Assembly (NCBI GenBank): GCA_035536915.1
Contig: DATLNE010000032.1
Coordinates: forward strand, 67,752-131,751
DNA: 64,000 nt
Origin: Acidimicrobiales bacterium
Lineage (GTDB): Bacteria > Actinomycetota > Acidimicrobiia > Acidimicrobiales > JAHWLA01
Reading direction: 5' to 3'
Below are positions 1 through 64,000 of the stretch, piece after piece; positions within the stretch are counted from its first letter, which is position 1; each line of letters starts with the position of its first letter. A program made the position numbers and the translations under genes. The notes under the pieces are model-generated. The model had not been told where the DNA came from, did not search any database, and saw only the letters and a list, made by a program, of their open reading frames with translations.

Positions 1-971
1 CCATGGCCCCACCCCCGGCCGTCGACCACGACGGCGTCGGCTCCATTGTCGTAGGCCACGCTGAACCGGTTCGAGGGCACGGCCAACGGCAGGTCCGCCG
101 GCGCAGGCACGGCGGCGTTGAGGCGGGCTCGGAAGTCGACGGCCGGGATTGTGAACGCGGGCGCGACTGAGCCGTCGTGCTCGATCCGTTCGAGCACGAC
201 CGTGCTGTCCGCCATGCGGCTGACGCGGGTGATGCGGGTGTCGGCCGGGAGGCCGACGACGGCGGCGACCGTGGACGCGGGGATGCTGGAGCGCCAGCGG
301 TGCAGCGGGCTGTGGGCGTCGTCGGGGTCGGGCGCGGCACGCAGGTAGGGGCGGCCGCCCGAGACCGTCTGGCCCCCGTTGGACGAGGAGTACTTGGCCA
401 GGATGGGCGCGTCCCGATAGAGCAGGGCTTGGCCGCTGGTGGCCTCGACGGCCGCGGCCCACGCGGGGCCGTTCGGCCCCCGCTCCTTGGCCAGGCCGGT
501 GTAGACCTGGCAGGCATCGGTCGCGCAGATGTCGGCGCCCAGGGCGCGGGCCGCGGTGGCGACCGTGACCGACCGCTCGTGCAGGGCGTAGGTGCGAGCG
601 GCGATGGCCTGGGCCTTCAGCGCCTCGGCGGGCCACGTGCTGGGCACTTCGGACAGGCCCTTGAGGTAGTCGTCGAGGCCGAGGTCGTTGACCACGCCGA
701 CGCCTCCGTTGCCTGCCGCCACGAGTTCGAGGGCACCTCGATAGTCGCCCACACCATGCACGCCGAGGATGCTGTCGCCCACCGGCTCCACCCGAACGCG
801 GTCGACCAGCCAGCCGCGCGGTGCAGGCGCCGGCTTCGGCTTGGCTCGCGGCGCAGCCGCAGCAGGAGCACCGACAACCAGCCCGGTGACCACCAGCGCG
901 AGCGCGGCGCGCCAGGCCACGCGCAACCGCCGCGAAGCCGACCATCCGCCGGGTCGGGGTGCTCCAAGCAC
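1..971 (-). CDS. SpoIID/LytB-domain secreted protein, 3' end cut by window edge
   Basis: Reads from a GTG at 971 to the left edge without a stop. A basic N-terminus and hydrophobic stretch (ALALVVTGLVVGAPAAA) look like a signal peptide, which supports this GTG. The body carries the SpoIID hallmarks AQAIAARTYAL, ATSGQALLYRD, AKYSSSNGGQ and, at the edge, GRGWGHG. SpoIID proteins are peptidoglycan lytic transglycosylases; outside spore formers they are assumed to remodel the wall, so wall remodelling here is inference. It lies 43 bases downstream of the LytM-lipase gene on the same strand, so the two may be co-transcribed. The C-terminus is not visible. Confidence 0.85.
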   Translation of the reverse strand, partial: MLGAPRPGGWSASRRLRVAWRAALALVVTGLVVGAPAAAAPRAKPKPAPAPRGWLVDRVRVEPVGDSILGVHGVGDYRGALELVAAGNGGVGVVNDLGLDDYLKGLSEVPSTWPAEALKAQAIAARTYALHERSVTVATAARALGADICATDACQVYTGLAKERGPNGPAWAAAVEATSGQALLYRDAPILAKYSSSNGGQTVSGGRPYLRAAPDPDDAHSPLHRWRSSIPASTVAAVVGLPADTRITRVSRMADSTVVLERIEHDGSVAPAFTIPAVDFRARLNAAVPAPADLPLAVPSNRFSVAYDNGADAVVVDGRGWGH

Positions 972-1014
972 GAAGCGTGAGGATAGAGGAGCGGTCGCCG
1001 CCTCTCGTACACGA

Positions 1015-2643
1015 TCAACCTCGCCGCCGCGACGGGGGCCGCCGCGCTGCCAACGCCAGCCTCGGTGCCTGCTCGGCCGCCACCAGTAGGCGCGCCGTGA
1101 TGGCGTCGAGCACCGAGTCGCGGCTCGATCGACACGTGGGCGGCATCCCTGCGGTGGCCAAGCGGATCTCACGTGCTGCTGCGGCCGACGCAGGAAGGGT
1201 GTCGTGGTGGTGCAGCCCGTGGGGCGTCACCGTCACCGTATGACCCCCCGGGACCCGGCTACGAGGGGGCGGCACCACGATGTCGGCCCGGCCTGCCACC
1301 GAGACGACGTGCACGCCCGCGGGGGGCGGACGCCGGTTGAGGTCGGCCAGCATCGACGAACCACGGGCCAACTGCCGGACCGCAGGCGCCGAACCGTCGA
1401 TGGGCGAGACGTTGGCGGCGAAGACGGCGTCTTGCAGTGCCCGGCCACCCAACGTCCGCCGGTGTTCGGCCGCCAGTTGCGCGATGTCGGCACCGTGGTG
1501 CGGGGAGCCGAGCGTGACGAGGGAGGCGACTCCCGGCGGCGCACCGTCGGCCAGGGCCAGGCGGGCCACGATCCCGCCCTGGGAGTGGGCGATGACGTCG
1601 ACGGGGACGCCCGGGTGGGCCTCGACCAGGCCGTGCAGAAGGTCCCGGAGGCGCTGCCCCGCCGTCGGGATGTCGCCCTGGGTGTCGCGGCCCTCGTAGG
1701 GCCGTTCGGCCGCTGTGCCTCCTCGATAGGAGAACTGGTGGACGTCACCGCCCGCGTAGCCGAGGGCGGCCGTGTCGACGGTTGTGACAGCCGCCGATGC
1801 CGACGACGAGCCCAACCCGCCCACGAGGAGGGCGATGCGTCGCTCGGCTCGCGGTGGCGGTGCCACCGACCGTGCCGTGCACGGCTCGGCAGCCGTGGCT
1901 GTCTCCTTGAGTTGGGCGGCCACCGCCGTCCAGTCGCTGCTCGACAGGTTCGTGGTGTCGACCCAGACCCGCAGCACCGGGTCTCGGGCGGCCATGCGAC
2001 CCAGTTCGTTGAGCAGGAGGTCGAGCGGCCGGTCCCGAGCCCAGGCCAACGTGGCCGACGCGCTGCGAGCCACCGTGGCTCCGGTGCGCACCACCGTGCG
2101 CAGCAGGCCGGCCAGGAGACTGCGTTCTTGGGCTTCCGAGCGAGGGCGGCCGTCACGTTCCCCGTCGGGCACGAGCTTGGCCCGGAGGGTGCCGCCGGCG
2201 TCGCCGACCAGCAGCGTGGGATCCACGTAGGCGTCGCCCGCCCTCGCCCCCCAATGCAGGCGGGGCCCGGCGCGGCCCACCTCCTGGCCCGCCGCCACCC
2301 GAGCGCCTCGGCGGACGCTCGTCGACGCCAGGAACGAGTAGCTCGTGCGGATGCCGTCGGCGTGGAGGATCGTGACGTGGAGGGAGCCGCCCACTTGGCC
2401 GGCGAAGGCCACGACCCCCGGGGCGGCGGCGTGGACCGCTTGGCCCGGTTCGGTCTCGTAGTCGACGCCCCGGTTCCCCGCGCCGTAAGCAGACTGGGGC
2501 GGCCGGAAGCGCTCGACGGGCTGCTCCGGCACTGGCGCCTGATAGGCGACGGCCTCGGCCGCCGCTGCGGGTAGCGGCTCGGCCAGGAGGCAGCAGACGA
2601 TGATGGCGGCGATCGCAGCCGCACGGGCGCGACGGACGGACAT
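1015..2643 (-). CDS. Secreted LytM/M23-like domain fused to alpha/beta hydrolase (lipase/PGAP1-like)
   Basis: 542 residues. ATG at 2643 follows GGGGAG and begins a clear signal peptide (about residues 1-30, ending PAAAAEA). Residues 50-150 match the actinobacterial M23 peptidase family: NRGVDYE, ILHADGIRTSYSF, RLHWG, YVDPTLLV. The usual His of HRGVD is Asn57, so metallopeptidase activity is doubtful. After a linker, residues about 255-500 form a second domain with the nucleophile elbow AHSQGG, then TLGSPHHGADIA, typical of PGAP1/lipase-type serine hydrolases. An M23 gene next to whiG is conserved in actinobacteria; the fused hydrolase is the unusual part. Substrate unknown; a wall- or lipid-linked ester is plausible. 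Confidence 0.8.
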   Translation of the reverse strand: MSVRRARAAAIAAIIVCCLLAEPLPAAAAEAVAYQAPVPEQPVERFRPPQSAYGAGNRGVDYETEPGQAVHAAAPGVVAFAGQVGGSLHVTILHADGIRTSYSFLASTSVRRGARVAAGQEVGRAGPRLHWGARAGDAYVDPTLLVGDAGGTLRAKLVPDGERDGRPRSEAQERSLLAGLLRTVVRTGATVARSASATLAWARDRPLDLLLNELGRMAARDPVLRVWVDTTNLSSSDWTAVAAQLKETATAAEPCTARSVAPPPRAERRIALLVGGLGSSSASAAVTTVDTAALGYAGGDVHQFSYRGGTAAERPYEGRDTQGDIPTAGQRLRDLLHGLVEAHPGVPVDVIAHSQGGIVARLALADGAPPGVASLVTLGSPHHGADIAQLAAEHRRTLGGRALQDAVFAANVSPIDGSAPAVRQLARGSSMLADLNRRPPPAGVHVVSVAGRADIVVPPPRSRVPGGHTVTVTPHGLHHHDTLPASAAAAREIRLATAGMPPTCRSSRDSVLDAITARLLVAAEQAPRLALAARRPPSRRRG

Positions 2644-2727
2644 GGTTCTCCCCTTCGACGGTCAAACGGAAGGGGGAAGTGGGGGGGGTCGGCCAGGGAC
2701 CGACGGTTCAGTGGCCGGGGGTGGCGG

Positions 2728-3510
2728 TCAGGCGGGCTCGCGCTCGGGCTCGGCCATCTTCGACCGGAGCTGCAGCACTGCCTTGGTGTGGATCTGGCAC
2801 ACCCGGCTCTCGGTCACCCCGAGGACTTCGCCGATCTCGGCCAGCGTGAGACCTTCGTAGTAGTAGAGGGTGAGCACGATTTTCTCGCGGTCGCCCAGCC
2901 GGTTGATGGCCGAGGCGAGGATCTGCTTCATCTCCTCGACCTCGAAGGCGGCCACGGGCCCCTCGCCCTTGTCGGGGATGGTGTCGCCCAGGGTCGTCGA
3001 CTCCCCCCGGTCGCCGCCGACGGAGAGCATCTCGTCGAGGGCGATCAGGCCCACGAAGGAGATCTGGTTGAACACGTTGTGCAGGTCCTGCTCGCTGATG
3101 CCCATCTCGGCCGCCACTTCGGCGTCGGTGGGCGTGCGCAACAGCGTGGCCTCGAGTTTGGCGTAGGCCTTCTCCACCGAGCGGGCCTTGGCCCGCACCG
3201 AGCGGGGCACCCAGTCGATCGAGCGCAGCTCGTCGATGATCGCCCCCTTGATACGGGCGATCGCGTAGGTCTCGAACTTGATGGCCCGCCCCGGGTCGAA
3301 CTTGTCGATGGCGTCGATCAGCCCGAAGATCCCGTAGCTGACCAGGTCGGCCTGCTCGATGTTCTGGGGGAGGCCGACGGAGACGCGGCCCGCCACGTAC
3401 TTCACCAACGGTGAGTAGTGGACAATCAACCTGTCTCTGGCCTCGCGCAAACCGCTGGCCTTGTAGTCGGCCCACAGTTGATCGATCGCCCTGAGGTCCT
3501 CTTCGTCCAC
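2728..3510 (-). CDS. whiG: RNA polymerase sigma factor WhiG/FliA family
   Basis: 260 residues, GTG start. Sigma region 2 is at residues 25-95 ([38 protein letters not shown]), followed by the WhiG/FliA signature [12 protein letters not shown]. Region 3 ([13 protein letters not shown]) and region 4 ([27 protein letters not shown]) are complete. In Streptomyces WhiG commits aerial hyphae to sporulation; in motile bacteria the same family (FliA) drives flagellar genes. Which role applies here cannot be read from the window. It lies downstream of comM-dprA and upstream of the M23 gene, as in other actinobacteria. Confidence 0.93.
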
Positions 3511-3551
3511 GCCTGTCCTCGGCCCGGCAATAGGGGCACCTGCTTGCGTCG

Positions 3552-3557
3552 AGTGTA
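3552..3557 (-). promoter_or_regulatory. Possible -10 box (TACACT) for whiG
   Basis: TACACT on the minus strand, about 41 bases upstream of the whiG GTG and just before the dprA stop. It fits the TANNNT form seen before many genes here. No convincing -35 was found, so this is weak. Confidence 0.3.
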
Positions 3558-3562
3558 GACAA

Positions 3563-4630
3563 CTAGTCGCCCATTCCTACGCGTTCCCACCACGCGCCGT
3601 CGCCGCGCACCCACGAATCGTGTTCAAGACGGCTCAGCGCCAAGGCCACAGCGGCCGGTGAGAGCCCGGTTCGCACCAGGATCTGCTCCAGGCTGGTCGG
3701 CTCCCATCCAACGACTTCCAGCACGGCCCCCTCCACCCCGCCGGGCGCCGCCCGCCTGTCGCGCACCGCCGGCATCGGCCGAGCCAGCCCGAGCGCGGCG
3801 AGCACGTCGTCGACGTCGCGCGCAGGCCCGTTGCCCTCGTAGAGGAGTCGGTTGGTGCCCGCGCTGGCCGGGCTGCGCACCGGGCCGGGCACCGCCAGGA
3901 TCGTGCGTCCGCGGGCGTCGGCGGCCTCGACGGTGTGCATCGACCCGCCCACGGCGTGGGACTCGACCACGACGAGCACGTCGGCCAAGGCGGCGATGAT
4001 CCGGTTGCGGGCGGGGAAGCGCCACGGCTCAGGGCGCGTGCCGCACGGCCACTCCGACAGGATCACTCCCTCATCAGCGATCGCACGCCACAACTGGGCG
4101 TGGCGCTTCGGGTAGACGACGTCGAGCCCGCATCCGACCACCGCCACCGGTGGCCTGCCGTCAGGACGAGCGGCCAGGGAACCGCAGTGGGCCGCACCGT
4201 CGATCCCCAACGCCAAGCCTGATACGACGCCCACGCCCGCAGCGGCGAGGTCGCGGCCGAACTGGCGAGCGGTCTCACGCCCCCCGTGCGTGCTCCGTCG
4301 AGTGCCGACGATGCCGACAAGCGGTCGCCGCACCGCCTCGATGTCGCCCATGGAGAACAACACCGCGGGCGCCGCGGGGTCTTCGGCAAGGACCGTCGGG
4401 TAGTTGGAGCCGTCGAGGAGGTGGATCCCCACGCCCGCGGCGGCGTGGGCGGCGGCCACGGCGCCGACGTCGACGCGCGACGCCGCCCGCTGCAAGTCCT
4501 CCCCATCCTCCCCGGCTAACACGTCGGCCCAGCACCGATCAGGGGGACGGTCTTGCAGCAGCGCACGAAGGCGGCTCGGCCCCATGCCCGGCAGTCCGGC
4601 CAGCGCAGCGGCACATCCCTCCAGCGTCAT
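3563..4630 (-). CDS. dprA: DNA-processing protein DprA
   Basis: 355 residues. The central Rossmann-like DprA fold shows [61 protein letters not shown] and [10 protein letters not shown], which are the ssDNA- and RecA-loading core motifs. An N-terminal helix-hairpin-helix-like part ([16 protein letters not shown]) and a C-terminal winged-helix-like domain (about 290-355, ending WWERVG) are present. DprA binds incoming single strands and loads RecA during transformation. Its ATG overlaps the stop of comM by four bases, so the pair is translationally coupled. Confidence 0.95.
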
Positions 4631-6144
4631 GACGCCAGCCCTAGTTCTGCGTGGTCGACGCGCAGGCTGACCGCGGCAGCGACATGTTCTTCACCGACGA
4701 GCTCGTCACCGCCGTCGAGGTCGGCGAGCGTGCGCGCCACCCGTCGCACCCGGTGCAGCCCACGGGCGCTCAGGGCGCCCGCCCGCAGTCGACGGTCGAG
4801 GAACGACCACGCTCCCGGCGCCAGCGGCGCCACCACGTCGAGCTGTTGGGCAGGTAGTTCGGCGTTGCTCCGCACGCCCCGCTCCCGGGCCAGGGTGCGC
4901 ACAGCCGCAACCCGCGCCGCCACCGAGGCCGACGATTCGGCCGGGTCGCCGCCCAAGAGCTCGCCCGGGTCGGCCCGGGCCACTGGCACGCGCAGGTCGA
5001 AACGGTCGAGCAACGGTGACGACAACCGGCGCACGTAGCGCGCCCGCTCGGCGTCGCTGCAACGACAGTGCCCCGGCGGTCCGGCCCGGCCACAGGGGCA
5101 CGGGTTCATGGCGGCGACAAGCAGGAAGCGGGCAGGAAAGGTGACGGTGGCGCGGGCGCGCGACACCCGCACCACCGCTTCCTCCAGCGGCTGGCGCAAC
5201 ATGTCGAGCACGCCTGCCGGGAACTCGCCGAGCTCGTCGAGGAAGAGCACGCCGTTGGCGGCGAGGGAGATCTCCCCCGGGCGCATGAGGGCGGTCCCGC
5301 CACCGATGAGCGAGACGGGTGAGGCGCTGTGATGCGGCGCTCGGTACGGCGGGCGGTCGACCAGTCCCCGCGGCGACAACGGCAACCCGGCCGCCGAGTG
5401 GACCCGCGTCGTCTCCAGCGCTTCGTCCTGCGTGAGGCGAGGCAACAGCCCAGGAAGCCGACGGGCCAGCAAGGTCTTGCCCGCGCCCGGCGGACCGGTG
5501 AGCAACAGGTGATGGCCCCCCGCTGCTGCCACCTCCAGCGCCCATCGGCCGACCTGCTGCCCGCGCACGTCGGCCAAGTCGGGCTCGTCGATCCGTGCGT
5601 CGCCATCGTCGGGCGCAGGCGGCGACGGCTCCGGCCACGGCGCCTCGCCGCGGACGGCGGCAACCAGTTCTCCGAGCGTCGCCACCCCGTGCACCTCGTG
5701 GCGGCCCACTAGGGTTGCCTCGTTGCGACAGTCCGCCGGCACGACCACCGCCGGCGCGGTGATGGCGTCGACGAGCGGAACGACGCCGGGCACCCGCCGC
5801 ACCGACCCGTCGAGCCCGAGTTCGCCGAGGCAGGCAACGCCGGCAAGGCGGTCGACGGGCAGCTCCCCTGCCGCCGCCAGCAGCGCGATGGCGATGGGAA
5901 GGTCGAGCCCGGCCCCTCCTTTGCGCAGCCCTGAGGGGGCGAGGTTGATCGTGACCCGCCGCATGGGGAACGGCAACGAACTCGACAGCAGGGCGGCGCG
6001 CACGCGGTCGCGTGACTCCCGGCAGGCGGCGTCGGGCAGCCCCACGACGTGGAAGCCGGGCAGGCCGGTGGACACGTGGGCCTCGACGGCCACAGCGCGT
6101 CCTTCGACGCCCAGGAGGGTGGCTGACGGGATGCTTGCGATCAC
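4627..6144 (-). CDS. comM: YifB/ComM family Mg-chelatase-like AAA+ helicase
   Basis: About 505 residues from GTG 6144, which has GGAG seven bases upstream. The reading frame stays open to 6255, but the family begins near VIASIPSATLLGVEG, so the shorter start is chosen. An N-terminal Lon-like fold (HVSTGLPGFHVVGLPD, LNLAPSGLRKGG-type segment) is followed by Walker A GPPGAGKTLLARRLPG, the box FLDELGEFP and the Mg-chelatase signature AAMNPCPCG. ComM is a branch-migration helicase that helps integrate transformed DNA. It forms an operon with dprA (4-base overlap) and has a RecA-NDp-like promoter motif upstream. Confidence 0.93.
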   Translation of the reverse strand: MIASIPSATLLGVEGRAVAVEAHVSTGLPGFHVVGLPDAACRESRDRVRAALLSSSLPFPMRRVTINLAPSGLRKGGAGLDLPIAIALLAAAGELPVDRLAGVACLGELGLDGSVRRVPGVVPLVDAITAPAVVVPADCRNEATLVGRHEVHGVATLGELVAAVRGEAPWPEPSPPAPDDGDARIDEPDLADVRGQQVGRWALEVAAAGGHHLLLTGPPGAGKTLLARRLPGLLPRLTQDEALETTRVHSAAGLPLSPRGLVDRPPYRAPHHSASPVSLIGGGTALMRPGEISLAANGVLFLDELGEFPAGVLDMLRQPLEEAVVRVSRARATVTFPARFLLVAAMNPCPCGRAGPPGHCRCSDAERARYVRRLSSPLLDRFDLRVPVARADPGELLGGDPAESSASVAARVAAVRTLARERGVRSNAELPAQQLDVVAPLAPGAWSFLDRRLRAGALSARGLHRVRRVARTLADLDGGDELVGEEHVAAAVSLRVDHAELGLAS

Positions 6145-6229
6145 GGTGATGCTCCGAGTCCGAGGTGGATCGTGCGAAGCAGGGCCGTGACGCAGGCCGC
6201 AGGCGGCGGTCGCCGGAGCGACGTTGTCC

Positions 6230-6252
6230 ACCCTAGCGAGGGGGTGTGACAA
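6230..6252 (-). promoter_or_regulatory. RecA-NDp/PafBC-like promoter motif upstream of comM-dprA
   Basis: On the minus strand: TTGTCACAC, exactly eight bases, then TAGGGT. The mycobacterial DNA-damage promoter consensus is TTGTCRGTG-N8-TANNNT; the left half differs in its last three bases. A 14-base core identical to this one (GAGGGGGTGTGACA on the plus strand, 6238-6251) recurs before ftsY. It would start comM with a leader of about 80 bases. Damage control is inference from motif layout plus gene content. Confidence 0.45.
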
Positions 6253-6289
6253 CAACCAGACCTCATTACTGTCTCACCCCCCGAGCAGA

Positions 6290-8182
6290 ATGTTCGGCGT
6301 GGGCAAGCGATCGACGATTCCGGCAGTCGGAGCAGCGGCATTGCTGGTGCTGGCCGCGGGTGCGGTGTTCGTCCTGCGCGGGCCGAACGAGAGCGGGGCG
6401 CAGCGCCAGGTGAAGGCCTACCTCCAGCGCTGGGAACGGGGCGAATGGGCCGCTATGCGGGAACTCGCCCACGAACCGCCCGCGGAGTTCCAGGAGACGC
6501 ACGAAGCCATGACCCGGGCGCTGCGGGTGACCTCGCGCCGGCTGACGGCTGGGCCGGTCCGCACCGACGGCGGCGGGGGACGGGCGTCGTTCACGGCCAG
6601 GCTGGAACTCGGTGGCCTCGGGACCTGGGAGTACGACGGGGCGCTTGACCTGGTGCATTCCGACGGCACGTGGCTGGTGCAGTGGAGCCGTGCCGCCCTG
6701 CACCCCAAGCTCGCCGCCGGACAGCACTTCGAGCGGACTCGGCAATGGCCGGAGCGGGCCGCCATCCTGGCCGCCGACGGCACACCGATCACCACGGCTG
6801 CGCCCGTGGTGCGGGTGGGCATCGAACCGCGCCGGGTGCGCGACCGCACCGCGTTGAAGGTTGCGTTGCAACAGCATGCGGGCGTCGACCCGGCCCGGGT
6901 GGACGCGCTGCTCGATCGACCAGGGCTGCGGCCCGACGTGTTCGTGCCCGTGATCGACCTCAGGGAGGAGCGCTACGCCGCCGTGCGAGGGCAGTTGCAG
7001 CCTGTTCCGGGGCTCGTGTTCCGTCGAGAGACAGCCCGGCTCACGCCGTCCGAGGGGTTTGCCCGCCACACCGTCGGACGCATCGGCGACGTCACCGCGG
7101 AGCGCCTCAAGGAACTCGGCGAGCCGTACCTCACGGGCGACGAAGTGGGCCTGTCAGGGCTCGAAGCGGCACGAGAGCGCGAGCTGGCGGGGCGGCCGTC
7201 GGGCGAGGTACGCATCGAAGCGGACGGCACCGACCAACTTGTGGAAACCCTGATGCGCTTCGAGGGCGCTCCAGGGGCAGCGTTGCCCACCACCCTCGAC
7301 AGCCGCGTGCAGACGGCGGCCGAACGGGCACTCGACGGCGTCACCAAGCCTGCGGCCGTGGTCGCCGTCGACATCACCACGGGGGCCGTCCGTGCCGTGG
7401 CGAGCCGGCCGCTCGACGAAGCCTTCAACCGGGCGCTCGCCGGTCGTTACCCACCTGGGTCGACGTTCAAGATGGTGACGACCACGGCGCTGCTCGCCAA
7501 CGGGACCACGCCGGCCTCTCCGGTCACGTGCCCGCCCCAGGCCACGGTGGGAGGCAAGCCGTTCCGGAACTTCGAGGGTGAGTCGGCGGACACGATCCCC
7601 TTCCGCCAGGCCTTCGCCCACTCCTGCAACACGGCCTTCGTGCAACTGGCCGACCGCCTGCCCGACGACCAACTGGGCGCCGCGGCCAAGGCCTACGGCT
7701 TCGACCGCGAATTGCGGCTGCCGGTGGCGGCGGTCGGTGGCTCGTTCCCGGCGCCGAGCGACGACGCCGAACGGGCGGCGGCCGCCATCGGCCAGGGCCG
7801 GGTGACGGCCAGCCCGCTGCACATGGCCACGGTGGCCGCGGCCGCAGCCGGCGGCACATGGCGGGCGCCCTCCCTGGTGCCGAACCAGGGCGAGCAGGAG
7901 ACATCGCAGGCGATGGAGCCGTCTGCGGTGACGGCCGTGCGGGCGATGATGCGCGAGGTCGTGACGGCGGGGATTGGCACGTCGGCCGCCGTGCCTCGGC
8001 GCGAGGTCGCAGGCAAGACGGGCACGGCGGAGTTCGGCACCGACGTACCCCCGAAGACGCACGCGTGGTTCGCAGGCTTCGAAGGCAACCTTGCCTTCGC
8101 CGTGCTCATCGAAGGGGGCGGGGTCGGGGGGCGTGACGCCGCTCCTGTAGCCGCTCGCTTCGTCAGCGCGCTCCCGCGCTGA
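6290..8182 (+). CDS. Penicillin-binding protein, NTF2-like (MecA_N) plus transpeptidase
   Basis: About 630 residues from ATG 6290. The frame opens at 6224 but those extra residues look uncoded. One membrane segment (AVGAAALLVLAAGAVFVL) anchors the protein. Residues about 35-150 resemble the NTF2-like MecA_N domain, followed by a PBP dimerisation region. The transpeptidase shows all three active-site boxes: STFK (near residue 390), SCN (near 444) and KTGT (near 575). This is a class B PBP, which crosslinks peptidoglycan in division or elongation or gives beta-lactam tolerance. It is divergently oriented from comM and convergent with the enoyl-CoA hydratase. Confidence 0.92.
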   Translation: MFGVGKRSTIPAVGAAALLVLAAGAVFVLRGPNESGAQRQVKAYLQRWERGEWAAMRELAHEPPAEFQETHEAMTRALRVTSRRLTAGPVRTDGGGGRASFTARLELGGLGTWEYDGALDLVHSDGTWLVQWSRAALHPKLAAGQHFERTRQWPERAAILAADGTPITTAAPVVRVGIEPRRVRDRTALKVALQQHAGVDPARVDALLDRPGLRPDVFVPVIDLREERYAAVRGQLQPVPGLVFRRETARLTPSEGFARHTVGRIGDVTAERLKELGEPYLTGDEVGLSGLEAARERELAGRPSGEVRIEADGTDQLVETLMRFEGAPGAALPTTLDSRVQTAAERALDGVTKPAAVVAVDITTGAVRAVASRPLDEAFNRALAGRYPPGSTFKMVTTTALLANGTTPASPVTCPPQATVGGKPFRNFEGESADTIPFRQAFAHSCNTAFVQLADRLPDDQLGAAAKAYGFDRELRLPVAAVGGSFPAPSDDAERAAAAIGQGRVTASPLHMATVAAAAAGGTWRAPSLVPNQGEQETSQAMEPSAVTAVRAMMREVVTAGIGTSAAVPRREVAGKTGTAEFGTDVPPKTHAWFAGFEGNLAFAVLIEGGGVGGRDAAPVAARFVSALPR

Positions 8183-8202
8183 GCCCTCGCATCACCAGGT
8201 CG

Positions 8203-8973
8203 TCACCGGCCTGTGAACACCGGTGGCCGTTTCTCGACGAACGCCCGAAAGGCCTCGGCGGCGTCTGCGCTGGCGAAGTTGACGCTCTGCGCGTACGCCT
8301 CGGTCTCGATGGCCTGTTCGAAGGAAGGGCCCATGGAGTTGTTGAGCATCGACTTGGTCATGGCAAGGGCGAGGGGCGGGCCGGCGGCGAGGCGCGCCGC
8401 CCAGTCGGCCACGAACCCGTCGACCTCGTCGGCAGGCAGCACCCGGTTGACCACGCCGATCCGCTCGGCGTCGGCGGCACTGACGATGTCGGCGAAGAAG
8501 GCCAGCTCCTTCGCCTTGTGGAGGCCGATCAGGCGGGGCAGCAGCCACGAGCCACCGAAGTCGATCGACAAGCCGCGCAGCGAGAAGATCTCGGAGAACC
8601 GCGCCTGGTCGGAAGCCACCACGAGGTCGCACCCGAAGGCCATGTTGCAGCCAGCGCCCGCAGCCACGCCGGTCACCTTGGCAATCGTCGGCTGGGGCAG
8701 GCGGTGGAGGGCGATGGCCACGGAGTCGATCAGGCGCATCCTGGGCAGGCCGTGCATTGTCGCCGTCTCCGGGTCTCCGAGGTCGGCGCCGGAACAGAAG
8801 GCCCCGCCCGCGCCGGTGAGGATCACCACTCGGTCGTCGCTGCGGTCGGCGATCTCGCGGAAGGTGTCCTGGAGGTGTCGCCACAGGGCCATGTCGACTG
8901 CGTTCTTCTTCTCCGGTCGGTTCAGGGTGACGGTCACGACGCCCTCCGACCGCTCGACGATGAGCGTGTCCAT
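8203..8973 (-). CDS. Enoyl-CoA hydratase/isomerase family protein
   Basis: 256 residues, crotonase fold. LNRPEKKNAVD, the oxyanion-hole segment GAGGAFCSGADL and GVAAGAGCNMAFGCDLV identify the family; KAKELAFFAD and ERIGVVNRVLP follow. The family hydrates or isomerises acyl-CoA esters. The first catalytic Glu position falls in the AAGAGC region, where no Glu is seen, so a plain hydratase reaction is not assured. A TATCGT box eight bases before the ATG suggests a leaderless transcript. Convergent with the PBP gene, 20 bases apart. Confidence 0.88.
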   Translation of the reverse strand: MDTLIVERSEGVVTVTLNRPEKKNAVDMALWRHLQDTFREIADRSDDRVVILTGAGGAFCSGADLGDPETATMHGLPRMRLIDSVAIALHRLPQPTIAKVTGVAAGAGCNMAFGCDLVVASDQARFSEIFSLRGLSIDFGGSWLLPRLIGLHKAKELAFFADIVSAADAERIGVVNRVLPADEVDGFVADWAARLAAGPPLALAMTKSMLNNSMGPSFEQAIETEAYAQSVNFASADAAEAFRAFVEKRPPVFTGR

Positions 8974-8981
8974 GCCGGCAG

Positions 8982-8987
8982 ACGATA
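8982..8987 (-). promoter_or_regulatory. -10 box TATCGT of leaderless enoyl-CoA hydratase
   Basis: TATCGT on the minus strand ends eight bases before the ATG at 8973, so transcription should begin at or next to the start codon. Confidence 0.45.
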
Positions 8988-8996
8988 CTGACAGGC

Positions 8997-9110
8997 ATGG
9001 GTTTCAACCCGTACCGCAAGCAGAAGCGCCGAGCGTCCGACTATCTGCTCGTCGCTGCCGCACTGGCCGTGGTGGCCGTGCTCCTCCTGTGGGCCCTGAT
9101 CCCGAGGTGA
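8997..9110 (+). CDS. 37-residue single-pass membrane peptide
   Basis: ATG at 8997, stop TGA 9108-9110. The product has a basic head (YRKQKRR) and one hydrophobic helix (DYLLVAAALAVVAVLLLWAL). Its stop overlaps the GTG of the next gene in a GTGA junction, the usual sign of translational coupling, which is the main reason to accept so short a frame. Function unknown. It sits divergent to the enoyl-CoA hydratase with 23 bases between starts. Confidence 0.6.
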   Translation: MGFNPYRKQKRRASDYLLVAAALAVVAVLLLWALIPR

Positions 9111-9304
9111 GCGAGGGGCCCGCCGAGGTCCGCCGCATCCAGCCCTACCAGGCGCGAAAGGCGTACCTGTGCCCGGGCTGCAACCAGGACATCCCTGCCG
9201 GCGTCGGCCACCTGGTGGTCGTGCCGGAGGAGTCTCCGGACCTGCGTCGCCATTGGCACCACGCCTGCTGGGCCAATCGCCACCGCCGTCGGCCTGGGCG
9301 CTGA
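9107..9304 (+). CDS. Small conserved actinobacterial zinc-binding-type protein
   Basis: 65 residues from GTG 9107. It contains CPGCNQDIPAGVGHLV and RRHWHHACW, so four Cys/His pairs likely bind a metal. Small actinobacterial proteins with this CPGC...RRHWH..CW pattern are often annotated as ATP/GTP-binding, but no nucleotide-binding motif is visible. Coupled by GTGA overlap to the upstream membrane peptide. It ends eight bases before the convergent yraN. Role unknown. Confidence 0.75.
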   Translation: MSEGPAEVRRIQPYQARKAYLCPGCNQDIPAGVGHLVVVPEESPDLRRHWHHACWANRHRRRPGR

Positions 9305-9312
9305 GCGGCCCG

Positions 9313-9660
9313 TCAAAACGCGCCTTCGAGCACCTCGATCTCGTCGCCGAGCACGGCGGCCACGTCGAAGCGGATCTCGCGCGGCCTGAGTGGCGCGTCG
9401 TCCTCCAGCCACCGGGCAGCCAGCCGCCGTAGTCGCATCTGCTTGGCGCGGGTCACGGCTTCTGCGGGCACGCCGAAGGCGTCGGTGGTGCGCGTCTTCA
9501 CCTCGCAGAACACGAACACCCGCCCGTTGCGCACGATCAGGTCGAGCTCGCCGTCACGGCAGCTCCAGTTCCGAGCCAGCACCTCGTAGCCGCGCGCTTC
9601 GTACCAGGAGGCGACGGCGTCTTCGCCGCGGGCGCCGAGCGCCCGCCGCTGGTCCGTCAA
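9313..9660 (-). CDS. YraN / UPF0102 nuclease-fold protein
   Basis: 115 residues. GARGEDAVASWYEARGYEVL, then GELDLIVR and FCEVKTR place it in UPF0102, a restriction-endonuclease-like fold with an E..D..EVK metal site. In actinobacteria this gene is regularly found near DUF2469, comM and dprA, as here. It begins directly after the stop of DUF2469 at 9661. Proposed roles are DNA repair or Holliday-junction processing; none is shown. Confidence 0.9.
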   Translation of the reverse strand: MTDQRRALGARGEDAVASWYEARGYEVLARNWSCRDGELDLIVRNGRVFVFCEVKTRTTDAFGVPAEAVTRAKQMRLRRLAARWLEDDAPLRPREIRFDVAAVLGDEIEVLEGAF

Positions 9661-9954
9661 CTACAGCTCCTTCTCAGGCAGTTCTTCGACGTTGACGTCC
9701 TTGAACGTGACGACGCGCACGGAGGACACGAAGCGGGCGGGCCGATACATGTCCCACACCCAGGCGTCGCCGAGCTCGATCTCGAAGTAGGTGCGCCCGT
9801 CCTGGTTCCGCGCCTCCATCTTGACCTCGTTGGCCAGGTAGAAGCGCCGCTCGGTTTCCACCACGTAGCGGAACATCGGCAGCACCGCCCGGTACTCCTG
9901 GTACAGCTGGAGCTCGATCTCGGTTTCGTACCGTTCGAGGTCCTCGGCGCTCAT
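9661..9954 (-). CDS. DUF2469 family protein
   Basis: 97 residues. MSAEDLERYETEIELQLYQE and YVVETERRFYLANEV are typical of the actinobacteria-specific DUF2469 family (Rv2901c-like). No known catalytic motif. TACGAT lies six bases upstream of the ATG, indicating a leaderless transcript that could also carry yraN. In Mycobacterium rnhB lies between this gene and lepB; here only 15 bases separate them. Confidence 0.9.
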   Translation of the reverse strand: MSAEDLERYETEIELQLYQEYRAVLPMFRYVVETERRFYLANEVKMEARNQDGRTYFEIELGDAWVWDMYRPARFVSSVRVVTFKDVNVEELPEKEL

Positions 9955-9960
9955 GAGCCC

Positions 9961-9966
9961 ATCGTA
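9961..9966 (-). promoter_or_regulatory. -10 box TACGAT of leaderless DUF2469 gene
   Basis: TACGAT on the minus strand, six bases before the ATG at 9954, in the short gap after the lepB stop. Confidence 0.5.
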
Positions 9967-9969
9967 GGG

Positions 9970-10647
9970 CTACAGGAAAGATGCGTCGGCCAACGGCCAG
10001 ACACGGACAACGGCCCGTCCGACGACGGTGTCCTGGTCGATGGTGCCGAAGAACCGGCTGTCGGCCGAGTTTCCCCGGTTGTCGCCCATCACCCACAACT
10101 CCCCTTGCGGCACCGTGACCGGCGTGAAGTTGCTGGTTGTCAGGCCCGGAGCCAGGTAGGGCTCGACCAGTTGGCGGCCGTTGACGAAGACGTGTCCGTC
10201 CTTGCCTTCGACGGTGTCGCCCGGCAGGCCCACCACCCGCTTGATGAACTCCTCGGTGGAGGGCTGTACGACGCCGACCCGCTCGAGGACCCAACGCACG
10301 GGGTTGGAGTTGGTGGCGGGTGCGGGCCCGAAGCCGCGGCTGGGGCGGTCGAACACCACGATGTCGCCGCGCCGGGGTTCGTGGAACTTGTAGGCCAACT
10401 TCGACACGACCACCCGGTCGTCGATCTGCAACTGCGGCAGCATCGACCCCGACGGGATGTAGAACGCCTGGGCCAGGAACGTCTTGACCACGAAAGCGAT
10501 GCAGAGAGCAACGACGAACAGGACCGGCAGTTCCCGCAGTGTGCGCGCCGCGCTGGTCGGCCGCTCCTGTGCGTGTGGCCGAGCGAGTGCCGGGTCCGAA
10601 GCCTCCGCCGTGGTTCCCCCCCGAGGCGATGACGCCTCCGGTGTCAC
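9970..10647 (-). CDS. lepB: Signal peptidase I
   Basis: 225 residues. After a cytoplasmic tail and one membrane span ([19 protein letters not shown]), the S26 boxes appear in order: [11 protein letters not shown] with the catalytic Ser, [25 protein letters not shown] with the general-base Lys, and [13 protein letters not shown]. It removes signal peptides from exported proteins on the outer face of the membrane. It overlaps rplS by four bases, part of the trmD-rplS-lepB run. Confidence 0.96.
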
Positions 10648-10994
10648 CGAGCTGCCCGCTTCTCCTTGATCTTGGCAGCCTTCCCCTGCAGGTCACGCAG
10701 GTAGTACAGCTTCGCCCGCCGGACGTCGCCGTGCCGCACGACCTCGATCTTGGCGATGATCGGCGAGTGCACGGGGAACGTGCGCTCCACGCCGACGCCG
10801 AAGCTCACCTTGCGGACGGTGAACGTCTCACGGACGCCCGAGCCCTGTCGGCGGATGACGTCGCCCTGGAACACCTGGACGCGCTCGCGGTTGCCCTCGA
10901 CCACGCGTACGTGGACCTTGAGGTGGTCGCCCGGCGAGAAGGCGGGCACGTCGTCGCGCAAACTGCTGCGGTCGACCAGATCGGTGGGGTTCAT
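10644..10994 (-). CDS. rplS: 50S ribosomal protein L19
   Basis: 116 residues from ATG 10994; the longer open frame to 11150 runs antiparallel-free through trmD and is rejected. Typical L19 segments are [48 protein letters not shown] and [19 protein letters not shown]19 lies at the 30S-50S interface. It overlaps trmD by four bases upstream and lepB by four bases downstream. Confidence 0.97.
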
Positions 10995-11770
10995 GGCGCG
11001 GGAGACTCCTCGGTGATGTTCCCGGGGGACGTCACAGAATAGCCATGCTCCTGCAGCAGGCGCACCTCGTCGTCGGAAAGGCCGCCTCGGGCCTCGATGA
11101 GATCCGGTCGTCGCTCGATGGTGCGGCGCAGCGCTTGGGCCCGCCGCCACCGGGCGATGCGGCCGTGATCACCCGACCGGAGCACCTCGGGTACGGGTGC
11201 GCCCCGGAACTCCGCAGGCCTCGTGTAGTGCGGGTATTCGAGCAAGCCGTCGCTGAACGACTCGTCGTCGGCAGAGGTCTCGTTGCCCATGACCCCGGGC
11301 ACCAGGCGGGCCACCGCTTCGATCACGACCAGCGACGCCGCCTCCCCACCCGCCAGCACGTAGTCGCCGATCGACAGCTCCCCGTCGACCAGGTGGTCGA
11401 CGACGCGCTGGTCCACGCCCTCGTACCGGCCGCACAGCAGCGAGAACCCGGGCCGGGCGCCGGCCAGGTCTCGGGCAACCTCCTGGCTGAAGCGGCGACC
11501 GCCCGGCCCCAGCAGCAACAGCGGCCGGGGCGGCCCCACCAGCTCGACCGCCCTGAAGATGGGCTCAGGGGCCAGCACCATGCCTGCACCGCCGCCGAAG
11601 GGGGCGTCGTCGACCGAGCGGTGGGAGTCGACAGCCGTCGAGCGCAGGTCGTGGACCCGCAGGTCGAGCAACCCCGCCCGCCGGGCCTTGCCGATGAGGC
11701 TCTCCCACAGGAAGCCCTCGACCATCGCCGGGAAGATGGTGAAGACGTCGATGCGCAGCGGCTCGCTCAT
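10991..11770 (-). CDS. trmD: tRNA (guanine37-N1)-methyltransferase
   Basis: 259 residues. [15 protein letters not shown], the [10 protein letters not shown] loop, [31 protein letters not shown] and the SAM-binding trefoil-knot segment [13 protein letters not shown] identify TrmD. It methylates G37 of tRNAs reading CNN codons and prevents +1 frameshifting. Its ATG overlaps the preceding quinone reductase stop by four bases, so an oxidoreductase has been inserted into the usual rimM-trmD operon. Confidence 0.97.
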
Positions 11771-12759
11771 CCGGAGGCGACGTCGACGACGACCTTGCCG
11801 TAGGTGCCGCGCCCGCCGAGCGACACCAGCGCAGCAGGCGCCTGGTCAAACGGCACGACCTGCGACACCAACGGGTCGATCAAGCCGTCCGCATAGAGCC
11901 GGGTCAATGCCTCGTGCGCCTGGCGGGGCACCTCGGGGCGCCTGCGGTTGTAGAGGCCCCAGTGCACGCCGACAACCGAGTAGTTCTTGACGAGCACGTG
12001 GTTGGCCCGTGCCTGGGGAATGCGGCCGCTGGTGAAGCCGATCACCAACAGCCTGCCCTCGAAGGCGATGCACTTGGTCGACTTGTCGAACACGTCGCCG
12101 CCCACCGGGTCGTAGACGACATCGGCACCGCGGCCGTCGGTGAACTCCTTGACCGCCTCCACGAAATCGTCGGCCCGGTAGTCGACGGCCAAGTCGACGC
12201 CCAGCTCGTGCAGCACCTTCACCTTGTCGGCGCCGCCGGCGGTGGCCACCACCCGCGCACCGGCCGCCTGGCCGAGCTGGATGGCAGCCGAACCCACTCC
12301 CCCGGCCCCGGCGTGTACCAGCAGGGTCTCGCCCGGCTGGATGTGGGCGCGCGTGTGCAGCGCCACCCACCCCGTCTGGTACGTGACATGCAGCGCGGCG
12401 GCCGATGTCCACGACATGCCTGCGGGCACCGGGTAGAGGGCCGCCGCTGGCGCCACCGTGCGTTCCGCCAAGCCGCCAGGTCCCATGGTGGGCGCCCCCA
12501 GCACCCGGTCCCCGGGCGCCAGTCCGTCGACGCCCTCGCCCACCTCGACCACGGTTCCCGCCATCTCGACGCCCGGTGTGAACGGCAGCGCAGGCTTCTC
12601 CTGGTACTCCCCCTTGCAGAGCAGGATGTCGGGGAAGTTGAGCGCGGCGGCGGCGACCTCGACCACGACGTGGCCGGGCGGCGGCACAGGCGGGTCGACC
12701 TCGTCCAGCCGGAGCACGTCGATCGGCTCGCCCAGCTCGTGCACACGCCACGCTTGCAT
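11767..12759 (-). CDS. NADPH:quinone reductase-like MDR family oxidoreductase
   Basis: 330 residues from ATG 12759; the frame opens seven codons earlier but the MDR fold begins MQAWRVHELGEP, and a TACGGT box sits eight bases before this ATG. A GroES-like domain (LNFPDILLCKGEYQEKPALPF, PGVEMAGTVVEVG) precedes a Rossmann fold with VHAGAGGVGSAAIQLGQA. The zinc-ligand Cys/His of alcohol dehydrogenases are absent, as in quinone reductases. Its stop overlaps trmD by four bases although the enzyme has no evident role in tRNA modification. Confidence 0.9.
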   Translation of the reverse strand: MQAWRVHELGEPIDVLRLDEVDPPVPPPGHVVVEVAAAALNFPDILLCKGEYQEKPALPFTPGVEMAGTVVEVGEGVDGLAPGDRVLGAPTMGPGGLAERTVAPAAALYPVPAGMSWTSAAALHVTYQTGWVALHTRAHIQPGETLLVHAGAGGVGSAAIQLGQAAGARVVATAGGADKVKVLHELGVDLAVDYRADDFVEAVKEFTDGRGADVVYDPVGGDVFDKSTKCIAFEGRLLVIGFTSGRIPQARANHVLVKNYSVVGVHWGLYNRRRPEVPRQAHEALTRLYADGLIDPLVSQVVPFDQAPAALVSLGGRGTYGKVVVDVASG

Positions 12760-12767
12760 GGCGCTAG

Positions 12768-12773
12768 ACCGTA
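12768..12773 (-). promoter_or_regulatory. -10 box TACGGT of leaderless quinone reductase (and trmD operon)
   Basis: TACGGT on the minus strand ends eight bases before the ATG at 12759, inside the 19-base gap between two divergent starts. It may drive quinone reductase-trmD-rplS-lepB. Confidence 0.45.
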
Positions 12774-12778
12774 CTGGC

Positions 12779-13111
12779 ATGGCCGAGGCGTTCTGCTACC
12801 TCACGACGACCGGCCGCCGCACCGGCCGAGCGCACACCATCGAGATCTGGTTCGGCCAGGACGGCGACGCTGGCACCCTCTACCTGCTGTCAGGCGGCGG
12901 CGACGGGGCGGACTGGGTGCGCAACGGCCGAGCCACACCCGAGGTCACCGTTCGGATCGGCTCGACGAGCTACGACGCCCGCTTCCGGCTGGTCGACGAC
13001 CCCGACGAAGACGCGCTGGCGCGGCGCCTGCTGCTCGAAAAGTACGACGACAAGGGCGAGCTGGCCGACTGGGGCCGCCGCTCCCTCGCCGTCGCCCTCG
13101 ACCTGCGCTGA
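12779..13111 (+). CDS. DDN-like F420-type nitroreductase family protein
   Basis: 110 residues. The start TTTGRRTGRAHTIEIWF and later LYLLSGGGDGADWVRN with ATPEVTVRIG fit the deazaflavin (F420)-dependent nitroreductase family (DDN-like). Members reduce nitro- or quinone-like substrates with F420H2; others bind F420 or fatty acids. It starts 19 bases from the divergent quinone reductase, so the two redox genes may share a control region. Substrate unknown. Confidence 0.85.
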   Translation: MAEAFCYLTTTGRRTGRAHTIEIWFGQDGDAGTLYLLSGGGDGADWVRNGRATPEVTVRIGSTSYDARFRLVDDPDEDALARRLLLEKYDDKGELADWGRRSLAVALDLR

Positions 13112-13156
13112 GTCAGTCGAGCCGATAGGCGAGCGACCAATGAGCACAGTGCCTGT

Positions 13157-13179
13157 CTCGGCGGCCGCAGGCCGTCGAG
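13157..13179. terminator. Candidate hairpin between convergent DDN-like gene and rimM
   Basis: CTCGGCGGCC, loop GCA, GGCCGTCGAG: a ten-pair stem counting one G-U pair. There is no T tract, so it is at best a non-canonical terminator. It lies in the 115-base gap after the DDN-like gene and beyond the rimM stop. Nothing else is seen in this gap. Confidence 0.3.
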
Positions 13180-13226
13180 AACGACCTACGGCGCGTGGCG
13201 GGTGACCTGTCCGCGCAACTCCGGCG

Positions 13227-13679
13227 TCAGTCGAGCAAGCCGGCGGGCGGATCGACCACCACGCGCCCGTCACCCGACGACACCACGAAGCGCAGCGGCA
13301 CCAAGCCGCTGCTGTCGAGGACCAGCAGGTCGCTGGCCGGGTTGGCCTCTACGGCCGTGACCACGCCGTAGCGGGTGCCGTCGACGCCGACCACCTCGGC
13401 GTCGATCAACTCGTGGACCCAGAGCTCGTCGGGGTCGTCGAGGGGCTCAGCCGACAAGATCGTGCCTCGAAGGGCGTCGGCGTCCTCGCGTGAGTGAACG
13501 CCGCTGAACGTCACGATCCACCGACCGAGGTGGGGCGACGAGCGTTCGATGGTGAGCGGGCCGTTTTCCGTCGCCAAGACGGTGCCCGGCTCCATGCGTT
13601 CGTCGCGGTTGGTGAACAAGGCGACGACGACCTCGCCGCGCAAGCCGTGGGGCTTCACGACCTGCCCGACTTCGAGCAT
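13227..13679 (-). CDS. rimM: Ribosome maturation factor RimM
   Basis: 150 residues. LEVGQVVKPHGLRGEVVV opens the RimM N-terminal beta barrel; DELWVHELIDAEVV and the C-terminal PRC-barrel segment LPLRFV-like end follow. RimM helps assemble the 30S head with S19. It lies eight bases after the KH-protein stop in the rpsP-khpA-rimM operon. trmD normally follows directly but is displaced here by the quinone reductase. Confidence 0.94.
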   Translation of the reverse strand: MLEVGQVVKPHGLRGEVVVALFTNRDERMEPGTVLATENGPLTIERSSPHLGRWIVTFSGVHSREDADALRGTILSAEPLDDPDELWVHELIDAEVVGVDGTRYGVVTAVEANPASDLLVLDSSGLVPLRFVVSSGDGRVVVDPPAGLLD

Positions 13680-13687
13680 GGTGTCGC

Positions 13688-14026
13688 TCAGTCGACGATG
13701 TCGACGGCCGCCTCGACGCCCTCCCGGGCGCCTGCGGCACGCACGACCGTGCGGATGGCTTGGGCCACGCGGCCCCGCTTGCCGATGATCTTGCCCATGT
13801 CGTCGGGCGCCACGTGCAGCCGCAGGTTCACGCCGCGGCGGTCGGGCTCTTGTTCGACGACCACCGAGTCGGGGTCGTCGACCATCTGGCGGGCGACGTA
13901 CTCCAGCACCCGCTTGGCGGTGCCACCCTCCACCTGGTTGGCGTCGCCCGGTTCGTACTCGACCTGGTTGACGTCGCCCTCTTCGTACTCGACGTCGTCG
14001 CCGACCTCAGGCTGGTCGTCGCTCAC
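13688..14026 (-). CDS. khpA: KH-domain RNA-binding protein KhpA with acidic N-terminal repeat
   Basis: 112 residues. The C-terminal 75 residues are the small KH protein found between rpsP and rimM, with the GXXG loop in [14 protein letters not shown]. KhpA with KhpB binds many RNAs and affects cell division in Gram-positives. Residues 12-31 form two ten-residue repeats ([10 protein letters not shown] / [10 protein letters not shown]), absent from typical KhpA of about 75-80 residues. The ATG overlaps the rpsP stop by four bases, which supports this long start. Confidence 0.93.
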
Positions 14027-14280
14027 GACTTGAACTGCTCCCAGGCGCCGGAGATCTTCAACAGCTTCTCGACGGTCTCGGTGGGCTGGGCGCCCTTCTG
14101 GAGCCAGCCGACGGCCTTGTCGTTGTCGATCTTGATACCGGAGGGCTCCAAGCGGGGCTCGTAGGTACCGATGATCTCGATGAACCGGCCATCGCGAGGC
14201 GAGCGGCTGTCGGCCGCCACCACCCGGTAGGTCGGCTGCTTTTTCTTCCCCATCCGCATGAGGCGGAGCTTCACTGCCAC
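14023..14280 (-). CDS. rpsP: 30S ribosomal protein S16
   Basis: 85 residues. [39 protein letters not shown] and [13 protein letters not shown] are S16. It leads the rpsP-khpA-rimM operon, downstream of ffh with a gap of 18 bases. Confidence 0.97.
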
Positions 14281-14298
14281 GGTGGCGTCTCTTCCTGT

Positions 14299-15639
<1,341 letters not shown>

Positions 15640-15649
15640 GCGGGGAGCC

Positions 15650-15655
15650 AGGGTA
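15650..15655 (-). promoter_or_regulatory. -10 box TACCCT upstream of ffh
   Basis: TACCCT on the minus strand, ten bases before the ATG, predicting a leader of at most a few bases for ffh and the genes after it. Confidence 0.4.
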
Positions 15656-15689
15656 CTTGACCGCCCCCGACCAGCCGAAAGCGGCGGGC

Positions 15690-17375
15690 TCAGCCCACCA
15701 CGATGACGGTGGCCGTGCCCTCACCCTGGCTCGACCAGTGGTTGCACGCCCCCGACTGGAAGGTGAACTTGGCTGTGTAGGTGCCGGGCTTGTCGTACGT
15801 GTGTGTGTAGACCTTGGTCAGCTCGCCCCGTTCCTTTGGCGTCTTCTCCGGGTGGAGAGGCAGGGACATTGTGCAGGCGATGCCGCAGTCTTCTTGCGGC
15901 GTCGGCACGCCGAAGAACACCGACGGATTGCCGCACTGGTCGACGATCTTGGCGTCGGGGTCTGTGGCTGTGACCTTGAACGTCACCGGCTGGCCCACCT
16001 TCACCCGGTCGGGCTCAACGCAGACGTCGACGGTCAGCGGCTGGTTGGCCGGCTCTTGGCCCGCACCGACGCCCGAGGCGGAGCCGCTGCACGAACCGCT
16101 GCTGCCTGTCGGCCCCGGCTCAGGCTCGGGCCGCCCCTCTTTGGGACGGGGCTGCTCCAGGTAGCGGTCGGTCACCGCGGGCACCGGTAGCTCGCCGCCA
16201 CCCTTGACCTCGAAGGCGTAGACGGGCACGAGCACCTCGCCGACCTGCTGGAGGGCCAGGTGCACGGCGGTCAGCGTCACCACGTGGGTGGCGCCCGCCG
16301 GATGGCGGTCGTCGTAGAGCGGCATTGGGCCGACAGCCGGACCGCGGCGCAGCCGGTCGAGGCCGCCCTGCACGCCCACCAGCGGGTAGTCGCCGATGGC
16401 GCGGGGCGAGGCGAGGAAGCCGTTGCCGCCGACGACCTCGCCCTTGGGCCCGATGGTGATGCTGTGGCCGAAGCCGAGCACGGGCAGCCCACCGACCGAA
16501 GGCGACACCGTGGCCTGCCACGACCAGCCGCCGCCCTCCACGCGGAGCGTGTCGAGGGGCACGCCCAATCGCCCGAACACGTCTCGGGCGATGCGCTCGG
16601 CGCCCGCCTTGTCGGGCACGTCGGCGGGCGGGTTGGGCGGCGGGGCCGCCTTCGTGGGCGGCGTGGCCGCGCCAGGATCGGGCTCGGGGGCGCCGCACCC
16701 GCAGTCGGCGTCGGGCGGGCAGGGCGGGCACGGGCGGACCGACGACGAGCCGCCGCTGCTCGGCGTCGAGCCGGCGCCCGCGTCGGAGGCGACGGAGCAC
16801 GACGCCGACGATGTCGTCGCCCCCTCCGGGCTGTCACTCGTGGCCGAGTTGCAGGAGGTGACCGGGACCGACGCACAGCCCATGGCTTTCACCGAGTCTT
16901 CAGGGGACGACGACACCGGAGCATCGGCACACCCCGACGACAGGTACCACGGTCGCCCTGCGCTGGTCTCCACGTTGAGGTACCGAGTGGCGCCCTTCAC
17001 CGTGTAGACGCTGCCCTGCTTGCGGGCCTCGCCGTCGAGGCCGAGTGCTCGGGCCAAGCGCTCCACGGCGTCGCGGTCGTCGCCGTCGGGCAGGCGGAAG
17101 GCGGGCGCCTCCACCGGCAGCTCGGGCAGGGTGCCCTCCACGACGTAGTCGACGCCGCCGCCCATCGGTGCGCTCATGGCGGCCATGTCGGCGCTTCGTT
17201 CGGCACCAGCCGCAAGCGTGGGGAGGCGTTCCAACGATGAGCCCGAGCGGGCAGCCACCACAGCAATGCCTGCCACGGCGACGACGAACGCCGACATGGC
17301 GGCGAGAGCGACGATCCGGTTACGCATGCCGGTTGGACGCATCGTCTCGGCCCTCGGTTCCCGCGCTCGCTCCAT
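15690..17375 (-). CDS. Membrane-anchored protein with C-terminal PKD-like domain, unknown function
   Basis: 561 residues from ATG 17375, whose A is the last base of the ftsY stop (TGATG). One N-terminal membrane span (IVALAAMSAFVVAVAGIAVV) predicts an extracytoplasmic body. A Cys/Pro-rich low-complexity stretch (PCPPCPPDADCGCG) lies around residue 220. The last 110 residues look like a PKD/Ig-type beta sandwich (VKVGQPVTFKVTATDPDA, HTYDKPGTYTAKF) with several Cys. The middle region is not recognised. Coupling to ftsY does not prove a shared task. A later ATG at 17342 is possible. Confidence 0.75.
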   Translation of the reverse strand: MERAREPRAETMRPTGMRNRIVALAAMSAFVVAVAGIAVVAARSGSSLERLPTLAAGAERSADMAAMSAPMGGGVDYVVEGTLPELPVEAPAFRLPDGDDRDAVERLARALGLDGEARKQGSVYTVKGATRYLNVETSAGRPWYLSSGCADAPVSSSPEDSVKAMGCASVPVTSCNSATSDSPEGATTSSASCSVASDAGAGSTPSSGGSSSVRPCPPCPPDADCGCGAPEPDPGAATPPTKAAPPPNPPADVPDKAGAERIARDVFGRLGVPLDTLRVEGGGWSWQATVSPSVGGLPVLGFGHSITIGPKGEVVGGNGFLASPRAIGDYPLVGVQGGLDRLRRGPAVGPMPLYDDRHPAGATHVVTLTAVHLALQQVGEVLVPVYAFEVKGGGELPVPAVTDRYLEQPRPKEGRPEPEPGPTGSSGSCSGSASGVGAGQEPANQPLTVDVCVEPDRVKVGQPVTFKVTATDPDAKIVDQCGNPSVFFGVPTPQEDCGIACTMSLPLHPEKTPKERGELTKVYTHTYDKPGTYTAKFTFQSGACNHWSSQGEGTATVIVVG

Positions 17376-18577
17376 CAGGCGAACAGGGCGTCGACGAACT
17401 CGTCCGGGTCGAAGTCGACCAGGTCGTCGGCCGTCTCCCCCAGCCCTACCAACTTGATGGGCACGCCCAACTCGGTGCGGATGGCCACGGCGATGCCGCC
17501 CTTGGCGGTGCCATCGAGCTTGGTCAGCACGATGCCGGTCACGCCCACGGCCTCGGTGAACTGCTTGGCCTGCACCAAGCCGTTCTGGCCGGTGGTGGCG
17601 TCGATCACCAGGAGCACCTCGGTGAGGTTGCCCGGCGGCCGCTCGGCGATGCGCCGCACCTTCTTGAGCTCCTCCATGAGGTTGACCTTGGTGTGGAGCC
17701 GCCCGGCGGTGTCGGCCAGCACCAGGTCGGCCCCGCGCGCCGCAGCCCGCTCCACGGCGTCGAACACCACCGAACCGGGGTCGCCGCCCTCGGCCCCACG
17801 CACGAGATCGGCGTTGACCCGCTTGGCCCACAGTTCCAACTGCTCGGCCGCCGCCGCCCGGAAGGTGTCGCCCGCGGCCATGACCACGGACCGCCCCGCG
17901 CTCACCTCACGCAGCCCCAGCTTGCCGATGGTCGTGGTCTTGCCCACGCCGTTGACACCCACGAACAGCCACACGTTGGGGCCGCCCGGCTCCAAGCGCA
18001 GCGACCGGTCGCCCTCGCCCAGCCGGTCCTTGAGGTCGGCCTTGAGGGCGTCGACCAGCTCCTGCGGACTGGTCATGCCCTCGGCCTTGACCTGAGCCCG
18101 CAGGTCGTCGAGCAGCGCTGTGGTGGTGGCCACGCCGACGTCGGCCCGGATCAGCGCCTCTTCCAACTCGTCCCACGTCTCGTCGTCGATCTTGGACCGC
18201 GACAGCACCGATCCGACGTAGCCGGCCAACAAGCTGCGGGCTTTGCCCAACCGGTCGCGGAACCGTGGTCGGACCGGGGCGACGACCTCCGGCTCCGGCT
18301 CAGCCTCCGCAGGCTCGGGTTCGGCCTCGACCACGACCGGCTGCGCCCCCAATGGGAACTCGGGCGCCTCCTCGGCCACGTCGACGGCGGCTGCCGCCAA
18401 GGCCGCTTCGATCTCGGCCACCTGCTCAGGCGTGAGGTCGGTGCCCTCGGCGGCCTCGACGGCAGGTCCGGAGGCGGGCGGCTCCAGCTCGGGTCGGCGG
18501 CCGCGACGGCGGCTCACGACCACGCCGCCCACCGAGGCGAGCAGCACGACGACGATCAGGACGAGGACGATCTCCAT
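17375..18577 (-). CDS. ftsY: Signal recognition particle receptor FtsY
   Basis: 400 residues. It begins with a membrane helix (MEIVLVLIVVVLLASVGGVV), then an acidic Glu/Ala/Pro-rich A domain to about residue 95. The NG GTPase follows with GVNGVGKTTTIGKL, DTAGRLHTK and TKLDGTAKGG. FtsY docks the Ffh-ribosome complex at the membrane. The terminal membrane helix is an actinobacterial trait. A RecA-NDp-like motif is centred about 20 bases upstream, which is unexpected for a secretion gene. Confidence 0.96.
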   Translation of the reverse strand: MEIVLVLIVVVLLASVGGVVVSRRRGRRPELEPPASGPAVEAAEGTDLTPEQVAEIEAALAAAAVDVAEEAPEFPLGAQPVVVEAEPEPAEAEPEPEVVAPVRPRFRDRLGKARSLLAGYVGSVLSRSKIDDETWDELEEALIRADVGVATTTALLDDLRAQVKAEGMTSPQELVDALKADLKDRLGEGDRSLRLEPGGPNVWLFVGVNGVGKTTTIGKLGLREVSAGRSVVMAAGDTFRAAAAEQLELWAKRVNADLVRGAEGGDPGSVVFDAVERAAARGADLVLADTAGRLHTKVNLMEELKKVRRIAERPPGNLTEVLLVIDATTGQNGLVQAKQFTEAVGVTGIVLTKLDGTAKGGIAVAIRTELGVPIKLVGLGETADDLVDFDPDEFVDALFA

Positions 18578-18587
18578 GGCGGCGGCC

Positions 18588-18610
18588 AGCCTACAGAGGG
18601 GGTGTGACAG
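18588..18610 (-). promoter_or_regulatory. RecA-NDp-like promoter motif upstream of ftsY
   Basis: Minus strand: CTGTCACAC, eight bases, TAGGCT, then ten bases to the ATG. Same layout and same 14-base core as the element upstream of comM. It predicts a near-leaderless ftsY transcript. Confidence 0.42.
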
Positions 18611-18632
18611 CTATGGCCGCCGACCCGACGGG

Positions 18633-21600
18633 TCAGGCGCCCGCGGCGACCTTTTCGCTGACCACCTTGGTGGACCCGCCCGGCGCCATCGTCACGCCGT
18701 AGAGGCAGTCGGCCGCTTCCATGGTGCGCTTCTGGTGCGACACCACCAAGAGCTGCGCCTCTTGGCGGAACTCGTTGATGAGGTCGATGAAGCGGTGCAG
18801 GTTCACGTCGTCGAGGGCGGCTTCCACTTCGTCCATCAGGTAGAAGGGCGACGGCCGGCTGCGGAACACGGCGAACAGGAAGGCCAGCGCGGTCAAGGAG
18901 CGCTCGCCGCCCGAGAGCAACGACAGCTTCTTTACGTTCTTGCCCGACGGCCGGGCCTCGACCTCGATGCCGGTGTCGAGCAGGTTGTCGGGCTCGGTCA
19001 GCTTGAGCTTGCCGGTGCCGCCCGGGAACAGCGTGGAGAACAGCTTGGTGAAGTTCTCGGCCACGTCCGCATAGGCCGCCGCGAACACCTCGACGATCTC
19101 GTTGTCGATGGCCTTGATGACCTTCGACAGCTCCCGACGGCCCGAACGCACGTCCTCCAACTGGGCCTCGAGGAAGGTGTGGCGTTCCTGCAGCGCAGTG
19201 AACTCCTCCAGCGCCAGCGGGTTGATCGGCCCCATGAGGCGCAGTTCTCGATCGAGCTCGCGAGCCCGGGCCGACGCCGACACGCCCTCGGGCAGCACCG
19301 GGCACTCGGCCTTGGTGGCGGTCTCGGGCTCGCAGTCGAACTCCCGCCGCAGCGTCTCGACGGCAGCTTCCAGCCGCAATCGAACCTCGGCCTCTTCCAA
19401 CTCGCCCCGCTGCGCCCGTTCCCGCAGCTCGGACAGTTGGCGCTCGGCGGTGGAACGCTCGCGGCGCAGCTGCTCCAAACGGTCGATGGCGGCGCGCATC
19501 TTGTCGGTGTGGCGACGGCGTTGTTCGTGCAGGGCGGCCAGCGCCGCTTCCACCGCAGCCAACCGTTCGCCGACCATGGCCGACAGGCGGGCCGTGGCCA
19601 CCGCCCGGGCCTCGAGGGCCACTCGTCGCGACGCCGCAGCCTCGCGTTCCGACACGTTGCGGTGAAGGCGGTCTTCCACCTCGGCCAAACGGCGGGTCAA
19701 CAGCGTGCGCCGTTCGTCGAGCCCGGCTGCCCGCACTTCCAGGTCGCGGCGCAGCGCGGCGACGGCGGCCACCCGTTCCTCCAAGCGGCTGCGGGCCGAC
19801 CGCATGGCCATGACCCGCTCGGCACCGGCGGCCTCCTCGGCCTCCAAGGCGGGGAGCATCGATTCCAACTCGGCAACCCGAGCCTCTTCCCGCTCGACCC
19901 GCTCGCGCAGTTCGTCGAGATGCGAACCCACGGTCTCCTGTTCGACAGCCACGTCGCGCCGCTCGGTCTCCAGCCGCTGCAAGGCATCGCCCGCCGCCGT
20001 GAGCCGGGAGTCGTTGGCGTCGAGTTGCGTGGCCAGGTCGGCCTCGGCGGACCGAGCGGCCGACAACGACGACCGCGCCCCCGCCAGCGCCTCGCGGGCT
20101 GCGGCCACCCGGGCCGTGCCGTCGTCGGCCCGGGACCGGGCCTCCTCCAGCGCCGCGCCGGTGGCGCCGGTGCCGCCTGCGCCCGCCCGCCAACCGGTGG
20201 CGGCGAAACGGTCGCCCTCGCGGGTGACGGCCACCACGCCGGGGTGCAGCAGGGCCAAGTCGAGAGCCCGCTCCCAGCCGCCGTCGACTGCCACGGCATG
20301 GCCCAGCAACGTGTCGAGCAAGCGGTCGACCGACGGCAGCCGCGACCGCACGTGCGAGCGCACCGGCTCGCCGCCGACCGCCGCCGCGTCCAAGGCCAAC
20401 GACGCCGGGAAACCCACGGCATCGAGCGCCAACACGGCGCCGCCTGCATCGCCCGCTCGCAACGACGACAACGCGGCCCGCGCCGTCTCCACCCCGTCGA
20501 CCACGACGGCGGCGATGGCCTCGCCCGCGGCGGCCTCGAAGGCGGCTTCCCATCCCTCGTCGACCTCGACCAGTTCCAGCAAGGTGCCGACCACGCCGGG
20601 CACGTCGGCCAGTCGTTCGGCGCCCGCTCGGGCGCGGGCCTCGTCGAGGGCCAAGGCCAAGGCGTCGGCTCGCGCCGTCCACGTCTGGCGTTCCTGGTCG
20701 ACCGTGCGCAGCGTCTCTTCGGCGTCGGCCAGCACCGCTTCCGCCGCCGCCCGGGCCGACTCGGCTGCTTCGAGCGCCTCGACCAAGGGCTTCTCGGCGG
20801 CGTCGGCTTCGGCCACCTCGGTGCGCCGCCGTTCGATGTCGGCATCGAGCCGTTCGCCCTTCTGCTGCAAGGCCGCCAGCCGGGCCTCGCCCTTGGAGAC
20901 CTCGCCCCGGCCCCGCTGCGCAGCCGAGCGCAGCGCCGAAAGCTCGCCCCGCACCTCGGCCGCTTCCCCGCCGACCGCGGGCACGGCCGAGTCGTCGCCC
21001 CATTCGGCCTCGAAGGCGGCCCGCTCGGCGGCCAACGACTGCTCGGCGGCGCCCAGCTCGTCGTGCTGGGGCACCAGCCCCTCGGCCTCGGCGGAGACGG
21101 CCTGCAACTGGGCGGCCAGCGACGAGGCATCGGACTCCAACGAGGCGATGACGCCTTCGTCGACCGATGCCGCCAGCTCGCGCTCGATGGAGCGGCGCCG
21201 TTCGGCCAACACGGCCGCCACGCCTCGAGCCCGTTCCCGCAAGCCTTCGAAGCGCAACAGCGAGTCGCCCAAGTCGTCTGTGCCCTGGGCGGAGACGCCC
21301 GCTTCGGCCACGGCCACGTCGGCGTCGAGCCGGGCCAACGCCTGGCGCACCTCGGCCTCGGCCTTGGCCAACTCGACCTTGGACCGGGCACCTGACTCCA
21401 GCCGGGCCTGCAACGTGGAGATCTCGCGCCCGGCCAGGAACAGGCGGATGCCCTGTGACTCCTCGACCAGCGAGCCGTGGCGGCGGGCGGCGTCGGCCTG
21501 GCGCTCCAGCGGCCGCAGTTGGCGCCGCACCTCCCGCAACAGGTCCTGCAACCGCAACAGGTTGCCTTCGGTGGCTTCCAGGCGGCGCTGGGCCTTCTCC

Positions 21601-22121
21601 CGCCGGCGCCGGTACTTCAGCACCCCCGCCGCTTCCTCGATGATCAGCCGGCGGTCCTCGGGCCGGGCGTCGAGGATGGCGGCCAACTGGCCCTGCGACA
21701 CGATGACGTGCTGCTGGCGCCCCACACCCGAGTCGGACAGCAGTTCTTGGATGTCGAGCAGCCGGCACGGCACGCCGTTGATGGCGTACTCGCTGTCGCC
21801 GTTGCGGAACAGCGTGCGGGTGATCGTCACCTCGGAGAACTCGATGGGCAGCAGTCCGTTGGCGTTGTCGATGGTGAGGCTGACCTCGGCCCGGCCCAAG
21901 GCGGGGCGCTTGGCCGAGCCCGCGAAGATGACGTCTTCCATCTTCTGCGACCGCACGGTGCGCGGGCCTTGGGCGCCCAGCACCCAGGCGACAGCGTCGA
22001 CGATGTTGGACTTGCCGCTCCCGTTGGGCCCGACGACCACGGTGATCCCGGGCTCGAACTCCAGCGACGTGGCGTCCGCGAAGGACTTGAACCCCTTGAG
22101 GGTGAGCGACTTCAGGAACAC
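18633..22121 (-). CDS. smc: Chromosome segregation ATPase SMC
   Basis: 1162 residues, the usual SMC length. Walker A GPNGSGKSNIVDAVAW lies at about residue 33 and Q-loop region QHVIVSQGQLAAILD near 145. Two long Ala/Glu/Arg-rich coiled coils flank a hinge near residues 500-630. The C-terminal signature LSGGERSLTALAF and Walker B YLMDEVEAAL complete the ATPase head. With ScpAB (not in this window) it compacts and segregates chromosomes. The GTG start is nine bases after a TAACCT box, so the mRNA is probably leaderless. Confidence 0.97.
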   Translation of the reverse strand: MFLKSLTLKGFKSFADATSLEFEPGITVVVGPNGSGKSNIVDAVAWVLGAQGPRTVRSQKMEDVIFAGSAKRPALGRAEVSLTIDNANGLLPIEFSEVTITRTLFRNGDSEYAINGVPCRLLDIQELLSDSGVGRQQHVIVSQGQLAAILDARPEDRRLIIEEAAGVLKYRRRREKAQRRLEATEGNLLRLQDLLREVRRQLRPLERQADAARRHGSLVEESQGIRLFLAGREISTLQARLESGARSKVELAKAEAEVRQALARLDADVAVAEAGVSAQGTDDLGDSLLRFEGLRERARGVAAVLAERRRSIERELAASVDEGVIASLESDASSLAAQLQAVSAEAEGLVPQHDELGAAEQSLAAERAAFEAEWGDDSAVPAVGGEAAEVRGELSALRSAAQRGRGEVSKGEARLAALQQKGERLDADIERRRTEVAEADAAEKPLVEALEAAESARAAAEAVLADAEETLRTVDQERQTWTARADALALALDEARARAGAERLADVPGVVGTLLELVEVDEGWEAAFEAAAGEAIAAVVVDGVETARAALSSLRAGDAGGAVLALDAVGFPASLALDAAAVGGEPVRSHVRSRLPSVDRLLDTLLGHAVAVDGGWERALDLALLHPGVVAVTREGDRFAATGWRAGAGGTGATGAALEEARSRADDGTARVAAAREALAGARSSLSAARSAEADLATQLDANDSRLTAAGDALQRLETERRDVAVEQETVGSHLDELRERVEREEARVAELESMLPALEAEEAAGAERVMAMRSARSRLEERVAAVAALRRDLEVRAAGLDERRTLLTRRLAEVEDRLHRNVSEREAAASRRVALEARAVATARLSAMVGERLAAVEAALAALHEQRRRHTDKMRAAIDRLEQLRRERSTAERQLSELRERAQRGELEEAEVRLRLEAAVETLRREFDCEPETATKAECPVLPEGVSASARARELDRELRLMGPINPLALEEFTALQERHTFLEAQLEDVRSGRRELSKVIKAIDNEIVEVFAAAYADVAENFTKLFSTLFPGGTGKLKLTEPDNLLDTGIEVEARPSGKNVKKLSLLSGGERSLTALAFLFAVFRSRPSPFYLMDEVEAALDDVNLHRFIDLINEFRQEAQLLVVSHQKRTMEAADCLYGVTMAPGGSTKVVSEKVAAGA

Positions 22122-22130
22122 GCGAAGGTC

Positions 22131-22136
22131 AGGTTA
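22131..22136 (-). promoter_or_regulatory. -10 box TAACCT of smc
   Basis: TAACCT on the minus strand, nine bases before the GTG at 22121, in the 45-base gap after mutM. Confidence 0.4.
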
Positions 22137-22166
22137 CCGACGGGTCGAGGGGCGCGCGCGCATGGT

Positions 22167-23006
22167 TCAGACCTGGCACTGACCGCAGAAGAAGGTGGAC
22201 CGGCCGGCCGCTTTCGTGCGCACGATCGGGGTGCGGCAGCGGCGGCACGGCTTGCCCTCCAGGTCGTAGACCTTGTGCTCGCCCTGGTAGCCGCCGACCT
22301 CGCCGAACAGGTCGCGGTACTGCTCGTCGGCCAGCGACGAACCCCGGTGCTTGATGGCGTCCTGCAGGGTTTCGACCATGGCCCGGTAGAGGCGGCGGAC
22401 CTCCTGCGACGACAGCGTCTCCGAGCCCCGATCGGGGCGCAGGCCTGCGGCCCAGAGGATCTCGTCGGCGTACATGTTGCCGATGCCGGCGATGAACTTC
22501 TGGTCCATCAGCAGGGCCTTGAGCTTGGCCTTCTTTGCCGTCAGCCGAGCCCCGAAGGCGTTCCACGACATCACGTCGTCGAGGGGGTCGAAGCCGAGGT
22601 GGGCCAGCTCGGGGCAGGCCTCCTCTACGCCGTCGATCGAGGTCACGAACAGCTCGCCGAACGTGCGGGGGTCGACGTAGCGCAGCTGGCCGCCCTGGGT
22701 GAAGGTGATGACGACGTGGGTGTGCTTGGCCAGGGGGTCCTTGGGCCCCTTGGCCCGCAGCAGCTGGCCGCTCATGCCCAGGTGGATGACGAGCACGTCG
22801 CCGCCCTCCAGCTTGACCAGGAGGTACTTGCCCTTGCGGACGACGCCGGTGATCTTGCGGCCCTCCAGCTTGGCCACGAAGTCCTTCTTGGACTTGTGGC
22901 GCCGGATGGAGCGCACGCCGGTGGCCTCTACGGCCTTGATCCGTTTGCCCACCACCTCACGATCGAGGTCGCGTCGAATCGTTTCGACTTCGGGAAGCTC
23001 AGGCAC
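22167..23006 (-). CDS. mutM: Formamidopyrimidine-DNA glycosylase
   Basis: 279 residues from GTG 23006; the longer frame to 23117 is rejected because the enzyme must begin PELPEVET after Met removal, with Pro1 as the nucleophile and Glu2 in catalysis. VLVIHLGMSGQL, DPRTFGEL, IGNMYADEILW and the zinc finger CRRC...CGQC are all present. It excises 8-oxoguanine and FaPy lesions. Its first eight bases overlap the end of rnc, indicating coupling. Confidence 0.96.
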   Translation of the reverse strand: MPELPEVETIRRDLDREVVGKRIKAVEATGVRSIRRHKSKKDFVAKLEGRKITGVVRKGKYLLVKLEGGDVLVIHLGMSGQLLRAKGPKDPLAKHTHVVITFTQGGQLRYVDPRTFGELFVTSIDGVEEACPELAHLGFDPLDDVMSWNAFGARLTAKKAKLKALLMDQKFIAGIGNMYADEILWAAGLRPDRGSETLSSQEVRRLYRAMVETLQDAIKHRGSSLADEQYRDLFGEVGGYQGEHKVYDLEGKPCRRCRTPIVRTKAAGRSTFFCGQCQV

Positions 23007-23736
23007 CTGCGGCCACCTCACCCTGCTCGTCGCGGGCCTCGGCCTGCAGTCGTTCCCACGCCACTCGGGCGGCGGCCTGTTCGGCCTGTTTCTTGGAGCG
23101 GCCCTCCCCCTCGCCACACGCCCGGTCGCCCACGTGGACGGTGGCGAAGAAGCACTTGGCGTGGTCGGGGCCTTCGTCGAGGACCTCGTAGCGCGGCAGC
23201 TGGTCGTAGCGCCGGGCGCCCAGCTCCTGCAGGCGGGTCTTGTAGTCCTGCCCGCCGGGGCCCACGGCTGCTTCGGCGATGCGCTCGCCCACCAGCCGCA
23301 TCACGAGGTCGGCGGCAGCGTCCCAGCCGCCGTCGATGTAGGTGGCGCCGATGACGGCCTCCATGGCGTCGGCCAGGATCGAGGGCTTCTCCCGCCCGCC
23401 GCTCAGGTCTTCGCCCTTGCCCAACAACAGGGCGGCGCCCAGGTCGAGCTCGGCGGCGACTTCGGCCAGCGAGGCGGAGTTGACGACCGAGGCCCGCACC
23501 TTGGCCAGCTCGCCTTCGGGCAGTTCGGTGTAGGTGCGGAAGACGTGGTCGGTCACCACGAGGCCGAGCACGGCGTCACCGAGGAACTCCAGGCGTTCGT
23601 TGGGGTCGGTGTTGGTCGTCTCCGCGCACCACGAACGATGGGCCATGGCGCGCGCCAAGAGGGCCGGGTCGCTGAACTCGTAGCCCAACCGCTTGGCGAG
23701 CGCGTCGAGCTCCGTTCGCTCGCGGGGCTCCGACAC
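22999..23736 (-). CDS. rnc: Ribonuclease III
   Basis: 245 residues. The endonuclease signature NERLEFLGDAVLGLVV holds the metal-binding Glu/Asp, with DAMEAVIGATYIDGG as the second half of the site. The C-terminal double-stranded RNA-binding domain includes DYKTRLQELG and GRSKKQAEQAAARVAWERL. It matures rRNA and cleaves structured mRNA. The acyl-carrier-protein gene lies 15 bases upstream. Confidence 0.96.
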   Translation of the reverse strand: MSEPRERTELDALAKRLGYEFSDPALLARAMAHRSWCAETTNTDPNERLEFLGDAVLGLVVTDHVFRTYTELPEGELAKVRASVVNSASLAEVAAELDLGAALLLGKGEDLSGGREKPSILADAMEAVIGATYIDGGWDAAADLVMRLVGERIAEAAVGPGGQDYKTRLQELGARRYDQLPRYEVLDEGPDHAKCFFATVHVGDRACGEGEGRSKKQAEQAAARVAWERLQAEARDEQGEVAAGA

Positions 23737-23751
23737 GTCCGGCTCCAGGGC

Positions 23752-24045
23752 TCAGGCCTCGAGCTTGGCGACCACGTAGTCGACGGCGTCGCGCACCGTC
23801 TTCAGGTCCTCGAGATCTTCGTCGTCGATGCGGAAGCCGACACTGCGCTCGCTGAGCTCCTCTTCCAGCGCCTCGACCAGTTCGATCAGGGCCAGGGAAT
23901 CGGCGGACAGATCGTCGGCGAAGGACGCGCCTTCGGAGATCTTGCCGGGCTCGATTTCGAGGATGTCGGCGAGGCGGTCACGGATGAGCTCGAAGACCTG
24001 GGTGCGGTCCATCGGGCCTCGTTCCACGTGGGTTTCTGCGGGCAC
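23752..24045 (-). CDS. acpP: Acyl carrier protein
   Basis: 97 residues from a GTG with GGAGGAG just upstream; an internal ATG at 24012 would give an 86-residue form. The phosphopantetheine site is ADSLALIELVEALEEEL (Ser in DSL). The long acidic helix II is typical of ACP. It sits between plsX/rpmF/yceD and rnc, the common place for the fatty-acid ACP, although plsX is separated by the LppX-like gene. TAGGAT on the minus strand (24078-24083) is a possible -10. Confidence 0.93.
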   Translation of the reverse strand: MPAETHVERGPMDRTQVFELIRDRLADILEIEPGKISEGASFADDLSADSLALIELVEALEEELSERSVGFRIDDEDLEDLKTVRDAVDYVVAKLEA

Positions 24046-24077
24046 TCCTGCTCCTCCGGGGGACGTCGCAGCACGTC

Positions 24078-24083
24078 ATCCTA
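24078..24083 (-). promoter_or_regulatory. Possible -10 box TAGGAT of acpP-rnc-mutM
   Basis: TAGGAT on the minus strand, 32 bases upstream of the acpP GTG, which has its own ribosome-binding site. Confidence 0.35.
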
Positions 24084-24116
24084 CCGGCAAGTGGACTTTG
24101 TGCGCTTGTGACCGTT

Positions 24117-24863
24117 TTAGTCGGGCAGCTCGAGGTGGCGCACCTGATCAGGCGGCGGCACCTCCACGGGGGCTGCCGTGCCGAAGTCGAAGAACTCGAT
24201 GGTCATCGAGCTCGACATGATGGTGCCCTCCGCCACCGTGCTGACGCGGCGCAGCACGCTGTCGGTGCCGACCCACATCGAGTAGCGCATCTCCTTCAGG
24301 CCGATGGCCTCCAGGAACTGCCGGTTGCGCCCGCTCGCAGCGCTGAGGGCGGCCGGATCGATATCGGCCACCCATCGGGTGGTGGGCACCCCTCGAACGT
24401 CCTCGGTGCCGTCGGCCCGCACGTCTCGGGCAAAGCCGGCCCGACGGAGTTGGTCGAGCGCCGCCAGCGGGTCGTCGGCGGTCAGGCCGAGGCCGAAAGG
24501 CGACGCTGCAGTCTGCCTGGGCCGGTTGTCGACCACCAGCCACCGCTGCGGAGCTGCCGCCTCCAAGCTCGTGTACGTGACGCCGTCGGCAACGAGGAGC
24601 TCGGACCGCGGTGTCTCACGAACGAGGGTGAAGCGCTTGCGCTCGAAGTCGATGCGGCCTGTCGCGGCGATCGCCGTCGGCTCGTCGCCCATACGCATCG
24701 AGGCGTGGAGGGAAAAGGCGGCCGTGCCCGTACGGGCCGTTGCTTCCGCGGCGGCCACGAGCACGCCGTGGGGCTTGTCCTCGTCGACCGTGACCAGGCC
24801 TACGGCGGCGGCGACGAACAGGGCTGCATTCGCCAGCGCCGTCAGTCGGACCCGATCCCCCAT
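24117..24863 (-). CDS. LppX/LprG-like secreted or membrane-anchored protein
   Basis: 248 residues from ATG 24863; the longer frame is a shadow of plsX. It opens with a hydrophobic N-terminus (LTALANAALFVAAAVGLV) that has no lipobox Cys. The rest (ATARTGTAAFSLHASM, GRIDFERKRFTLV, LLVADGVTYTSL, GVPTTRWVADID) resembles the LppX/LprAFG fold, which carries lipids in mycobacteria. The fit is by pattern only. TACACT six bases before the ATG suggests a leaderless transcript. Confidence 0.7.
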   Translation of the reverse strand: MGDRVRLTALANAALFVAAAVGLVTVDEDKPHGVLVAAAEATARTGTAAFSLHASMRMGDEPTAIAATGRIDFERKRFTLVRETPRSELLVADGVTYTSLEAAAPQRWLVVDNRPRQTAASPFGLGLTADDPLAALDQLRRAGFARDVRADGTEDVRGVPTTRWVADIDPAALSAASGRNRQFLEAIGLKEMRYSMWVGTDSVLRRVSTVAEGTIMSSSMTIEFFDFGTAAPVEVPPPDQVRHLELPD

Positions 24864-24869
24864 GGGCCG

Positions 24870-24875
24870 AGTGTA
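24870..24875 (-). promoter_or_regulatory. -10 box TACACT of leaderless LppX-like gene
   Basis: TACACT on the minus strand, six bases before the ATG at 24863, in the 17-base gap after plsX. Confidence 0.45.
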
Positions 24876-24880
24876 CGGGC

Positions 24881-25858
24881 CTACGTGGCGGCGACGGCGG
24901 CGGCCAGCCGGTCGGCCAGCCCCTGCTCGACCATGTCGCGAGCGACCCGCACGGCGTTGACGATGGCCTTGGCCGACGACGAGCCGTGGCTGATGATGCA
25001 CACGCCGTCGACGCCGAGCAGGGCGGCGCCGCCCTGGCTGTCGGGGTCCATCTCCTCGGCGAGCGGCAGCAGGAGCGGGATGAGGACCTCGGACGCCTTG
25101 ATCGCCTCTTCCGTCGAGACCATGGCGCCGAACACGGCGTCGCGCATGAACTTCACGGCGCCTTCCAGGGTCTTGAGGGTGACGTTGCCGGTGAAGCCGT
25201 CGGTGACGACCACATCGACGGCTTCGGTGAGGATGTCGCGGCCCTCGACGTTGCCCACGAAGTGGACGCCGGGGGCGCCGCCTGCGAGCAGGGCGTGGGC
25301 TTCTTTCACCAAGGCGTTGCCCTTGGTGTCCTCTTCGCCGATCGACAGGAGCCCGACCCGGGGCTTGTCGATGCCGTAGCGCTCGGCGGCGAAGACGGCG
25401 CCCATCTGGGCGAACTGCACGAGCCACGCGGGCTTGCAGTCGGCGTTGGCACCCGCGTCGAGCAGGACGGTGGGGGTCGAGCCGGGGACGGGGATAGGCG
25501 TGGCGATGGCGGGGCGGGCCACGCCGGGCAGGCGGCCCATGCGCAGGAGGGCGCTGCCCATGGTGGCGCCGGTGTTGCCCGCGCTGATCATGGCCGATGC
25601 CTTGCCGTCGCGCACCGCCTCGGCGGCGCGGACGAGCGAGCTGTCCTTCTTGCGGCGGACGCCCGCCGCCGGGTCGTCGTGCATGCCGATGACCTCCGAC
25701 GCCGGGATGACGTCGAGGCCGTGGGTGTCGCCGATGGCGGCGGGGTCGCCCACGAGGACGACGGGCACGCCGAGTTCGTGCGCTGCCTGCGCGGCGCCGG
25801 CGACGATCTCACCGGGTGCACGGTCGCCGCCCATGGCGTCGACCGCGATGGGCAGCAC
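24881..25858 (-). CDS. plsX: Phosphate acyltransferase PlsX
   Basis: 325 residues from GTG 25858. IAVDAMGGDRAPGEIVAGA, MISAGNTGATMGSALL, VLLDAGANADCKP, GFTGNVTLKTLEG and ALLGVDGVCIISHG are PlsX. It converts acyl-ACP to acyl-phosphate for phospholipid synthesis. It follows rpmF by seven bases in the common yceD-rpmF-plsX order. The frame remains open far upstream, but that part overlaps rpmF and yceD in another frame and is not coding. Confidence 0.95.
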   Translation of the reverse strand: MLPIAVDAMGGDRAPGEIVAGAAQAAHELGVPVVLVGDPAAIGDTHGLDVIPASEVIGMHDDPAAGVRRKKDSSLVRAAEAVRDGKASAMISAGNTGATMGSALLRMGRLPGVARPAIATPIPVPGSTPTVLLDAGANADCKPAWLVQFAQMGAVFAAERYGIDKPRVGLLSIGEEDTKGNALVKEAHALLAGGAPGVHFVGNVEGRDILTEAVDVVVTDGFTGNVTLKTLEGAVKFMRDAVFGAMVSTEEAIKASEVLIPLLLPLAEEMDPDSQGGAALLGVDGVCIISHGSSSAKAIVNAVRVARDMVEQGLADRLAAAVAAT

Positions 25859-25865
25859 CGGCCGG

Positions 25866-26045
25866 CTAGCCGACGTCGATGGCCTGGCGGCCGCCGTACC
25901 AGCCGCAGTTGGGGCAGACGACGTGCGGGAGCTTGGCGTGGCGGCACTGCGGGCAGACGCTGCGGGCGGGGACGGCCAAGGTCCAGTTGCTGGCCCGACG
26001 GCTGCGGCTCTTGGCCTTGGAGGTCTTCTTCTTGGGGACGGCCAT
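25866..26045 (-). CDS. rpmF: 50S ribosomal protein L32
   Basis: 59 residues, too short to stand out as an open frame. It starts MAVPKKKTSKAKSRSRR and continues CPQC...CPNCGWYGGRQAI, so this is the zinc-binding (C+) form of L32. It lies between yceD and plsX, the standard arrangement. Confidence 0.96.
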   Translation of the reverse strand: MAVPKKKTSKAKSRSRRASNWTLAVPARSVCPQCRHAKLPHVVCPNCGWYGGRQAIDVG

Positions 26046-26060
26046 CTCGGTCGCTCTCTC

Positions 26061-26573
26061 TTATGTCTCGTGGCGAAGCGCGTCGAGCGCCGCCCACCGC
26101 GGGTCGGTTGCCTGCGCCCGGCACGAGCACCCGCCCTCGTTGAGGTTGGCGCCGCACGTGGGGCACAGCCCCTGGCACGCCTCCGCGCAGAGGGGCGCCT
26201 GGGGAAGTTCCAGCAGGACAGCGTCGCGCGCCAGCGGGGCCAAGTCGAGTTGCTCGCCCATGAGGGGGTAGGTCTCGTCGGCGTCGCTGCCCGGCTCGAA
26301 CAGTTCCCGGACCTCGGCGTGCACCGTGCCGGCGGCGGGGCCGAGGCAGCGGCGGCACTCGCCTTCCCAGGTGGTGGTGACGGTGCCGTGGGCCATGATC
26401 CCGCCGTGCACCGACTCCAGGTCGACGTCGACGCACACCTCGATGCCGTCGGGGACGTGGGCGCTGGTGACGGCCAGCCCGGCGAGGACGCCGCACCGGC
26501 GCTCGCTCTGCACGGTGCCGCCGGGGCCGCGCTTGAGCGCGGTGACACTCACGAGAAACGGGTTGGGGGCCAC
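26061..26573 (-). CDS. yceD: YceD (DUF177) family protein
   Basis: 170 residues from GTG 26573. The DUF177 signature is CRRCLGPAAGTV in the middle, with a second Cys group ACQGLCPTCGANLNEGGCSC, then the ending DPRWAALDALR. The family is linked to 23S rRNA accumulation and nearly always precedes rpmF, as here. The start is set by TACACT seven bases upstream (leaderless). The open frame beyond it runs into the palindromic repeat and is spurious. Confidence 0.92.
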   Translation of the reverse strand: MAPNPFLVSVTALKRGPGGTVQSERRCGVLAGLAVTSAHVPDGIEVCVDVDLESVHGGIMAHGTVTTTWEGECRRCLGPAAGTVHAEVRELFEPGSDADETYPLMGEQLDLAPLARDAVLLELPQAPLCAEACQGLCPTCGANLNEGGCSCRAQATDPRWAALDALRHET

Positions 26574-26580
26574 GCCGTCC

Positions 26581-26586
26581 AGTGTA
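26581..26586 (-). promoter_or_regulatory. -10 box TACACT of leaderless yceD-rpmF-plsX operon
   Basis: TACACT on the minus strand, seven bases before the GTG at 26573. Confidence 0.5.
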
Positions 26587-26616
26587 GAAACCCGACCTCG
26601 GTCCGCAGAACGCCCT

Positions 26617-26705
26617 CTGTCCCGAGTACATAGCGTGCCTTTTCCGCACCCTATGTACTCGGGAGTGCGACCTACGATTTGCGGCTGGAGGAGACGCGAT
26701 GACGG
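26617..26705 (+). repeat. hicB leader repeat, copy 1 (palindrome + promoter + RBS + start)
   Basis: An 89-base unit repeated at 26916-27005 with about four differences. It holds an 18-base inverted repeat (arms 26621-26638 and 26646-26663, one mismatch), TACGAT at 26673-26678, GGAGGAG and the first codons of hicB. The outer arms CCCGAGTACATAG/CTATGTACTCGGG belong to a family also seen at 47793 and 54560. Confidence 0.85.
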
Positions 26706-26908
26706 CCTACCGGATCGAAGTGTTCTGGAGCGACGAAGACCAGGCCTGGGTCGCCGATGTCCCCGACCTTGCGTACTGCAGCGCCCACGGAGCCACCCCG
26801 CACGAAGCGGTTGCCGAAGTCGAGGTCGCCATGCAGGCATGGGTGGAAGCCGCCCGGGCCACGGGGCGACCGGTGCCGGAACCGACCCCGCGAGCCGTCC
26901 GAGCCTGA
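26699..26908 (+). CDS. Orphan HicB-like antitoxin
   Basis: 69 residues. YRIEVFWSDEDQAWVADVPDL and ATPHEAVAEVEVAMQAWVEAA are the HicB partial RNase-H fold. HicB normally neutralises the mRNase HicA; no HicA-like double-stranded-RNA-binding frame is seen on either side. ATG at 26699 has GGAGGAG upstream and TACGAT as a likely -10, and the palindrome directly upstream might be its operator. The same leader recurs directly after the gene. Confidence 0.8.
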   Translation: MTAYRIEVFWSDEDQAWVADVPDLAYCSAHGATPHEAVAEVEVAMQAWVEAARATGRPVPEPTPRAVRA

Positions 26909-26915
26909 CGCCCCG

Positions 26916-27005
26916 CTGTCCCGAGTACATAAGCGTGCCTTTTCCGCACGCTATGTACTCGGGAGTGCGACCTACGATTTGCGGCTGGACAAGACGCGAT
27001 GACGG
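26916..27005 (+). repeat. hicB leader repeat, copy 2, without its gene
   Basis: Near-identical to 26617-26705 but with an extra A in the left arm, a repaired stem mismatch, and the ribosome site changed from GGAGGAG to GGACAAG. The ATG at 26999 leads into the antisense strand of the PIN toxin gene and encodes nothing recognisable. It is a duplication scar or the remains of a second antitoxin gene. Confidence 0.8.
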
Positions 27006-27008
27006 CAC

Positions 27009-27419
27009 TCAGGTGGGAAGGAGTCTCGCCGCCGCTTCGGCAGGGACCAGCACCTCGAGGTGCTCCACCTGCACGCTCAGGAGGTCTTTGTCGCCGGAAA
27101 CCAGCAGCGAACCCGTGGCGAGCGCAAGGGCGACGAGGTAGTCGTCGTCGGGATCTCGGCACACCTGTGCAGGAGGCCCGTCGCTCTCCATGACCGCCGC
27201 CTCACGCAGGAGCCGCAGCATGTCGCTGACGACGGTGTTGTCGAGGCGCGAGGCGAGCTTGGGCCGCAACAGCACGTCGCTGAGCTCTTCAAGCAGATGG
27301 GGGCTCACGACGAGGTTGAACTCGCCGTCCACCCAGGCGTCGAGGAGGTGGCCGGGCGGCCCGTCTGGATTCAGCAGGCCTGAAACGATCACGCCCGGGT
27401 CGAGCACGACCCGGGCCAC
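27009..27419 (-). CDS. PIN-domain toxin (VapC-like, PIN family)
   Basis: 136 residues from a GTG directly after the antitoxin stop. The PIN acidic residues are visible in VVLDPGVIVSGLL, LLEELSDVLL, CRDPDDDYLVALA and LVSGDKDLL. It belongs to the group of toxin-antitoxin PIN proteins with RHH partners. PIN toxins are ribonucleases, often cutting tRNA or rRNA. Its 3' end abuts the second hicB leader copy. Confidence 0.87.
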   Translation of the reverse strand: MARVVLDPGVIVSGLLNPDGPPGHLLDAWVDGEFNLVVSPHLLEELSDVLLRPKLASRLDNTVVSDMLRLLREAAVMESDGPPAQVCRDPDDDYLVALALATGSLLVSGDKDLLSVQVEHLEVLVPAEAAARLLPT

Positions 27420-27674
27420 CTACGACGCCGCTCGCTTCGACCGAGTGCGGCGGGCGGCCCGAAGCTCGGCATAGGCGAGGTCCGTCGCTTCGTCGTCGCT
27501 TAGACGGGGGCCTCTCGCCGTGGCACGCAACTGCTGCAACTTCAACCCGGTGAGCTGCCTGGCCAGCGTCCGCTCGACGACGCGGGAGCGAGTCTCGCCC
27601 GACCCCCGGGCGGCCTCGTCCAGCGCACGAAGCACGTCGTCGCCAAGGCTCACGGTTACCCGTCGTCTCGCCAT
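27420..27674 (-). CDS. Ribbon-helix-helix antitoxin
   Basis: 84 residues from ATG 27674; the open frame extends upstream to 27749 but the RHH fold begins MARRRVTVSLGDDVLRALDEAA. A helical tail (LSDDEATDLAYAELRAARR) is the likely toxin-binding part. It is immediately followed by the PIN toxin (stop codon and GTG adjacent), the standard antitoxin-first order. It probably represses its own operon. Confidence 0.85.
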   Translation of the reverse strand: MARRRVTVSLGDDVLRALDEAARGSGETRSRVVERTLARQLTGLKLQQLRATARGPRLSDDEATDLAYAELRAARRTRSKRAAS

Positions 27675-27790
27675 CCCAGCATTGTGCCAGGGGTCGACAG
27701 TCCGTTCAGGGCGTTTGACGATTCCCAGCCGCTCGGTGGCTCTGCGCAACCGACGCTGCCATTTGGTGAGCTAATTACTCCGGACGGGGG

Positions 27791-28378
27791 TTACTCGGTG
27801 TCTTGGTCGAAGAAGGCTTCGTCGACGCCGGGTTGGGCGTCGTCGACGAAGCCGGTGCTGCGGCCCTGCTCGGGGCTGAGGGGGGCGGGGGTGACGCGGA
27901 GCTTGTCGCGGCCCGCCTGCACGGTCTTCGTCGTGCGCTCCAACACGATCTCGAACGCCGCGAGCTTCTGGTCGCAGTAGTCCTCGGCCTCGAGCTTGAG
28001 CCTGCGGGCCTCGTCGTCGGCCAGCTCGACCGTGCGCTTGGCCGTCTGCTGGGCCGAACGGACGATTTCGGTGCGCTGCACCATGCGTTCGGCCCGCACC
28101 CGTGCGGCCTCGAGGATCTCGTCGGCGTCGCGCTGGGTCTTGGCCAGGAACTCCTCACGCTCCTTGAGCATCCACCGGGCCTCCCGCAGCTCCTCGGGCA
28201 GCCGGTTCAACGCCTCTTCGAGCAGTTCGACGACCTCGTCCTTGCTGATGAGCACCGACGCCGACAACGGCATCGACTTGGCGTTGCCGATGATCTCGAC
28301 AACCCGCCGCAGCAGGGTCTCGGCGTCGATGTCGGCGGGCAACGCGGGTTGGCGGTCGAGGCTGTCGTAGTCACTCAT
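27791..28378 (-). CDS. sepIVA: SepIVA-like DivIVA-family coiled-coil protein
   Basis: 195 residues from ATG 28378, which overlaps the coaD stop by four bases. LLRRVVEIIGNAKSMPLSAS and ISKDEVVELLEEALNRLPEEL match the start of mycobacterial SepIVA (Rv2927c), and a long coiled coil with EAEDYCDQKLAAFEIVLERT completes it. SepIVA helps place septal and polar growth. The neighbourhood (coaD, rsmD, rnc region) is the same as in Mycobacterium. It is shorter than the mycobacterial form. The much longer open frame around it is spurious. Confidence 0.82.
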   Translation of the reverse strand: MSDYDSLDRQPALPADIDAETLLRRVVEIIGNAKSMPLSASVLISKDEVVELLEEALNRLPEELREARWMLKEREEFLAKTQRDADEILEAARVRAERMVQRTEIVRSAQQTAKRTVELADDEARRLKLEAEDYCDQKLAAFEIVLERTTKTVQAGRDKLRVTPAPLSPEQGRSTGFVDDAQPGVDEAFFDQDTE

Positions 28379-28863
28379 GAAGAGGTGAACTTCTCCTGGA
28401 GGCGCTTGGCCACCGGTTCGGGGACCATCGAGCTGATGCGATCGGCCCCGCCGTAGCGGGCGATCTGGCGCACCAGGTTCGAGGCGATGAACGAGTGCGA
28501 CGACGCGCACGGGATGAACAGCGTGTCGATGCCGGAGATGGCGTGGTTCATCTGCGCCTGCTGGAGCTCGTGCTCGAAGTCGGACGCCACCCGCAGCCCC
28601 TTGATGAGGACGTCGGCCCCCACCTGTCGGGCCAGGTCGACGACCAGGCTGCCGAACTGCTCCACCCGCACGTTGGGCAGGTGCGAGATCGAGTCCTCGA
28701 TCATCTGCTTGCGCTCCTCGTAGGAGAAGAGCGGTTCGCCCTTCTGCGGGTTGCGCATGGCGGCCACGACGACGTGGTCGAAGTGCAGGGCAGCCGTCTC
28801 GATGATCTCCAGATGGCCGTTGTGGATGGGGTCGAAGGAACCCGGGAACAGGGCCGTCCTCAC
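28375..28863 (-). CDS. coaD: Phosphopantetheine adenylyltransferase
   Basis: 162 residues. FPGSFDPIHNGHLEII carries the nucleotidyltransferase HXGH-type motif (HNGH). AMRNPQKGEPLFSYEER, GLRVASDFEHELQQAQMNH and FIPCASSHSFIASNLVR complete PPAT. It makes dephospho-CoA, the fourth step of coenzyme A synthesis. Overlaps rsmD and the sepIVA-like gene by four bases on either side. Confidence 0.96.
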   Translation of the reverse strand: MRTALFPGSFDPIHNGHLEIIETAALHFDHVVVAAMRNPQKGEPLFSYEERKQMIEDSISHLPNVRVEQFGSLVVDLARQVGADVLIKGLRVASDFEHELQQAQMNHAISGIDTLFIPCASSHSFIASNLVRQIARYGGADRISSMVPEPVAKRLQEKFTSS

Positions 28864-29399
28864 CGGAGGTCGCCCGGGCTGTCGAGTGCAGTGTGTGCCA
28901 CGTGGACCACGGTACTGCCGTACCGCTTACACCTGAGAAGTTCCCACCGCCCCCCGAGGTCGAGTTCCCGGTTCGACTCCGCCACCAACAACTGCGCCCG
29001 CACCCGCTCGAACACCACCGGCCACTGCTCGAAGGCGTACGGCGGGTCGGCGAAGGCAACCTCGAACGGCCCCGCCGTCTCCAGCCACCGCACCACGTCG
29101 AGGCGCACGACCTTGCCCCGCTCGGCCAGTCCGAGGGCGTCGAGGTTCTCCTGCACCAAGGCCGCGGCCGACCGGTCGCGCTCCACGAACACGGCCGACG
29201 CCGCCCCCCGCGAGAGCGCCTCGATCCCCAGCGCACCGGTGCCTGCGAACAGGTCGACCACGGTGGCGTCGTCGACCCCGCCCAGGGTGTCGACCATGTT
29301 GAACACCGCCTCGCGCACCCGGTCGCTGGTGGGCCGGATGTCGTGGCCCTTGGGGGACCGCAGGGCACGACCCCGCTCCGAACCGCCAACCACGCGCAT
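28860..29399 (-). CDS. rsmD: 16S rRNA (guanine966-N2)-methyltransferase RsmD
   Basis: 179 residues from ATG 29399. RVVGGSERGRALRSP, RPTSDRVREAVFNMV, the SAM motif VDLFAGTGALGIEALSRGA and the catalytic DPPY are all present. It modifies G966 of 16S rRNA. The frame stays open 56 codons upstream but those overlap the divergent thioesterase. It forms a tight rsmD-coaD-sepIVA operon. Confidence 0.95.
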   Translation of the reverse strand: MRVVGGSERGRALRSPKGHDIRPTSDRVREAVFNMVDTLGGVDDATVVDLFAGTGALGIEALSRGAASAVFVERDRSAAALVQENLDALGLAERGKVVRLDVVRWLETAGPFEVAFADPPYAFEQWPVVFERVRAQLLVAESNRELDLGGRWELLRCKRYGSTVVHVAHTALDSPGDLR

Positions 29400-29409
29400 G
29401 GGGGCACGG

Positions 29410-29415
29410 TAGTTT
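29410..29415 (+). promoter_or_regulatory. -10 box TAGTTT of leaderless thioesterase operon
   Basis: TAGTTT ends eight bases before the GTG at 29424, in the 24-base gap between divergent rsmD and the thioesterase. Confidence 0.42.
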
Positions 29416-29423
29416 CGCCCGTC

Positions 29424-29825
29424 GTGTCGTTCGAAGACGTAGCCGGCGAAGGCATCACCGGCGAGGACCCGCTCGGGCTGGGGCTGCGCTTCTGGCGCGT
29501 CGGTGACCGCCTCGTGGCCCGCTTCCAGCCGAGGGCCGAGCACCGCGGCCCGCCCGGCTTCGTGCACGGAGGCATGGCCGCCGCCGTGCTCGACGAGGTC
29601 ATGGCCTCGCTCGGCTGGGCCCTCGACAAGACGCCGTGCGTGACGGCCAAGCTCGAGCTCCGGTACCGCAAGGGCGTGCCCCTCGACGGCGGCCCGGTGC
29701 GCGTGGAGGCATGGCGGGAGCGGCTCGAATCGCGCCGCACCCAGAAGGTCAGCGGCCGCATCCTGCTGGCCGACGGCTCGGTGGCGGTCGAAGCCACCGG
29801 CCTGTTCGTGCAGGTACGCCCGTGA
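29424..29825 (+). CDS. Hotdog-fold thioesterase (PaaI/4HBT family)
   Basis: 133 residues from GTG 29424. The hotdog helix HRGPPGFVHGGMAAAVLDEV carries the HGG motif of PaaI-type thioesterases, and KLELRYRKGVPL is the following strand. These hydrolyse acyl- or aryl-CoA. Its TGA overlaps the GTG of the next small gene, starting a run of four coupled plus-strand genes. Confidence 0.87.
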   Translation: MSFEDVAGEGITGEDPLGLGLRFWRVGDRLVARFQPRAEHRGPPGFVHGGMAAAVLDEVMASLGWALDKTPCVTAKLELRYRKGVPLDGGPVRVEAWRERLESRRTQKVSGRILLADGSVAVEATGLFVQVRP

Positions 29826-29983
29826 CCGACAACGGAAACGAGCACGAGGCGCCCGAGGTCATCGACTGCGTCGACTGCGGCGGCCGCTGCCACCTCCTCA
29901 ACTTCTACGACGGCCTGGCCACCTACCGGTGCGAGGACTGCCGCGACCGCTGGGATGTGCTGTTCGAGGCAGAACGGGAATAG
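29822..29983 (+). CDS. Small zinc-ribbon protein
   Basis: 53 residues from GTG 29822 (GTGA overlap with the thioesterase stop). Two Cys pairs, CVDCGGRCHLL and CEDCRDRWDVLFE, make a probable zinc ribbon. Function unknown. It precedes the TIGR02587-like membrane gene by seven bases. Confidence 0.7.
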   Translation: MTDNGNEHEAPEVIDCVDCGGRCHLLNFYDGLATYRCEDCRDRWDVLFEAERE

Positions 29984-29990
29984 ACGGCCC

Positions 29991-30890
29991 GTGCCTGCCG
30001 CCACCTCCACTGCCTCCGAAGCCGACGCCGACGCCGACGCCGGCCCGTGGCGCCAGGAGGCCACCGACCTGGTGCGCGCCGTCTCCGGCGGCATGCTCTT
30101 CGGCATCCCGCTCCTCTACACGATGGAGGTGTGGTGGATCGGGAGCGAGACGCAGACGCCCCGCATGGTCGGCGTCCTGCTGTTCATGTTCGTGCCGGTC
30201 TTCCTGCTCACCCGCACCGCCGGGTTCCGCACCACCAAGGACATCCGCTGGCGCGACGCCGTGATCGACTCCGTGGAGACGGTGGCCATCGCCGTGGTCA
30301 GCGTCTTCCTGCTGCTCGTCCTGCTGCGGGAGATCACCATGGCCACGCCGCTTGAAGAGGCCCTGGGCAAGATCGTCTACGAAGCCACGCCGTTCGCCAT
30401 CGGCAGCGCTATCGCCCAGCACGTGCTGCGCCGGGGCCGGGCCGAGGGCGACGACGACAGCGGCGGCAACGACACGGCCGACGACGAAGGGCTGCACGCC
30501 ACCGTGGTCGACGTGGGGGCCACCACCATCGGCGCCGTGTTCGTGGCCTTCAACGTGGCGCCCACCGACGAGATCCCCATGCTGGCCGCAGCTATGCCCG
30601 CTGCCTGGCTCATCGCCATGATGGGAGCCTCGCTGGTGATCTCGTACTGCATCGTGTTCGTGGCCGGCTTCTCCGACCAGAAACGGCGCCACAGCCAACC
30701 GGGCATCCTCCAGCACCCCATCACCGAGACGGTGGCGTCGTACCTCATCTCGCTGGTGGTGGCGGGCGGGATGCTGTGGTTCTTCCAGCGCCTCGCCACC
30801 GAGAACCCGACCTCGGTGACGCTCTCCCACGTGATCGTGCTCGGGCTCCCGGCCGCGGTAGGCGGCGCAGCAGGAAGGTTGGCGGCATGA
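29991..30890 (+). CDS. TIGR02587-like multi-spanning membrane protein
   Basis: 299 residues from GTG 29991. About seven membrane helices are visible, including VGVLLFMFVPVFLLT, VETVAIAVVSVFLLLVLL, TIGAVFVAFNVAPTDE, AAWLIAMMGASLVISYCIVFVAGF and SYLISLVVAGGMLWFF. The pattern and the small partner next door recall the TIGR02587/TIGR02588 pair; this is recognition by pattern, not by search. No function is established for the family. Its stop overlaps the next ATG. Confidence 0.72.
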   Translation: MPAATSTASEADADADAGPWRQEATDLVRAVSGGMLFGIPLLYTMEVWWIGSETQTPRMVGVLLFMFVPVFLLTRTAGFRTTKDIRWRDAVIDSVETVAIAVVSVFLLLVLLREITMATPLEEALGKIVYEATPFAIGSAIAQHVLRRGRAEGDDDSGGNDTADDEGLHATVVDVGATTIGAVFVAFNVAPTDEIPMLAAAMPAAWLIAMMGASLVISYCIVFVAGFSDQKRRHSQPGILQHPITETVASYLISLVVAGGMLWFFQRLATENPTSVTLSHVIVLGLPAAVGGAAGRLAA

Positions 30891-31291
30891 GCGGCAAGAA
30901 GAGCGACAAGAAGCAGGAAGAGGGGCGCAGCGCCGCCGAGTGGGCGACGTTCGCCGTCTCCGTCCTCATCCTGCTGGTGCTCGTGGGGCTCATCGCCAAA
31001 GAAGCGGGAGAACCTGATCGGCCTGCGTTGCCCGAGGTGGTCGAGACAGGGCCGGTCGAGCGCCACGGCGAGCGCTTCCTCGTGCCCGTAGTGATCCGCA
31101 ACACAGGCGGCGCAACGGCCGAGAGCGTGCAGATCGTGGCCGAGCTCACCATCGGCGCCGAGGTGACCGAGGCCGACCAGACAGTGGAGTTCCTGGCCCG
31201 CGACGAATCGGCGGAGGTGGCCTTCGTGTTCGACGAGGACCCGGCGGGTGGCACATTGGACGTCCGCGTCGTCGGCTTTACGGTGCCTTGA
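30887..31291 (+). CDS. TIGR02588-like membrane-anchored partner protein
   Basis: 134 residues. A charged head, one membrane helix (WATFAVSVLILLVLVGLIA) and an external beta-rich domain (VVIRNTGGATAESVQIVAEL) are seen. It overlaps the TIGR02587-like gene by four bases and probably forms a complex with it. Its last 14 bases overlap the convergent cysteine-tailed gene at 31278-31291. Confidence 0.7.
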   Translation: MSGKKSDKKQEEGRSAAEWATFAVSVLILLVLVGLIAKEAGEPDRPALPEVVETGPVERHGERFLVPVVIRNTGGATAESVQIVAELTIGAEVTEADQTVEFLARDESAEVAFVFDEDPAGGTLDVRVVGFTVP

Positions 31292-32108
31292 CGCAACACT
31301 CGCAGCACCGGCAGCACCGGCAGCACCGGCAGCACCCGCACCCGCAGCACCCGCACTCGATCAGGAGGCGACGCACCGGCAGCGGCCGGCGTCGCACCAC
31401 GATGAACTCCTCGCGGGCAAAGAGGCGCACGTCGTCGCCGACGGTGTCCCAACCGAGGTCTGGGGCGTCAACCGTCTCGACCACGACTTCGCCGCCATGA
31501 TGCGGCAGGAGCCACGCTTGTCCGACGGTGAGGTGCGACAGGGGGATGATCGCACCGCCGTTGAGGGCCTCCTTTACCTTCTTGCCAACCGACCCGACCA
31601 GTCGCGACAGCGTCGCCGGACTCACCACCAAGTCGAGCGTCAATCGGCGGAGGTGTTGCCGCGCATTTCCGATCACATCGGGGAGCGTGGCAAGCGTGGC
31701 CGATGTCTCAGGCGCGGCAGGGTCGAAGGCGGCCTCGACGTCCCGGGCCAGCACCAGCGCCGCCGCTTGCGCTGAACGAATGGCCCACTCCTCGACCTGC
31801 GGAGAGGTTTGCGGGTCGAGCGTGTCGAGCGTGTCGCGGTCGAGCAGTACCTCGGTCTCGACCGTTCTCGATCCGACGACGGCGGCTGTGACCTCCTTGA
31901 CAGACACCCCGCTGGGCAGGCCCGGGACGTGCAGGTCGGATAGCGCCAGGTCACCCACCCGTACGCGACCCGCCGACGGATCCGCCGTGACCCCCTCGAA
32001 CACGTCGAAAAGCGAACGCCACCGCGGCTCCAGCTTCGCCACATCCTCGAGTCGCTTCCTGATCTCAGGCAGGGCCTGGTCCATCTTCCGATCGCGGTCA
32101 GTCGGCAT
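31278..32108 (-). CDS. Possible HK97/encapsulin-like protein with cysteine-rich C-terminal tail
   Basis: 276 residues, not confidently recognised. Order of elements: N-terminal charged helix, a strand-rich region (LALSDLHVPGLPSG), a long helix ending LVLARDVEAAF, then LTLDLVVSPATLSRLVG, GAIIPLSHLTVGQAWLLPHHGG and FAREEFIVVRRR. This order recalls encapsulin and phage HK97 capsid proteins (spine helix, P domain, late A-domain strand); the fold call is inference. The last 26 residues hold 14 Cys (ECGCCGCGCCRCCRCC and beyond), coded by nine-base repeats. It overlaps its upstream partner by 11 bases and the convergent TIGR02588-like gene by 14. Confidence 0.7.
   Translation of the reverse strand: MPTDRDRKMDQALPEIRKRLEDVAKLEPRWRSLFDVFEGVTADPSAGRVRVGDLALSDLHVPGLPSGVSVKEVTAAVVGSRTVETEVLLDRDTLDTLDPQTSPQVEEWAIRSAQAAALVLARDVEAAFDPAAPETSATLATLPDVIGNARQHLRRLTLDLVVSPATLSRLVGSVGKKVKEALNGGAIIPLSHLTVGQAWLLPHHGGEVVVETVDAPDLGWDTVGDDVRLFAREEFIVVRRRPLPVRRLLIECGCCGCGCCRCCRCCRCCECCVKAP
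31302..31358 (-). repeat. Nine-base tandem repeat coding the cysteine tail
   Basis: Units of GCAGCACCG/GCAGCACCC on the plus strand (31302-31310, 31311-31319, 31320-31328, 31329-31337 and decayed units after) read CGGTGCTGC on the coding strand, giving Arg/Gly-Cys-Cys steps. Slippage expansion is the likely origin. Confidence 0.75.
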
Positions 32109-34635
32109 CAGTCTCCTGCTCCCTTGGTAGCGCTTCTACGAATGCTGTAAACCGGAGCAAGCGGTGCAGCGGCTCGAGGTCGGGGTCCTTCTCGACCCAC
32201 GCCCTGGTGAGCTGGTGGCTTCCGGGACGCTCGAGTGCCATCTCGAGGTGCTTCAGGGCATCCTCTGCCGCCTTCATCCCCTCGACGTCGGCCCTGATGG
32301 CGTCGTCGCAGGCCAGGTTGTAGGCCACCTGCCAGAACGTCCAAGGGTCTTTGAGGAGCGAGCGCTGGTCGCCTTTTGGGAAGTCGCCTTTTGGGAAGTC
32401 GCCTTTTGAGAGGACGCCTCGTCGTACTATGGCGGGCCGCGACGAAGCGATGGCCCGCATGAACTGCCGTCGGGCCGACACGCCCCCCGCTTCGGCGCGG
32501 AAGAAGGCCAGCCAGTACGACCGCTCGCTCCTGCACAAGGCGCTGAAGCACACGCGGAACAGGCCCAGCCGCTGATCGATGTCGCGCAACTCGGCCAGGG
32601 CGAACGTGCACAGCGCCTTCTTCGCGTCGGGGGCGTCCAACGCCGCGGCCAGCTTCTCCCCGTGCGATAGGTAGCGCCTCAACATTGCCGTCACACGCTG
32701 GCGCTGGTGCGCTGGCCGTTCGACCCAGTTGGCATCCACATCGGACGCGAGCAGGCTGGCGGCCATGGCCAGCCGGTAGCGGGCGGCGACGTAGTGGCGG
32801 TTGACGGTCGCCGCTCGCAGGGCGAGCTCGAAAGCGTCCAGGTGTTGCCCTTCGAGCGCATAGGCATTCGACAGCCAAAGGCAAAGCAGGCCGTTGCCGG
32901 GAGCCTTGGCCACCGCCTGCTCCATGAGCTTCACCGGGGGCTTTTCGCCCTTGTCGTCGTCGGCGTGATAGGCGGCCAGGGCATCGGAGCTGTCGGCGGG
33001 CCACTGAGCCCAATGGGGCACGCGATCCGAGCGTGCCAGCACGACGGTTGCCGCCCAGTAGGCCGCCTTGCGCAGGGCTTCGGCGGGCGCGTTGTCGTGC
33101 ACCAGGCGCTGGTGGACGACCTCCTTGGTGCGGCGGTCGGTGACGCGCACGGCGATGGTGGTGGGCGTCGCGCCGGGGACGGTGGGCGGTGTCTCGGCGG
33201 CGGCCGGGGTAGGCGTCGCGGCAGGGGCGGTAGCCGGCGTACCGGTGGGCACGGTGCGGTAGGTGACCGTGTAGCCACGCTTCTCCCCGAGCGCGACAGC
33301 GACAGCAGCGACAAGCTTGCCGATCGCGTTCCCGGCCGGGACCTTGGTGGCATCGAGCAATTCGGCGACGGGCACGAGAGCGGCCGCACCGGGCACGGCG
33401 CCGGGAGCAGGGACGTTGCGGAGCACGTAGGTCCTGAACAGTTCGTCCTCGGGTCCGGGCTCGTTTTCCTTGATCGGCTGTACCACGACCGGGCCCAACG
33501 CCTTTCGCGCCGCCCGGCGTTCGAGCGCCACGTAAGTGAGCACGGAGAGCGCGGCCAGGAGGAGCCACCCGACCACGCCGGGATCGACGGGCACCTGATC
33601 CGCCTCTTCGCCGTCGCCGCCGATCCACGGGAGCTCGCCGAGAAGGACACCGCCGCCCGCACGGACGGCGGCGACGGCGTCCACGTCCTCGACGCCCCGG
33701 CCGCGCCGCCCGGCCGCCGCGGCTCGCTTGTCGAGCTTCTCCTCGAGGTCCTTCTCCGCCGCCTCTTTCGCCTTGTCGGTGGCGAGGGCGTGCTCGTAGC
33801 GAGCAACTTCGACCTCGGCGCCGGCGCCGAGGAGTTCGAGCTCGGCGAGGAGGACCGAGCATGTCGAGTCGGCCAGGCAGCGCGGTGCTGCCCCGTCGAG
33901 GTGCATCGCTCCGCCCGCCGCCTTGCACAGCTGGTCGACAGCTTCTTCGGCCTCCTTCGGTGAGGCAGGCGCAGGGGCGGGTTTCGGCAACACGGCGGCC
34001 TCGACGGCTGCCACCGCAGCCTCGGCAGCGCCACGGAGCGCACCGAGGTCGAGGGCCTTCACCCGCCGGCGCTGCTCCGCCAACCGCGCCGACGCCGACG
34101 GGCCTGCCAGGAGGGCGCGAAGGTCGGCCTCCAAGGAACGGAGGCTGTCGATGGCCGGCCCCGGCGGGGCAACGGCAAGCAGCCGGCCCAGTTCGGCGAG
34201 GGCGTCGGGAGCTGGTGCGGCCCCTCCCCCCGTGGCCCGCGCGGGGTCGGCCGCCTTCGAGGCGGCGAGCAGCTTCGTCCGCAACTCACCGGCCGTCTCA
34301 CGCGCCGAGGCCGCACGCTCACGGCCGATCGCCCCGCGGCCCACGTCGATCAGCCCCACGGCCACGACTACCAAGCTGGCCACGAGGAAGATGCGCACAA
34401 GCCCGACGGCGTATCTCGTGGAAGCCAGGAGGGCGACGATCGCCACCCCCAGTACCAGCAAGCCCAGGCCCCGCCCGTCGGGCTCGCCGCAGAGGACATA
34501 GGCCGTTCCCCCGGCCACCAGGCCGGCCATGCCGGCCAGCACGGCGGCGTTCAGGAGGCGCCCGTCGGACGAGACCGCTCGCCGAGCCGCGGCAACTGCG
34601 CCCCCTTGGCTCTGGAACCACGCCTCAACGCTCAC
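32098..34635 (-). CDS. Large multi-spanning membrane protein with helical-repeat C-terminus, unknown
   Basis: 845 residues. Three membrane helices lie in the first 110 residues (AAVLAGMAGLVAGGTAYVL, LGLLVLGVAIVALLAS, LVRIFLVASLVVVAVGLI). An Ala/Glu-rich coiled region to about 330 follows, then a fourth helix (VGWLLLAALSVLTYVAL), a Thr/Pro linker near 480-510, and a helical TPR-like cytoplasmic part (LWLSNAYALEGQHLDAFELAL, LKHLEMALERPG). SKGDFPKGDFPKGD near residue 745 is coded by a 15-base triplicate repeat. It is the first gene of a two-gene operon with the cysteine-tailed protein. No homolog is recognised; a scaffold or sensor role is a guess. Confidence 0.75.
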   Translation of the reverse strand: MSVEAWFQSQGGAVAAARRAVSSDGRLLNAAVLAGMAGLVAGGTAYVLCGEPDGRGLGLLVLGVAIVALLASTRYAVGLVRIFLVASLVVVAVGLIDVGRGAIGRERAASARETAGELRTKLLAASKAADPARATGGGAAPAPDALAELGRLLAVAPPGPAIDSLRSLEADLRALLAGPSASARLAEQRRRVKALDLGALRGAAEAAVAAVEAAVLPKPAPAPASPKEAEEAVDQLCKAAGGAMHLDGAAPRCLADSTCSVLLAELELLGAGAEVEVARYEHALATDKAKEAAEKDLEEKLDKRAAAAGRRGRGVEDVDAVAAVRAGGGVLLGELPWIGGDGEEADQVPVDPGVVGWLLLAALSVLTYVALERRAARKALGPVVVQPIKENEPGPEDELFRTYVLRNVPAPGAVPGAAALVPVAELLDATKVPAGNAIGKLVAAVAVALGEKRGYTVTYRTVPTGTPATAPAATPTPAAAETPPTVPGATPTTIAVRVTDRRTKEVVHQRLVHDNAPAEALRKAAYWAATVVLARSDRVPHWAQWPADSSDALAAYHADDDKGEKPPVKLMEQAVAKAPGNGLLCLWLSNAYALEGQHLDAFELALRAATVNRHYVAARYRLAMAASLLASDVDANWVERPAHQRQRVTAMLRRYLSHGEKLAAALDAPDAKKALCTFALAELRDIDQRLGLFRVCFSALCRSERSYWLAFFRAEAGGVSARRQFMRAIASSRPAIVRRGVLSKGDFPKGDFPKGDQRSLLKDPWTFWQVAYNLACDDAIRADVEGMKAAEDALKHLEMALERPGSHQLTRAWVEKDPDLEPLHRLLRFTAFVEALPREQETDAD
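32369..32413 (-). repeat. 15-base tandem repeat, three units, inside the 845-residue gene
   Basis: TCGCCTTTTGGGAAG at 32369-32383 and 32384-32398, with a decayed third unit to 32413. It encodes the KGDFP repeats in frame. Confidence 0.8.
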
Positions 34636-34760
34636 GAGAACACGCCTTGCGCGTTACACACCATCCGCCCCCCCTGTTGCACTGCAGACGATACGTGCCG
34701 CCTGCCCGACCGTCTCTAGCGCGTGCGGGCCATTCTCAGGCCACCGATGTGCCTAGTCCG

Positions 34761-34766
34761 TAGGAT
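34761..34766 (+). promoter_or_regulatory. -10 box TAGGAT of leaderless esterase
   Basis: TAGGAT ends six bases before the GTG at 34773. It lies in the 137-base divergent gap after the 845-residue gene's start, where nothing else is evident. Confidence 0.45.
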
Positions 34767-34772
34767 GCGAAG

Positions 34773-35666
34773 GTGCCGTTGAGCCCTGACGCCCAAGTCG
34801 TGTTCGACCGGCTGGCGCAGGCCGGCAACCTCACGATCGAAGACCTCGGCCTCGACGTGTTGCGCACACTGTTGGCCAACTTCAACCGCATCGACAGCGA
34901 CGGGCCCGAGGTCCCCACCGAGGACGCCACCGCAGACGGCGTGCCCGTGCGGCTGTACCGGCCCGACGACGCGGTCGGCACGCTGGTGTGGTTCCACGGC
35001 GGCGGGTGGTGCCTGGGGAGCATGGACGAGCACGACGCCTTCTGCCGCCGCTTTGCCGTGGCGGCAGGCACGACGATCGTCAACGTCGACTACCGCCTCG
35101 CCCCGGAACATCCTTTCCCTGCCGGGTTCGACGACTGCTACGCGGCCACCAAGTGGGCGGCCGCCACATTGCCGGGGCCCACCGCCGTCGGGGGCGACAG
35201 CGCGGGCGGCAACCTGGCCGCGGCCGTGACCTTCAAAGCGCGAGACGACGGCCCTCCCCTGGCCTTCCAACTGCTCGTCTATCCCGCGGTCGACGCCGAG
35301 ATGAGCTACCCCTCGATGAAGGAGAACGGGGAGGGGTACTTTCTCTACGAAGCAGACACCCGCTGGTTCTGGGACCACTACCTGGCGGGCCACGACCGCC
35401 GCGACCCGTTGGCATCGCCGATCTACGCGGACGACCTCGGTGGCCTGCCGCCCGCCTACGTGGTCACTACCGAGTACGACCCCCTGCGCGACGAAGGCGA
35501 GGCCTACGCCTTGCGGCTGGAGCAGGCGGGCGTTCCCACGTTGCGTCGTCGCTGGGACGGCGAACTGCACGCCTTCTTCACCGCGGGCAAGGTCTACGCA
35601 GCGGCGCAACCCGCCACAGAGGAGGCCGCCGCCGCCCTCCGGGCTGCACTGCGCGGCACCGGTTAG
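34773..35666 (+). CDS. Alpha/beta hydrolase, HSL-type esterase
   Basis: 297 residues. The oxyanion hole HGGGW, the nucleophile elbow GDSAGGN, the acid in EYDPLRDEGEAY and the His in GELHAFF make a complete hormone-sensitive-lipase family triad. NVDYRLAPEHPFPAGFDD is a further family marker. These hydrolyse short-chain esters. No signal peptide, so cytoplasmic. Its stop overlaps the convergent permease gene by four bases. Confidence 0.92.
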   Translation: MPLSPDAQVVFDRLAQAGNLTIEDLGLDVLRTLLANFNRIDSDGPEVPTEDATADGVPVRLYRPDDAVGTLVWFHGGGWCLGSMDEHDAFCRRFAVAAGTTIVNVDYRLAPEHPFPAGFDDCYAATKWAAATLPGPTAVGGDSAGGNLAAAVTFKARDDGPPLAFQLLVYPAVDAEMSYPSMKENGEGYFLYEADTRWFWDHYLAGHDRRDPLASPIYADDLGGLPPAYVVTTEYDPLRDEGEAYALRLEQAGVPTLRRRWDGELHAFFTAGKVYAAAQPATEEAAAALRAALRGTG

Positions 35667-36532
35667 GCCCGGCGACCCTCGGCGGCCACCGTGGCCAGGT
35701 CTTCGACGCCGGCCACGTCCATGGCCCCTGCGTTGTAGCGGCGGCGCTGGCGCACTTCCAAGCGACGGGCGACCTGGCTCAGGGCGAAGTTCACCACGAC
35801 ATAGAAGGCGGCCACGAAGACCAGCGACTGCAGCATGTTCCCGTAGAACTCGCCGCTGAGCCGGCCCCGGCGCAACAGTTCCTCGTAGGTGATCACGTAG
35901 CCCAACGAGGTGTCCTTCAGCAGGGTCACCAACTGGCTCACGATGGCGGGCACCATGCGGCGTACGGCTTGGGGCACGATCACGGTGAACATGGCCTGCC
36001 AGTACGACAGGCCGATGGCGTAGGCGGCTTCGGACTGGCCCCGGTCGAGCGACAGGATGCCCGCCCGGAAGATCTCGGCCACCACGGCGCCGTTGTAGGC
36101 CACCAGGGCCAGCACCAGGTACCAGAACACCGGGAGCTGGATGCCGTACTTGGGCAGGCCCAGCCCCGAGAAGTAGATGAGCAGCAGCAGGGGCATGGCC
36201 CGGAAGAACTCGACCCACGCGCCCGCCGCCCATCGCACCGGCTTGTTGCGGGCCAGGCGCCCGAGGGCCAGGAAGGTGGCCAGGACCAAGGCCAACCCCA
36301 TGGCCACCATCGCCGCCTTCATGGTGTTGGCCAGCCCTGTGAGGAAGAAGCGGATGACCGAGCGCTGGGTCAGCGGCTTCCACAGCGCTTCGTCGAACTG
36401 GTTGCGGTCGGCGAGGCGCTGAACGGCGACGCCGATGACGGCGGCCACCAGCACGGCGGCGACGATCGAGGCGATCCACACCCGGCGGCGGGCCTTGGGG
36501 CCGAGGGCGTCGGCCAGCACGGTGGCGGTCAT
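35663..36532 (-). CDS. Polar amino-acid ABC transporter permease (second subunit)
   Basis: 289 residues from ATG 36532. Membrane helices surround the HisMQ-type cytoplasmic loop GQSEAAYAIGLSYWQAMFTVIVPQAVR, which contacts the ATPase. LTGLANTMKAAMVAMGLALV begins the domain. Upstream neighbours are the other permease (4-base overlap), a binding lipoprotein and an ATPase, an order like gluA-B-C-D of Corynebacterium. The substrate, probably an acidic amino acid or its amide, is inferred from that order. Confidence 0.93.
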   Translation of the reverse strand: MTATVLADALGPKARRRVWIASIVAAVLVAAVIGVAVQRLADRNQFDEALWKPLTQRSVIRFFLTGLANTMKAAMVAMGLALVLATFLALGRLARNKPVRWAAGAWVEFFRAMPLLLLIYFSGLGLPKYGIQLPVFWYLVLALVAYNGAVVAEIFRAGILSLDRGQSEAAYAIGLSYWQAMFTVIVPQAVRRMVPAIVSQLVTLLKDTSLGYVITYEELLRRGRLSGEFYGNMLQSLVFVAAFYVVVNFALSQVARRLEVRQRRRYNAGAMDVAGVEDLATVAAEGRRA

Positions 36533-37131
36533 CGTTTGATCGCCACCCGGCGCTCGACGATGCCGATGCCCCACCCCAGCGGCAGGGTCAACGTGAGATA
36601 GGCAGCGGCCGCTCCCAAGAACACCGGGATGGGCCGGGCGGTAGCGGTGTTGAGGCGGTCGGCTACCTCGGTGAGCTCCAACACGGAGATGACTGAGGCC
36701 ACCGACGAGTTGCGCACCAAGGCGCTGAGCAGGCTGCCCAGCGGCGCCACCACGGTGCGAAAGGCCTGCGGCAGCACCACGATGGTGAGCACCTGCGGGA
36801 AGGTGAGCCCGAGGGAACGGGCCGCTTCGGCCTGGCCCGTCGACACCGCGTTGATGCCGGAGCGAATGGTCTCGGCCACGAACGAACTCGTGTACATGCT
36901 GAGCACGATCACCGCGGTGACGAACGCCTCGTAGCGGATGCCGACCTTGGTGAGGCCGAAGTAGAAGAGGATGAAGTGGACGGCCAGCGGCGTGTTGCGC
37001 ACCAGCTCCACATACGTCGCCCCCGCCCATCGCAGCGGGGGAACGGGCCCGACCCGGAACGCGGCGACCACGGTGCCGATCACCACTGCCGCCGCGAACG
37101 ACAGCAGGGTAAGCGACACCGTGGTCCGCAT
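36529..37131 (-). CDS. Polar amino-acid ABC transporter permease (first subunit)
   Basis: About 200 residues from ATG 37131. TTVSLTLLSFAAAVVIGTVVA, ELVRNTPLAVHFILFYF and the coupling loop GQAEAARSLGLTFPQVLTIVVLPQAFR are the HisMQ permease. The start is uncertain: homologous sequence (FDNLGTYVEG) continues upstream to about 37174, where only CTG is available after the stop of the binding protein, and no ATG, GTG or TTG is found between. A CTG or coupled non-canonical start is possible. Confidence 0.88.
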   Translation of the reverse strand: MRTTVSLTLLSFAAAVVIGTVVAAFRVGPVPPLRWAGATYVELVRNTPLAVHFILFYFGLTKVGIRYEAFVTAVIVLSMYTSSFVAETIRSGINAVSTGQAEAARSLGLTFPQVLTIVVLPQAFRTVVAPLGSLLSALVRNSSVASVISVLELTEVADRLNTATARPIPVFLGAAAAYLTLTLPLGWGIGIVERRVAIKR

Positions 37132-37177
37132 CCCCTCGACGTAGGTGCCGAGGTTGTCGAAGACGATGTTCAGGGCG

Positions 37178-38209
37178 TTACCGCGTGGTACTGGTGGTCG
37201 ACGACGACGCGGACGACGAGCTCGTCGACGAGGACGTACCGCCCGAGCCGCCCGCCGTGGTCGACGTGCTGCTGCCGGTCGAGCCACCCGTGGTGGCGTA
37301 GCGGTCGATGCTCGGCGGCCGCGGCGTGTCGAGCCCCAGCTTGCCCAGCGTCCGCTCGAAAGCGGCAGCCCACTGGCCGTTGCGGAAGATCTCCTCCAAC
37401 CGGTCGTTGAGGAAGTCGCGGAAGGCCTGGTCGCCCTTCTTGAGGCCCACGCCGTAGGGCTCGTCGCTGAACGGCGCCTTGACCAGCTTGTAGGCGTTGT
37501 TCGACTGCGAGACCAAGCCGGCCAGGATGGTGTTGTCGGTGGTCACCGCCACCACTCGCCCGTCGCCGAGGGCTTCGGCGCACTGCGAGTAGGTGTCGAA
37601 CAGCGTGACCTCGGCGGTGGGCGCCTTGGCCCGCACGTTCTTCTCCGAGGTCGAGCCCTTGACCGTGCAGACCTTCTTGCCCGCCAGGTCGGTGACGCTC
37701 TTGATGGCATTGTCGCCGGCCTTGACCATCAGGTCCTGCTGGGCCACGAAGTACGGCCCGGCGAAGTCGACCACCTGCTTGCGGGTGTCGTTGATGGTGT
37801 AGGTGGCGATCACCAGGTCGACGCGGCCTTCTTGGATGAAGGGCTCACGGTTCTTCGACACCGCTTCGACGAACTCGATGTTCGCTTCCTGCCCGTCGAG
37901 GCGGCCGCCGTAGATGCCCTGGGCGATCAGCTTGCCGATCTCGACGTCGAAGCCCTCGATCTTGCCGGTGGTCGGGTTCTTCTGGCCGAACCCGGGCTGG
38001 TCGAACTTCACGCCGATTGTGATCTTGCCGTCGGACTGCAAGCTCGCCATGGTGCTGCCCGAGGCAAAGCTCGGACGGGCGACCTCGTCGCCGCCCTTGT
38101 CGTCTGTCGGGTTTGTAACCGCACCGCCGTCGTCGTCGTCACCGCATGCTGCACCGGTGAGGGCGACGACGAGCAACAGGGCGATGGTCCACCAACGCCG
38201 TCTCGTCAT
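37178..38209 (-). CDS. Amino-acid ABC transporter substrate-binding lipoprotein
   Basis: 343 residues from ATG 38209, preceded by AAGGAGATACAGGT. The lipobox is LTGAAC at residues about 18-23, so the protein is anchored outside the membrane. Solute-binding family 3 segments are GKIEGFDVEIGKLIAQGIYG, DLVIATYTINDTRKQVVDFAGPYF, VCTVKGST and GVGLKKGDQAFRDFLN. The C-terminal 40 residues are a Ser/Thr/Gly tail of low complexity, not part of the fold. Operon with the ATPase upstream and permeases downstream. Confidence 0.94.
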   Translation of the reverse strand: MTRRRWWTIALLLVVALTGAACGDDDDGGAVTNPTDDKGGDEVARPSFASGSTMASLQSDGKITIGVKFDQPGFGQKNPTTGKIEGFDVEIGKLIAQGIYGGRLDGQEANIEFVEAVSKNREPFIQEGRVDLVIATYTINDTRKQVVDFAGPYFVAQQDLMVKAGDNAIKSVTDLAGKKVCTVKGSTSEKNVRAKAPTAEVTLFDTYSQCAEALGDGRVVAVTTDNTILAGLVSQSNNAYKLVKAPFSDEPYGVGLKKGDQAFRDFLNDRLEEIFRNGQWAAAFERTLGKLGLDTPRPPSIDRYATTGGSTGSSTSTTAGGSGGTSSSTSSSSASSSTTSTTR

Positions 38210-38225
38210 ACCTGTATCTCCTTTG

Positions 38226-38966
38226 TCAATGGCTGAGGATCTTCGAGAGGAAGTCGCGAGCCCGTTCCGTCTTGGCCTGCGCGAAGAACTCTTCGGGCGG
38301 CGACATTTCAAGTACCTGTCCGCCGTCCATGAACACCACTTGTTGGGCCGCCGACCGGGCGAAGCCCATCTCGTGGCTGACCACGATCATCGTCTTGCCC
38401 TCTGACGCCAGCTCCAACATGACGTCGAGGACCTCCTTGATCATCTCGGGGTCGAGGGCCGAGGTGGGCTCGTCGAACATGAGGACCTTGGGCTCCATGG
38501 CCAGCGCCCGGGCGATGGCCGCCCGCTGCTGCTGCCCGCCGGAGAGCTCGGCCGGGTAGCGGTCGGCCTTGTCGGCGATGCCGACCCGCTCCAGCAGTTG
38601 CATGGCCCGTTCCTTGGCCTCTTTCTTCGACAACCCCCGCACCTTTGTGGGGCCGAGGGTGACGTTGGCGAGCACGCTCTTGTGGGCGAAGAGGTTGAAC
38701 GACTGGAACACCATGCCCACGTCGGCCCGCAGCTTGGCCAGGGCCTTGCCTTCCTCGGGCAGGGCAACGCCGTCGATGGTGATGGTGCCGCTGTCGATGG
38801 GCTCCAGCCGGTTGATGCACCGGCACAGCGTCGACTTGCCCGAGCCCGACGGGCCGACCACGACGACGACGTCGCCACGGTTGACGACGAGGTCGACGTC
38901 CTTCAGGACGTGGAGGTCACCAAAGGACTTGTTGACTTTCTCGACGACGACAAGCGGGCTCCCCAT
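38226..38966 (-). CDS. glnQ: Polar amino-acid ABC transporter ATPase
   Basis: 246 residues. Walker A GPSGSGKSTLCRCIN, Q-loop MVFQSFNLFAH, signature LSGGQQQRAAIARALAM, Walker B VLMFDEPTSALDPEM and switch His in VVSHEMGFAR. It powers amino-acid import and is first in a four-gene operon, 16 bases before the binding-protein gene. The family is GlnQ/GluA-like. Confidence 0.95.
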   Translation of the reverse strand: MGSPLVVVEKVNKSFGDLHVLKDVDLVVNRGDVVVVVGPSGSGKSTLCRCINRLEPIDSGTITIDGVALPEEGKALAKLRADVGMVFQSFNLFAHKSVLANVTLGPTKVRGLSKKEAKERAMQLLERVGIADKADRYPAELSGGQQQRAAIARALAMEPKVLMFDEPTSALDPEMIKEVLDVMLELASEGKTMIVVSHEMGFARSAAQQVVFMDGGQVLEMSPPEEFFAQAKTERARDFLSKILSH

Positions 38967-39005
38967 TCGCCGCGGACCCTACCCCGTTCGAGGGCCGTCG
39001 CATCG

Positions 39006-41105
39006 TCAGGACTTGAAGAGGAAGTCTTCTTCGTCGGCGTCCACCAGGGCGCGCACCTCCTCGGCCAGCACCGGGTGCTGCTCCAAGAAGGGGTCGCCGT
39101 CGACCACCCGGAAGGCCAGTTCGCGGGCCTGGACCACCATCTGCTTGTCGCGCCGGAGCGACGCCAGCTTGAGGTCGGAACGGCCTTTCTGGCGAGCGCC
39201 CCGAATCGTGCCCGCCCCTCGTAGGTCGAGGTCGACCTCCGCCAGCTCGAAGCCGTCGGTGGTGCGTTCGACGGCGGCCAGGCGCTCGCTCTCGGCGTCG
39301 CCCAGGAGGTAGCACCAACTGCGGGCCGACCCCCGGCCGACCCGGCCCCGGAGCTGGTGGAGCTGGGCGATGCCGAAGCGGTCGGCGTCCTCGATGACCA
39401 TGACGGTGGCGTTGGGCACGTCGACGCCGACCTCGATGACGGTGGTGGCCACCAGCACGTCGACCTCGCCTCGGCGGAAGGCGGCCATCACCGGTTCCTT
39501 GTCGGCCGGGCGCATCTGCCCGTGCAGCAGGCCGAGGCGCAGGTCGGCCAGCACCTCGGTGCGCAGCCGCTCGTATTCCTCGATGGCCGACTTGGCCTGC
39601 ACCCGCTCGGACTCATCGACCAATGGGCACACCACGTACGCCTGGCGGCCCGCGGCCACCTCCTCCTTGACCCGGCTCCAGGCCTCGGCCTCCTCCAGCG
39701 GCCCCCGGGCCCACACGGTGGTGATCGCGGTGCGGCCGGGCGGGAGCTCGTCGAGCACGGTCATGTCGAGGTCGCCGTAGACGGTCATGGCCGCCGTGCG
39801 CGGGATCGGCGTGGCCGTCATCACCAGCACGTCGGGGTCGTCGCCCTTGCCCCGCAAGGCGGCCCGCTGCTCCACGCCGAAACGGTGCTGCTCGTCGATG
39901 ACCACCAGGCCGAGGCGCTTGAAGGCGACCTGTTCGGTGAGCAGGGCATGGGTGCCGATGAGGATGTCGACCTGCCCGGCTGTCAACGCCGCGTGCAGCT
40001 TGGTGCGTTCCGACGCCGTAGTGCGGTTGGTGAGGAGCTCGACCCGCAGCGGCCGTTCCTCGAACAACGACCCGCCCGCGTCGGGCACGGTGAGGTCGGC
40101 CAGCAGGGCGCGCACGGCGACGTGGTGCTGTTCGGCCAGCACTTCGGTGGGGGCCATGAAGGCGCCTTGGTGGCCGCCCTGCACGGCGGTGAGCAGCGCG
40201 CTTACCGCCACCACGGTCTTGCCAGAACCCACGTCGCCTTGGAGGAGGCGGTGCATGGGGTGCGGCCCCGCCATGTCGGCTTCGACCTCTGCGATGGCCC
40301 GCCGCTGGGCGTTGGTGAGCGGGAACGGGAGGCGCTGGTGGAAGCGGGGCACCAGTTCGCCTTCGACGGTGTGGCGGATGCCCTTCGACTCCCGCTCCAA
40401 GGCCCGCTTGCGCAGCACGAGGGTCATCTGCAGGCGGAACAGTTCGTCGAAAGCCAGGCGGCGGCGCGCGGCGTAGGCGGCGTCGAGCGACTCGGGCTGA
40501 TGGATTTGGGAGAAGGCCCAGGTGCGATCGGCCAGGTCGAACTCGTCATTGGCCGCGGCGGGGAGCGGGTCGGCGAAGTCGCCCGCCCGGGCCAAGGCCT
40601 CCTCCACCCACGCCGCGACCTCCCACGTGACCAGGCCCGCCTTCTCCGACTGCGGGTACATGGGCACGATGCGGCCGGTACGGTCGCCGATGAGGTCGAC
40701 GAGCGGGTTGGCCATCTGGCGGCGGCCCTTGTAGACGTCGAGCTTGCCGAAGAAGACCGCGGTGGTGCCGACCGGCAGTTGCTTGGCCCGCCACGACTGG
40801 TTGAAGAACGTGCAGCGCAGGTAGGCGGTGCCGTCGTAGACCTCGACCTCGGCGATGGCCCGGCCCTGGCGGCTGCGGCGGGCGCTGCTGCGCTTGACCT
40901 CGGCCACGACCATGGCCTCCTCCCCCACGGCCAGCTCGCCGATGGCCACCTGCGCGGTGCGGTCGACGTAGCGCCGCGGGTAGTGGGTGAGCAGGTCGTA
41001 GACCGTCTCGATGCCCACCTCTTTGAGGGCGTCGGCCCGCTTGGCTCCCACCCCGCGCAACTCGGTGACAGCGATGTTGGCCAGCTGCTGCAGGCTCCTC
41101 GCCAC
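39006..41105 (-). CDS. recG: ATP-dependent DNA helicase RecG
   Basis: 699 residues. The N-terminal wedge/OB domain (LTHYPRRYVDRT, GRAIAEVEVYDGTAYLRCTFF) precedes helicase motifs: Walker A LLQGDVGSGKTVVA, GTHALLTEQV, DEQHRFGVEQR, TATPIPRT, ATTVIEVGVDVPNATVM and HQLRGRVGRG. RecG reverses stalled forks and branches Holliday junctions. It lies downstream of the DAK2 gene, with a perfect 23-base inverted repeat between them. Confidence 0.96.
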   Translation of the reverse strand: MARSLQQLANIAVTELRGVGAKRADALKEVGIETVYDLLTHYPRRYVDRTAQVAIGELAVGEEAMVVAEVKRSSARRSRQGRAIAEVEVYDGTAYLRCTFFNQSWRAKQLPVGTTAVFFGKLDVYKGRRQMANPLVDLIGDRTGRIVPMYPQSEKAGLVTWEVAAWVEEALARAGDFADPLPAAANDEFDLADRTWAFSQIHQPESLDAAYAARRRLAFDELFRLQMTLVLRKRALERESKGIRHTVEGELVPRFHQRLPFPLTNAQRRAIAEVEADMAGPHPMHRLLQGDVGSGKTVVAVSALLTAVQGGHQGAFMAPTEVLAEQHHVAVRALLADLTVPDAGGSLFEERPLRVELLTNRTTASERTKLHAALTAGQVDILIGTHALLTEQVAFKRLGLVVIDEQHRFGVEQRAALRGKGDDPDVLVMTATPIPRTAAMTVYGDLDMTVLDELPPGRTAITTVWARGPLEEAEAWSRVKEEVAAGRQAYVVCPLVDESERVQAKSAIEEYERLRTEVLADLRLGLLHGQMRPADKEPVMAAFRRGEVDVLVATTVIEVGVDVPNATVMVIEDADRFGIAQLHQLRGRVGRGSARSWCYLLGDAESERLAAVERTTDGFELAEVDLDLRGAGTIRGARQKGRSDLKLASLRRDKQMVVQARELAFRVVDGDPFLEQHPVLAEEVRALVDADEEDFLFKS

Positions 41106-41118
41106 GGCCGGCTACCCG

Positions 41119-41168
41119 GTTCTGGTCCGGGAATCCGGCGCCACCGCGCCGGATTCCCGGACCAGAAC
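41119..41168. repeat. Perfect 23-base inverted repeat between DAK2 gene and recG
   Basis: Arms 41119-41141 and 41146-41168 match without error around a four-base CACC loop. It would form a very stable hairpin. No T tract follows on the minus strand, so simple intrinsic termination is doubtful. It could be a terminator, a dispersed palindromic element, or an attenuator before recG. Confidence 0.85.
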
Positions 41169-41181
41169 GGTCAGGTGGGGC

Positions 41182-42804
41182 TCACTCAATGCTGAACAGG
41201 TAGGGGTAGAGCGGCTGGCCGCCGTGGTGCACCTCGAAGGTCACGTCGGGGCGGTGCTCACGGAGCCACTCGGTGATGCGCCGGGTGTCGGCGGCCGACG
41301 ACCCCTCGCCTTCGATCACGGAGACGATCTCGTGGTCGTCGCCGATGAGGTGGTCGAGCAGGCTGGTGGCGGCCTCGGCCAACGTCGGTGCCACCGACTC
41401 GATGCGCTTGCTCGACAACCCCAGCCAGTCGCCTTCTGTGATCTCGCCGGAGTCGCGCACGGCCCGGGTGACCTCGCCGCTGACCACCCGTCCGGCGGCC
41501 TCGCCCATCGACGTGGCGTTGGCCTCGGCGGTGGCCTCGGGGTCGTACTCCAGCAAGGCGGCGAAGCCCTGGGCGATCCCCGTGGTGGGCACCACCGACA
41601 CCGGCTTGGAGGCCAGGGGGGCCACCTGCTCGGCCACCGGGATGATGTTCTTGTTGTTGGGCAGGATCACCACCTGCTCCCCCGGTGCCGCCTCGACCGC
41701 TTCGAGGATCTGGGCCGTCGAGGGGTTCATCGACTGGCCGCCCGCCACCACCTTCTGCACCCCGAGCGAGTGGAAGATGCGCCGGATCCCCTCGCCCGTG
41801 CCGACCGCCACCACTGCGGTGGGCACCGGATCGTGCGCGGGTTCTTCGACGGGCACGGCCGCGGCCTCGCGCACCCAGCGCTCCTCCTCCACCTGCTCGT
41901 GGAGGTCGGTGACCCGAATGTTGCGGGGCCGCCCGCAGTCCATGGCCGCTTCGATGGAAGCGCCGATGTCGTCGGTGTGGATGTGGCAGTTCCAGATGCC
42001 GTCGCCGCCGACCACCACGATGGAGTCGCCGATGCCCGCCCACACGTCCTTGAACGCCGGGATCGTCTCGTCGGGCGCTTCGAGGAAATACATGACCTCG
42101 TAGCGCAGGTCGCTGTCGCCGTCGTGCATCGGCGCCGCCGGCGCCGACGAGTCGACGAGGCCGGTGACGGCGGGCGCCTCGGGCAGCGGGCGGCCCGCCA
42201 CCACGTGGAGGAAGGCGTCGAGCAGGAGCAGGAAGCCCGCGCCGCCTGCGTCGACCACGCCAGCCTGCTTCAGCACGGGCAGCAGTTCCGGCGTGTTGTC
42301 GAGCGCGACCTGCCCCCCCTTCTTGGCGGCGTCGAGCACGTCGACCAAGGCGGCCCCGCCGTCGGCCGCGGCATGGGCGGCAGCGGCCGCTTCCTTGACG
42401 ACGGTGAGGATGGTGCCCTCGACCGGGCGCATCACCGCCTCGTAGGCCGCGGTCGAGGCGTTGCCCAGGGCGGCGGCCACGTCGGCGGCGCCCGCGGCGT
42501 CGACCCCCTTGCACCCGTCAGCCAGCGCCCGCAGGATCTGCGACAGGATCACCCCGGAGTTGCCCCGGGCGCCCATCAGTGCCCCGTGGCTGATGGCCTT
42601 GCAGGTCGACACCATGTCGTCGGCCGCCGCGCACTCCTTGACGACCTCCTCCAAGGTGAGGGCCATGTTGGTGCCGGTGTCGCCGTCGGGGACGGGGTAG
42701 ACGTTGAGCCGGTTGACGGCGTCCTGGTGGGCCCGCAAGGCGTCGCGGTAGCCGGTCACCACATCGCGCAGGTGCCCCGCTGCCAGCCGCTCGAGCGTCT
42801 CCAT
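41182..42804 (-). CDS. DAK2-domain fatty-acid-kinase-like protein (YloV/FakA type)
   Basis: 540 residues from ATG 42804; the frame extends upstream but the family begins LERLAAGHLRDVV. The DAK2 nucleotide site is NVYPVPDGDTGTNMALTL with GARGNSGVILSQIL and DAGGAGFLLLLDAF. Two further domains follow, ending in the DegV-like segment EVHHGGQPLYPYLFSIE. In Firmicutes FakA phosphorylates fatty acids held by a DegV-type FakB protein. No separate DegV gene is in view. Placement next to recG and rpmB is conserved in many bacteria. Confidence 0.92.
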   Translation of the reverse strand: METLERLAAGHLRDVVTGYRDALRAHQDAVNRLNVYPVPDGDTGTNMALTLEEVVKECAAADDMVSTCKAISHGALMGARGNSGVILSQILRALADGCKGVDAAGAADVAAALGNASTAAYEAVMRPVEGTILTVVKEAAAAAHAAADGGAALVDVLDAAKKGGQVALDNTPELLPVLKQAGVVDAGGAGFLLLLDAFLHVVAGRPLPEAPAVTGLVDSSAPAAPMHDGDSDLRYEVMYFLEAPDETIPAFKDVWAGIGDSIVVVGGDGIWNCHIHTDDIGASIEAAMDCGRPRNIRVTDLHEQVEEERWVREAAAVPVEEPAHDPVPTAVVAVGTGEGIRRIFHSLGVQKVVAGGQSMNPSTAQILEAVEAAPGEQVVILPNNKNIIPVAEQVAPLASKPVSVVPTTGIAQGFAALLEYDPEATAEANATSMGEAAGRVVSGEVTRAVRDSGEITEGDWLGLSSKRIESVAPTLAEAATSLLDHLIGDDHEIVSVIEGEGSSAADTRRITEWLREHRPDVTFEVHHGGQPLYPYLFSIE

Positions 42805-42864
42805 GTGGGGGGATGCTAACCTGCACCGGTTCCCCGGCAGTCCCCCTACAGGAGCGTGCGCGTC

Positions 42865-43059
42865 ATGGCAGCGGTGTGCGAGGTATGCGGCAAGCATCCC
42901 TCATTCGGCATGAGCATCAGCCACTCGCACCGGCGCACCAAGCGTCGGTGGAATCCCAACATCCAGCGGGTGCGCGCCATCGTCAACGGCGCCCCCAAGC
43001 GCATGCACGTCTGCACCTCGTGCATCCGGGCGGGCAAGATCCAGAAGGCGGCGCACTAA
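42865..43059 (+). CDS. rpmB: 50S ribosomal protein L28
   Basis: 64 residues from ATG 42865; an in-frame GTG nine bases earlier overlaps the ribosome-binding AGGAG and is rejected. [28 protein letters not shown]-type opening and [13 protein letters not shown] show the zinc-binding (C+) form. It is divergent from the DAK2 gene and ends seven bases before the convergent cyclic-nucleotide-binding gene. Confidence 0.96.
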
Positions 43060-43066
43060 CTCCGCT

Positions 43067-43486
43067 TCAGCTCCGGGAGTCGAACTCTTGAAGGCGGCGG
43101 GCCATGCCCACCATGACCTTGTTCGACAACGAGGGGATCGTCGCCAGGAGGCCGTGAAACGACGGCTGCGTCAGCACGAACACCCGCATGGCGGTCGACG
43201 CCGTGACCGTGGCGTTGCGCGGTGACTTGTCGAGCAGCGCCAGTTCGCCGAAGAAATTGCCCGCGCCGACTGTGCCCACGTCCTTGCCGTCCCGGGTGAC
43301 GGCGGCCTTGCCCTCGACCACCACGAAGAAGTCGCGGCCCGAAGCGCCCTGCTTGATGAGCGTCTCGCCCGCCGGGACGTCGAGCTCCTCGGCCTGACGA
43401 GCGATCATCTCCAGCTCCTTCTTGGAGCAAGCGCTGAACATGGGGACGCGGGCCAGGTGCTCCAGGTAGTCCTTCTTGCGAGCCAC
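43067..43486 (-). CDS. Stand-alone cyclic-nucleotide-binding domain protein
   Basis: 139 residues from GTG 43486, with AAGGAGG seven bases upstream; an open frame continues to 43567 without family similarity. The beta-roll ends in a complete phosphate-binding cassette, FFGELALLDKSPRNATVTA, with Glu81 and Arg90 that bind the cyclic phosphate. No DNA-binding or catalytic domain is attached, so it may act by protein contact. A CRP-type palindrome lies 61 bases upstream, and a class III cyclase is encoded 4.3 kb away. Confidence 0.88.
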   Translation of the reverse strand: MARKKDYLEHLARVPMFSACSKKELEMIARQAEELDVPAGETLIKQGASGRDFFVVVEGKAAVTRDGKDVGTVGAGNFFGELALLDKSPRNATVTASTAMRVFVLTQPSFHGLLATIPSLSNKVMVGMARRLQEFDSRS

Positions 43487-43546
43487 GACGGGCCTCCTTG
43501 CGAGGGGAAAAGCGCATGCTCCCCGCAATTGCCGGTTCTTGGCAAT

Positions 43547-43564
43547 AGTGTGACTTTCGTCACA
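43547..43564. promoter_or_regulatory. CRP/FNR-type palindromic operator
   Basis: GTGTGACTTTCGTCACAC, a perfect inverted repeat that includes the classic TGTGA-N6-TCACA. It lies between the divergent cyclic-nucleotide-binding gene (start 43486) and the giant secreted protein (start 43666), so a Crp-like factor could govern either or both. Confidence 0.6.
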
Positions 43565-43665
43565 CATCCCAGTTGAAACTGGAAAGTTCTGAGCGAACAG
43601 TCCACCCTTACCCAGGGGATTGCTGGGTGCTCCGCTGGGGAGCCAAGAGGGGCAGGGGTATCCGA

Positions 43666-46600
43666 ATGTCTCGACTGGGGCGTCTTCGTCTCGTTGTCGC
43701 GTGTGCCGTACTCGGCGCGTCCGTGCTCACCGCAGGCCCGCCGGGCTCCGCTGCGGTGTGCGACACGGCACCGGTGGTGCGAGCCACGACCATCAGCCAA
43801 GGCGTGGGCGAGTACGCCCGCCTCGTGCGTGGCAAGGAGACGCTGGTGCGTGTGGCCGTGTCCCGGCCCTCGTGCTCGTCGACCACGACCACGCTGATCG
43901 CGGCGTCGACGTCGCTGGCCGGTTCGTTGTCGGTGGGCGGTGTGCCTGTGGGCTCACCGTTTACCGCCGCCCGTTGGTCGCCCGTGGCCGACACGGCAGT
44001 GCCGGGCTGGACCGACGCGCTGCCCACGCCGCCGCCTGCCGCCTGGCCTCTCTTCGTGGTGCCCGCGGCGGCGCTGGCCCCCACGGTGCCCGGCGACTTC
44101 ACGTTGAACGTCACGGTCACCATTGCCTACCGCGTCGGTTCGGGCCCGGTGCTGACTCGCACCTATGCAGGGGCGTCGAAGCCGGTCACCACCTCGAACC
44201 CGCTGTCGGTGCTGCTGGTCCCCATGGGCAACGCCGCCAACCCCGGCGGCATGGCGGCCGAGTTCACCCCCCGCGATGCCGCAGTCGTCGAGGACGGCAT
44301 GCGGGCGCTGTCGCGGGTCACCCCCACGGCCACCGAGCAGGGCGACCTGTGCGAGGTCGTCACCCCGCCGGGCGGCACGTGCGTGGCCGACGCCGCCGCC
44401 GGCGTGCGCTGGAAGCTCAGCCCGGCCATGTTGAACCTGGGGCCGAGCACGGCCACCGACCCGGGCTTGAACGTGATCCCCCCGGGCGAGAAGTTCTGCG
44501 GCACGAGCCTGCTGGGCAACATGCCGCAGGTCTCCGCGGGCCTGGCCTCGGTGCTGGCCTCGTGGAACGCCCGCAACCCGGGCGGACGGGCCGACGTGGT
44601 CGTCGGCGTGGTGGGCGAGGCGGCCAGCTACGGCCTGTTCAACCCGCCGCCTCCCGGCAAGTCGTGCTTCGAGGGCTACGCCCTGTTGGGCGGCCCCGTG
44701 GCCTGGGCCCGCGCCGTCGGCGCCCGGCCCGCGTCGAGCGGCAAGGCAGCCAGCCCGGCCATGGCCGGCGCCCTGCTGGCCCAGGAGTTCGGCCACACCC
44801 TCGGGCTGGTGCCCGAGTCGCGTGACGACGACCGCGACCCCTCGCACAGCCCGTTCGACACGCCCGGCGTGCCCGTGGCGTCCGCCGACCTGGGCAGCGG
44901 CACGGCGTACAACACGTCGCTGCGCCAATGGCTGGCCGACGACCGCTCGGCCCTGAAGTACAGCAACACCGGCTGGGGCGACGACAACGTCCTCTACCAG
45001 CCCAAGGACTGGTCGTGGGCGGCCTGCGCGCTGGGCGCCACCGTCGACAACCCCACCGAAGAGGCATGCCGGGCGCGCCTGCTGGGCGCGGCGGCGGCCG
45101 CTGGTCCGCACCTCCGGGTGACGGGGCGCACCGACGGCACTGCGGCAGGCACCATGGTCACCGAATCGGAGCGCACCTCGTCGGGCGGCAACGGCCTCGA
45201 CGAGGCCAGCGACTTCCGCTTCGTGCAGTTGGTGCGGCGCGGCGCCGAGCTGGCTGATCGCCAGGAAGTCGGCATCGCCGTCCACGACGACGCCGCCCAT
45301 GCCCACGACGGCACCGAAGCGGGGTCGTGCCACCACTGCGGCACCTTCGAGTTCTCCGCGCCCGACGCCGGCCCCGCCGAGTCGGGCGCCACACGGGTGT
45401 ACCGCCTGGAGCACGACGGCGTGGTGCTGGCGGAGTGGGAGGACACCGAGTTCAACCCGGTCGTCGGCAGCGTCGAGCTGGCGCCCGAGCCCGCCGGTGC
45501 GCCCGCCAACGTCACCGCCTCGCCTGGGGCCGACGACAGCGACGCCTACCTCAGCCCCGACGGCCGGGTGCTGGCGTGGACGGAGGCGACCGACGCCGCC
45601 TGCCCGGGCGTCAAGGTCGCCGTGCTCGGTGCCGACGGCGCCGCGCTGTCGACGTCGACGCTCGACGTGCCCGGCCTCGACTGCCCGTCGCTGCCGTCGA
45701 TCCGCCCCGACAACGGGGCGCTGGCGGTCACCGACCGGGGCAGCTTGTGGGTGGTCGACATGGCCGTGACCGACGGCTCGGTCACCTTCGGCGAGGCTCG
45801 CCGGTTGCTCACCTGCGACTTGGTGGGCGGGCCGTTCTGCGCCCGTGCGGGCGGGCCGCTGCAGCTGCAGGGCCGGGCCTCGCGCACGGCGTGGGAGCGC
45901 ACGGCGGGCCAAGCGATCACCGACATGGCGCTGGCCTTCGAGCTCAACGCGGGCGAGGGCCTGGGCGACATCTACCTCACCCATCCCTATGCCTTGGCGG
46001 ACGGCGAGCAGCTCGACGCCACCAACTCCACGCCGGTGCGCATCGGCACCGAGTACCAGGGCGAGCCGTCGTTCTCGCCCGACGACTCGGCGTTGGCCTT
46101 CCGGCAAGGCGGGTCGGAGGTCCGCACCGTGCCGGTGACCGACCTGCTGCCGAGCCTGGCTGCGGACCGGCTGGTGTGCGACTGCGGCACGCTGCCGTGG
46201 TGGGGCACGGCTCGCCACATCGCCGTCGTGCGCGACGGGCAGGTGCACGCCCTCGACCTGGCCAGCCCGGGCAGCAACGTCGGCGTGCCCTTGGTCGCGG
46301 GCAGCCGGCCCGCGTTCACGGCCACCGGCCCGTCACTGTCGACGTGGCGGCTGTACTTCGACCGTGACGGCGACGTGTACCGACTGGCCTTCGCCAAGAG
46401 CCAGTTGATCCGGGTGACCGGGCGCGACTGCGACAACCGCGAGGACGTGCGGGCCGGCATTTACCTCGACACCGGCAACGCGCTGGTGCCGTGGGCGGTG
46501 GCCGACACGCCCACCCTCGATGCCGTCGACCCGTGCGGCGTGCACTTCGAGACCCGCTTCGAGCCCAACTTCCTGACGCCGTCGGCGTCCGGGCTGGGGC

Positions 46601-47313
46601 CGGTGCTGAAGGTGGCTGCCAACCTCAACGACGGCGTCGACATCAGCGGCGTGGTGCGGGGCGGCGACGCCGAGAGCGCGGCCAACGCCCCGCTCCTGTC
46701 GATCTCCTCGCCGCCTGCCACCGCCGGCGCGGCGCGAGTGCCGCTGTCGGCGACGGCGTGGTCGCCCACGTGGGGCCATGTCGACGTGCAGTGGTCGCTG
46801 CGGTCGCCGGGCGCCGCCGGGTACGGCCCGGTGGTTGCCACCGGCAGCCACGCCGACGTGGGGCCGTTGGCCACAGCGGGCGTGTGGGGCATTCGCGCCG
46901 TGGCCGTCGACCCCGACGGCAACCAGTCGACGGCGGAGACCACCGTGACGATCTGCGGCGTGGCCGCCAACGTCGACTTCGACCCCAACACGTTGTTCGC
47001 CCCGTCGGAGGGCCAGCCCGTGCAGGCTCATGTGACGCTGCCGTGCGGGATCAGCCCCAGCGGGCTGTCGGTGTCGATCGTGGAAGTCGACGGGCTCGCC
47101 TACTCACAGCCCGCCACGGCGTGGAACATCGCAGGCGCCACCACGGCGACAGCCAAGTTCGACCGGGGCACCTTGACCCGGTTCATGGCCGCCAACGGCT
47201 TGGTCGGCCGCTATGTCCCCGTCACCCTGCGGGCCTGCTCGGCCGCGGGCTGCACCTCCGGCGTCGTCGTCGCCGGCACCGATCCCACCGCCCCCCTCGT
47301 TACCCCGTCATGA
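43666..47313 (+). CDS. Giant secreted protein with degenerate zincin motif and beta-propeller repeats
   Basis: 1215 residues from ATG 43666, where a signal peptide begins (LRLVVACAVLGASVLTA). Residues about 373-380 read QEFGHTLGL, close to the HEXXHXXG metallopeptidase motif but with Gln373 for the first His and no third ligand visible. Residues about 620-930 hold PD40/TolB-like propeller strands (YLSPDGRVLAWTEA, PSFSPDDSALAFRQGG, DGDVYRLAFA). Later segments look like Ig-type sandwiches. Substrate and role unknown. A small secreted protein follows 11 bases later. Confidence 0.82.
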   Translation: MSRLGRLRLVVACAVLGASVLTAGPPGSAAVCDTAPVVRATTISQGVGEYARLVRGKETLVRVAVSRPSCSSTTTTLIAASTSLAGSLSVGGVPVGSPFTAARWSPVADTAVPGWTDALPTPPPAAWPLFVVPAAALAPTVPGDFTLNVTVTIAYRVGSGPVLTRTYAGASKPVTTSNPLSVLLVPMGNAANPGGMAAEFTPRDAAVVEDGMRALSRVTPTATEQGDLCEVVTPPGGTCVADAAAGVRWKLSPAMLNLGPSTATDPGLNVIPPGEKFCGTSLLGNMPQVSAGLASVLASWNARNPGGRADVVVGVVGEAASYGLFNPPPPGKSCFEGYALLGGPVAWARAVGARPASSGKAASPAMAGALLAQEFGHTLGLVPESRDDDRDPSHSPFDTPGVPVASADLGSGTAYNTSLRQWLADDRSALKYSNTGWGDDNVLYQPKDWSWAACALGATVDNPTEEACRARLLGAAAAAGPHLRVTGRTDGTAAGTMVTESERTSSGGNGLDEASDFRFVQLVRRGAELADRQEVGIAVHDDAAHAHDGTEAGSCHHCGTFEFSAPDAGPAESGATRVYRLEHDGVVLAEWEDTEFNPVVGSVELAPEPAGAPANVTASPGADDSDAYLSPDGRVLAWTEATDAACPGVKVAVLGADGAALSTSTLDVPGLDCPSLPSIRPDNGALAVTDRGSLWVVDMAVTDGSVTFGEARRLLTCDLVGGPFCARAGGPLQLQGRASRTAWERTAGQAITDMALAFELNAGEGLGDIYLTHPYALADGEQLDATNSTPVRIGTEYQGEPSFSPDDSALAFRQGGSEVRTVPVTDLLPSLAADRLVCDCGTLPWWGTARHIAVVRDGQVHALDLASPGSNVGVPLVAGSRPAFTATGPSLSTWRLYFDRDGDVYRLAFAKSQLIRVTGRDCDNREDVRAGIYLDTGNALVPWAVADTPTLDAVDPCGVHFETRFEPNFLTPSASGLGPVLKVAANLNDGVDISGVVRGGDAESAANAPLLSISSPPATAGAARVPLSATAWSPTWGHVDVQWSLRSPGAAGYGPVVATGSHADVGPLATAGVWGIRAVAVDPDGNQSTAETTVTICGVAANVDFDPNTLFAPSEGQPVQAHVTLPCGISPSGLSVSIVEVDGLAYSQPATAWNIAGATTATAKFDRGTLTRFMAANGLVGRYVPVTLRACSAAGCTSGVVVAGTDPTAPLVTPS

Positions 47314-47324
47314 AAGGAACCCCC

Positions 47325-47783
47325 ATGAACAAGACCATCGCCCGGCTGACGCTCGCCGTCGGCGTCGGCGTGGCCGCCCTCCTCGGCACCACCCCGCTCG
47401 CCGGCGCAACCATCGACGCCAAGGGCCCCGACTGCGCCGAGATCCTCGGCGGCTCCGGCAGCTACGTGCTCGGCCCCGCCGCCGGCACCCGCACGGTCAC
47501 CACCGACCTCACGCTGGCCGCACCGGCCTGCGCCGAGATCACCTACACCCTCGAAGTCACCTACACGACGCTGACGGGTACGGCGGCGCGAGTGTCGACG
47601 ACCACGTACTCGGCCGTCGGCAACGCGGTGCAGCTCGCCGTCACCATCCCCGACGCCGACGCCCCCGCCACGGTGCACGGCGTGGTCACCACGGCCAAGC
47701 GGGCCAAGGTGCTCGACCACAGCGAGACCGACATCGACATCGACGGCATCCCGGGCAGCGGCGGCGGGTCGTACCAGGGCTAA
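47325..47783 (+). CDS. Small secreted protein, unknown
   Basis: 152 residues. AAAGGAA precedes the ATG, and a signal peptide (LTLAVGVGVAALLGTTPLAGA) is clear. The mature part is Thr-rich and strand-like (CAEITYTLEVTYTTLTGTAA) with two Cys. It closely follows the giant secreted protein and probably shares its transcript. It ends nine bases before a perfect palindromic repeat. Confidence 0.78.
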   Translation: MNKTIARLTLAVGVGVAALLGTTPLAGATIDAKGPDCAEILGGSGSYVLGPAAGTRTVTTDLTLAAPACAEITYTLEVTYTTLTGTAARVSTTTYSAVGNAVQLAVTIPDADAPATVHGVVTTAKRAKVLDHSETDIDIDGIPGSGGGSYQG

Positions 47784-47792
47784 ACCCCACGT

Positions 47793-47835
47793 CCCGAGTA
47801 CATAGCCGGCGAATTTCGCCGGCTATGTACTCGGG
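47793..47835. repeat. Dispersed palindromic repeat, perfect 21-base arms
   Basis: Arms 47793-47813 and 47815-47835 around a single T. The outer 13 bases match the repeats at 26621 and 26920; the inner stem is different but still self-complementary. It provides the last codons and TAG stop of the cyclase gene on the minus strand and lies just after the secreted-protein stop, so it may terminate both. Confidence 0.85.
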
Positions 47836-50816
47836 AGTGCGGCGGCTTCGGCGGCGAGGCGGGCGGCTTGGTCGCGGCGGGCGTCGATGCCCATCGACCC
47901 GAACGTCTCGGTCGCCTCTTCGAACAAGCGGACGGCGGCGTCGGCGCGGCCCTGCTGGAGCCGGATGGAGCCCAGCGTCTGGGTGGCGTCGGCCACCGTG
48001 TAGGTGAGCGAGATGCCCCGGGCCAGCGACAGCGCCTTCTGGCACGTCTGCTCGGCCTCGTCGACGTCCCCGCTCAGCAACAGCTTCTCGGCCAGGTTGG
48101 CGTAGGCGGTGGCTCGGCCGCTCTCGTGGCCGATCGTCTCGAACTGCTCGACGGCTTCGCGGTCGCAGGCCACGGCGGCGGCCAGTTCACCCCGCTCCAG
48201 CTCGACCATGCCGAGGTTGATCAGACAGCCCCCGATCTCGTCGGGCCGTCCCACCCGGCGGGCCAGCTCCAACCCGCGCCGCAACGTCTCGACGGCGGCG
48301 TCGTGGGCACCCAGGTAGCCGTGTACGTCGCCCACCACCCGCAGGGCGGCCGTCAGCCCCCGCAACTCGCTGTGCTGCTCGAACACCGCTTGCGCCCGCT
48401 GCGCATGCTCAAGCGCCTCGTGGTTGCGCCCGGCCATGAGGTGCACCCGCGCCACCTCGACCAGCAGGTCGCCGACCACGGGGTCCGACGCATCGCCCGC
48501 GGCGGCCAGCCCGGCGTGCAACGCCTCCAGCCCCTCGTCCAACTGGCCGTTGAGGCAGAGCGTCCAGCCTTTCTCCAACCACAACGCCGCGCTCTCCGGA
48601 GCGTCGGGCGGCGCCACCGCGAAGGCGTCGTCGAGCACCGCCAGCGTCTCCCGATACGCACCCTGCTTGCGCAAGGTCGAGGCCATCCCCCGCCACGCCC
48701 GCAAGTCACTGCCCGCCTCGCGGTAACGCCGCCGGGCCTCTTCGAAATGGCCCACCAGCTCGTGCAGTTCACCCACGTCGAGCAGCAACTCAGCGGCCCG
48801 CTCGGGTGAGTGCTCGTGGGCCACCTCGGCGGCCCGCTCCAAGTGGACGATGGCCTCGTCGTTGGCGAACAGCCCGGCCGCCCGCCGCCCCGCCCGCACC
48901 AGGTAGTCGATGGCCTCGGCACCTGCGCCGCCGAGGTAGAGCTCCCGGGCCAACAGGTCGATGACGTCGTCGCCTGCGCCGTAGAGCCCCTCGGCCACGT
49001 GCGCCACCCGCAGGTGCAGTTCCCGGCGGTGCCTCGCGAGCATGCGGGTGTAGGCGACGTCCTGCACCAAGGCATGGTGGAAGGCCAGCGCCTCCTCCCC
49101 CGCCATTTCGGTGCGGTCGAGGAAGCCGCCCGCCAGCAACCGGTGCAACTCGGCGTCGAGGTCGTCGACGTCGCCGACGTCGCCGAGCACGGCGGTCAAC
49201 AAAGAGCGCCGGGTCACCCGGCCGATCACCGATGCCGTCTGCAGCACGTTCGCCGCCGAGGCGGGGAGGCCGTCGATACGGGAGGCGAGGACCCGCTCCA
49301 CGGTGTCGGGCAGGGCGGCGGCGTCCCAGTTCGAGCGCATGGTGAAGCGCCCGTCGGCAGGCACGACAGCGCCTTGTTCGACCAACGAGCGGGTGATCTC
49401 CTCCACGAACAACGGGTTGCCGTTGGTGCGGCCGAGCACGGCTCGCACCAGGTCGAGGGGCGGCACGCCGCCGAGCGTCGCCTCCACCAGCGCCCGCACG
49501 CCGCCTTCGTCGAGTGGGCCCAGGGCGACCGGCGCAGCCCCCAGCGACGTGCACGCCTCGATGCCTTCGGGCCGGGTGGTGAGCACCAGCTTCACCGGAC
49601 CGCCCGCCAAGGCGGCCAGCAACTCGAGCGACGACGTGTCGGCCCAGTGCACGTCCTCCACCGCCAACGTCACCGGGGCCAGGGCCGACAGCCACGCCAC
49701 CACGGCCTCGTGCAGGCCACGGCGAAAGGCGTCGGGCGCCAGTGCGGCGAGGTCGGCGTCGTCGACGGGCAGGCCCGCCAGCCGAGCCAGGAAGTTGCGG
49801 CCCGGCACCGCGGGCAGGCGGTCGAAGGCGCCCGCCGGGTCGTCTTCGGGACGGATGCCCGACAACCGGCGCAGCAGGTCGGCGAAGGGCCAGTACGGCA
49901 GGGCGGCGCCGTACGAGAGGCACCGGGTCTGGAGCCACACGCCGTCGGCAGCCGACTGCACGGCGCCGAGCAAGCGGGTCTTGCCGATGCCGGGCTCGCC
50001 CGACACGACGACGGCGCCGTGCTGCTGCAGCGCCGCGGCCACCGCGGCCAGTTCCCGCTCCCGGCCGATCAGCGGACGGCCGGCCGCCGACGACGGGGCC
50101 GCGCTGTGACGGGGCCCGAGCAAGCGGTAGCCCGCCACCGGCTGCGCCTTGCCCTTCAGCGTCAGCATGCCGACCGACTCGAACTCGAACTCGTCGGCCG
50201 TGAGCCGGTACGTCGACTCCCCCACGTAGGTCTCGCCCGACGGCGCCACCGACTCCAGCCGCTGGGCCAGGTTCACGGCGTCACCGAGGATCGAGTAGTC
50301 GGCCCGGGCCTCACCGCCGTAGCGGCCGGAGATGACCCGCCCGGTGTTCACGCCGATGTGCAGTTCGAGCCCGGCCGCCGCGTCGGGCAGGCCCGCCTTG
50401 TCGGCGATGGCCTCGTGCATCTCCAGGGCGACGAGCAGGGCGCGCGCGGCGTCGTCCTCGTGCGCCACGGGAGCGCCGAAGAAGACGAGCAGGGCGTCGC
50501 CTGCGTACTTGGCGATGAAGCCGTCGTAGCGCTCGGCCACCGCCGCCAAGCGGGAGATGACCGGCGAGATGACGCCATGGAGCTCCTCGGCGTCGAGCTG
50601 TTCCGACAGCGAGGTGAAGCCGGAGATGTCGGCGAAGAGCGCGGTGACGAGGCGGCGTTCCTCGGTGGCCCGAGCGTCGGCCAGCGCCCGCAGGGCGTCG
50701 GCCACCTCGGCGTCGGCGGGCGGGGCGGCGGCCGCGCTCGGGGTGCCGCAGTGGCCGCAGAAGCGCGTGCCTCCGGGGTTCTCGCCCCCGCACGCGGCGC
50801 AGCCCCAAGTCGACAT
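47823..50816 (-). CDS. Class III adenylate cyclase fused to AAA ATPase and TPR repeats
   Basis: 997 residues from ATG 50816. An N-terminal zinc ribbon (CAACGGENPGGTRFCGHCG) precedes the cyclase domain: Asp63 in FADISGF and Asp107 bind metal, Lys103 and Asp179 (SILGDAVN) specify adenine, and Asn182/Arg186 stabilise the transition state. All are present, so an active adenylate cyclase is predicted. Walker A GEPGIGKT ends at residue 280 in a STAND-like ATPase, then TPR-like repeats run to the end. The last codons lie in a palindromic repeat. Its start overlaps the thiD stop by one base. Confidence 0.93.
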   Translation of the reverse strand: MSTWGCAACGGENPGGTRFCGHCGTPSAAAAPPADAEVADALRALADARATEERRLVTALFADISGFTSLSEQLDAEELHGVISPVISRLAAVAERYDGFIAKYAGDALLVFFGAPVAHEDDAARALLVALEMHEAIADKAGLPDAAAGLELHIGVNTGRVISGRYGGEARADYSILGDAVNLAQRLESVAPSGETYVGESTYRLTADEFEFESVGMLTLKGKAQPVAGYRLLGPRHSAAPSSAAGRPLIGRERELAAVAAALQQHGAVVVSGEPGIGKTRLLGAVQSAADGVWLQTRCLSYGAALPYWPFADLLRRLSGIRPEDDPAGAFDRLPAVPGRNFLARLAGLPVDDADLAALAPDAFRRGLHEAVVAWLSALAPVTLAVEDVHWADTSSLELLAALAGGPVKLVLTTRPEGIEACTSLGAAPVALGPLDEGGVRALVEATLGGVPPLDLVRAVLGRTNGNPLFVEEITRSLVEQGAVVPADGRFTMRSNWDAAALPDTVERVLASRIDGLPASAANVLQTASVIGRVTRRSLLTAVLGDVGDVDDLDAELHRLLAGGFLDRTEMAGEEALAFHHALVQDVAYTRMLARHRRELHLRVAHVAEGLYGAGDDVIDLLARELYLGGAGAEAIDYLVRAGRRAAGLFANDEAIVHLERAAEVAHEHSPERAAELLLDVGELHELVGHFEEARRRYREAGSDLRAWRGMASTLRKQGAYRETLAVLDDAFAVAPPDAPESAALWLEKGWTLCLNGQLDEGLEALHAGLAAAGDASDPVVGDLLVEVARVHLMAGRNHEALEHAQRAQAVFEQHSELRGLTAALRVVGDVHGYLGAHDAAVETLRRGLELARRVGRPDEIGGCLINLGMVELERGELAAAVACDREAVEQFETIGHESGRATAYANLAEKLLLSGDVDEAEQTCQKALSLARGISLTYTVADATQTLGSIRLQQGRADAAVRLFEEATETFGSMGIDARRDQAARLAAEAAALPST

Positions 50817-51610
50817 CAGGTGCGGCGGCCCCACCCGGGGTCGACCGGTCCCACGCCGCTGCCGAGGTCGACCCCGGCGGCGATGGCACGCTCGATGAAC
50901 CGCTTGGCGGCGATGCAGGCGTCCGCGGGTTCCATGCCCCGGGCCAGCTCGGCGGCGATGGCGGCCGACAGGACGCAGCCGGTGCCGTGGGTGTGGCGGC
51001 CTTCGATGCGGACGCCCTCGATCCACTGCACGTCGTCGCCGGCGACCAGGCAGTCGGGCGACTCCTCGCCGCCGAGGTGGCCGCCCTTGACCAACACCGT
51101 CTTGGGGCCGCGGGCGGCCAGGCTGCGACCCGCTTCCTCCATGGCGGCACGGTCGTCGATGGCGAAGCCGACCAGCGCGGCGGCCTCAGGCAGGTTGGGG
51201 GTGACGACGGTGGCCAGCGGCAGCAGCTCGTCGCGCAAGGCGCCCACGGCGTCGTCGGCCAACAGCGTGTCGCCGTGCTTGGAGACGAACACCGGGTCGA
51301 CGACGAGGTTGGCGACGCCGAAGTCGCGCACGGCAGCGGCCACGGCGGCGACGAGCTCGGCCGAGGCCAGCATCCCCGTCTTGGCGGCGTCGACGCCGAT
51401 GTCGGCGGTGACGCTCTCGATCTGGCGGCGCACCAAGTCAGCGGGGAGCGTCTCGAAGGCCTGCACGCCGACGGTGTTCTGGGCGGTGACGGCCACGACT
51501 GCCACGGTGCCCCACACGTCGTGGGCCTCGAAGGTCTTCAGGTCGGCTGTGATGCCGGCCCCGCCGCCCGAGTCGGAGCCGGCGATGGTGAGGGCGACGG
51601 GGCGCTTCAT
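50816..51610 (-). CDS. thiD: Hydroxymethylpyrimidine/phosphomethylpyrimidine kinase
   Basis: 264 residues from ATG 51610 (four-base overlap with thiL; an ATG two codons earlier is possible). ALTIAGSDSGGGAGITADLKTF, TAQNTVGVQ, DPVFVSKHGDTLL, TPNLPEAAALVG, VLVKGGHLGG and HTHGTGCVLSAAIAA are ThiD. It makes HMP-diphosphate for thiamine. thiL-thiD is a coupled pair; the cyclase follows without a gap. Confidence 0.95.
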   Translation of the reverse strand: MKRPVALTIAGSDSGGGAGITADLKTFEAHDVWGTVAVVAVTAQNTVGVQAFETLPADLVRRQIESVTADIGVDAAKTGMLASAELVAAVAAAVRDFGVANLVVDPVFVSKHGDTLLADDAVGALRDELLPLATVVTPNLPEAAALVGFAIDDRAAMEEAGRSLAARGPKTVLVKGGHLGGEESPDCLVAGDDVQWIEGVRIEGRHTHGTGCVLSAAIAAELARGMEPADACIAAKRFIERAIAAGVDLGSGVGPVDPGWGRRT

Positions 51611-52416
51611 GACCATCGATGCTCCCACCCGCGGCGGGGCGGGCGCACCGTCACGTCGGCTACGCACACGCCGATGCGCTCGGGCACGGCCAGCCCCGCT
51701 TCGCTGAACGTGTCGACCACCCGCTCCACGTCGGGCGCGGTGAACACCAGCTCGTAGTCCTCGCCGCCGCCCAGCGCCTGGTCCTCGGTGGCGCCGTCGG
51801 CCACGGGGATGCGGAAGAGGTCGACGCCGACGGCCGAGGCGTCGCAGACATGGCCGAGGTCGGCGCCCAGCCCGTCGGACACGTCGATCATGGCGGTGGC
51901 GCCCGCCTCCCGCGCCGCGTTGCCTTCGGCCACGCGTGCTTCGGGCCGAGCCGTCCAACCACTCGCCGCCGCCCCGCCCAGCGGGCCGGTCACGAACACC
52001 GAATCGCCCACGCCCGCTCCCGAACGCAGCACGGGCGCCCCGTCGCACCGGCCGACCACCGAGACGGAGACGACCAGCGTCGGCGCGTTGGTGAGGTCAC
52101 CGCCCACCACCTCGCAGTCGTAGGCGCGGGCCGCGGCGGTGATGCCCCGGTACAGGGCGTCGAGGCCGGTGCTCGGCGGTCCCGAGACGGTGACCAGGAG
52201 GTACAGGGGGCGTCCGCCCATGGCGGCCACGTCGCTGACGTTGGCCACCACCGCCTTCCACCCCAGCGCTTCGGGGTCGGAGCCGTGCACGCCGTCGACC
52301 ACGGCGTCGGCGGCCAGCAGCAGCCCGTCGACCACGGCGCAGTCGTCGCCGATGGCGGGGAACAGTTCGGCCAACCGCCGGATCGCCGCGAACTCGCCGC
52401 CTCCGGTAGCGTCCAC
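51607..52416 (-). CDS. thiL: Thiamine-monophosphate kinase
   Basis: 269 residues from GTG 52416, six bases after a TACAGT box. IGDDCAVVDGLLLAADAVVDGVH, NVSDVAAMGGRPLYLLV, GGDLTNAP, IDVSDGLGADLGHVC and the ending region GGGEDYELVFTA are ThiL. It phosphorylates ThMP to the cofactor ThDP. Slightly shorter than the usual 300 or more residues, lacking part of the N-terminus seen elsewhere. Confidence 0.93.
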   Translation of the reverse strand: MDATGGGEFAAIRRLAELFPAIGDDCAVVDGLLLAADAVVDGVHGSDPEALGWKAVVANVSDVAAMGGRPLYLLVTVSGPPSTGLDALYRGITAAARAYDCEVVGGDLTNAPTLVVSVSVVGRCDGAPVLRSGAGVGDSVFVTGPLGGAAASGWTARPEARVAEGNAAREAGATAMIDVSDGLGADLGHVCDASAVGVDLFRIPVADGATEDQALGGGEDYELVFTAPDVERVVDTFSEAGLAVPERIGVCVADVTVRPPRRGWEHRWS

Positions 52417-52422
52417 GGGCCG

Positions 52423-52428
52423 ACTGTA
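52423..52428 (-). promoter_or_regulatory. -10 box TACAGT of leaderless thiL-thiD-cyclase operon
   Basis: TACAGT on the minus strand, six bases before the GTG. It abuts the ribosome-binding site of the divergent cold-shock-like gene. Confidence 0.45.
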
Positions 52429-52438
52429 GGAGGTGGCT

Positions 52439-52678
52439 GTGCAGGGCGTGATCAAGTCGTACGACCCCGGGACCAAGATGGGCGCGCTGATCCGTGACAC
52501 CGACCGGGCCGAGATCGAGTTGGCGCCGGGCGCGCTCGACGGGTCCGTCTTCCGCATGCTGCGCCAGGGCCAGCGGGTGGTGTTCGACATCGACGGCGAG
52601 GGCCGGGCCACACGGTTGCGCCTCGGTTCCGAGGTCGACATGGCCACTCCCGAGGAGCCGCCGCCGCCCCGAGCGTGA
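52439..52678 (+). CDS. Cold-shock-domain-like small protein
   Basis: 79 residues from GTG 52439 with AGGAGG five bases upstream; an earlier GTG overlaps that site. GVIKSYDPGTKMGALIRD, then VFRMLRQGQRVVFDIDGEGRAT resembles the cold-shock OB fold, where GVVKWFN and G.GFI are usual; the RNA-binding aromatics are largely missing. Nucleic-acid binding is therefore uncertain. It precedes pckG by 82 bases. Confidence 0.72.
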   Translation: MQGVIKSYDPGTKMGALIRDTDRAEIELAPGALDGSVFRMLRQGQRVVFDIDGEGRATRLRLGSEVDMATPEEPPPPRA

Positions 52679-52720
52679 CGGGCGCATTACGCCGATTGGG
52701 CCGGGGAATGACGTCGACCC

Positions 52721-52726
52721 TACGAT
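52721..52726 (+). promoter_or_regulatory. Possible -10 box TACGAT of pckG
   Basis: TACGAT, 34 bases upstream of the GTG, the same hexamer as before hicB, DUF2469 and the Lrp-domain gene. A weak TTGGGC lies 19 bases before it. Confidence 0.4.
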
Positions 52727-52760
52727 TCTCTGACCTGTAGCACGGAGAAAGGCGTCAACG

Positions 52761-54554
52761 GTGACGGCACCCACCACGAACGAGAAGCTGCTCCACTGGG
52801 TCGAAGAGGTCGCAGCCCTCACCACTCCTGATCGCATCGAGTGGTGCGACGGCTCCGCCGAGGAGTACGACCGGCTGGCGCAGCTCTTGGTCGACAACGG
52901 CACCTTCACCAAGCTGTCGGACGCCAAGCGCCCCAACAGCTACTGGGCTGCCTCCGACCCCGGCGACGTCGCCCGGGTCGAGAGCCGCACCTTCATCTGC
53001 TCGGAGCGGGAGGACGACGCCGGCCCCACAAACAACTGGCAGCCGCCCGCCGAGATGAAGGCGACGCTGACCGAGCTGTTCCGGGGCTCGATGAAGGGCC
53101 GCACCATGTACGTGGTGCCGTTCTCCATGGGGCCGCTGGGCTCGCCCATCGCCCACATCGGCGTGCAGCTCACCGACTCGCCGTACGCCGTGGTGAACAT
53201 GCGGATCATGACCCGCATGGGCAAGGGCGCCTTGGAGGTGCTGGGCGCCGACGGCGACTTTGTGCCCTGCCTGCACTCGGTCGGCATGCCCCTGGCCGAG
53301 GGCCAGGACGACGTGGCCTGGCCGTGCAACGCGGAGAACAAGTACATCGTGCACTTCCCGGAGACCCGGGAGATCTGGTCGTTCGGCTCGGGCTACGGCG
53401 GCAACGCCCTGCTGGGCAAGAAGTGCTTCGCCCTGCGCATCGCCTCGGTCATGGCCCGCGACGACGGGTGGCTGGCCGAGCACATGCTGATCCTGAAGCT
53501 GACCTCGCCCGCGGGCGAGACCCGCTACATCACCGGGGCGTTCCCCTCGGCGTGCGGCAAGACCAACCTGGCCATGCTCATCCCCACCATCCCGGGGTGG
53601 AAGGTCGAGACGGTCGGCGACGACATCTGCTGGATGAAGTTCGGCCCCGACGGCCGGCTGTACGCCATCAACCCCGAGGCGGGCTTCTTCGGCGTGGCGC
53701 CGGGCACCAACATGCAGACGAACCCCAACGCCATGCTGACGTTGGACGGCAACTCCATCTTCACCAACACCGCGCTGACCGACGACGGCGACGTGTGGTG
53801 GGAGGGCATGACCGAGGAGCAGCCCGAGCACCTGAAGGACTGGCGGTGCGAGGACTGGACCCCGGCGAAGGGCACGCCGGCCGCCCATCCCAACGCCCGC
53901 TTCACGGCGCCCGCCGCCCAGGACCCGGCCATCGCTCCCGAGTGGGAGGACCCCGCGGGCGTGCCCATCTCGGCCGTCCTGTTCGGCGGCCGCCGCTCGT
54001 CGGTGGTGCCGCTGATCCACGAGGCGTTCAACTGGCAGCACGGCGTGTTCATGGGCTCGACCATGGCCTCGGAGACGACGGCGGCGGCCGAGGGCCCGGT
54101 GCGGCTGCGGCGTGACCCCTTCGCCATGCTGCCCTTCTCCGGCTACAACATGGCCGACTACTTCGCCCACTGGCTGCGCATCGGCGAGCAGACGAGCGCC
54201 GAGAACCTGCCCAAGATCTTCTACGTCAACTGGTTCCGCAAGGACGCCGACGGGCGCTGGCTGTGGCCGGGCTACGGCGAGAACAGCCGGGTGCTGGAGT
54301 GGGTGTTCGAGCGCTGCGCCGGGCGGGGCGAGGCCGTGGAGACGCCGATCGGCTACCTGCCTGCGCCGGGGGCCATCGACACCGACGGGCTCGACGTGCC
54401 CGCCGACGACATGGCCGAGCTGCTGCGGGTCGACACCGAGGAGTGGCGGGCCGAGGTGCCGTCGATCCAGGAGCACTTCGCCCAGTTCGGCGACCGCCTC
54501 CCCGACACCCTCCACGACGAGCTCTCCGCCTTGGAGAAGCGCCTCAGCGAATAA
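52761..54554 (+). CDS. pckG: Phosphoenolpyruvate carboxykinase (GTP)
   Basis: 597 residues from GTG, with GGAGAAAGG upstream. The GTP-type P-loop is [12 protein letters not shown] near residue 260, carrying the reactive hyper-conserved Cys of the GTP family. NCHF-class features include [37 protein letters not shown] and [10 protein letters not shown]. It interconverts oxaloacetate and PEP and is a gluconeogenic/anaplerotic enzyme. Confidence 0.97.
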
Positions 54555-54559
54555 CCCAC

Positions 54560-54575
54560 GTCCCGAGTACATAGC
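54560..54575 (+). repeat. Half copy of the dispersed palindromic repeat
   Basis: GTCCCGAGTACATAGC just after the pckG stop, preceded by CCCAC as at 47786. The complementary arm is missing; sequence after it is unrelated, so this is a truncated copy. Confidence 0.75.
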
Positions 54576-54605
54576 AGGGCCGGGTGCCGTGCACGCCCCG
54601 CAGGC

Positions 54606-54611
54606 TACGAT
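54606..54611 (+). promoter_or_regulatory. Possible -10 box TACGAT of Lrp-domain gene
   Basis: TACGAT, 29 bases before the GTG at 54641, which has GGGAGG for ribosome binding. Confidence 0.4.
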
Positions 54612-54640
54612 CCCGCCCACACTTTCCAGGGAGGCGTTCA

Positions 54641-54877
54641 GTGGCCGTCAGCGCATATGTGCTCATCCAGACCGAGGTCGGCAAGGCCGCCCAAGTGGCC
54701 GAGGAAGTGGCGGGCATCAGCGGCGTCGTCAGCGCCGAGGACGTGACCGGGCCCTACGACGTGATCGTGCGGGCCGAGGCCGACTCGGTCGACGAGTTGG
54801 GCCGCATGGTGGTGAGCAAGGTGCAGCTGATCGACGGGATCACCCGCACCCTCACCTGCCCCGTGGTGCACCTGTAG
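54641..54877 (+). CDS. Lrp/AsnC ligand-binding (RAM) domain protein
   Basis: 78 residues from GTG 54641; the frame opens earlier at 54584 in non-coding sequence. AYVLIQTEVGKAAQVAEEVAGI, GPYDVIVRAEADSVDELG and VQLIDGITRTLTCPVV form the RAM domain without the DNA-binding half. Such stand-alone proteins bind amino acids or modulate Lrp partners. It ends three bases before a convergent gene. Confidence 0.9.
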   Translation: MAVSAYVLIQTEVGKAAQVAEEVAGISGVVSAEDVTGPYDVIVRAEADSVDELGRMVVSKVQLIDGITRTLTCPVVHL

Positions 54878-54880
54878 CGG

Positions 54881-55243
54881 TCAGCCGCGGCCCACCAGCA
54901 GGGCCCGGATGCCGAGGCCCATCACGAACAGCCCGCCGAAGCCGTAGAGCCGGTACAGGTGGTGCCGTAGCTGCTGGCGGTACGAGTAGAGCAACCCCAC
55001 GGCCACGATGGCCACGAAGCCGTAGAACATGTGGAACTGGGGCGCTTCGATCTTCTGCCCCGCCACCATGCCGACGCCGAGGGCGACTTGGACGAACACC
55101 GACACCTCGGCGGCGAAGGTGAACCACCACAGCGCCCGGGTGCGCAACGACGGCAGGGAGTGGGCGGCGAGCGACCACACGCCGGCCAGCCCGTTGCCGA
55201 GGATCATCACCCAGGCCCACGCCACGTGGACATCGCGCAGCAC
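54881..55243 (-). CDS. Four-helix membrane protein, unknown
   Basis: 120 residues. Four hydrophobic helices (AWVMILGNGLAGVWSLA, FTFAAEVSVFVQVALGVGMV, FYGFVAIVAVGLLYSY, LFVMGLGIRALLVG) with a His-rich turn HHLYRLYGFGG. No family is recognised; a quinol- or haem-protein-like helix bundle is possible but unproven. It follows the ferritin-like gene by seven bases. Confidence 0.75.
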   Translation of the reverse strand: MLRDVHVAWAWVMILGNGLAGVWSLAAHSLPSLRTRALWWFTFAAEVSVFVQVALGVGMVAGQKIEAPQFHMFYGFVAIVAVGLLYSYRQQLRHHLYRLYGFGGLFVMGLGIRALLVGRG

Positions 55244-55250
55244 GGGGAGG

Positions 55251-56060
55251 TCAGGCAGACGGCGGCGTGGCCGCCGCGAACTTCGCTTCGGCCTCGCGCT
55301 GGGCCTCGGCGGCGATGTCGACCAGGTCGGTGATCTCCTCGTCGGAGAACCCAGCCATGGAACGGAACCGGCGGGCCAGGTGGACAGGGTTGTCCTCCGA
55401 CTCGCCCCGGAACCCCCCGAAGCTGAACAGCTTGTCGACCGTGCGCTGGAACTCCAGCGCAGCCGCCCGCCGCTCCGGGTCGTCAGCCGTGAGCCGCCGC
55501 AACCAGTCGGAGCCCATCTTCACGTGGGTGACCTCGTCGGCCAGCATCCAGTCCTCGCAGAAGTGCAGAACCGGGTCTTCGGTGGCCGCACCGAAGTCGC
55601 GCATGGTGTTGAAGACGTCGATAGCGAGCCCTTCGAGCGCCCGGTTCACGCCGGTCAGGCGCAGGACGGCGTCGCTGTTGCACGCCGCCTCGAACAGCAG
55701 CGTCTGCTCGGAGAACTCGCCGATCTCGGTGCCCATGTGCTCGCTCAGCTTCACCGAGATCTCGACGTGGCGAGCCTCGTCCCACGACTGGCGGGCCATG
55801 TCGAGCTTGAGCTGGAACGGGATGTCGTCCTCGAAGTCGTAGCAGGTGCGTCCTGCTCCCTCCAGGGCCTGGATCTCGCCCACGAAGATCCCGTGCATCA
55901 AGGCGCGGGCGGCGTCGGGCGAGTCGGGGTCGGACGGCTTGAAGGCGTTCTCCCGCTTGCCCAGATTGGCCCGGCGCGGGTCGAACACCACGTCCTCGAT
56001 GCGGATGCGCTGGAAGCGCTCGTCCCGAGCCAGGTCGTCGACCGTCAGCATCCGTTTCAT
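55251..56060 (-). CDS. Ferritin-like diiron-type protein (DUF455-like)
   Basis: 269 residues. The four helices carry paired metal ligands: GEIQALEG, SWDEARHVE, EGLAIDVFN and ADEVTHVKMG, i.e. Glu and EXXH motifs of a ferritin-like diiron protein. It may be an oxygenase or oxidase; the substrate is unknown. TAGCAT nine bases upstream suggests a leaderless mRNA, shared in sequence with the divergent HIT-like gene's leader. Confidence 0.82.
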   Translation of the reverse strand: MKRMLTVDDLARDERFQRIRIEDVVFDPRRANLGKRENAFKPSDPDSPDAARALMHGIFVGEIQALEGAGRTCYDFEDDIPFQLKLDMARQSWDEARHVEISVKLSEHMGTEIGEFSEQTLLFEAACNSDAVLRLTGVNRALEGLAIDVFNTMRDFGAATEDPVLHFCEDWMLADEVTHVKMGSDWLRRLTADDPERRAAALEFQRTVDKLFSFGGFRGESEDNPVHLARRFRSMAGFSDEEITDLVDIAAEAQREAEAKFAAATPPSA

Positions 56061-56069
56061 GCGGTAGAC

Positions 56070-56075
56070 ATGCTA
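56070..56075 (-). promoter_or_regulatory. -10 box TAGCAT of ferritin-like gene
   Basis: TAGCAT on the minus strand, nine bases before the ATG at 56060, within the 20-base gap between divergent starts. Confidence 0.4.
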
Positions 56076-56080
56076 CTCCC

Positions 56081-56503
56081 ATGGCGAATTGCGAGATCTG
56101 CGAACGGGAGTCGGCCGACGTCGAGCCGCCCGGCGGGTGGGTGCTACGCACCGACCTGTGGTCGGCCTGCGTGGCCCCCGGCTTCGACGTGCCGGGGTGG
56201 CTCTTCCTCGAACTGCGCCGCCACGCCGAGGGGCCGATGGGCATGGACGACGCCGAAGCGGCCGAGCTCGGCGGGCTGGTGCGCGACCTGACCGCGGCCA
56301 TCCAAGCGACCATGGGCGCCGAGCGGGTCTACGTGCTCGCCTTCGGCGAGGTTTTCCCGCACTTCCATGTGGCGCTGTTCCCTCGCATGCCGTTCGCCCC
56401 CGACGACGAGATGGGCACCGCGCTCTGGAACAAGCGGGTCGAGTTGTGCGACCCGCCTCGGGCGCACGAGGCCGCCGGCGCCATCCGCAACGCGCTCCCT
56501 TAG
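56081..56503 (+). CDS. HIT-like protein
   Basis: 140 residues. An N-terminal CEIC, the middle helix LGGLVRDLTAAIQATMGAE and VFPHFHVALFPRM resemble the HIT (histidine triad) fold. HIT hydrolases need HXHXH; here the triad reads HFHVALF, so the third His is missing and the enzyme may be inactive or a different binder. The start is 20 bases from the divergent ferritin-like gene. Confidence 0.72.
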   Translation: MANCEICERESADVEPPGGWVLRTDLWSACVAPGFDVPGWLFLELRRHAEGPMGMDDAEAAELGGLVRDLTAAIQATMGAERVYVLAFGEVFPHFHVALFPRMPFAPDDEMGTALWNKRVELCDPPRAHEAAGAIRNALP

Positions 56504-56544
56504 CGGAGCGACGGATCGGTCGACAGCTTGAGAACTATCCCTTT

Positions 56545-56940
56545 TCAAGAGGGGAGGTCGGCTGTGTCGAGGGCGACGCCGTCGATGAGCCGATAGCCCC
56601 CGACCTCCTGGGCGGCATAGGCCCAGCGCCCGAACGCCGAGGCCGTGTAGTCGTGCCGCACGATGTGCCCGGCCAGATCGACGTGCAGGACCTGTTGCGG
56701 CGCGTGGCCTGCGATGCGCTCGTCGAGGCGCACCGCCAGTTCGTCGCCGCCTCGCGAACTGCGCCGCAAGCGAACGGATGACGCGTCACGGAGCAAGAGC
56801 GGCGGCGTGACGTAGGTCCACAGGGCGCCGGCGGCGAACACGCCGACGTCCTCGGGCGTCCAGCGAAGCACCCGCGTCCCGGCGTGGAGGGCGTCGAGCC
56901 GGCGCTTGAGCTCGTAGCCGTCGGCGATCTCGTGGCGACC
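56545..56940 (-). pseudogene. Decayed gene fragment, start and probably C-terminus lost
   Basis: This is the only gap over 300 bases (56504-56999) without an intact gene. The frame ending at 56545 reads ELKRRLDALHAGTRVLRW, VGVFAAGALWTYVTPPLLL and VDLAGHIVRHDYTASAFG, which looks like real, constrained protein. No start codon with a ribosome site lies at its head, and the frame upstream is the antisense/shifted shadow of the hydrolase gene. I infer a truncated remnant of an actinobacterial protein of unknown role. Confidence 0.4.
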
Positions 56941-56999
56941 GCGCCCGCTCGAGGCGTTCGACGCAGTGCGCTTGGAGCACCCGCTCGACGACGGCCCGT

Positions 57000-57824
57000 T
57001 CAGCGCGCACGAGCGGCCGACAGCTTCTCGATCTCCGAAGCGACCTCGTCGGGACGCTCGTGCGGCAAGAAGTGGCCCGCGCCCGCGAACACGCGCAGTT
57101 CGCCCCGCGCCGCCTCGGCCGTGCGCCTGCCTTGGGCCAGGGGGAAGAACGGGTCCTTGTCGCCCCATCCGACAACCACCGGGACGTCGAGGCCGCGGAG
57201 CGCGGACTCGACCGGCGCGTACAGCTCACGCAACCCACGGAGCGCGCCGCTGAAGATGGCAGCGATGGCCCTGTGCTGGCCGTCGTCGCCGATGTAAGTG
57301 GCCGCATCCGGCGACGGGCCGGCGCCGACGCCTTGGCGCAGCATCATCGCCAAGGAGGGGCGCGAGAAGATCGCTCGAGCGGCGAGGCCGCCGACCAGCG
57401 GCGCGGTGGTGAGCGACAGCGGAAACGGGATCGGCGTGTCGGGGAAGGTGTTCGCGGCCAAGACCAGCAATCCGGCAACGAGATCGGGGCGACGCTCGGC
57501 GAGCAGGATGGAGATCGGCCCGCCGAAGTCATGGCCGACGACGACCGCGTCTCGCACTCCTAGGTCGTCGAGAAGGTTCGCCAGGGCGGTCGACTGCGGC
57601 GAGGGTCCCAGCGTGTCGAGCGAGGCCGATTTGGGCCTTGCGCTTCCACCGAAGCCCAGGAGGTCGGGGACCACGACCTGTAGCCCGCCGGGCAGCGCCG
57701 ACGCCACGACGTGCCAGGCGCGTCCGGCACCCGGGATGCCGTGCACGAGCACGACAGTGGCGCCGTCGTGTTCGCCGCGCCGTTCGTACGACATGCCGTC
57801 GCGGGATATCGCCGTTTCGAACAC
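57000..57824 (-). CDS. Alpha/beta hydrolase with Asp nucleophile (epoxide hydrolase/dehalogenase type)
   Basis: 274 residues from GTG 57824, AGGAGG four bases upstream. LVHGIPGAGRAWH carries the oxyanion hole, VVGHDFGGPISILLAE has Asp as nucleophile, VGWGDKDPFFPLAQ the acid and GAGHFLPHERPDEV the base His. Asp points to epoxide hydrolase or haloalkane dehalogenase chemistry rather than an esterase. Divergent from an HxlR regulator that probably controls it. Confidence 0.88.
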   Translation of the reverse strand: MFETAISRDGMSYERRGEHDGATVVLVHGIPGAGRAWHVVASALPGGLQVVVPDLLGFGGSARPKSASLDTLGPSPQSTALANLLDDLGVRDAVVVGHDFGGPISILLAERRPDLVAGLLVLAANTFPDTPIPFPLSLTTAPLVGGLAARAIFSRPSLAMMLRQGVGAGPSPDAATYIGDDGQHRAIAAIFSGALRGLRELYAPVESALRGLDVPVVVGWGDKDPFFPLAQGRRTAEAARGELRVFAGAGHFLPHERPDEVASEIEKLSAARAR

Positions 57825-57835
57825 CGCGCCTCCTA

Positions 57836-57858
57836 TCTACTTTGTTTTATGAAGTAGA
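57836..57858. promoter_or_regulatory. Inverted repeat operator between hydrolase and HxlR gene
   Basis: TCTACTT, nine AT-rich bases, AAGTAGA: a perfect seven-base dyad in the 43-base divergent gap. It is strikingly AT-rich for this genome and is the likely HxlR binding site and promoter. Confidence 0.55.
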
Positions 57859-57867
57859 GTCGACAGC

Positions 57868-58572
57868 GTGCAGGAGCGCAAGTCGTACCGACAGTTCTGC
57901 GGCCTCGCCCGTGCCCTCGACCGCATCGGCGATCGATGGACGCTGCTCGTGGTTCGAGAGCTCTTACTCGGCCCCCGGCCGTTCCGGGCGTTGGAGGACG
58001 GGTTGCCCGGCATAAGCACGGCCGTGCTCGCTCGGCGACTGGCCGCGCTCGTGAGCGACGGCCTGGTGGAGCGCAGCGCTGCTCCTAAGCGGTCCAAAGC
58101 CGTCGAGTACCGCCTCACCGAGGCCGGGCGCGAGCTCGAGCCCGTCGTGCTCGCCTTGGTCAAGTGGGGAGGCCGGTGGATGCTCGACGGGCCGGGCAGC
58201 GACCGAGTTGACCCGGCCTGGGCACCCCTCGCGCTGCGCGCTCTGATCGAGGGCACGCCGGCGAGGGGCGACGGAGTCGTTCACATCGACGTCTCGGGAT
58301 GCGACATCACCATCGTGTCGCGCCATGGGCGCCGCAGCGTGGTGCCTGGGCGGCCTGAAGCTGCCGACGCCAAGGTCATGACCGAACTGCCACTCGCGCT
58401 CGCCGTTGCCGCCGGTGAGATGCGCCTCGTCGACACCGATGCCCGCATCAGCGGGCGGGCATCGGTCGCTGCCGCGCTCCTGCAGCCCACCGCCTCGCGG
58501 GTTCGGAAGCCGCGGACCGGCGCCAGCGCGGCGACCTCGTCACCGCCCTCGGCGCAGCGCGTGGATCACTAG
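57868..58572 (+). CDS. HxlR-family regulator with SCP2-like C-terminal domain
   Basis: 234 residues from GTG. The winged helix is IGDRWTLLVVRELLLGPRPF with LSRRL-like ISTAVLARRLAALVSDGLVER and YRLTEAGRELEPVV, i.e. HxlR. The C-terminal part (VHIDVSGCDITIV, LPLALAVAAGEMRLVD) resembles the SCP2 lipid-binding fold often fused to these regulators, so a hydrophobic ligand is plausible. Divergent from the hydrolase; its stop overlaps the convergent VOC gene by four bases. Confidence 0.87.
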   Translation: MQERKSYRQFCGLARALDRIGDRWTLLVVRELLLGPRPFRALEDGLPGISTAVLARRLAALVSDGLVERSAAPKRSKAVEYRLTEAGRELEPVVLALVKWGGRWMLDGPGSDRVDPAWAPLALRALIEGTPARGDGVVHIDVSGCDITIVSRHGRRSVVPGRPEAADAKVMTELPLALAVAAGEMRLVDTDARISGRASVAAALLQPTASRVRKPRTGASAATSSPPSAQRVDH

Positions 58573-59138
58573 ACGGGGTCGGCGTTCTCCTCGTCGCCCA
58601 CCAGCGTCGTGCGCGGGAGCCAGGCCAGCTCGCCGTCGTCCATCAGCTCGCGCACGGCGGGCACCGGGTCGGGATCGGCGAAAAACCGCTTGTCCTCGTA
58701 GTCGACCGGACGGCCGGTGGCGTCGGCCGCCCACCACGAGGCCTCCAGCGAGATGCCGTTGGGGTCGGTGAAGTACACCGACCGCACGATGGTGTGGTCG
58801 ACCACCTCGGTGATCTCGCAGCCCGCGGCCAGCAACCGCTCGCGCAGGCGCAGCAGCGCTTCTTCGTCGGGCATGTTGAACGAGATGTGGTCGAGTTGCA
58901 CCGCCCCGGGGACGGGCACGCCCGCTGCCTTGCGATAGGTCGGCGCGCCCTTCCACTCGAAGAACGCCACCGTGTTCTGCGGACCCATCTCGAAGAAGTA
59001 GTGCCGCATGGGCCCCGCCATGACGGTCGCCACCAGTCGCATGCCGAGCACCCCGTGGTAGAAGCGCACGGTCTCGTCCATGTCGGGCGTGACGAGCGCC
59101 AGGTGGTTCATGCCCCGCCAGTGCATCTCGGTGGTCAT
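58569..59138 (-). CDS. VOC-superfamily (glyoxalase/dioxygenase-type) protein
   Basis: 189 residues from ATG 59138; a TTG two codons earlier is the alternative. MNHLALVTPDMDETVRFYH holds the first metal His, LDHISFNMPDEE the second, and DPNGISLEAS the Glu, so the VOC metal site is complete. This group includes dioxygenases and glyoxalase-like isomerases. It lies after the ABM-domain gene with nine bases between, so the two are probably one operon. Confidence 0.87.
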   Translation of the reverse strand: MTTEMHWRGMNHLALVTPDMDETVRFYHGVLGMRLVATVMAGPMRHYFFEMGPQNTVAFFEWKGAPTYRKAAGVPVPGAVQLDHISFNMPDEEALLRLRERLLAAGCEITEVVDHTIVRSVYFTDPNGISLEASWWAADATGRPVDYEDKRFFADPDPVPAVRELMDDGELAWLPRTTLVGDEENADPV

Positions 59139-59147
59139 GGCCAAAGG

Positions 59148-59462
59148 CTACGCCCGTTCGGCACGTTGTTCGACCGCGTACGACCACAGTTCGGCGCCGC
59201 TGGCCACTGGCCCGCCACTGCCCTCGGGCCGGGCGTGGCCTTGCTGGAACGACTGCGACGAGGCCCACGCCTGGAAGGCGTCCTCGTCGCGCCAGCGGGT
59301 GTAGACGAGCCATGTCTCGCGGCCGTCGGCAGGGCGCAGCAGCTGGAACTCCTCGAACCCCTCGGTCTTCTCCACCTGGCCGGCCCGGGCGGCGAAGCGG
59401 GCGGCCATCTCGTCGGCTCGCTCGGCGGGCACGGTGATGGCGTTGATCTTCACGACTGACAT
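59148..59462 (-). CDS. Antibiotic biosynthesis monooxygenase (ABM) domain protein
   Basis: 104 residues. KINAITVPAERADEMAARFAA, GFEEFQLLRP and ETWLVYTRWRDEDAFQAW are the ABM dimeric beta-barrel, which includes cofactor-free monooxygenases and haem-degrading IsdG-like proteins. The IsdG-type Asn is not obvious. TAGGGT six bases upstream marks a leaderless start, back to back with the nitrilase promoter. Confidence 0.85.
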   Translation of the reverse strand: MSVVKINAITVPAERADEMAARFAARAGQVEKTEGFEEFQLLRPADGRETWLVYTRWRDEDAFQAWASSQSFQQGHARPEGSGGPVASGAELWSYAVEQRAERA

Positions 59463-59468
59463 GGCCCG

Positions 59469-59474
59469 ACCCTA
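59469..59474 (-). promoter_or_regulatory. -10 box TAGGGT of leaderless ABM gene
   Basis: TAGGGT on the minus strand, six bases before the ATG at 59462. Confidence 0.5.
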
Positions 59475-59486
59475 CGCACCACGGCC

Positions 59487-59492
59487 TACCGT
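59487..59492 (+). promoter_or_regulatory. -10 box TACCGT of leaderless nitrilase
   Basis: TACCGT ends six bases before the ATG at 59499; with the box at 59469 it makes a back-to-back leaderless pair within 36 bases. Confidence 0.5.
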
Positions 59493-59498
59493 GGGCAC

Positions 59499-60398
59499 AT
59501 GACCGAGCTCGGGACCGTACGGGTGGCGGCGGTGCAGGCGACGCCGGTGATCCTCGACGCCGAGGCCACCGTCGACAAGGCGATCGCCTCCATCGACGAG
59601 GCCGCCGCTGATGGGGCGAAGCTGGTTGTGTTCCCCGAGTGCTTCGTGTCGGTGTACCCCACGGGCGGGTGGGCGGCCGCCGCGGCCACCTGGACCGAGG
59701 GCTGCGAGGAACTGTGGGAGCGCATGTGGGCCTCCAGCGTCGACGTGCGGGGGCCGCTGGTCGAGCGGCTGGCCAAGGCCTGTGCGTCCAACCAGGTCCA
59801 CGTCGCCATCGGGGTCAACGAGCGGGAGGACGACCGCCCGGGCACCCTCTACAACACGCTGTTGATCGTCGGCCCCGACGGCCTCGTGCACCGTCACCGC
59901 AAGCTGATGCCGACCATGCACGAGCGGGTGTTCCACGGCTTCGGGGCGGGCGACGACCTCGACGTGGTCGAGCTCCCCGGGGCGGGCCGGGTGGGCGGGC
60001 TCATCTGCTGGGAGAACCGCATGCCGCTGGCCCGGTGGGCCGTCTACCAAGGCGGGCCGCAGATCTGGGTGGCCCCCACGGCCGACGACAGCGACGGCTG
60101 GCTGGCGTCGATGCGCCACATCGCTCTGGAGGCGGGCGCCTTCGTCGTCAGCGTGCCGCAGTACATCCCCGCCTCTGCCTTCCCCGCCGACTTCCCGCTG
60201 CGCCTCCCCGAGGGGGTCGACGTCCTGGGTCGTGGTGGCGCCTGCGTCGTCAACCCCGGCGGCGACATCGTGGCGGGCCCGCTCTACGACACCGAGGGCA
60301 TCGTGGCGGCCGACTGCGACCTGCGCCAAGCGCTGCACGCCAAGCGGTACTTCGACGTGGCCGGCCACTACAGCAGGGCCGACGTGCTCGACCGCTGA
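59499..60398 (+). CDS. Nitrilase-type carbon-nitrogen hydrolase
   Basis: 299 residues. The Glu-Lys-Cys triad is visible as VVFPECF (Glu47), HRHRKLMPT and GLICWENRMPLAR. EERMPL-type CWENRMPL is characteristic of true aliphatic/aromatic nitrilases rather than amidases. It would convert a nitrile to acid and ammonia. It is convergent with the iron-dependent dehydrogenase, 11 bases apart. Confidence 0.92.
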   Translation: MTELGTVRVAAVQATPVILDAEATVDKAIASIDEAAADGAKLVVFPECFVSVYPTGGWAAAAATWTEGCEELWERMWASSVDVRGPLVERLAKACASNQVHVAIGVNEREDDRPGTLYNTLLIVGPDGLVHRHRKLMPTMHERVFHGFGAGDDLDVVELPGAGRVGGLICWENRMPLARWAVYQGGPQIWVAPTADDSDGWLASMRHIALEAGAFVVSVPQYIPASAFPADFPLRLPEGVDVLGRGGACVVNPGGDIVAGPLYDTEGIVAADCDLRQALHAKRYFDVAGHYSRADVLDR

Positions 60399-60409
60399 CC
60401 CCCGCCCAG

Positions 60410-61492
60410 TCAGTAGGCGGCGAGCAGCAGCTGGCGGGCGTCGTCTTCCGACACCGGGCGGGGGTTGTTCTTCACGTTGGGGTTGCCCTGCGACAGGCGG
60501 GCCACGGCGTCGACGTCGTCGTCGGTGACCCCGCATGCCGACAACGTGGCGGGCAGGTCGAGCCGCTCGCGCAGGCGGTCGATGGCATCCGCGGGGTCGT
60601 CGGGATCACCCAGCGCGGCGCCGATCCGGTAGGCGGCACCGCCCACCGCTTCTGCGTTGAAGCGCATGGCATGGGCCAAGAGCACGGCGTTGGCCAGCCC
60701 GTGGGGGATGCCGGTGCGGCCGCCCACCAACTGCGCCAACCCGTGGTGCACACCCATGGCCGCGTTCTGCAGGCACCGGCCGCCCAGTGCAGCCCCCTCC
60801 AGCATGCGCGTGCGAGCGGCCAGGTCGCCGGGGGCGTCGACCACGTCGGCCAACGACGAAGCGATGCGCTCGATGCACGCCAGTGCCACGGCCTCGGCTT
60901 CCGGCGTGCGCAACGGCGAATAGGCGCACTCCACCCCGTGGGCCAAGGCGTTCATGCCCGTCTCCGCGCTCACCCGCACGGGCGTGTCGAGGGTCAGCAC
61001 CGGGTCGTACACCGCGGCCACCGGCGCCAGCGACGGTGCACCCGCCCCGCTCTTGCGCCGCGTGGCCTCGTCGGTCATGCCGAAGAACGGCGTGAGCTCG
61101 GCGCCCGAGTAGGTGGTCGGCACCGACACGTGCGGCAGCGCGGCGCCCGCCTGCTGCTCCAAGAAGAAGCACACGGCCTTGCCCAAGTCGGCGGCCGACC
61201 CGCCCCCGAACGACACCACGCCGTCGGCCCCGTCGTCGCCCGCTTGGGCCACCGCCGCCTGCACGGCGGAGGTGGGCACGTGCGAGCGCACGCCCGCGAA
61301 CGTCGATGCCAGCGCCCGGCCCAAGCGGCCCACCACCCGCTCCCCCGCGTCCGACGCCAGCCGTCCTTCGGTGGTCACCAGCAGCACCCGGCGCATGCCC
61401 GCCTCACGCACCACATCGCCCAATGTGTCGACGGCGTCGGGGCCGAACACAATCCGCTGTGGGTAGCCCACGTGCGCCCACGCCACACCCAT
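60410..61492 (-). CDS. Iron-containing alcohol dehydrogenase / maleylacetate reductase-like
   Basis: 360 residues from ATG 61492. QRIVFGPDAVDTLGDVV opens the fold, VVSFGGGSAADLGKAV is the NAD(P) loop and TTYSGAELTPFFGMTD precedes the metal helices (MNALAHGVECAYS, GVHHGLAQLVGG, GIPHGLANAVLLAH) whose His bind the metal. The GGGSA and TYSGAE forms favour maleylacetate reductase, the last step of chlorocatechol or hydroxyquinol routes. It overlaps the phosphatase by one base. Confidence 0.9.
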   Translation of the reverse strand: MGVAWAHVGYPQRIVFGPDAVDTLGDVVREAGMRRVLLVTTEGRLASDAGERVVGRLGRALASTFAGVRSHVPTSAVQAAVAQAGDDGADGVVSFGGGSAADLGKAVCFFLEQQAGAALPHVSVPTTYSGAELTPFFGMTDEATRRKSGAGAPSLAPVAAVYDPVLTLDTPVRVSAETGMNALAHGVECAYSPLRTPEAEAVALACIERIASSLADVVDAPGDLAARTRMLEGAALGGRCLQNAAMGVHHGLAQLVGGRTGIPHGLANAVLLAHAMRFNAEAVGGAAYRIGAALGDPDDPADAIDRLRERLDLPATLSACGVTDDDVDAVARLSQGNPNVKNNPRPVSEDDARQLLLAAY

Positions 61493-62019
61493 CAGCGCAC
61501 CACCGTGTCGGCTTCGGTGCCGAGGGACACGAGCGACAGGCGGCCGTCGTCGACCGACACCACCGTCTGCGAGCAGTGGTCGGGGCGGAACCCGGCCACG
61601 CCCGCGGCCACTGTGATGAACACGTAGTGGGTGAACACCACGGCCTCGGTGGGCAACGCGCACAACGCCGCTACCACCGATTGCCGCCATGCCTGCAGGT
61701 CGGTAGGCCAGTCCTCGAACGGCGTCGACAGCACCGACGCCAGCCACGCCATGCGCCCGGCCAGGTCGTCGGTGGGCGACGGCACCTCGCCTACCGCCGC
61801 GTCGACCACCGGTTCCACGCCCCAGTGCGCGGCCAGTGGCGCGGCCGTCTCCCGGGCCCGCCGCAACGGGCTCGTCACGATCAACATGGGTGCCAGCTTG
61901 CCCAGCCCGTAGGACAAGGCGGCGGCTTGCTGCCGACCCCGTTCGCTCAGCCCCGGGTCGGTGTCCTCGTTCCACCTGGCCGCGGCCTCGCCGTGGCGCA
62001 CCAGCACCAGTCGGCTCAA
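61492..62019 (-). CDS. Histidine phosphatase (phosphoglycerate-mutase-like)
   Basis: 175 residues from TTG 62019, in a TTGA overlap with the stop of the upstream gene; a longer frame to 62082 lies within that gene. LVLVRHGEAAARW is the RHG box, GLSERGRQQAAAL and TSPLRRARETAAPL follow, and the second catalytic His is in AVVFTHYVFI. A broad phosphatase; the specific substrate is unknown. Middle gene of a coupled three-gene run. Confidence 0.88.
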   Translation of the reverse strand: MSRLVLVRHGEAAARWNEDTDPGLSERGRQQAAALSYGLGKLAPMLIVTSPLRRARETAAPLAAHWGVEPVVDAAVGEVPSPTDDLAGRMAWLASVLSTPFEDWPTDLQAWRQSVVAALCALPTEAVVFTHYVFITVAAGVAGFRPDHCSQTVVSVDDGRLSLVSLGTEADTVVR

Positions 62020-62810
62020 GCCAGGCCCTCGAACACGCTGGTCTCCGCCGTCCCCGCCGGCGCGCCTCGCAGGATGTAGCACTCCAAGCCCCAGATGGCA
62101 GCGAAGGCCGGCGGCGGCATGTTCAGGAAGAACGACGTCTCCGAGATCTGGCTGGCGTGCGCCGCCATGGCCTGGCGCTTCTGGTCGAGGAAGCCCGCCA
62201 CGTCGACCCGCGTGGTGATCTCGGAGGCGGGCTTGCCCATGGTGAACTCCTCAGGGTCGCCGAGGTCGTCCGGCAGCGGCATGCCGAGTTCGTCCGCCAT
62301 GGCCCACAGGCTCTTGATGTAGTCGTTGTCGAGGGTCGACTCGTAGACCTTGGGCGTGCGGGCCATCTCCGCGGCACGCACGCCCACCCGGTACACCTGG
62401 ATGTGGTCGGGGTGCCCGTAGCCGCCTGTGTCGTCGTAGACGGTGAGGACGTCGGCCTGCTCCTCCTCGAGGATGTCGGCCAGCCGCCGAGCCGCCTGGT
62501 CGACCTCGGCCTGCCAGAAGCAGCCCGGGACGTCGTTCTCGGGGACGCCCATCATCCCTGAGTCGACGTAGCCGAGGAACTCGTAGCGAGCCACGCCGAG
62601 CGCCTTGGCCGCGTCGCCCAGTTCTTGCTCGCGCCGCTGCCACAGTTCCTCACCGGGGTCGAGGAAACCCTCGGCCACCTCCCCGTGTTCGCCCCGGGTG
62701 GCGGTCACCAGGACGACACGATGTCCGTCGGCCGCCGCCTTGGCCATGGTCCCCCCCGTTGCGATGGCCTCGTCGTCGGGATGGGCGTGGAAGCACACGA
62801 GCGTTGCCAT
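62016..62810 (-). CDS. LmbE/PIG-L deacetylase, Mca-like
   Basis: 264 residues. The zinc motif is CFHAHPDDEAIATGG, with TATRGEHGEV and the second site GGYGHPDHIQVYRVG. The length and C-terminal region are like mycothiol S-conjugate amidase (Mca) or its paralogs, which fits an actinobacterium that makes mycothiol, although MshB-type specificity cannot be excluded. It heads a coupled run with the phosphatase and dehydrogenase. Confidence 0.88.
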   Translation of the reverse strand: MATLVCFHAHPDDEAIATGGTMAKAAADGHRVVLVTATRGEHGEVAEGFLDPGEELWQRREQELGDAAKALGVARYEFLGYVDSGMMGVPENDVPGCFWQAEVDQAARRLADILEEEQADVLTVYDDTGGYGHPDHIQVYRVGVRAAEMARTPKVYESTLDNDYIKSLWAMADELGMPLPDDLGDPEEFTMGKPASEITTRVDVAGFLDQKRQAMAAHASQISETSFFLNMPPPAFAAIWGLECYILRGAPAGTAETSVFEGLA

Positions 62811-62832
62811 GGAGGCATCCTCGCGCGGGAGG

Positions 62833-63975
62833 TCAGGCTATGGCCCGAGCCTCCCGCAGCTTGGCGACCTCGTCGGCTGCGAAGCCCCAGTCGGCCAACA
62901 CCTCGTCGGTGTGCTGGCCGGGCTGCGCAGGCGGCCGCTGCACGGCGCCAGGCGTGCGCGAGAAACGAGGCGCAGGGGCGGGCTGGGTGACGCCGGCGAC
63001 GTCGACGAACGTCTGGCGGGCCACGTTGTGGGGGTGCTTGACGGCCTCTGTCATCGACAGCACCGGCGCGAAGCACACGTCGGTGTGCTCCATCAGCGCG
63101 CACCATTCGTCACGGGTCTTGGTGCGGAACACCTCGGCCATGCGCTCCTTGAGCTGCGGCCACCCCGACTTGTCCATCTGCGCGTCGAAGGCGGGGTCGT
63201 CGAGGCCGGCCAGGCGGCGTAGCTCGGCGTAGAACTGCGGCTCGATCGAGCCGATGGAGACGTACTCGCCGTCGGCGCACTCGTAGACGTCGTAGAAGGG
63301 GGCACCGGTGTCGAGCAGGTTTGTGCCCCGGCCCTCTGTCCACAAGCCAACGCCCATCATGGCGTGGAACATGGTGGTGAGGCTGGCGGCGCCGTCGACC
63401 ATGGCGGCGTCGACCACTTGGCCCTGGCCTGAGCGGCCCGCCTCCACCAGCGCGGCGGCGATCCCGAAGGCGAGGTACAGCGCACCGCCGCCGAAGTCGC
63501 CCACGAAGTTGAGCGGCGGCACCGGGGCTTGGCCCGCCCGGCCCACGGGGTGGAGGGCGCCCGCCAAGGCGATGTAGTTGATGTCGTGGCCTGCAGCCTG
63601 CGCGTAGGGGCCGTCCTGGCCCCACCCGGTCATGCGGCCGTAGACGAGGCGGGGGTTGCGGGCCAGGCAGGCGTCGGGGCCGAGGCCGAGGCGCTCGGTC
63701 ACGCCGGGGCGGAAGCCCTCGATGATCGCGTCGGCCTGCTCGACCAGGCGCAGCACGGTCTCGACGCCGTCGGGGTTCTTGAGGTCGACGCCGATGGAGC
63801 GACGGCCGCGGTTGAGGATGTCCCAGTGGGGACGGTCGACCTCGCCGGAGACGAGGGCCGACCGCTCCACGCGGACGACGTCGGCGCCGAGGTCGGCCAG
63901 GAGCATGGCGGCGAAGGGGCCGGGTCCGATCCCTGCGAGTTCGACGATACGGATGCCAGTAAGAGGACCAGTCAT
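62833..63975 (-). CDS. Class III (CaiB/BaiF) CoA-transferase, alpha-methylacyl-CoA racemase-like
   Basis: 380 residues. [41 protein letters not shown] and [15 protein letters not shown] are family III; the catalytic Asp is in [12 protein letters not shown], and [14 protein letters not shown] follows. AGHDINY points to alpha-methylacyl-CoA racemase rather than transferase, acting on branched fatty acids or sterol side chains. TAGTAT eight bases upstream indicates a leaderless mRNA. Confidence 0.93.
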
Positions 63976-63983
63976 GGCCGGCG

Positions 63984-63989
63984 ATACTA
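63984..63989 (-). promoter_or_regulatory. -10 box TAGTAT of CoA-transferase/racemase gene
   Basis: TAGTAT on the minus strand, eight bases before the ATG at 63975. Confidence 0.42.
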
Positions 63990-64000
63990 CGGTCCCTTCA

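Follow-up and report, generated by a model that had tools for sequence, protein, structure and literature searches.

The described proteins nearest to the gene pair presented here are the Family 1 encapsulins (PF04454, Linocin_M18), the encapsulins of Families 3 and 4, and the proteins carrying the TPR_END_plus domain (NF047558). Family 4 A-domain encapsulins have MarC-like membrane genes alongside, and Family 3 encapsulins bear membrane extensions (PMC8346489). Membrane proteins that neighbour proteins of the encapsulin type, or are fused to them, thus have a published precedent in these two families; however, the membrane protein of our pair (P0002) belongs to the TPR proteins and is neither MarC nor MFS, and nothing ties it to these encapsulins. 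P0002 resembles TPR_END_plus proteins in that its C-terminus and all three of its relatives match this domain, but its 3+1 transmembrane helices and the large domain with cysteines that separates TM3 from TM4 fall outside the domain model. The small protein encoded next to it (P0001) has, over residues 139-245, an order of elements similar to that of Family 1 encapsulins, as read by eye and in end-to-end alignment, whereas it has no profile match, an N-terminal half that reaches only rank 25/300, an additional Cys tail and no recognised cargo gene. Both genes lie within the window, the whole 64,000-nucleotide stretch of DNA that was analysed, which belongs to a 3.2-Mb draft genome, probably actinobacterial judging by its genes and composition. 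The features of the locus are as follows.

32098..34635, minus strand: P0002, 845-aa predicted membrane TPR protein (GTG start; best-scoring frame of six; homologues in genomes G093, G291 and G137)
34348..34557, minus strand: three predicted N-terminal transmembrane helices of P0002, residues 27-45, 59-77 and 78-96 (Kyte-Doolittle peaks 1.61-2.62)
33595..34347, minus strand: Ala-rich domain of P0002, residues 97-347, with Cys 237, 253 and 259 (charge counts, Cys positions)
33520..33594, minus strand: predicted fourth transmembrane helix (TM4) of P0002, about residues 348-372 (hydropathy)
32101..33519, minus strand: C-terminal domain of P0002, residues 373-845, conserved in an alignment of four proteins
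32368..32419, minus strand: 15-bp tandem repeat of 3.5 copies, encoding KGDFP repeats inside P0002 (tandem-repeat scan)
32098..32108, minus strand: 11-nt overlap between the P0002 stop and the P0001 ATG (coordinates)
31278..32108, minus strand: P0001, 276-aa orphan protein (ATG start; best frame across the gene body)
31365..31694, minus strand: P0001 residues 139-248, weakly similar in co-linear fashion to Family 1 encapsulins over their C-terminal half (end-to-end alignment)
31293..31355, minus strand: Cys-rich tail of P0001, residues 252-272, CGCCGCGCCRCCRCCRCCECC (9-bp tandem repeat)

P0001 and P0002 are genuine genes, P0001 being the more atypical of the two. A codon log-odds model trained on the genes of the window gave positive scores to both frames, 0.18 for P0002 and 0.07 for P0001 (the lowest among the genes compared), and negative scores to all tested ORFs overlapping them. 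Moreover, in sliding windows both frames came top of six across each gene body, the test being uninformative over the last ~80 bp of the P0001 gene, which are repeat. The two overlapping minus-strand genes claimed in an earlier note on this DNA are thus present as ORFs with coding character in both frames, and their 11-nt overlap points to translational coupling. At its 3' end, P0001 overlaps the end of a convergent plus-strand TIGR02588-like ORF by 14 nt.

The second gene had been said to encode a large membrane protein with a helical-repeat domain, and this description held. Hydropathy gives 3+1 hydrophobic helices, residues 771-833 match TPR_END_plus with an E-value of 2.5e-5, at a score under the curated cut-off (24.1 vs 32 bits), and consensus-TPR structures are matched by the P0002 family profile (E 1.9e-8, whole chain). 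On these sequence matches, the helical-repeat domain is TPR. Within the C-terminal domain, the TPR is presumably preceded by a TolB-like alpha/beta part; the resemblance to TolB was recognised by eye, and the stretch gave no Pfam or PDB profile match. Four helices and the positive charge after TM4 would place both the N and C termini of P0002 in the cytoplasm, and the charge bias around TM4 would place residues 97-347 outside the cytoplasmic membrane, a topology that is predicted from hydropathy and charge.

Together with its three relatives, P0002 forms a small, unnamed membrane TPR family. The relatives were found in the same taxonomic order, with pair E-values of 2.5e-19 in G093, 6.9e-25 in G291 and 9.0e-18 in G137. 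Since an order-wide search placed the P0002-type module in only 4 of 298 genomes, the module is rare in the order; in a class-level search with P0002 no more than two candidates were scored for each genome, which makes it a poor argument for absence. A genome scan run with the family alignment returned no loci. TPR_END_plus is matched in all four members, at scores below its curated cut-off. The 3+1 helix plan is common to P0002 and the relatives in G093 and G291, with TM4 in a conserved position and with cysteines in the TM3-TM4 region at 209 and 227 in G093 and at 174, 226, 356, 379, 383 and 390 in G291. The G137 relative is a multi-helix protein of 1877 aa that contains a GDSL-lipase domain and ends in the P0002-type module. 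This recurring helix plan and the Cys-bearing domain make the family worth a family model.

The genes that follow P0002 relatives are not the same from one genome to another. The G093 relative has a lipoprotein-like ORF downstream, the G291 relative an IS-like transposase that is encoded on the opposite strand near the contig end, and the G137 relative an overlapping 239-aa gene for which no similarity was detected. On co-occurrence, which the earlier note had proposed to check, the searches do not support a pair that travels together: the P0002 relatives of the order adjoin a detectable P0001 relative in 0 of 3 genomes, one of the contigs ending just downstream. Because P0002 relatives precede other genes, the pair is not conserved as far as visible, and of the claimed "unrecognised two-gene system" the unrecognised arrangement stands, and a conserved pair is not supported. 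The 239-aa gene looked by eye like a counterpart of P0001 and was rejected (Z 1.5, rank 19/201). As side observations, the GDSL-lipase/TPR-module protein is encoded at L069:2243-7876, and its end is overlapped by the 239-aa gene (L069:7849-8568), whose family was not recognised and which is likewise an orphan-like downstream partner. The gene directly after the G291 relative (L068:3277-3972, at the contig end) was read by eye as an IS-like transposase/integrase.

The reading that we prefer, at about even chances, is that P0002 is a membrane-anchored TPR scaffold or sensor and P0001 a soluble partner translated right after it. P0002 would be anchored in the membrane, its TPR module facing the cytoplasm; residues 97-347 would lie outside the membrane, possibly held by disulfides. 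Coupled translation would give the two proteins a fixed stoichiometry, and the putative cytosolic TPR domain might bind either P0001 or some other client in the cytosol, close to the membrane. The Cys tail of P0001 would have arisen by repeat expansion in this lineage and may bind metal or be neutral. The different genes found downstream of family members fit a P0002 family that would act as an adaptor, its clients being swapped between lineages; they fit just as well neighbours that have no functional link. P0002 could also be stand-alone, and P0001 a gene that arose recently or evolves fast and has an unrelated role.

A different possibility, which we consider rather unlikely but which comes next in probability after the preferred reading, is that P0001 is a distant Family 1 encapsulin-like shell protein with an HK97 fold, and that P0002 tethers or loads the shell at the membrane. 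It arose from the order and spacing of the elements of P0001, read by eye. The libraries gave it no help: P0001 had no match in Pfam, PHROGs, NCBIfam or PDB, with no capsid pointer at any threshold, and PF04454 had no match over its cut-off anywhere in the genome. AlphaFold2, run from the single sequence with no alignment, gave a pLDDT of 37.2 for the whole of P0001 and 36.6 for residues 139-248, values too low to inform on the fold, and a PDB fold search with this low-confidence model (pLDDT ~37) returned a best E-value of 3.9, which is meaningless. Profiles were built from the same phylum, with 26 encapsulins (PF04454) and 17 HK97-type capsids (PF05065). In local hhalign comparisons with Family 1 encapsulins and PF05065 capsids P0001 stayed at null level, its capsid-profile score being 13.1 vs an average of 13.2 for null genes. 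This local negative has some weight against an encapsulin, because 77% of true encapsulins exceed the 95% line of the null in the same test.

End-to-end alignment told in the other direction for the C-terminal half. Against encapsulin C-halves, P0001 139-248 reached a mean Z of 1.73 in BLOSUM global alignment (rank 5/920 null segments) and a score of 13.06 with hhalign -glob, where the null was ~3.0 (rank 2/240); repeats of the latter gave ranks 3/300 and 1/300. The null consisted of unrelated genes of the same genome, and the draws overlap in genes and template and are not independent. The similarity of this half to Family 1 encapsulins is in about the top 1% of same-genome genes (p ~0.005-0.01), p-values that are optimistic given that the capsid hypothesis was chosen after reading the same sequence. 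With the same profile, the 17 phage capsids and one Family 2B encapsulin reached at best 8.35; P0001 scores above all of them, which favours the encapsulin-like reading, and since none of these true members reaches its score, the test cannot count as validated for detecting an HK97 fold. When the other half of P0001, the N-terminal one, was aligned end-to-end with encapsulins, it took the rank given above, and the C-half showed no similarity to phage capsids (rank 60/300). Two further results were set aside. Full-length P0001 ranked 1/202 in the global test, where the shuffled Cys tail depresses the shuffles, and fell to ~6/202 once trimmed; a home-made PSSM test (rank 97/240, no signal) was given zero weight, its gap and end settings being degenerate.

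Taken at the level of sequence, the likeness of the P0001 C-half to Family 1 encapsulins is suggestive. It raises the odds of an encapsulin-like fold, and these odds stay below even because the hypothesis and the split at 139 were picked from the same sequence. For the capsid-like fold claimed for P0001 the picture is mixed: the end-to-end comparison of the C-half is suggestive in its favour, and the local profile scores and the libraries count against it. The gene neighbourhood also counts against it: known encapsulin cargo enzymes were absent from the scanned neighbours, which are transport, lipase and housekeeping genes. If P0001 had an HK97 fold, it would represent a further lineage of capsid-derived cellular proteins past the reach of sequence searches, and would suggest a membrane-attached shell. 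If it had not, it would serve as a warning that an order of elements judged by eye can look like that of a capsid.

Less probable again, and in our view doubtful, is that P0001 shares no stable fold with capsids and is a lineage-specific gene, young or evolving fast, a chance neighbour of P0002 whose Cys tail is an artefact of 9-bp minisatellite slippage. The searches for relatives are in agreement with it. P0001 had none in 298 genomes of the order or in 395 of the class, none in one other genome from its family (same genus, 76% complete), and none in viral contigs, phages or plasmids, the genome-contig and viral scans having used exact peptide patterns, which are insensitive. Weak class-level matches were judged to be chance after re-alignment. 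P0001 is an orphan, without a relative in any collection searched. Its coding score, the lowest of those compared, and its absence beside P0002 relatives point the same way, but its frame is clearly preferred over the gene body and its overlap with P0002 suggests coupled translation, both of which count against this reading.

The tail itself, a tandem repeat, also favours a young gene. P0001 contains exactly 14 Cys, as had been counted before, all of them within residues 252-272 (in the last 25 residues) and none in residues 1-251. TRF reported a repeat at 31302-31355 with a period of 9 and 6.3 copies, which encodes this tail. A CC-x-CC-x-CC codon pattern has four matches in the genome; three are overlapping matches within the P0001 tail and one is at another site. 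Repeat slippage would suffice as the origin of the tail. The KGDFP-encoding 15-bp array of P0002 is a second recent-looking repeat expansion in the gene pair. The C terminus of an encapsulin faces the exterior of the shell; if P0001 formed a shell, its Cys tail would therefore cover the outer surface. In the most elaborate version of that idea, which we regard as improbable, P0001 would be a highly diverged encapsulin-type shell protein whose thiol-rich tail lies on the exterior, and its co-translated TPR protein would tether it to the membrane, making a new family of membrane-linked compartments with a coat of metal or thiols.

The surroundings of the pair agree with the earlier statement that no phage genes are nearby: none occurred among the scanned neighbours, which are housekeeping, transport and lipase genes and the TIGR02587/TIGR02588 pair. 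Likewise, no PADLOC family of anti-phage defence was matched up to E 1. On one side, the block holding P0001 and P0002 is flanked by rsmD-like and coaD-like genes (28375-29567) and on the other by recG/fakA-like genes (39006-42897); between the flanks lie TIGR02587/TIGR02588, P0001/P0002, a LipP1-type lipase and an amino-acid-type ABC transporter of four genes. The plus-strand genes at 29955-31291 encode a TIGR02587 membrane protein followed by a TIGR02588-like protein, whose match is slightly under the cut-off (85.5 vs 95 bits), and no mention of TIGR02587, TIGR02588 or DUF2391 was found in the literature searched. The interval 29567-39006 is a block of unrelated genes between the rsmD/coaD-like and recG/fakA-like genes and is perhaps a variable insertion site.
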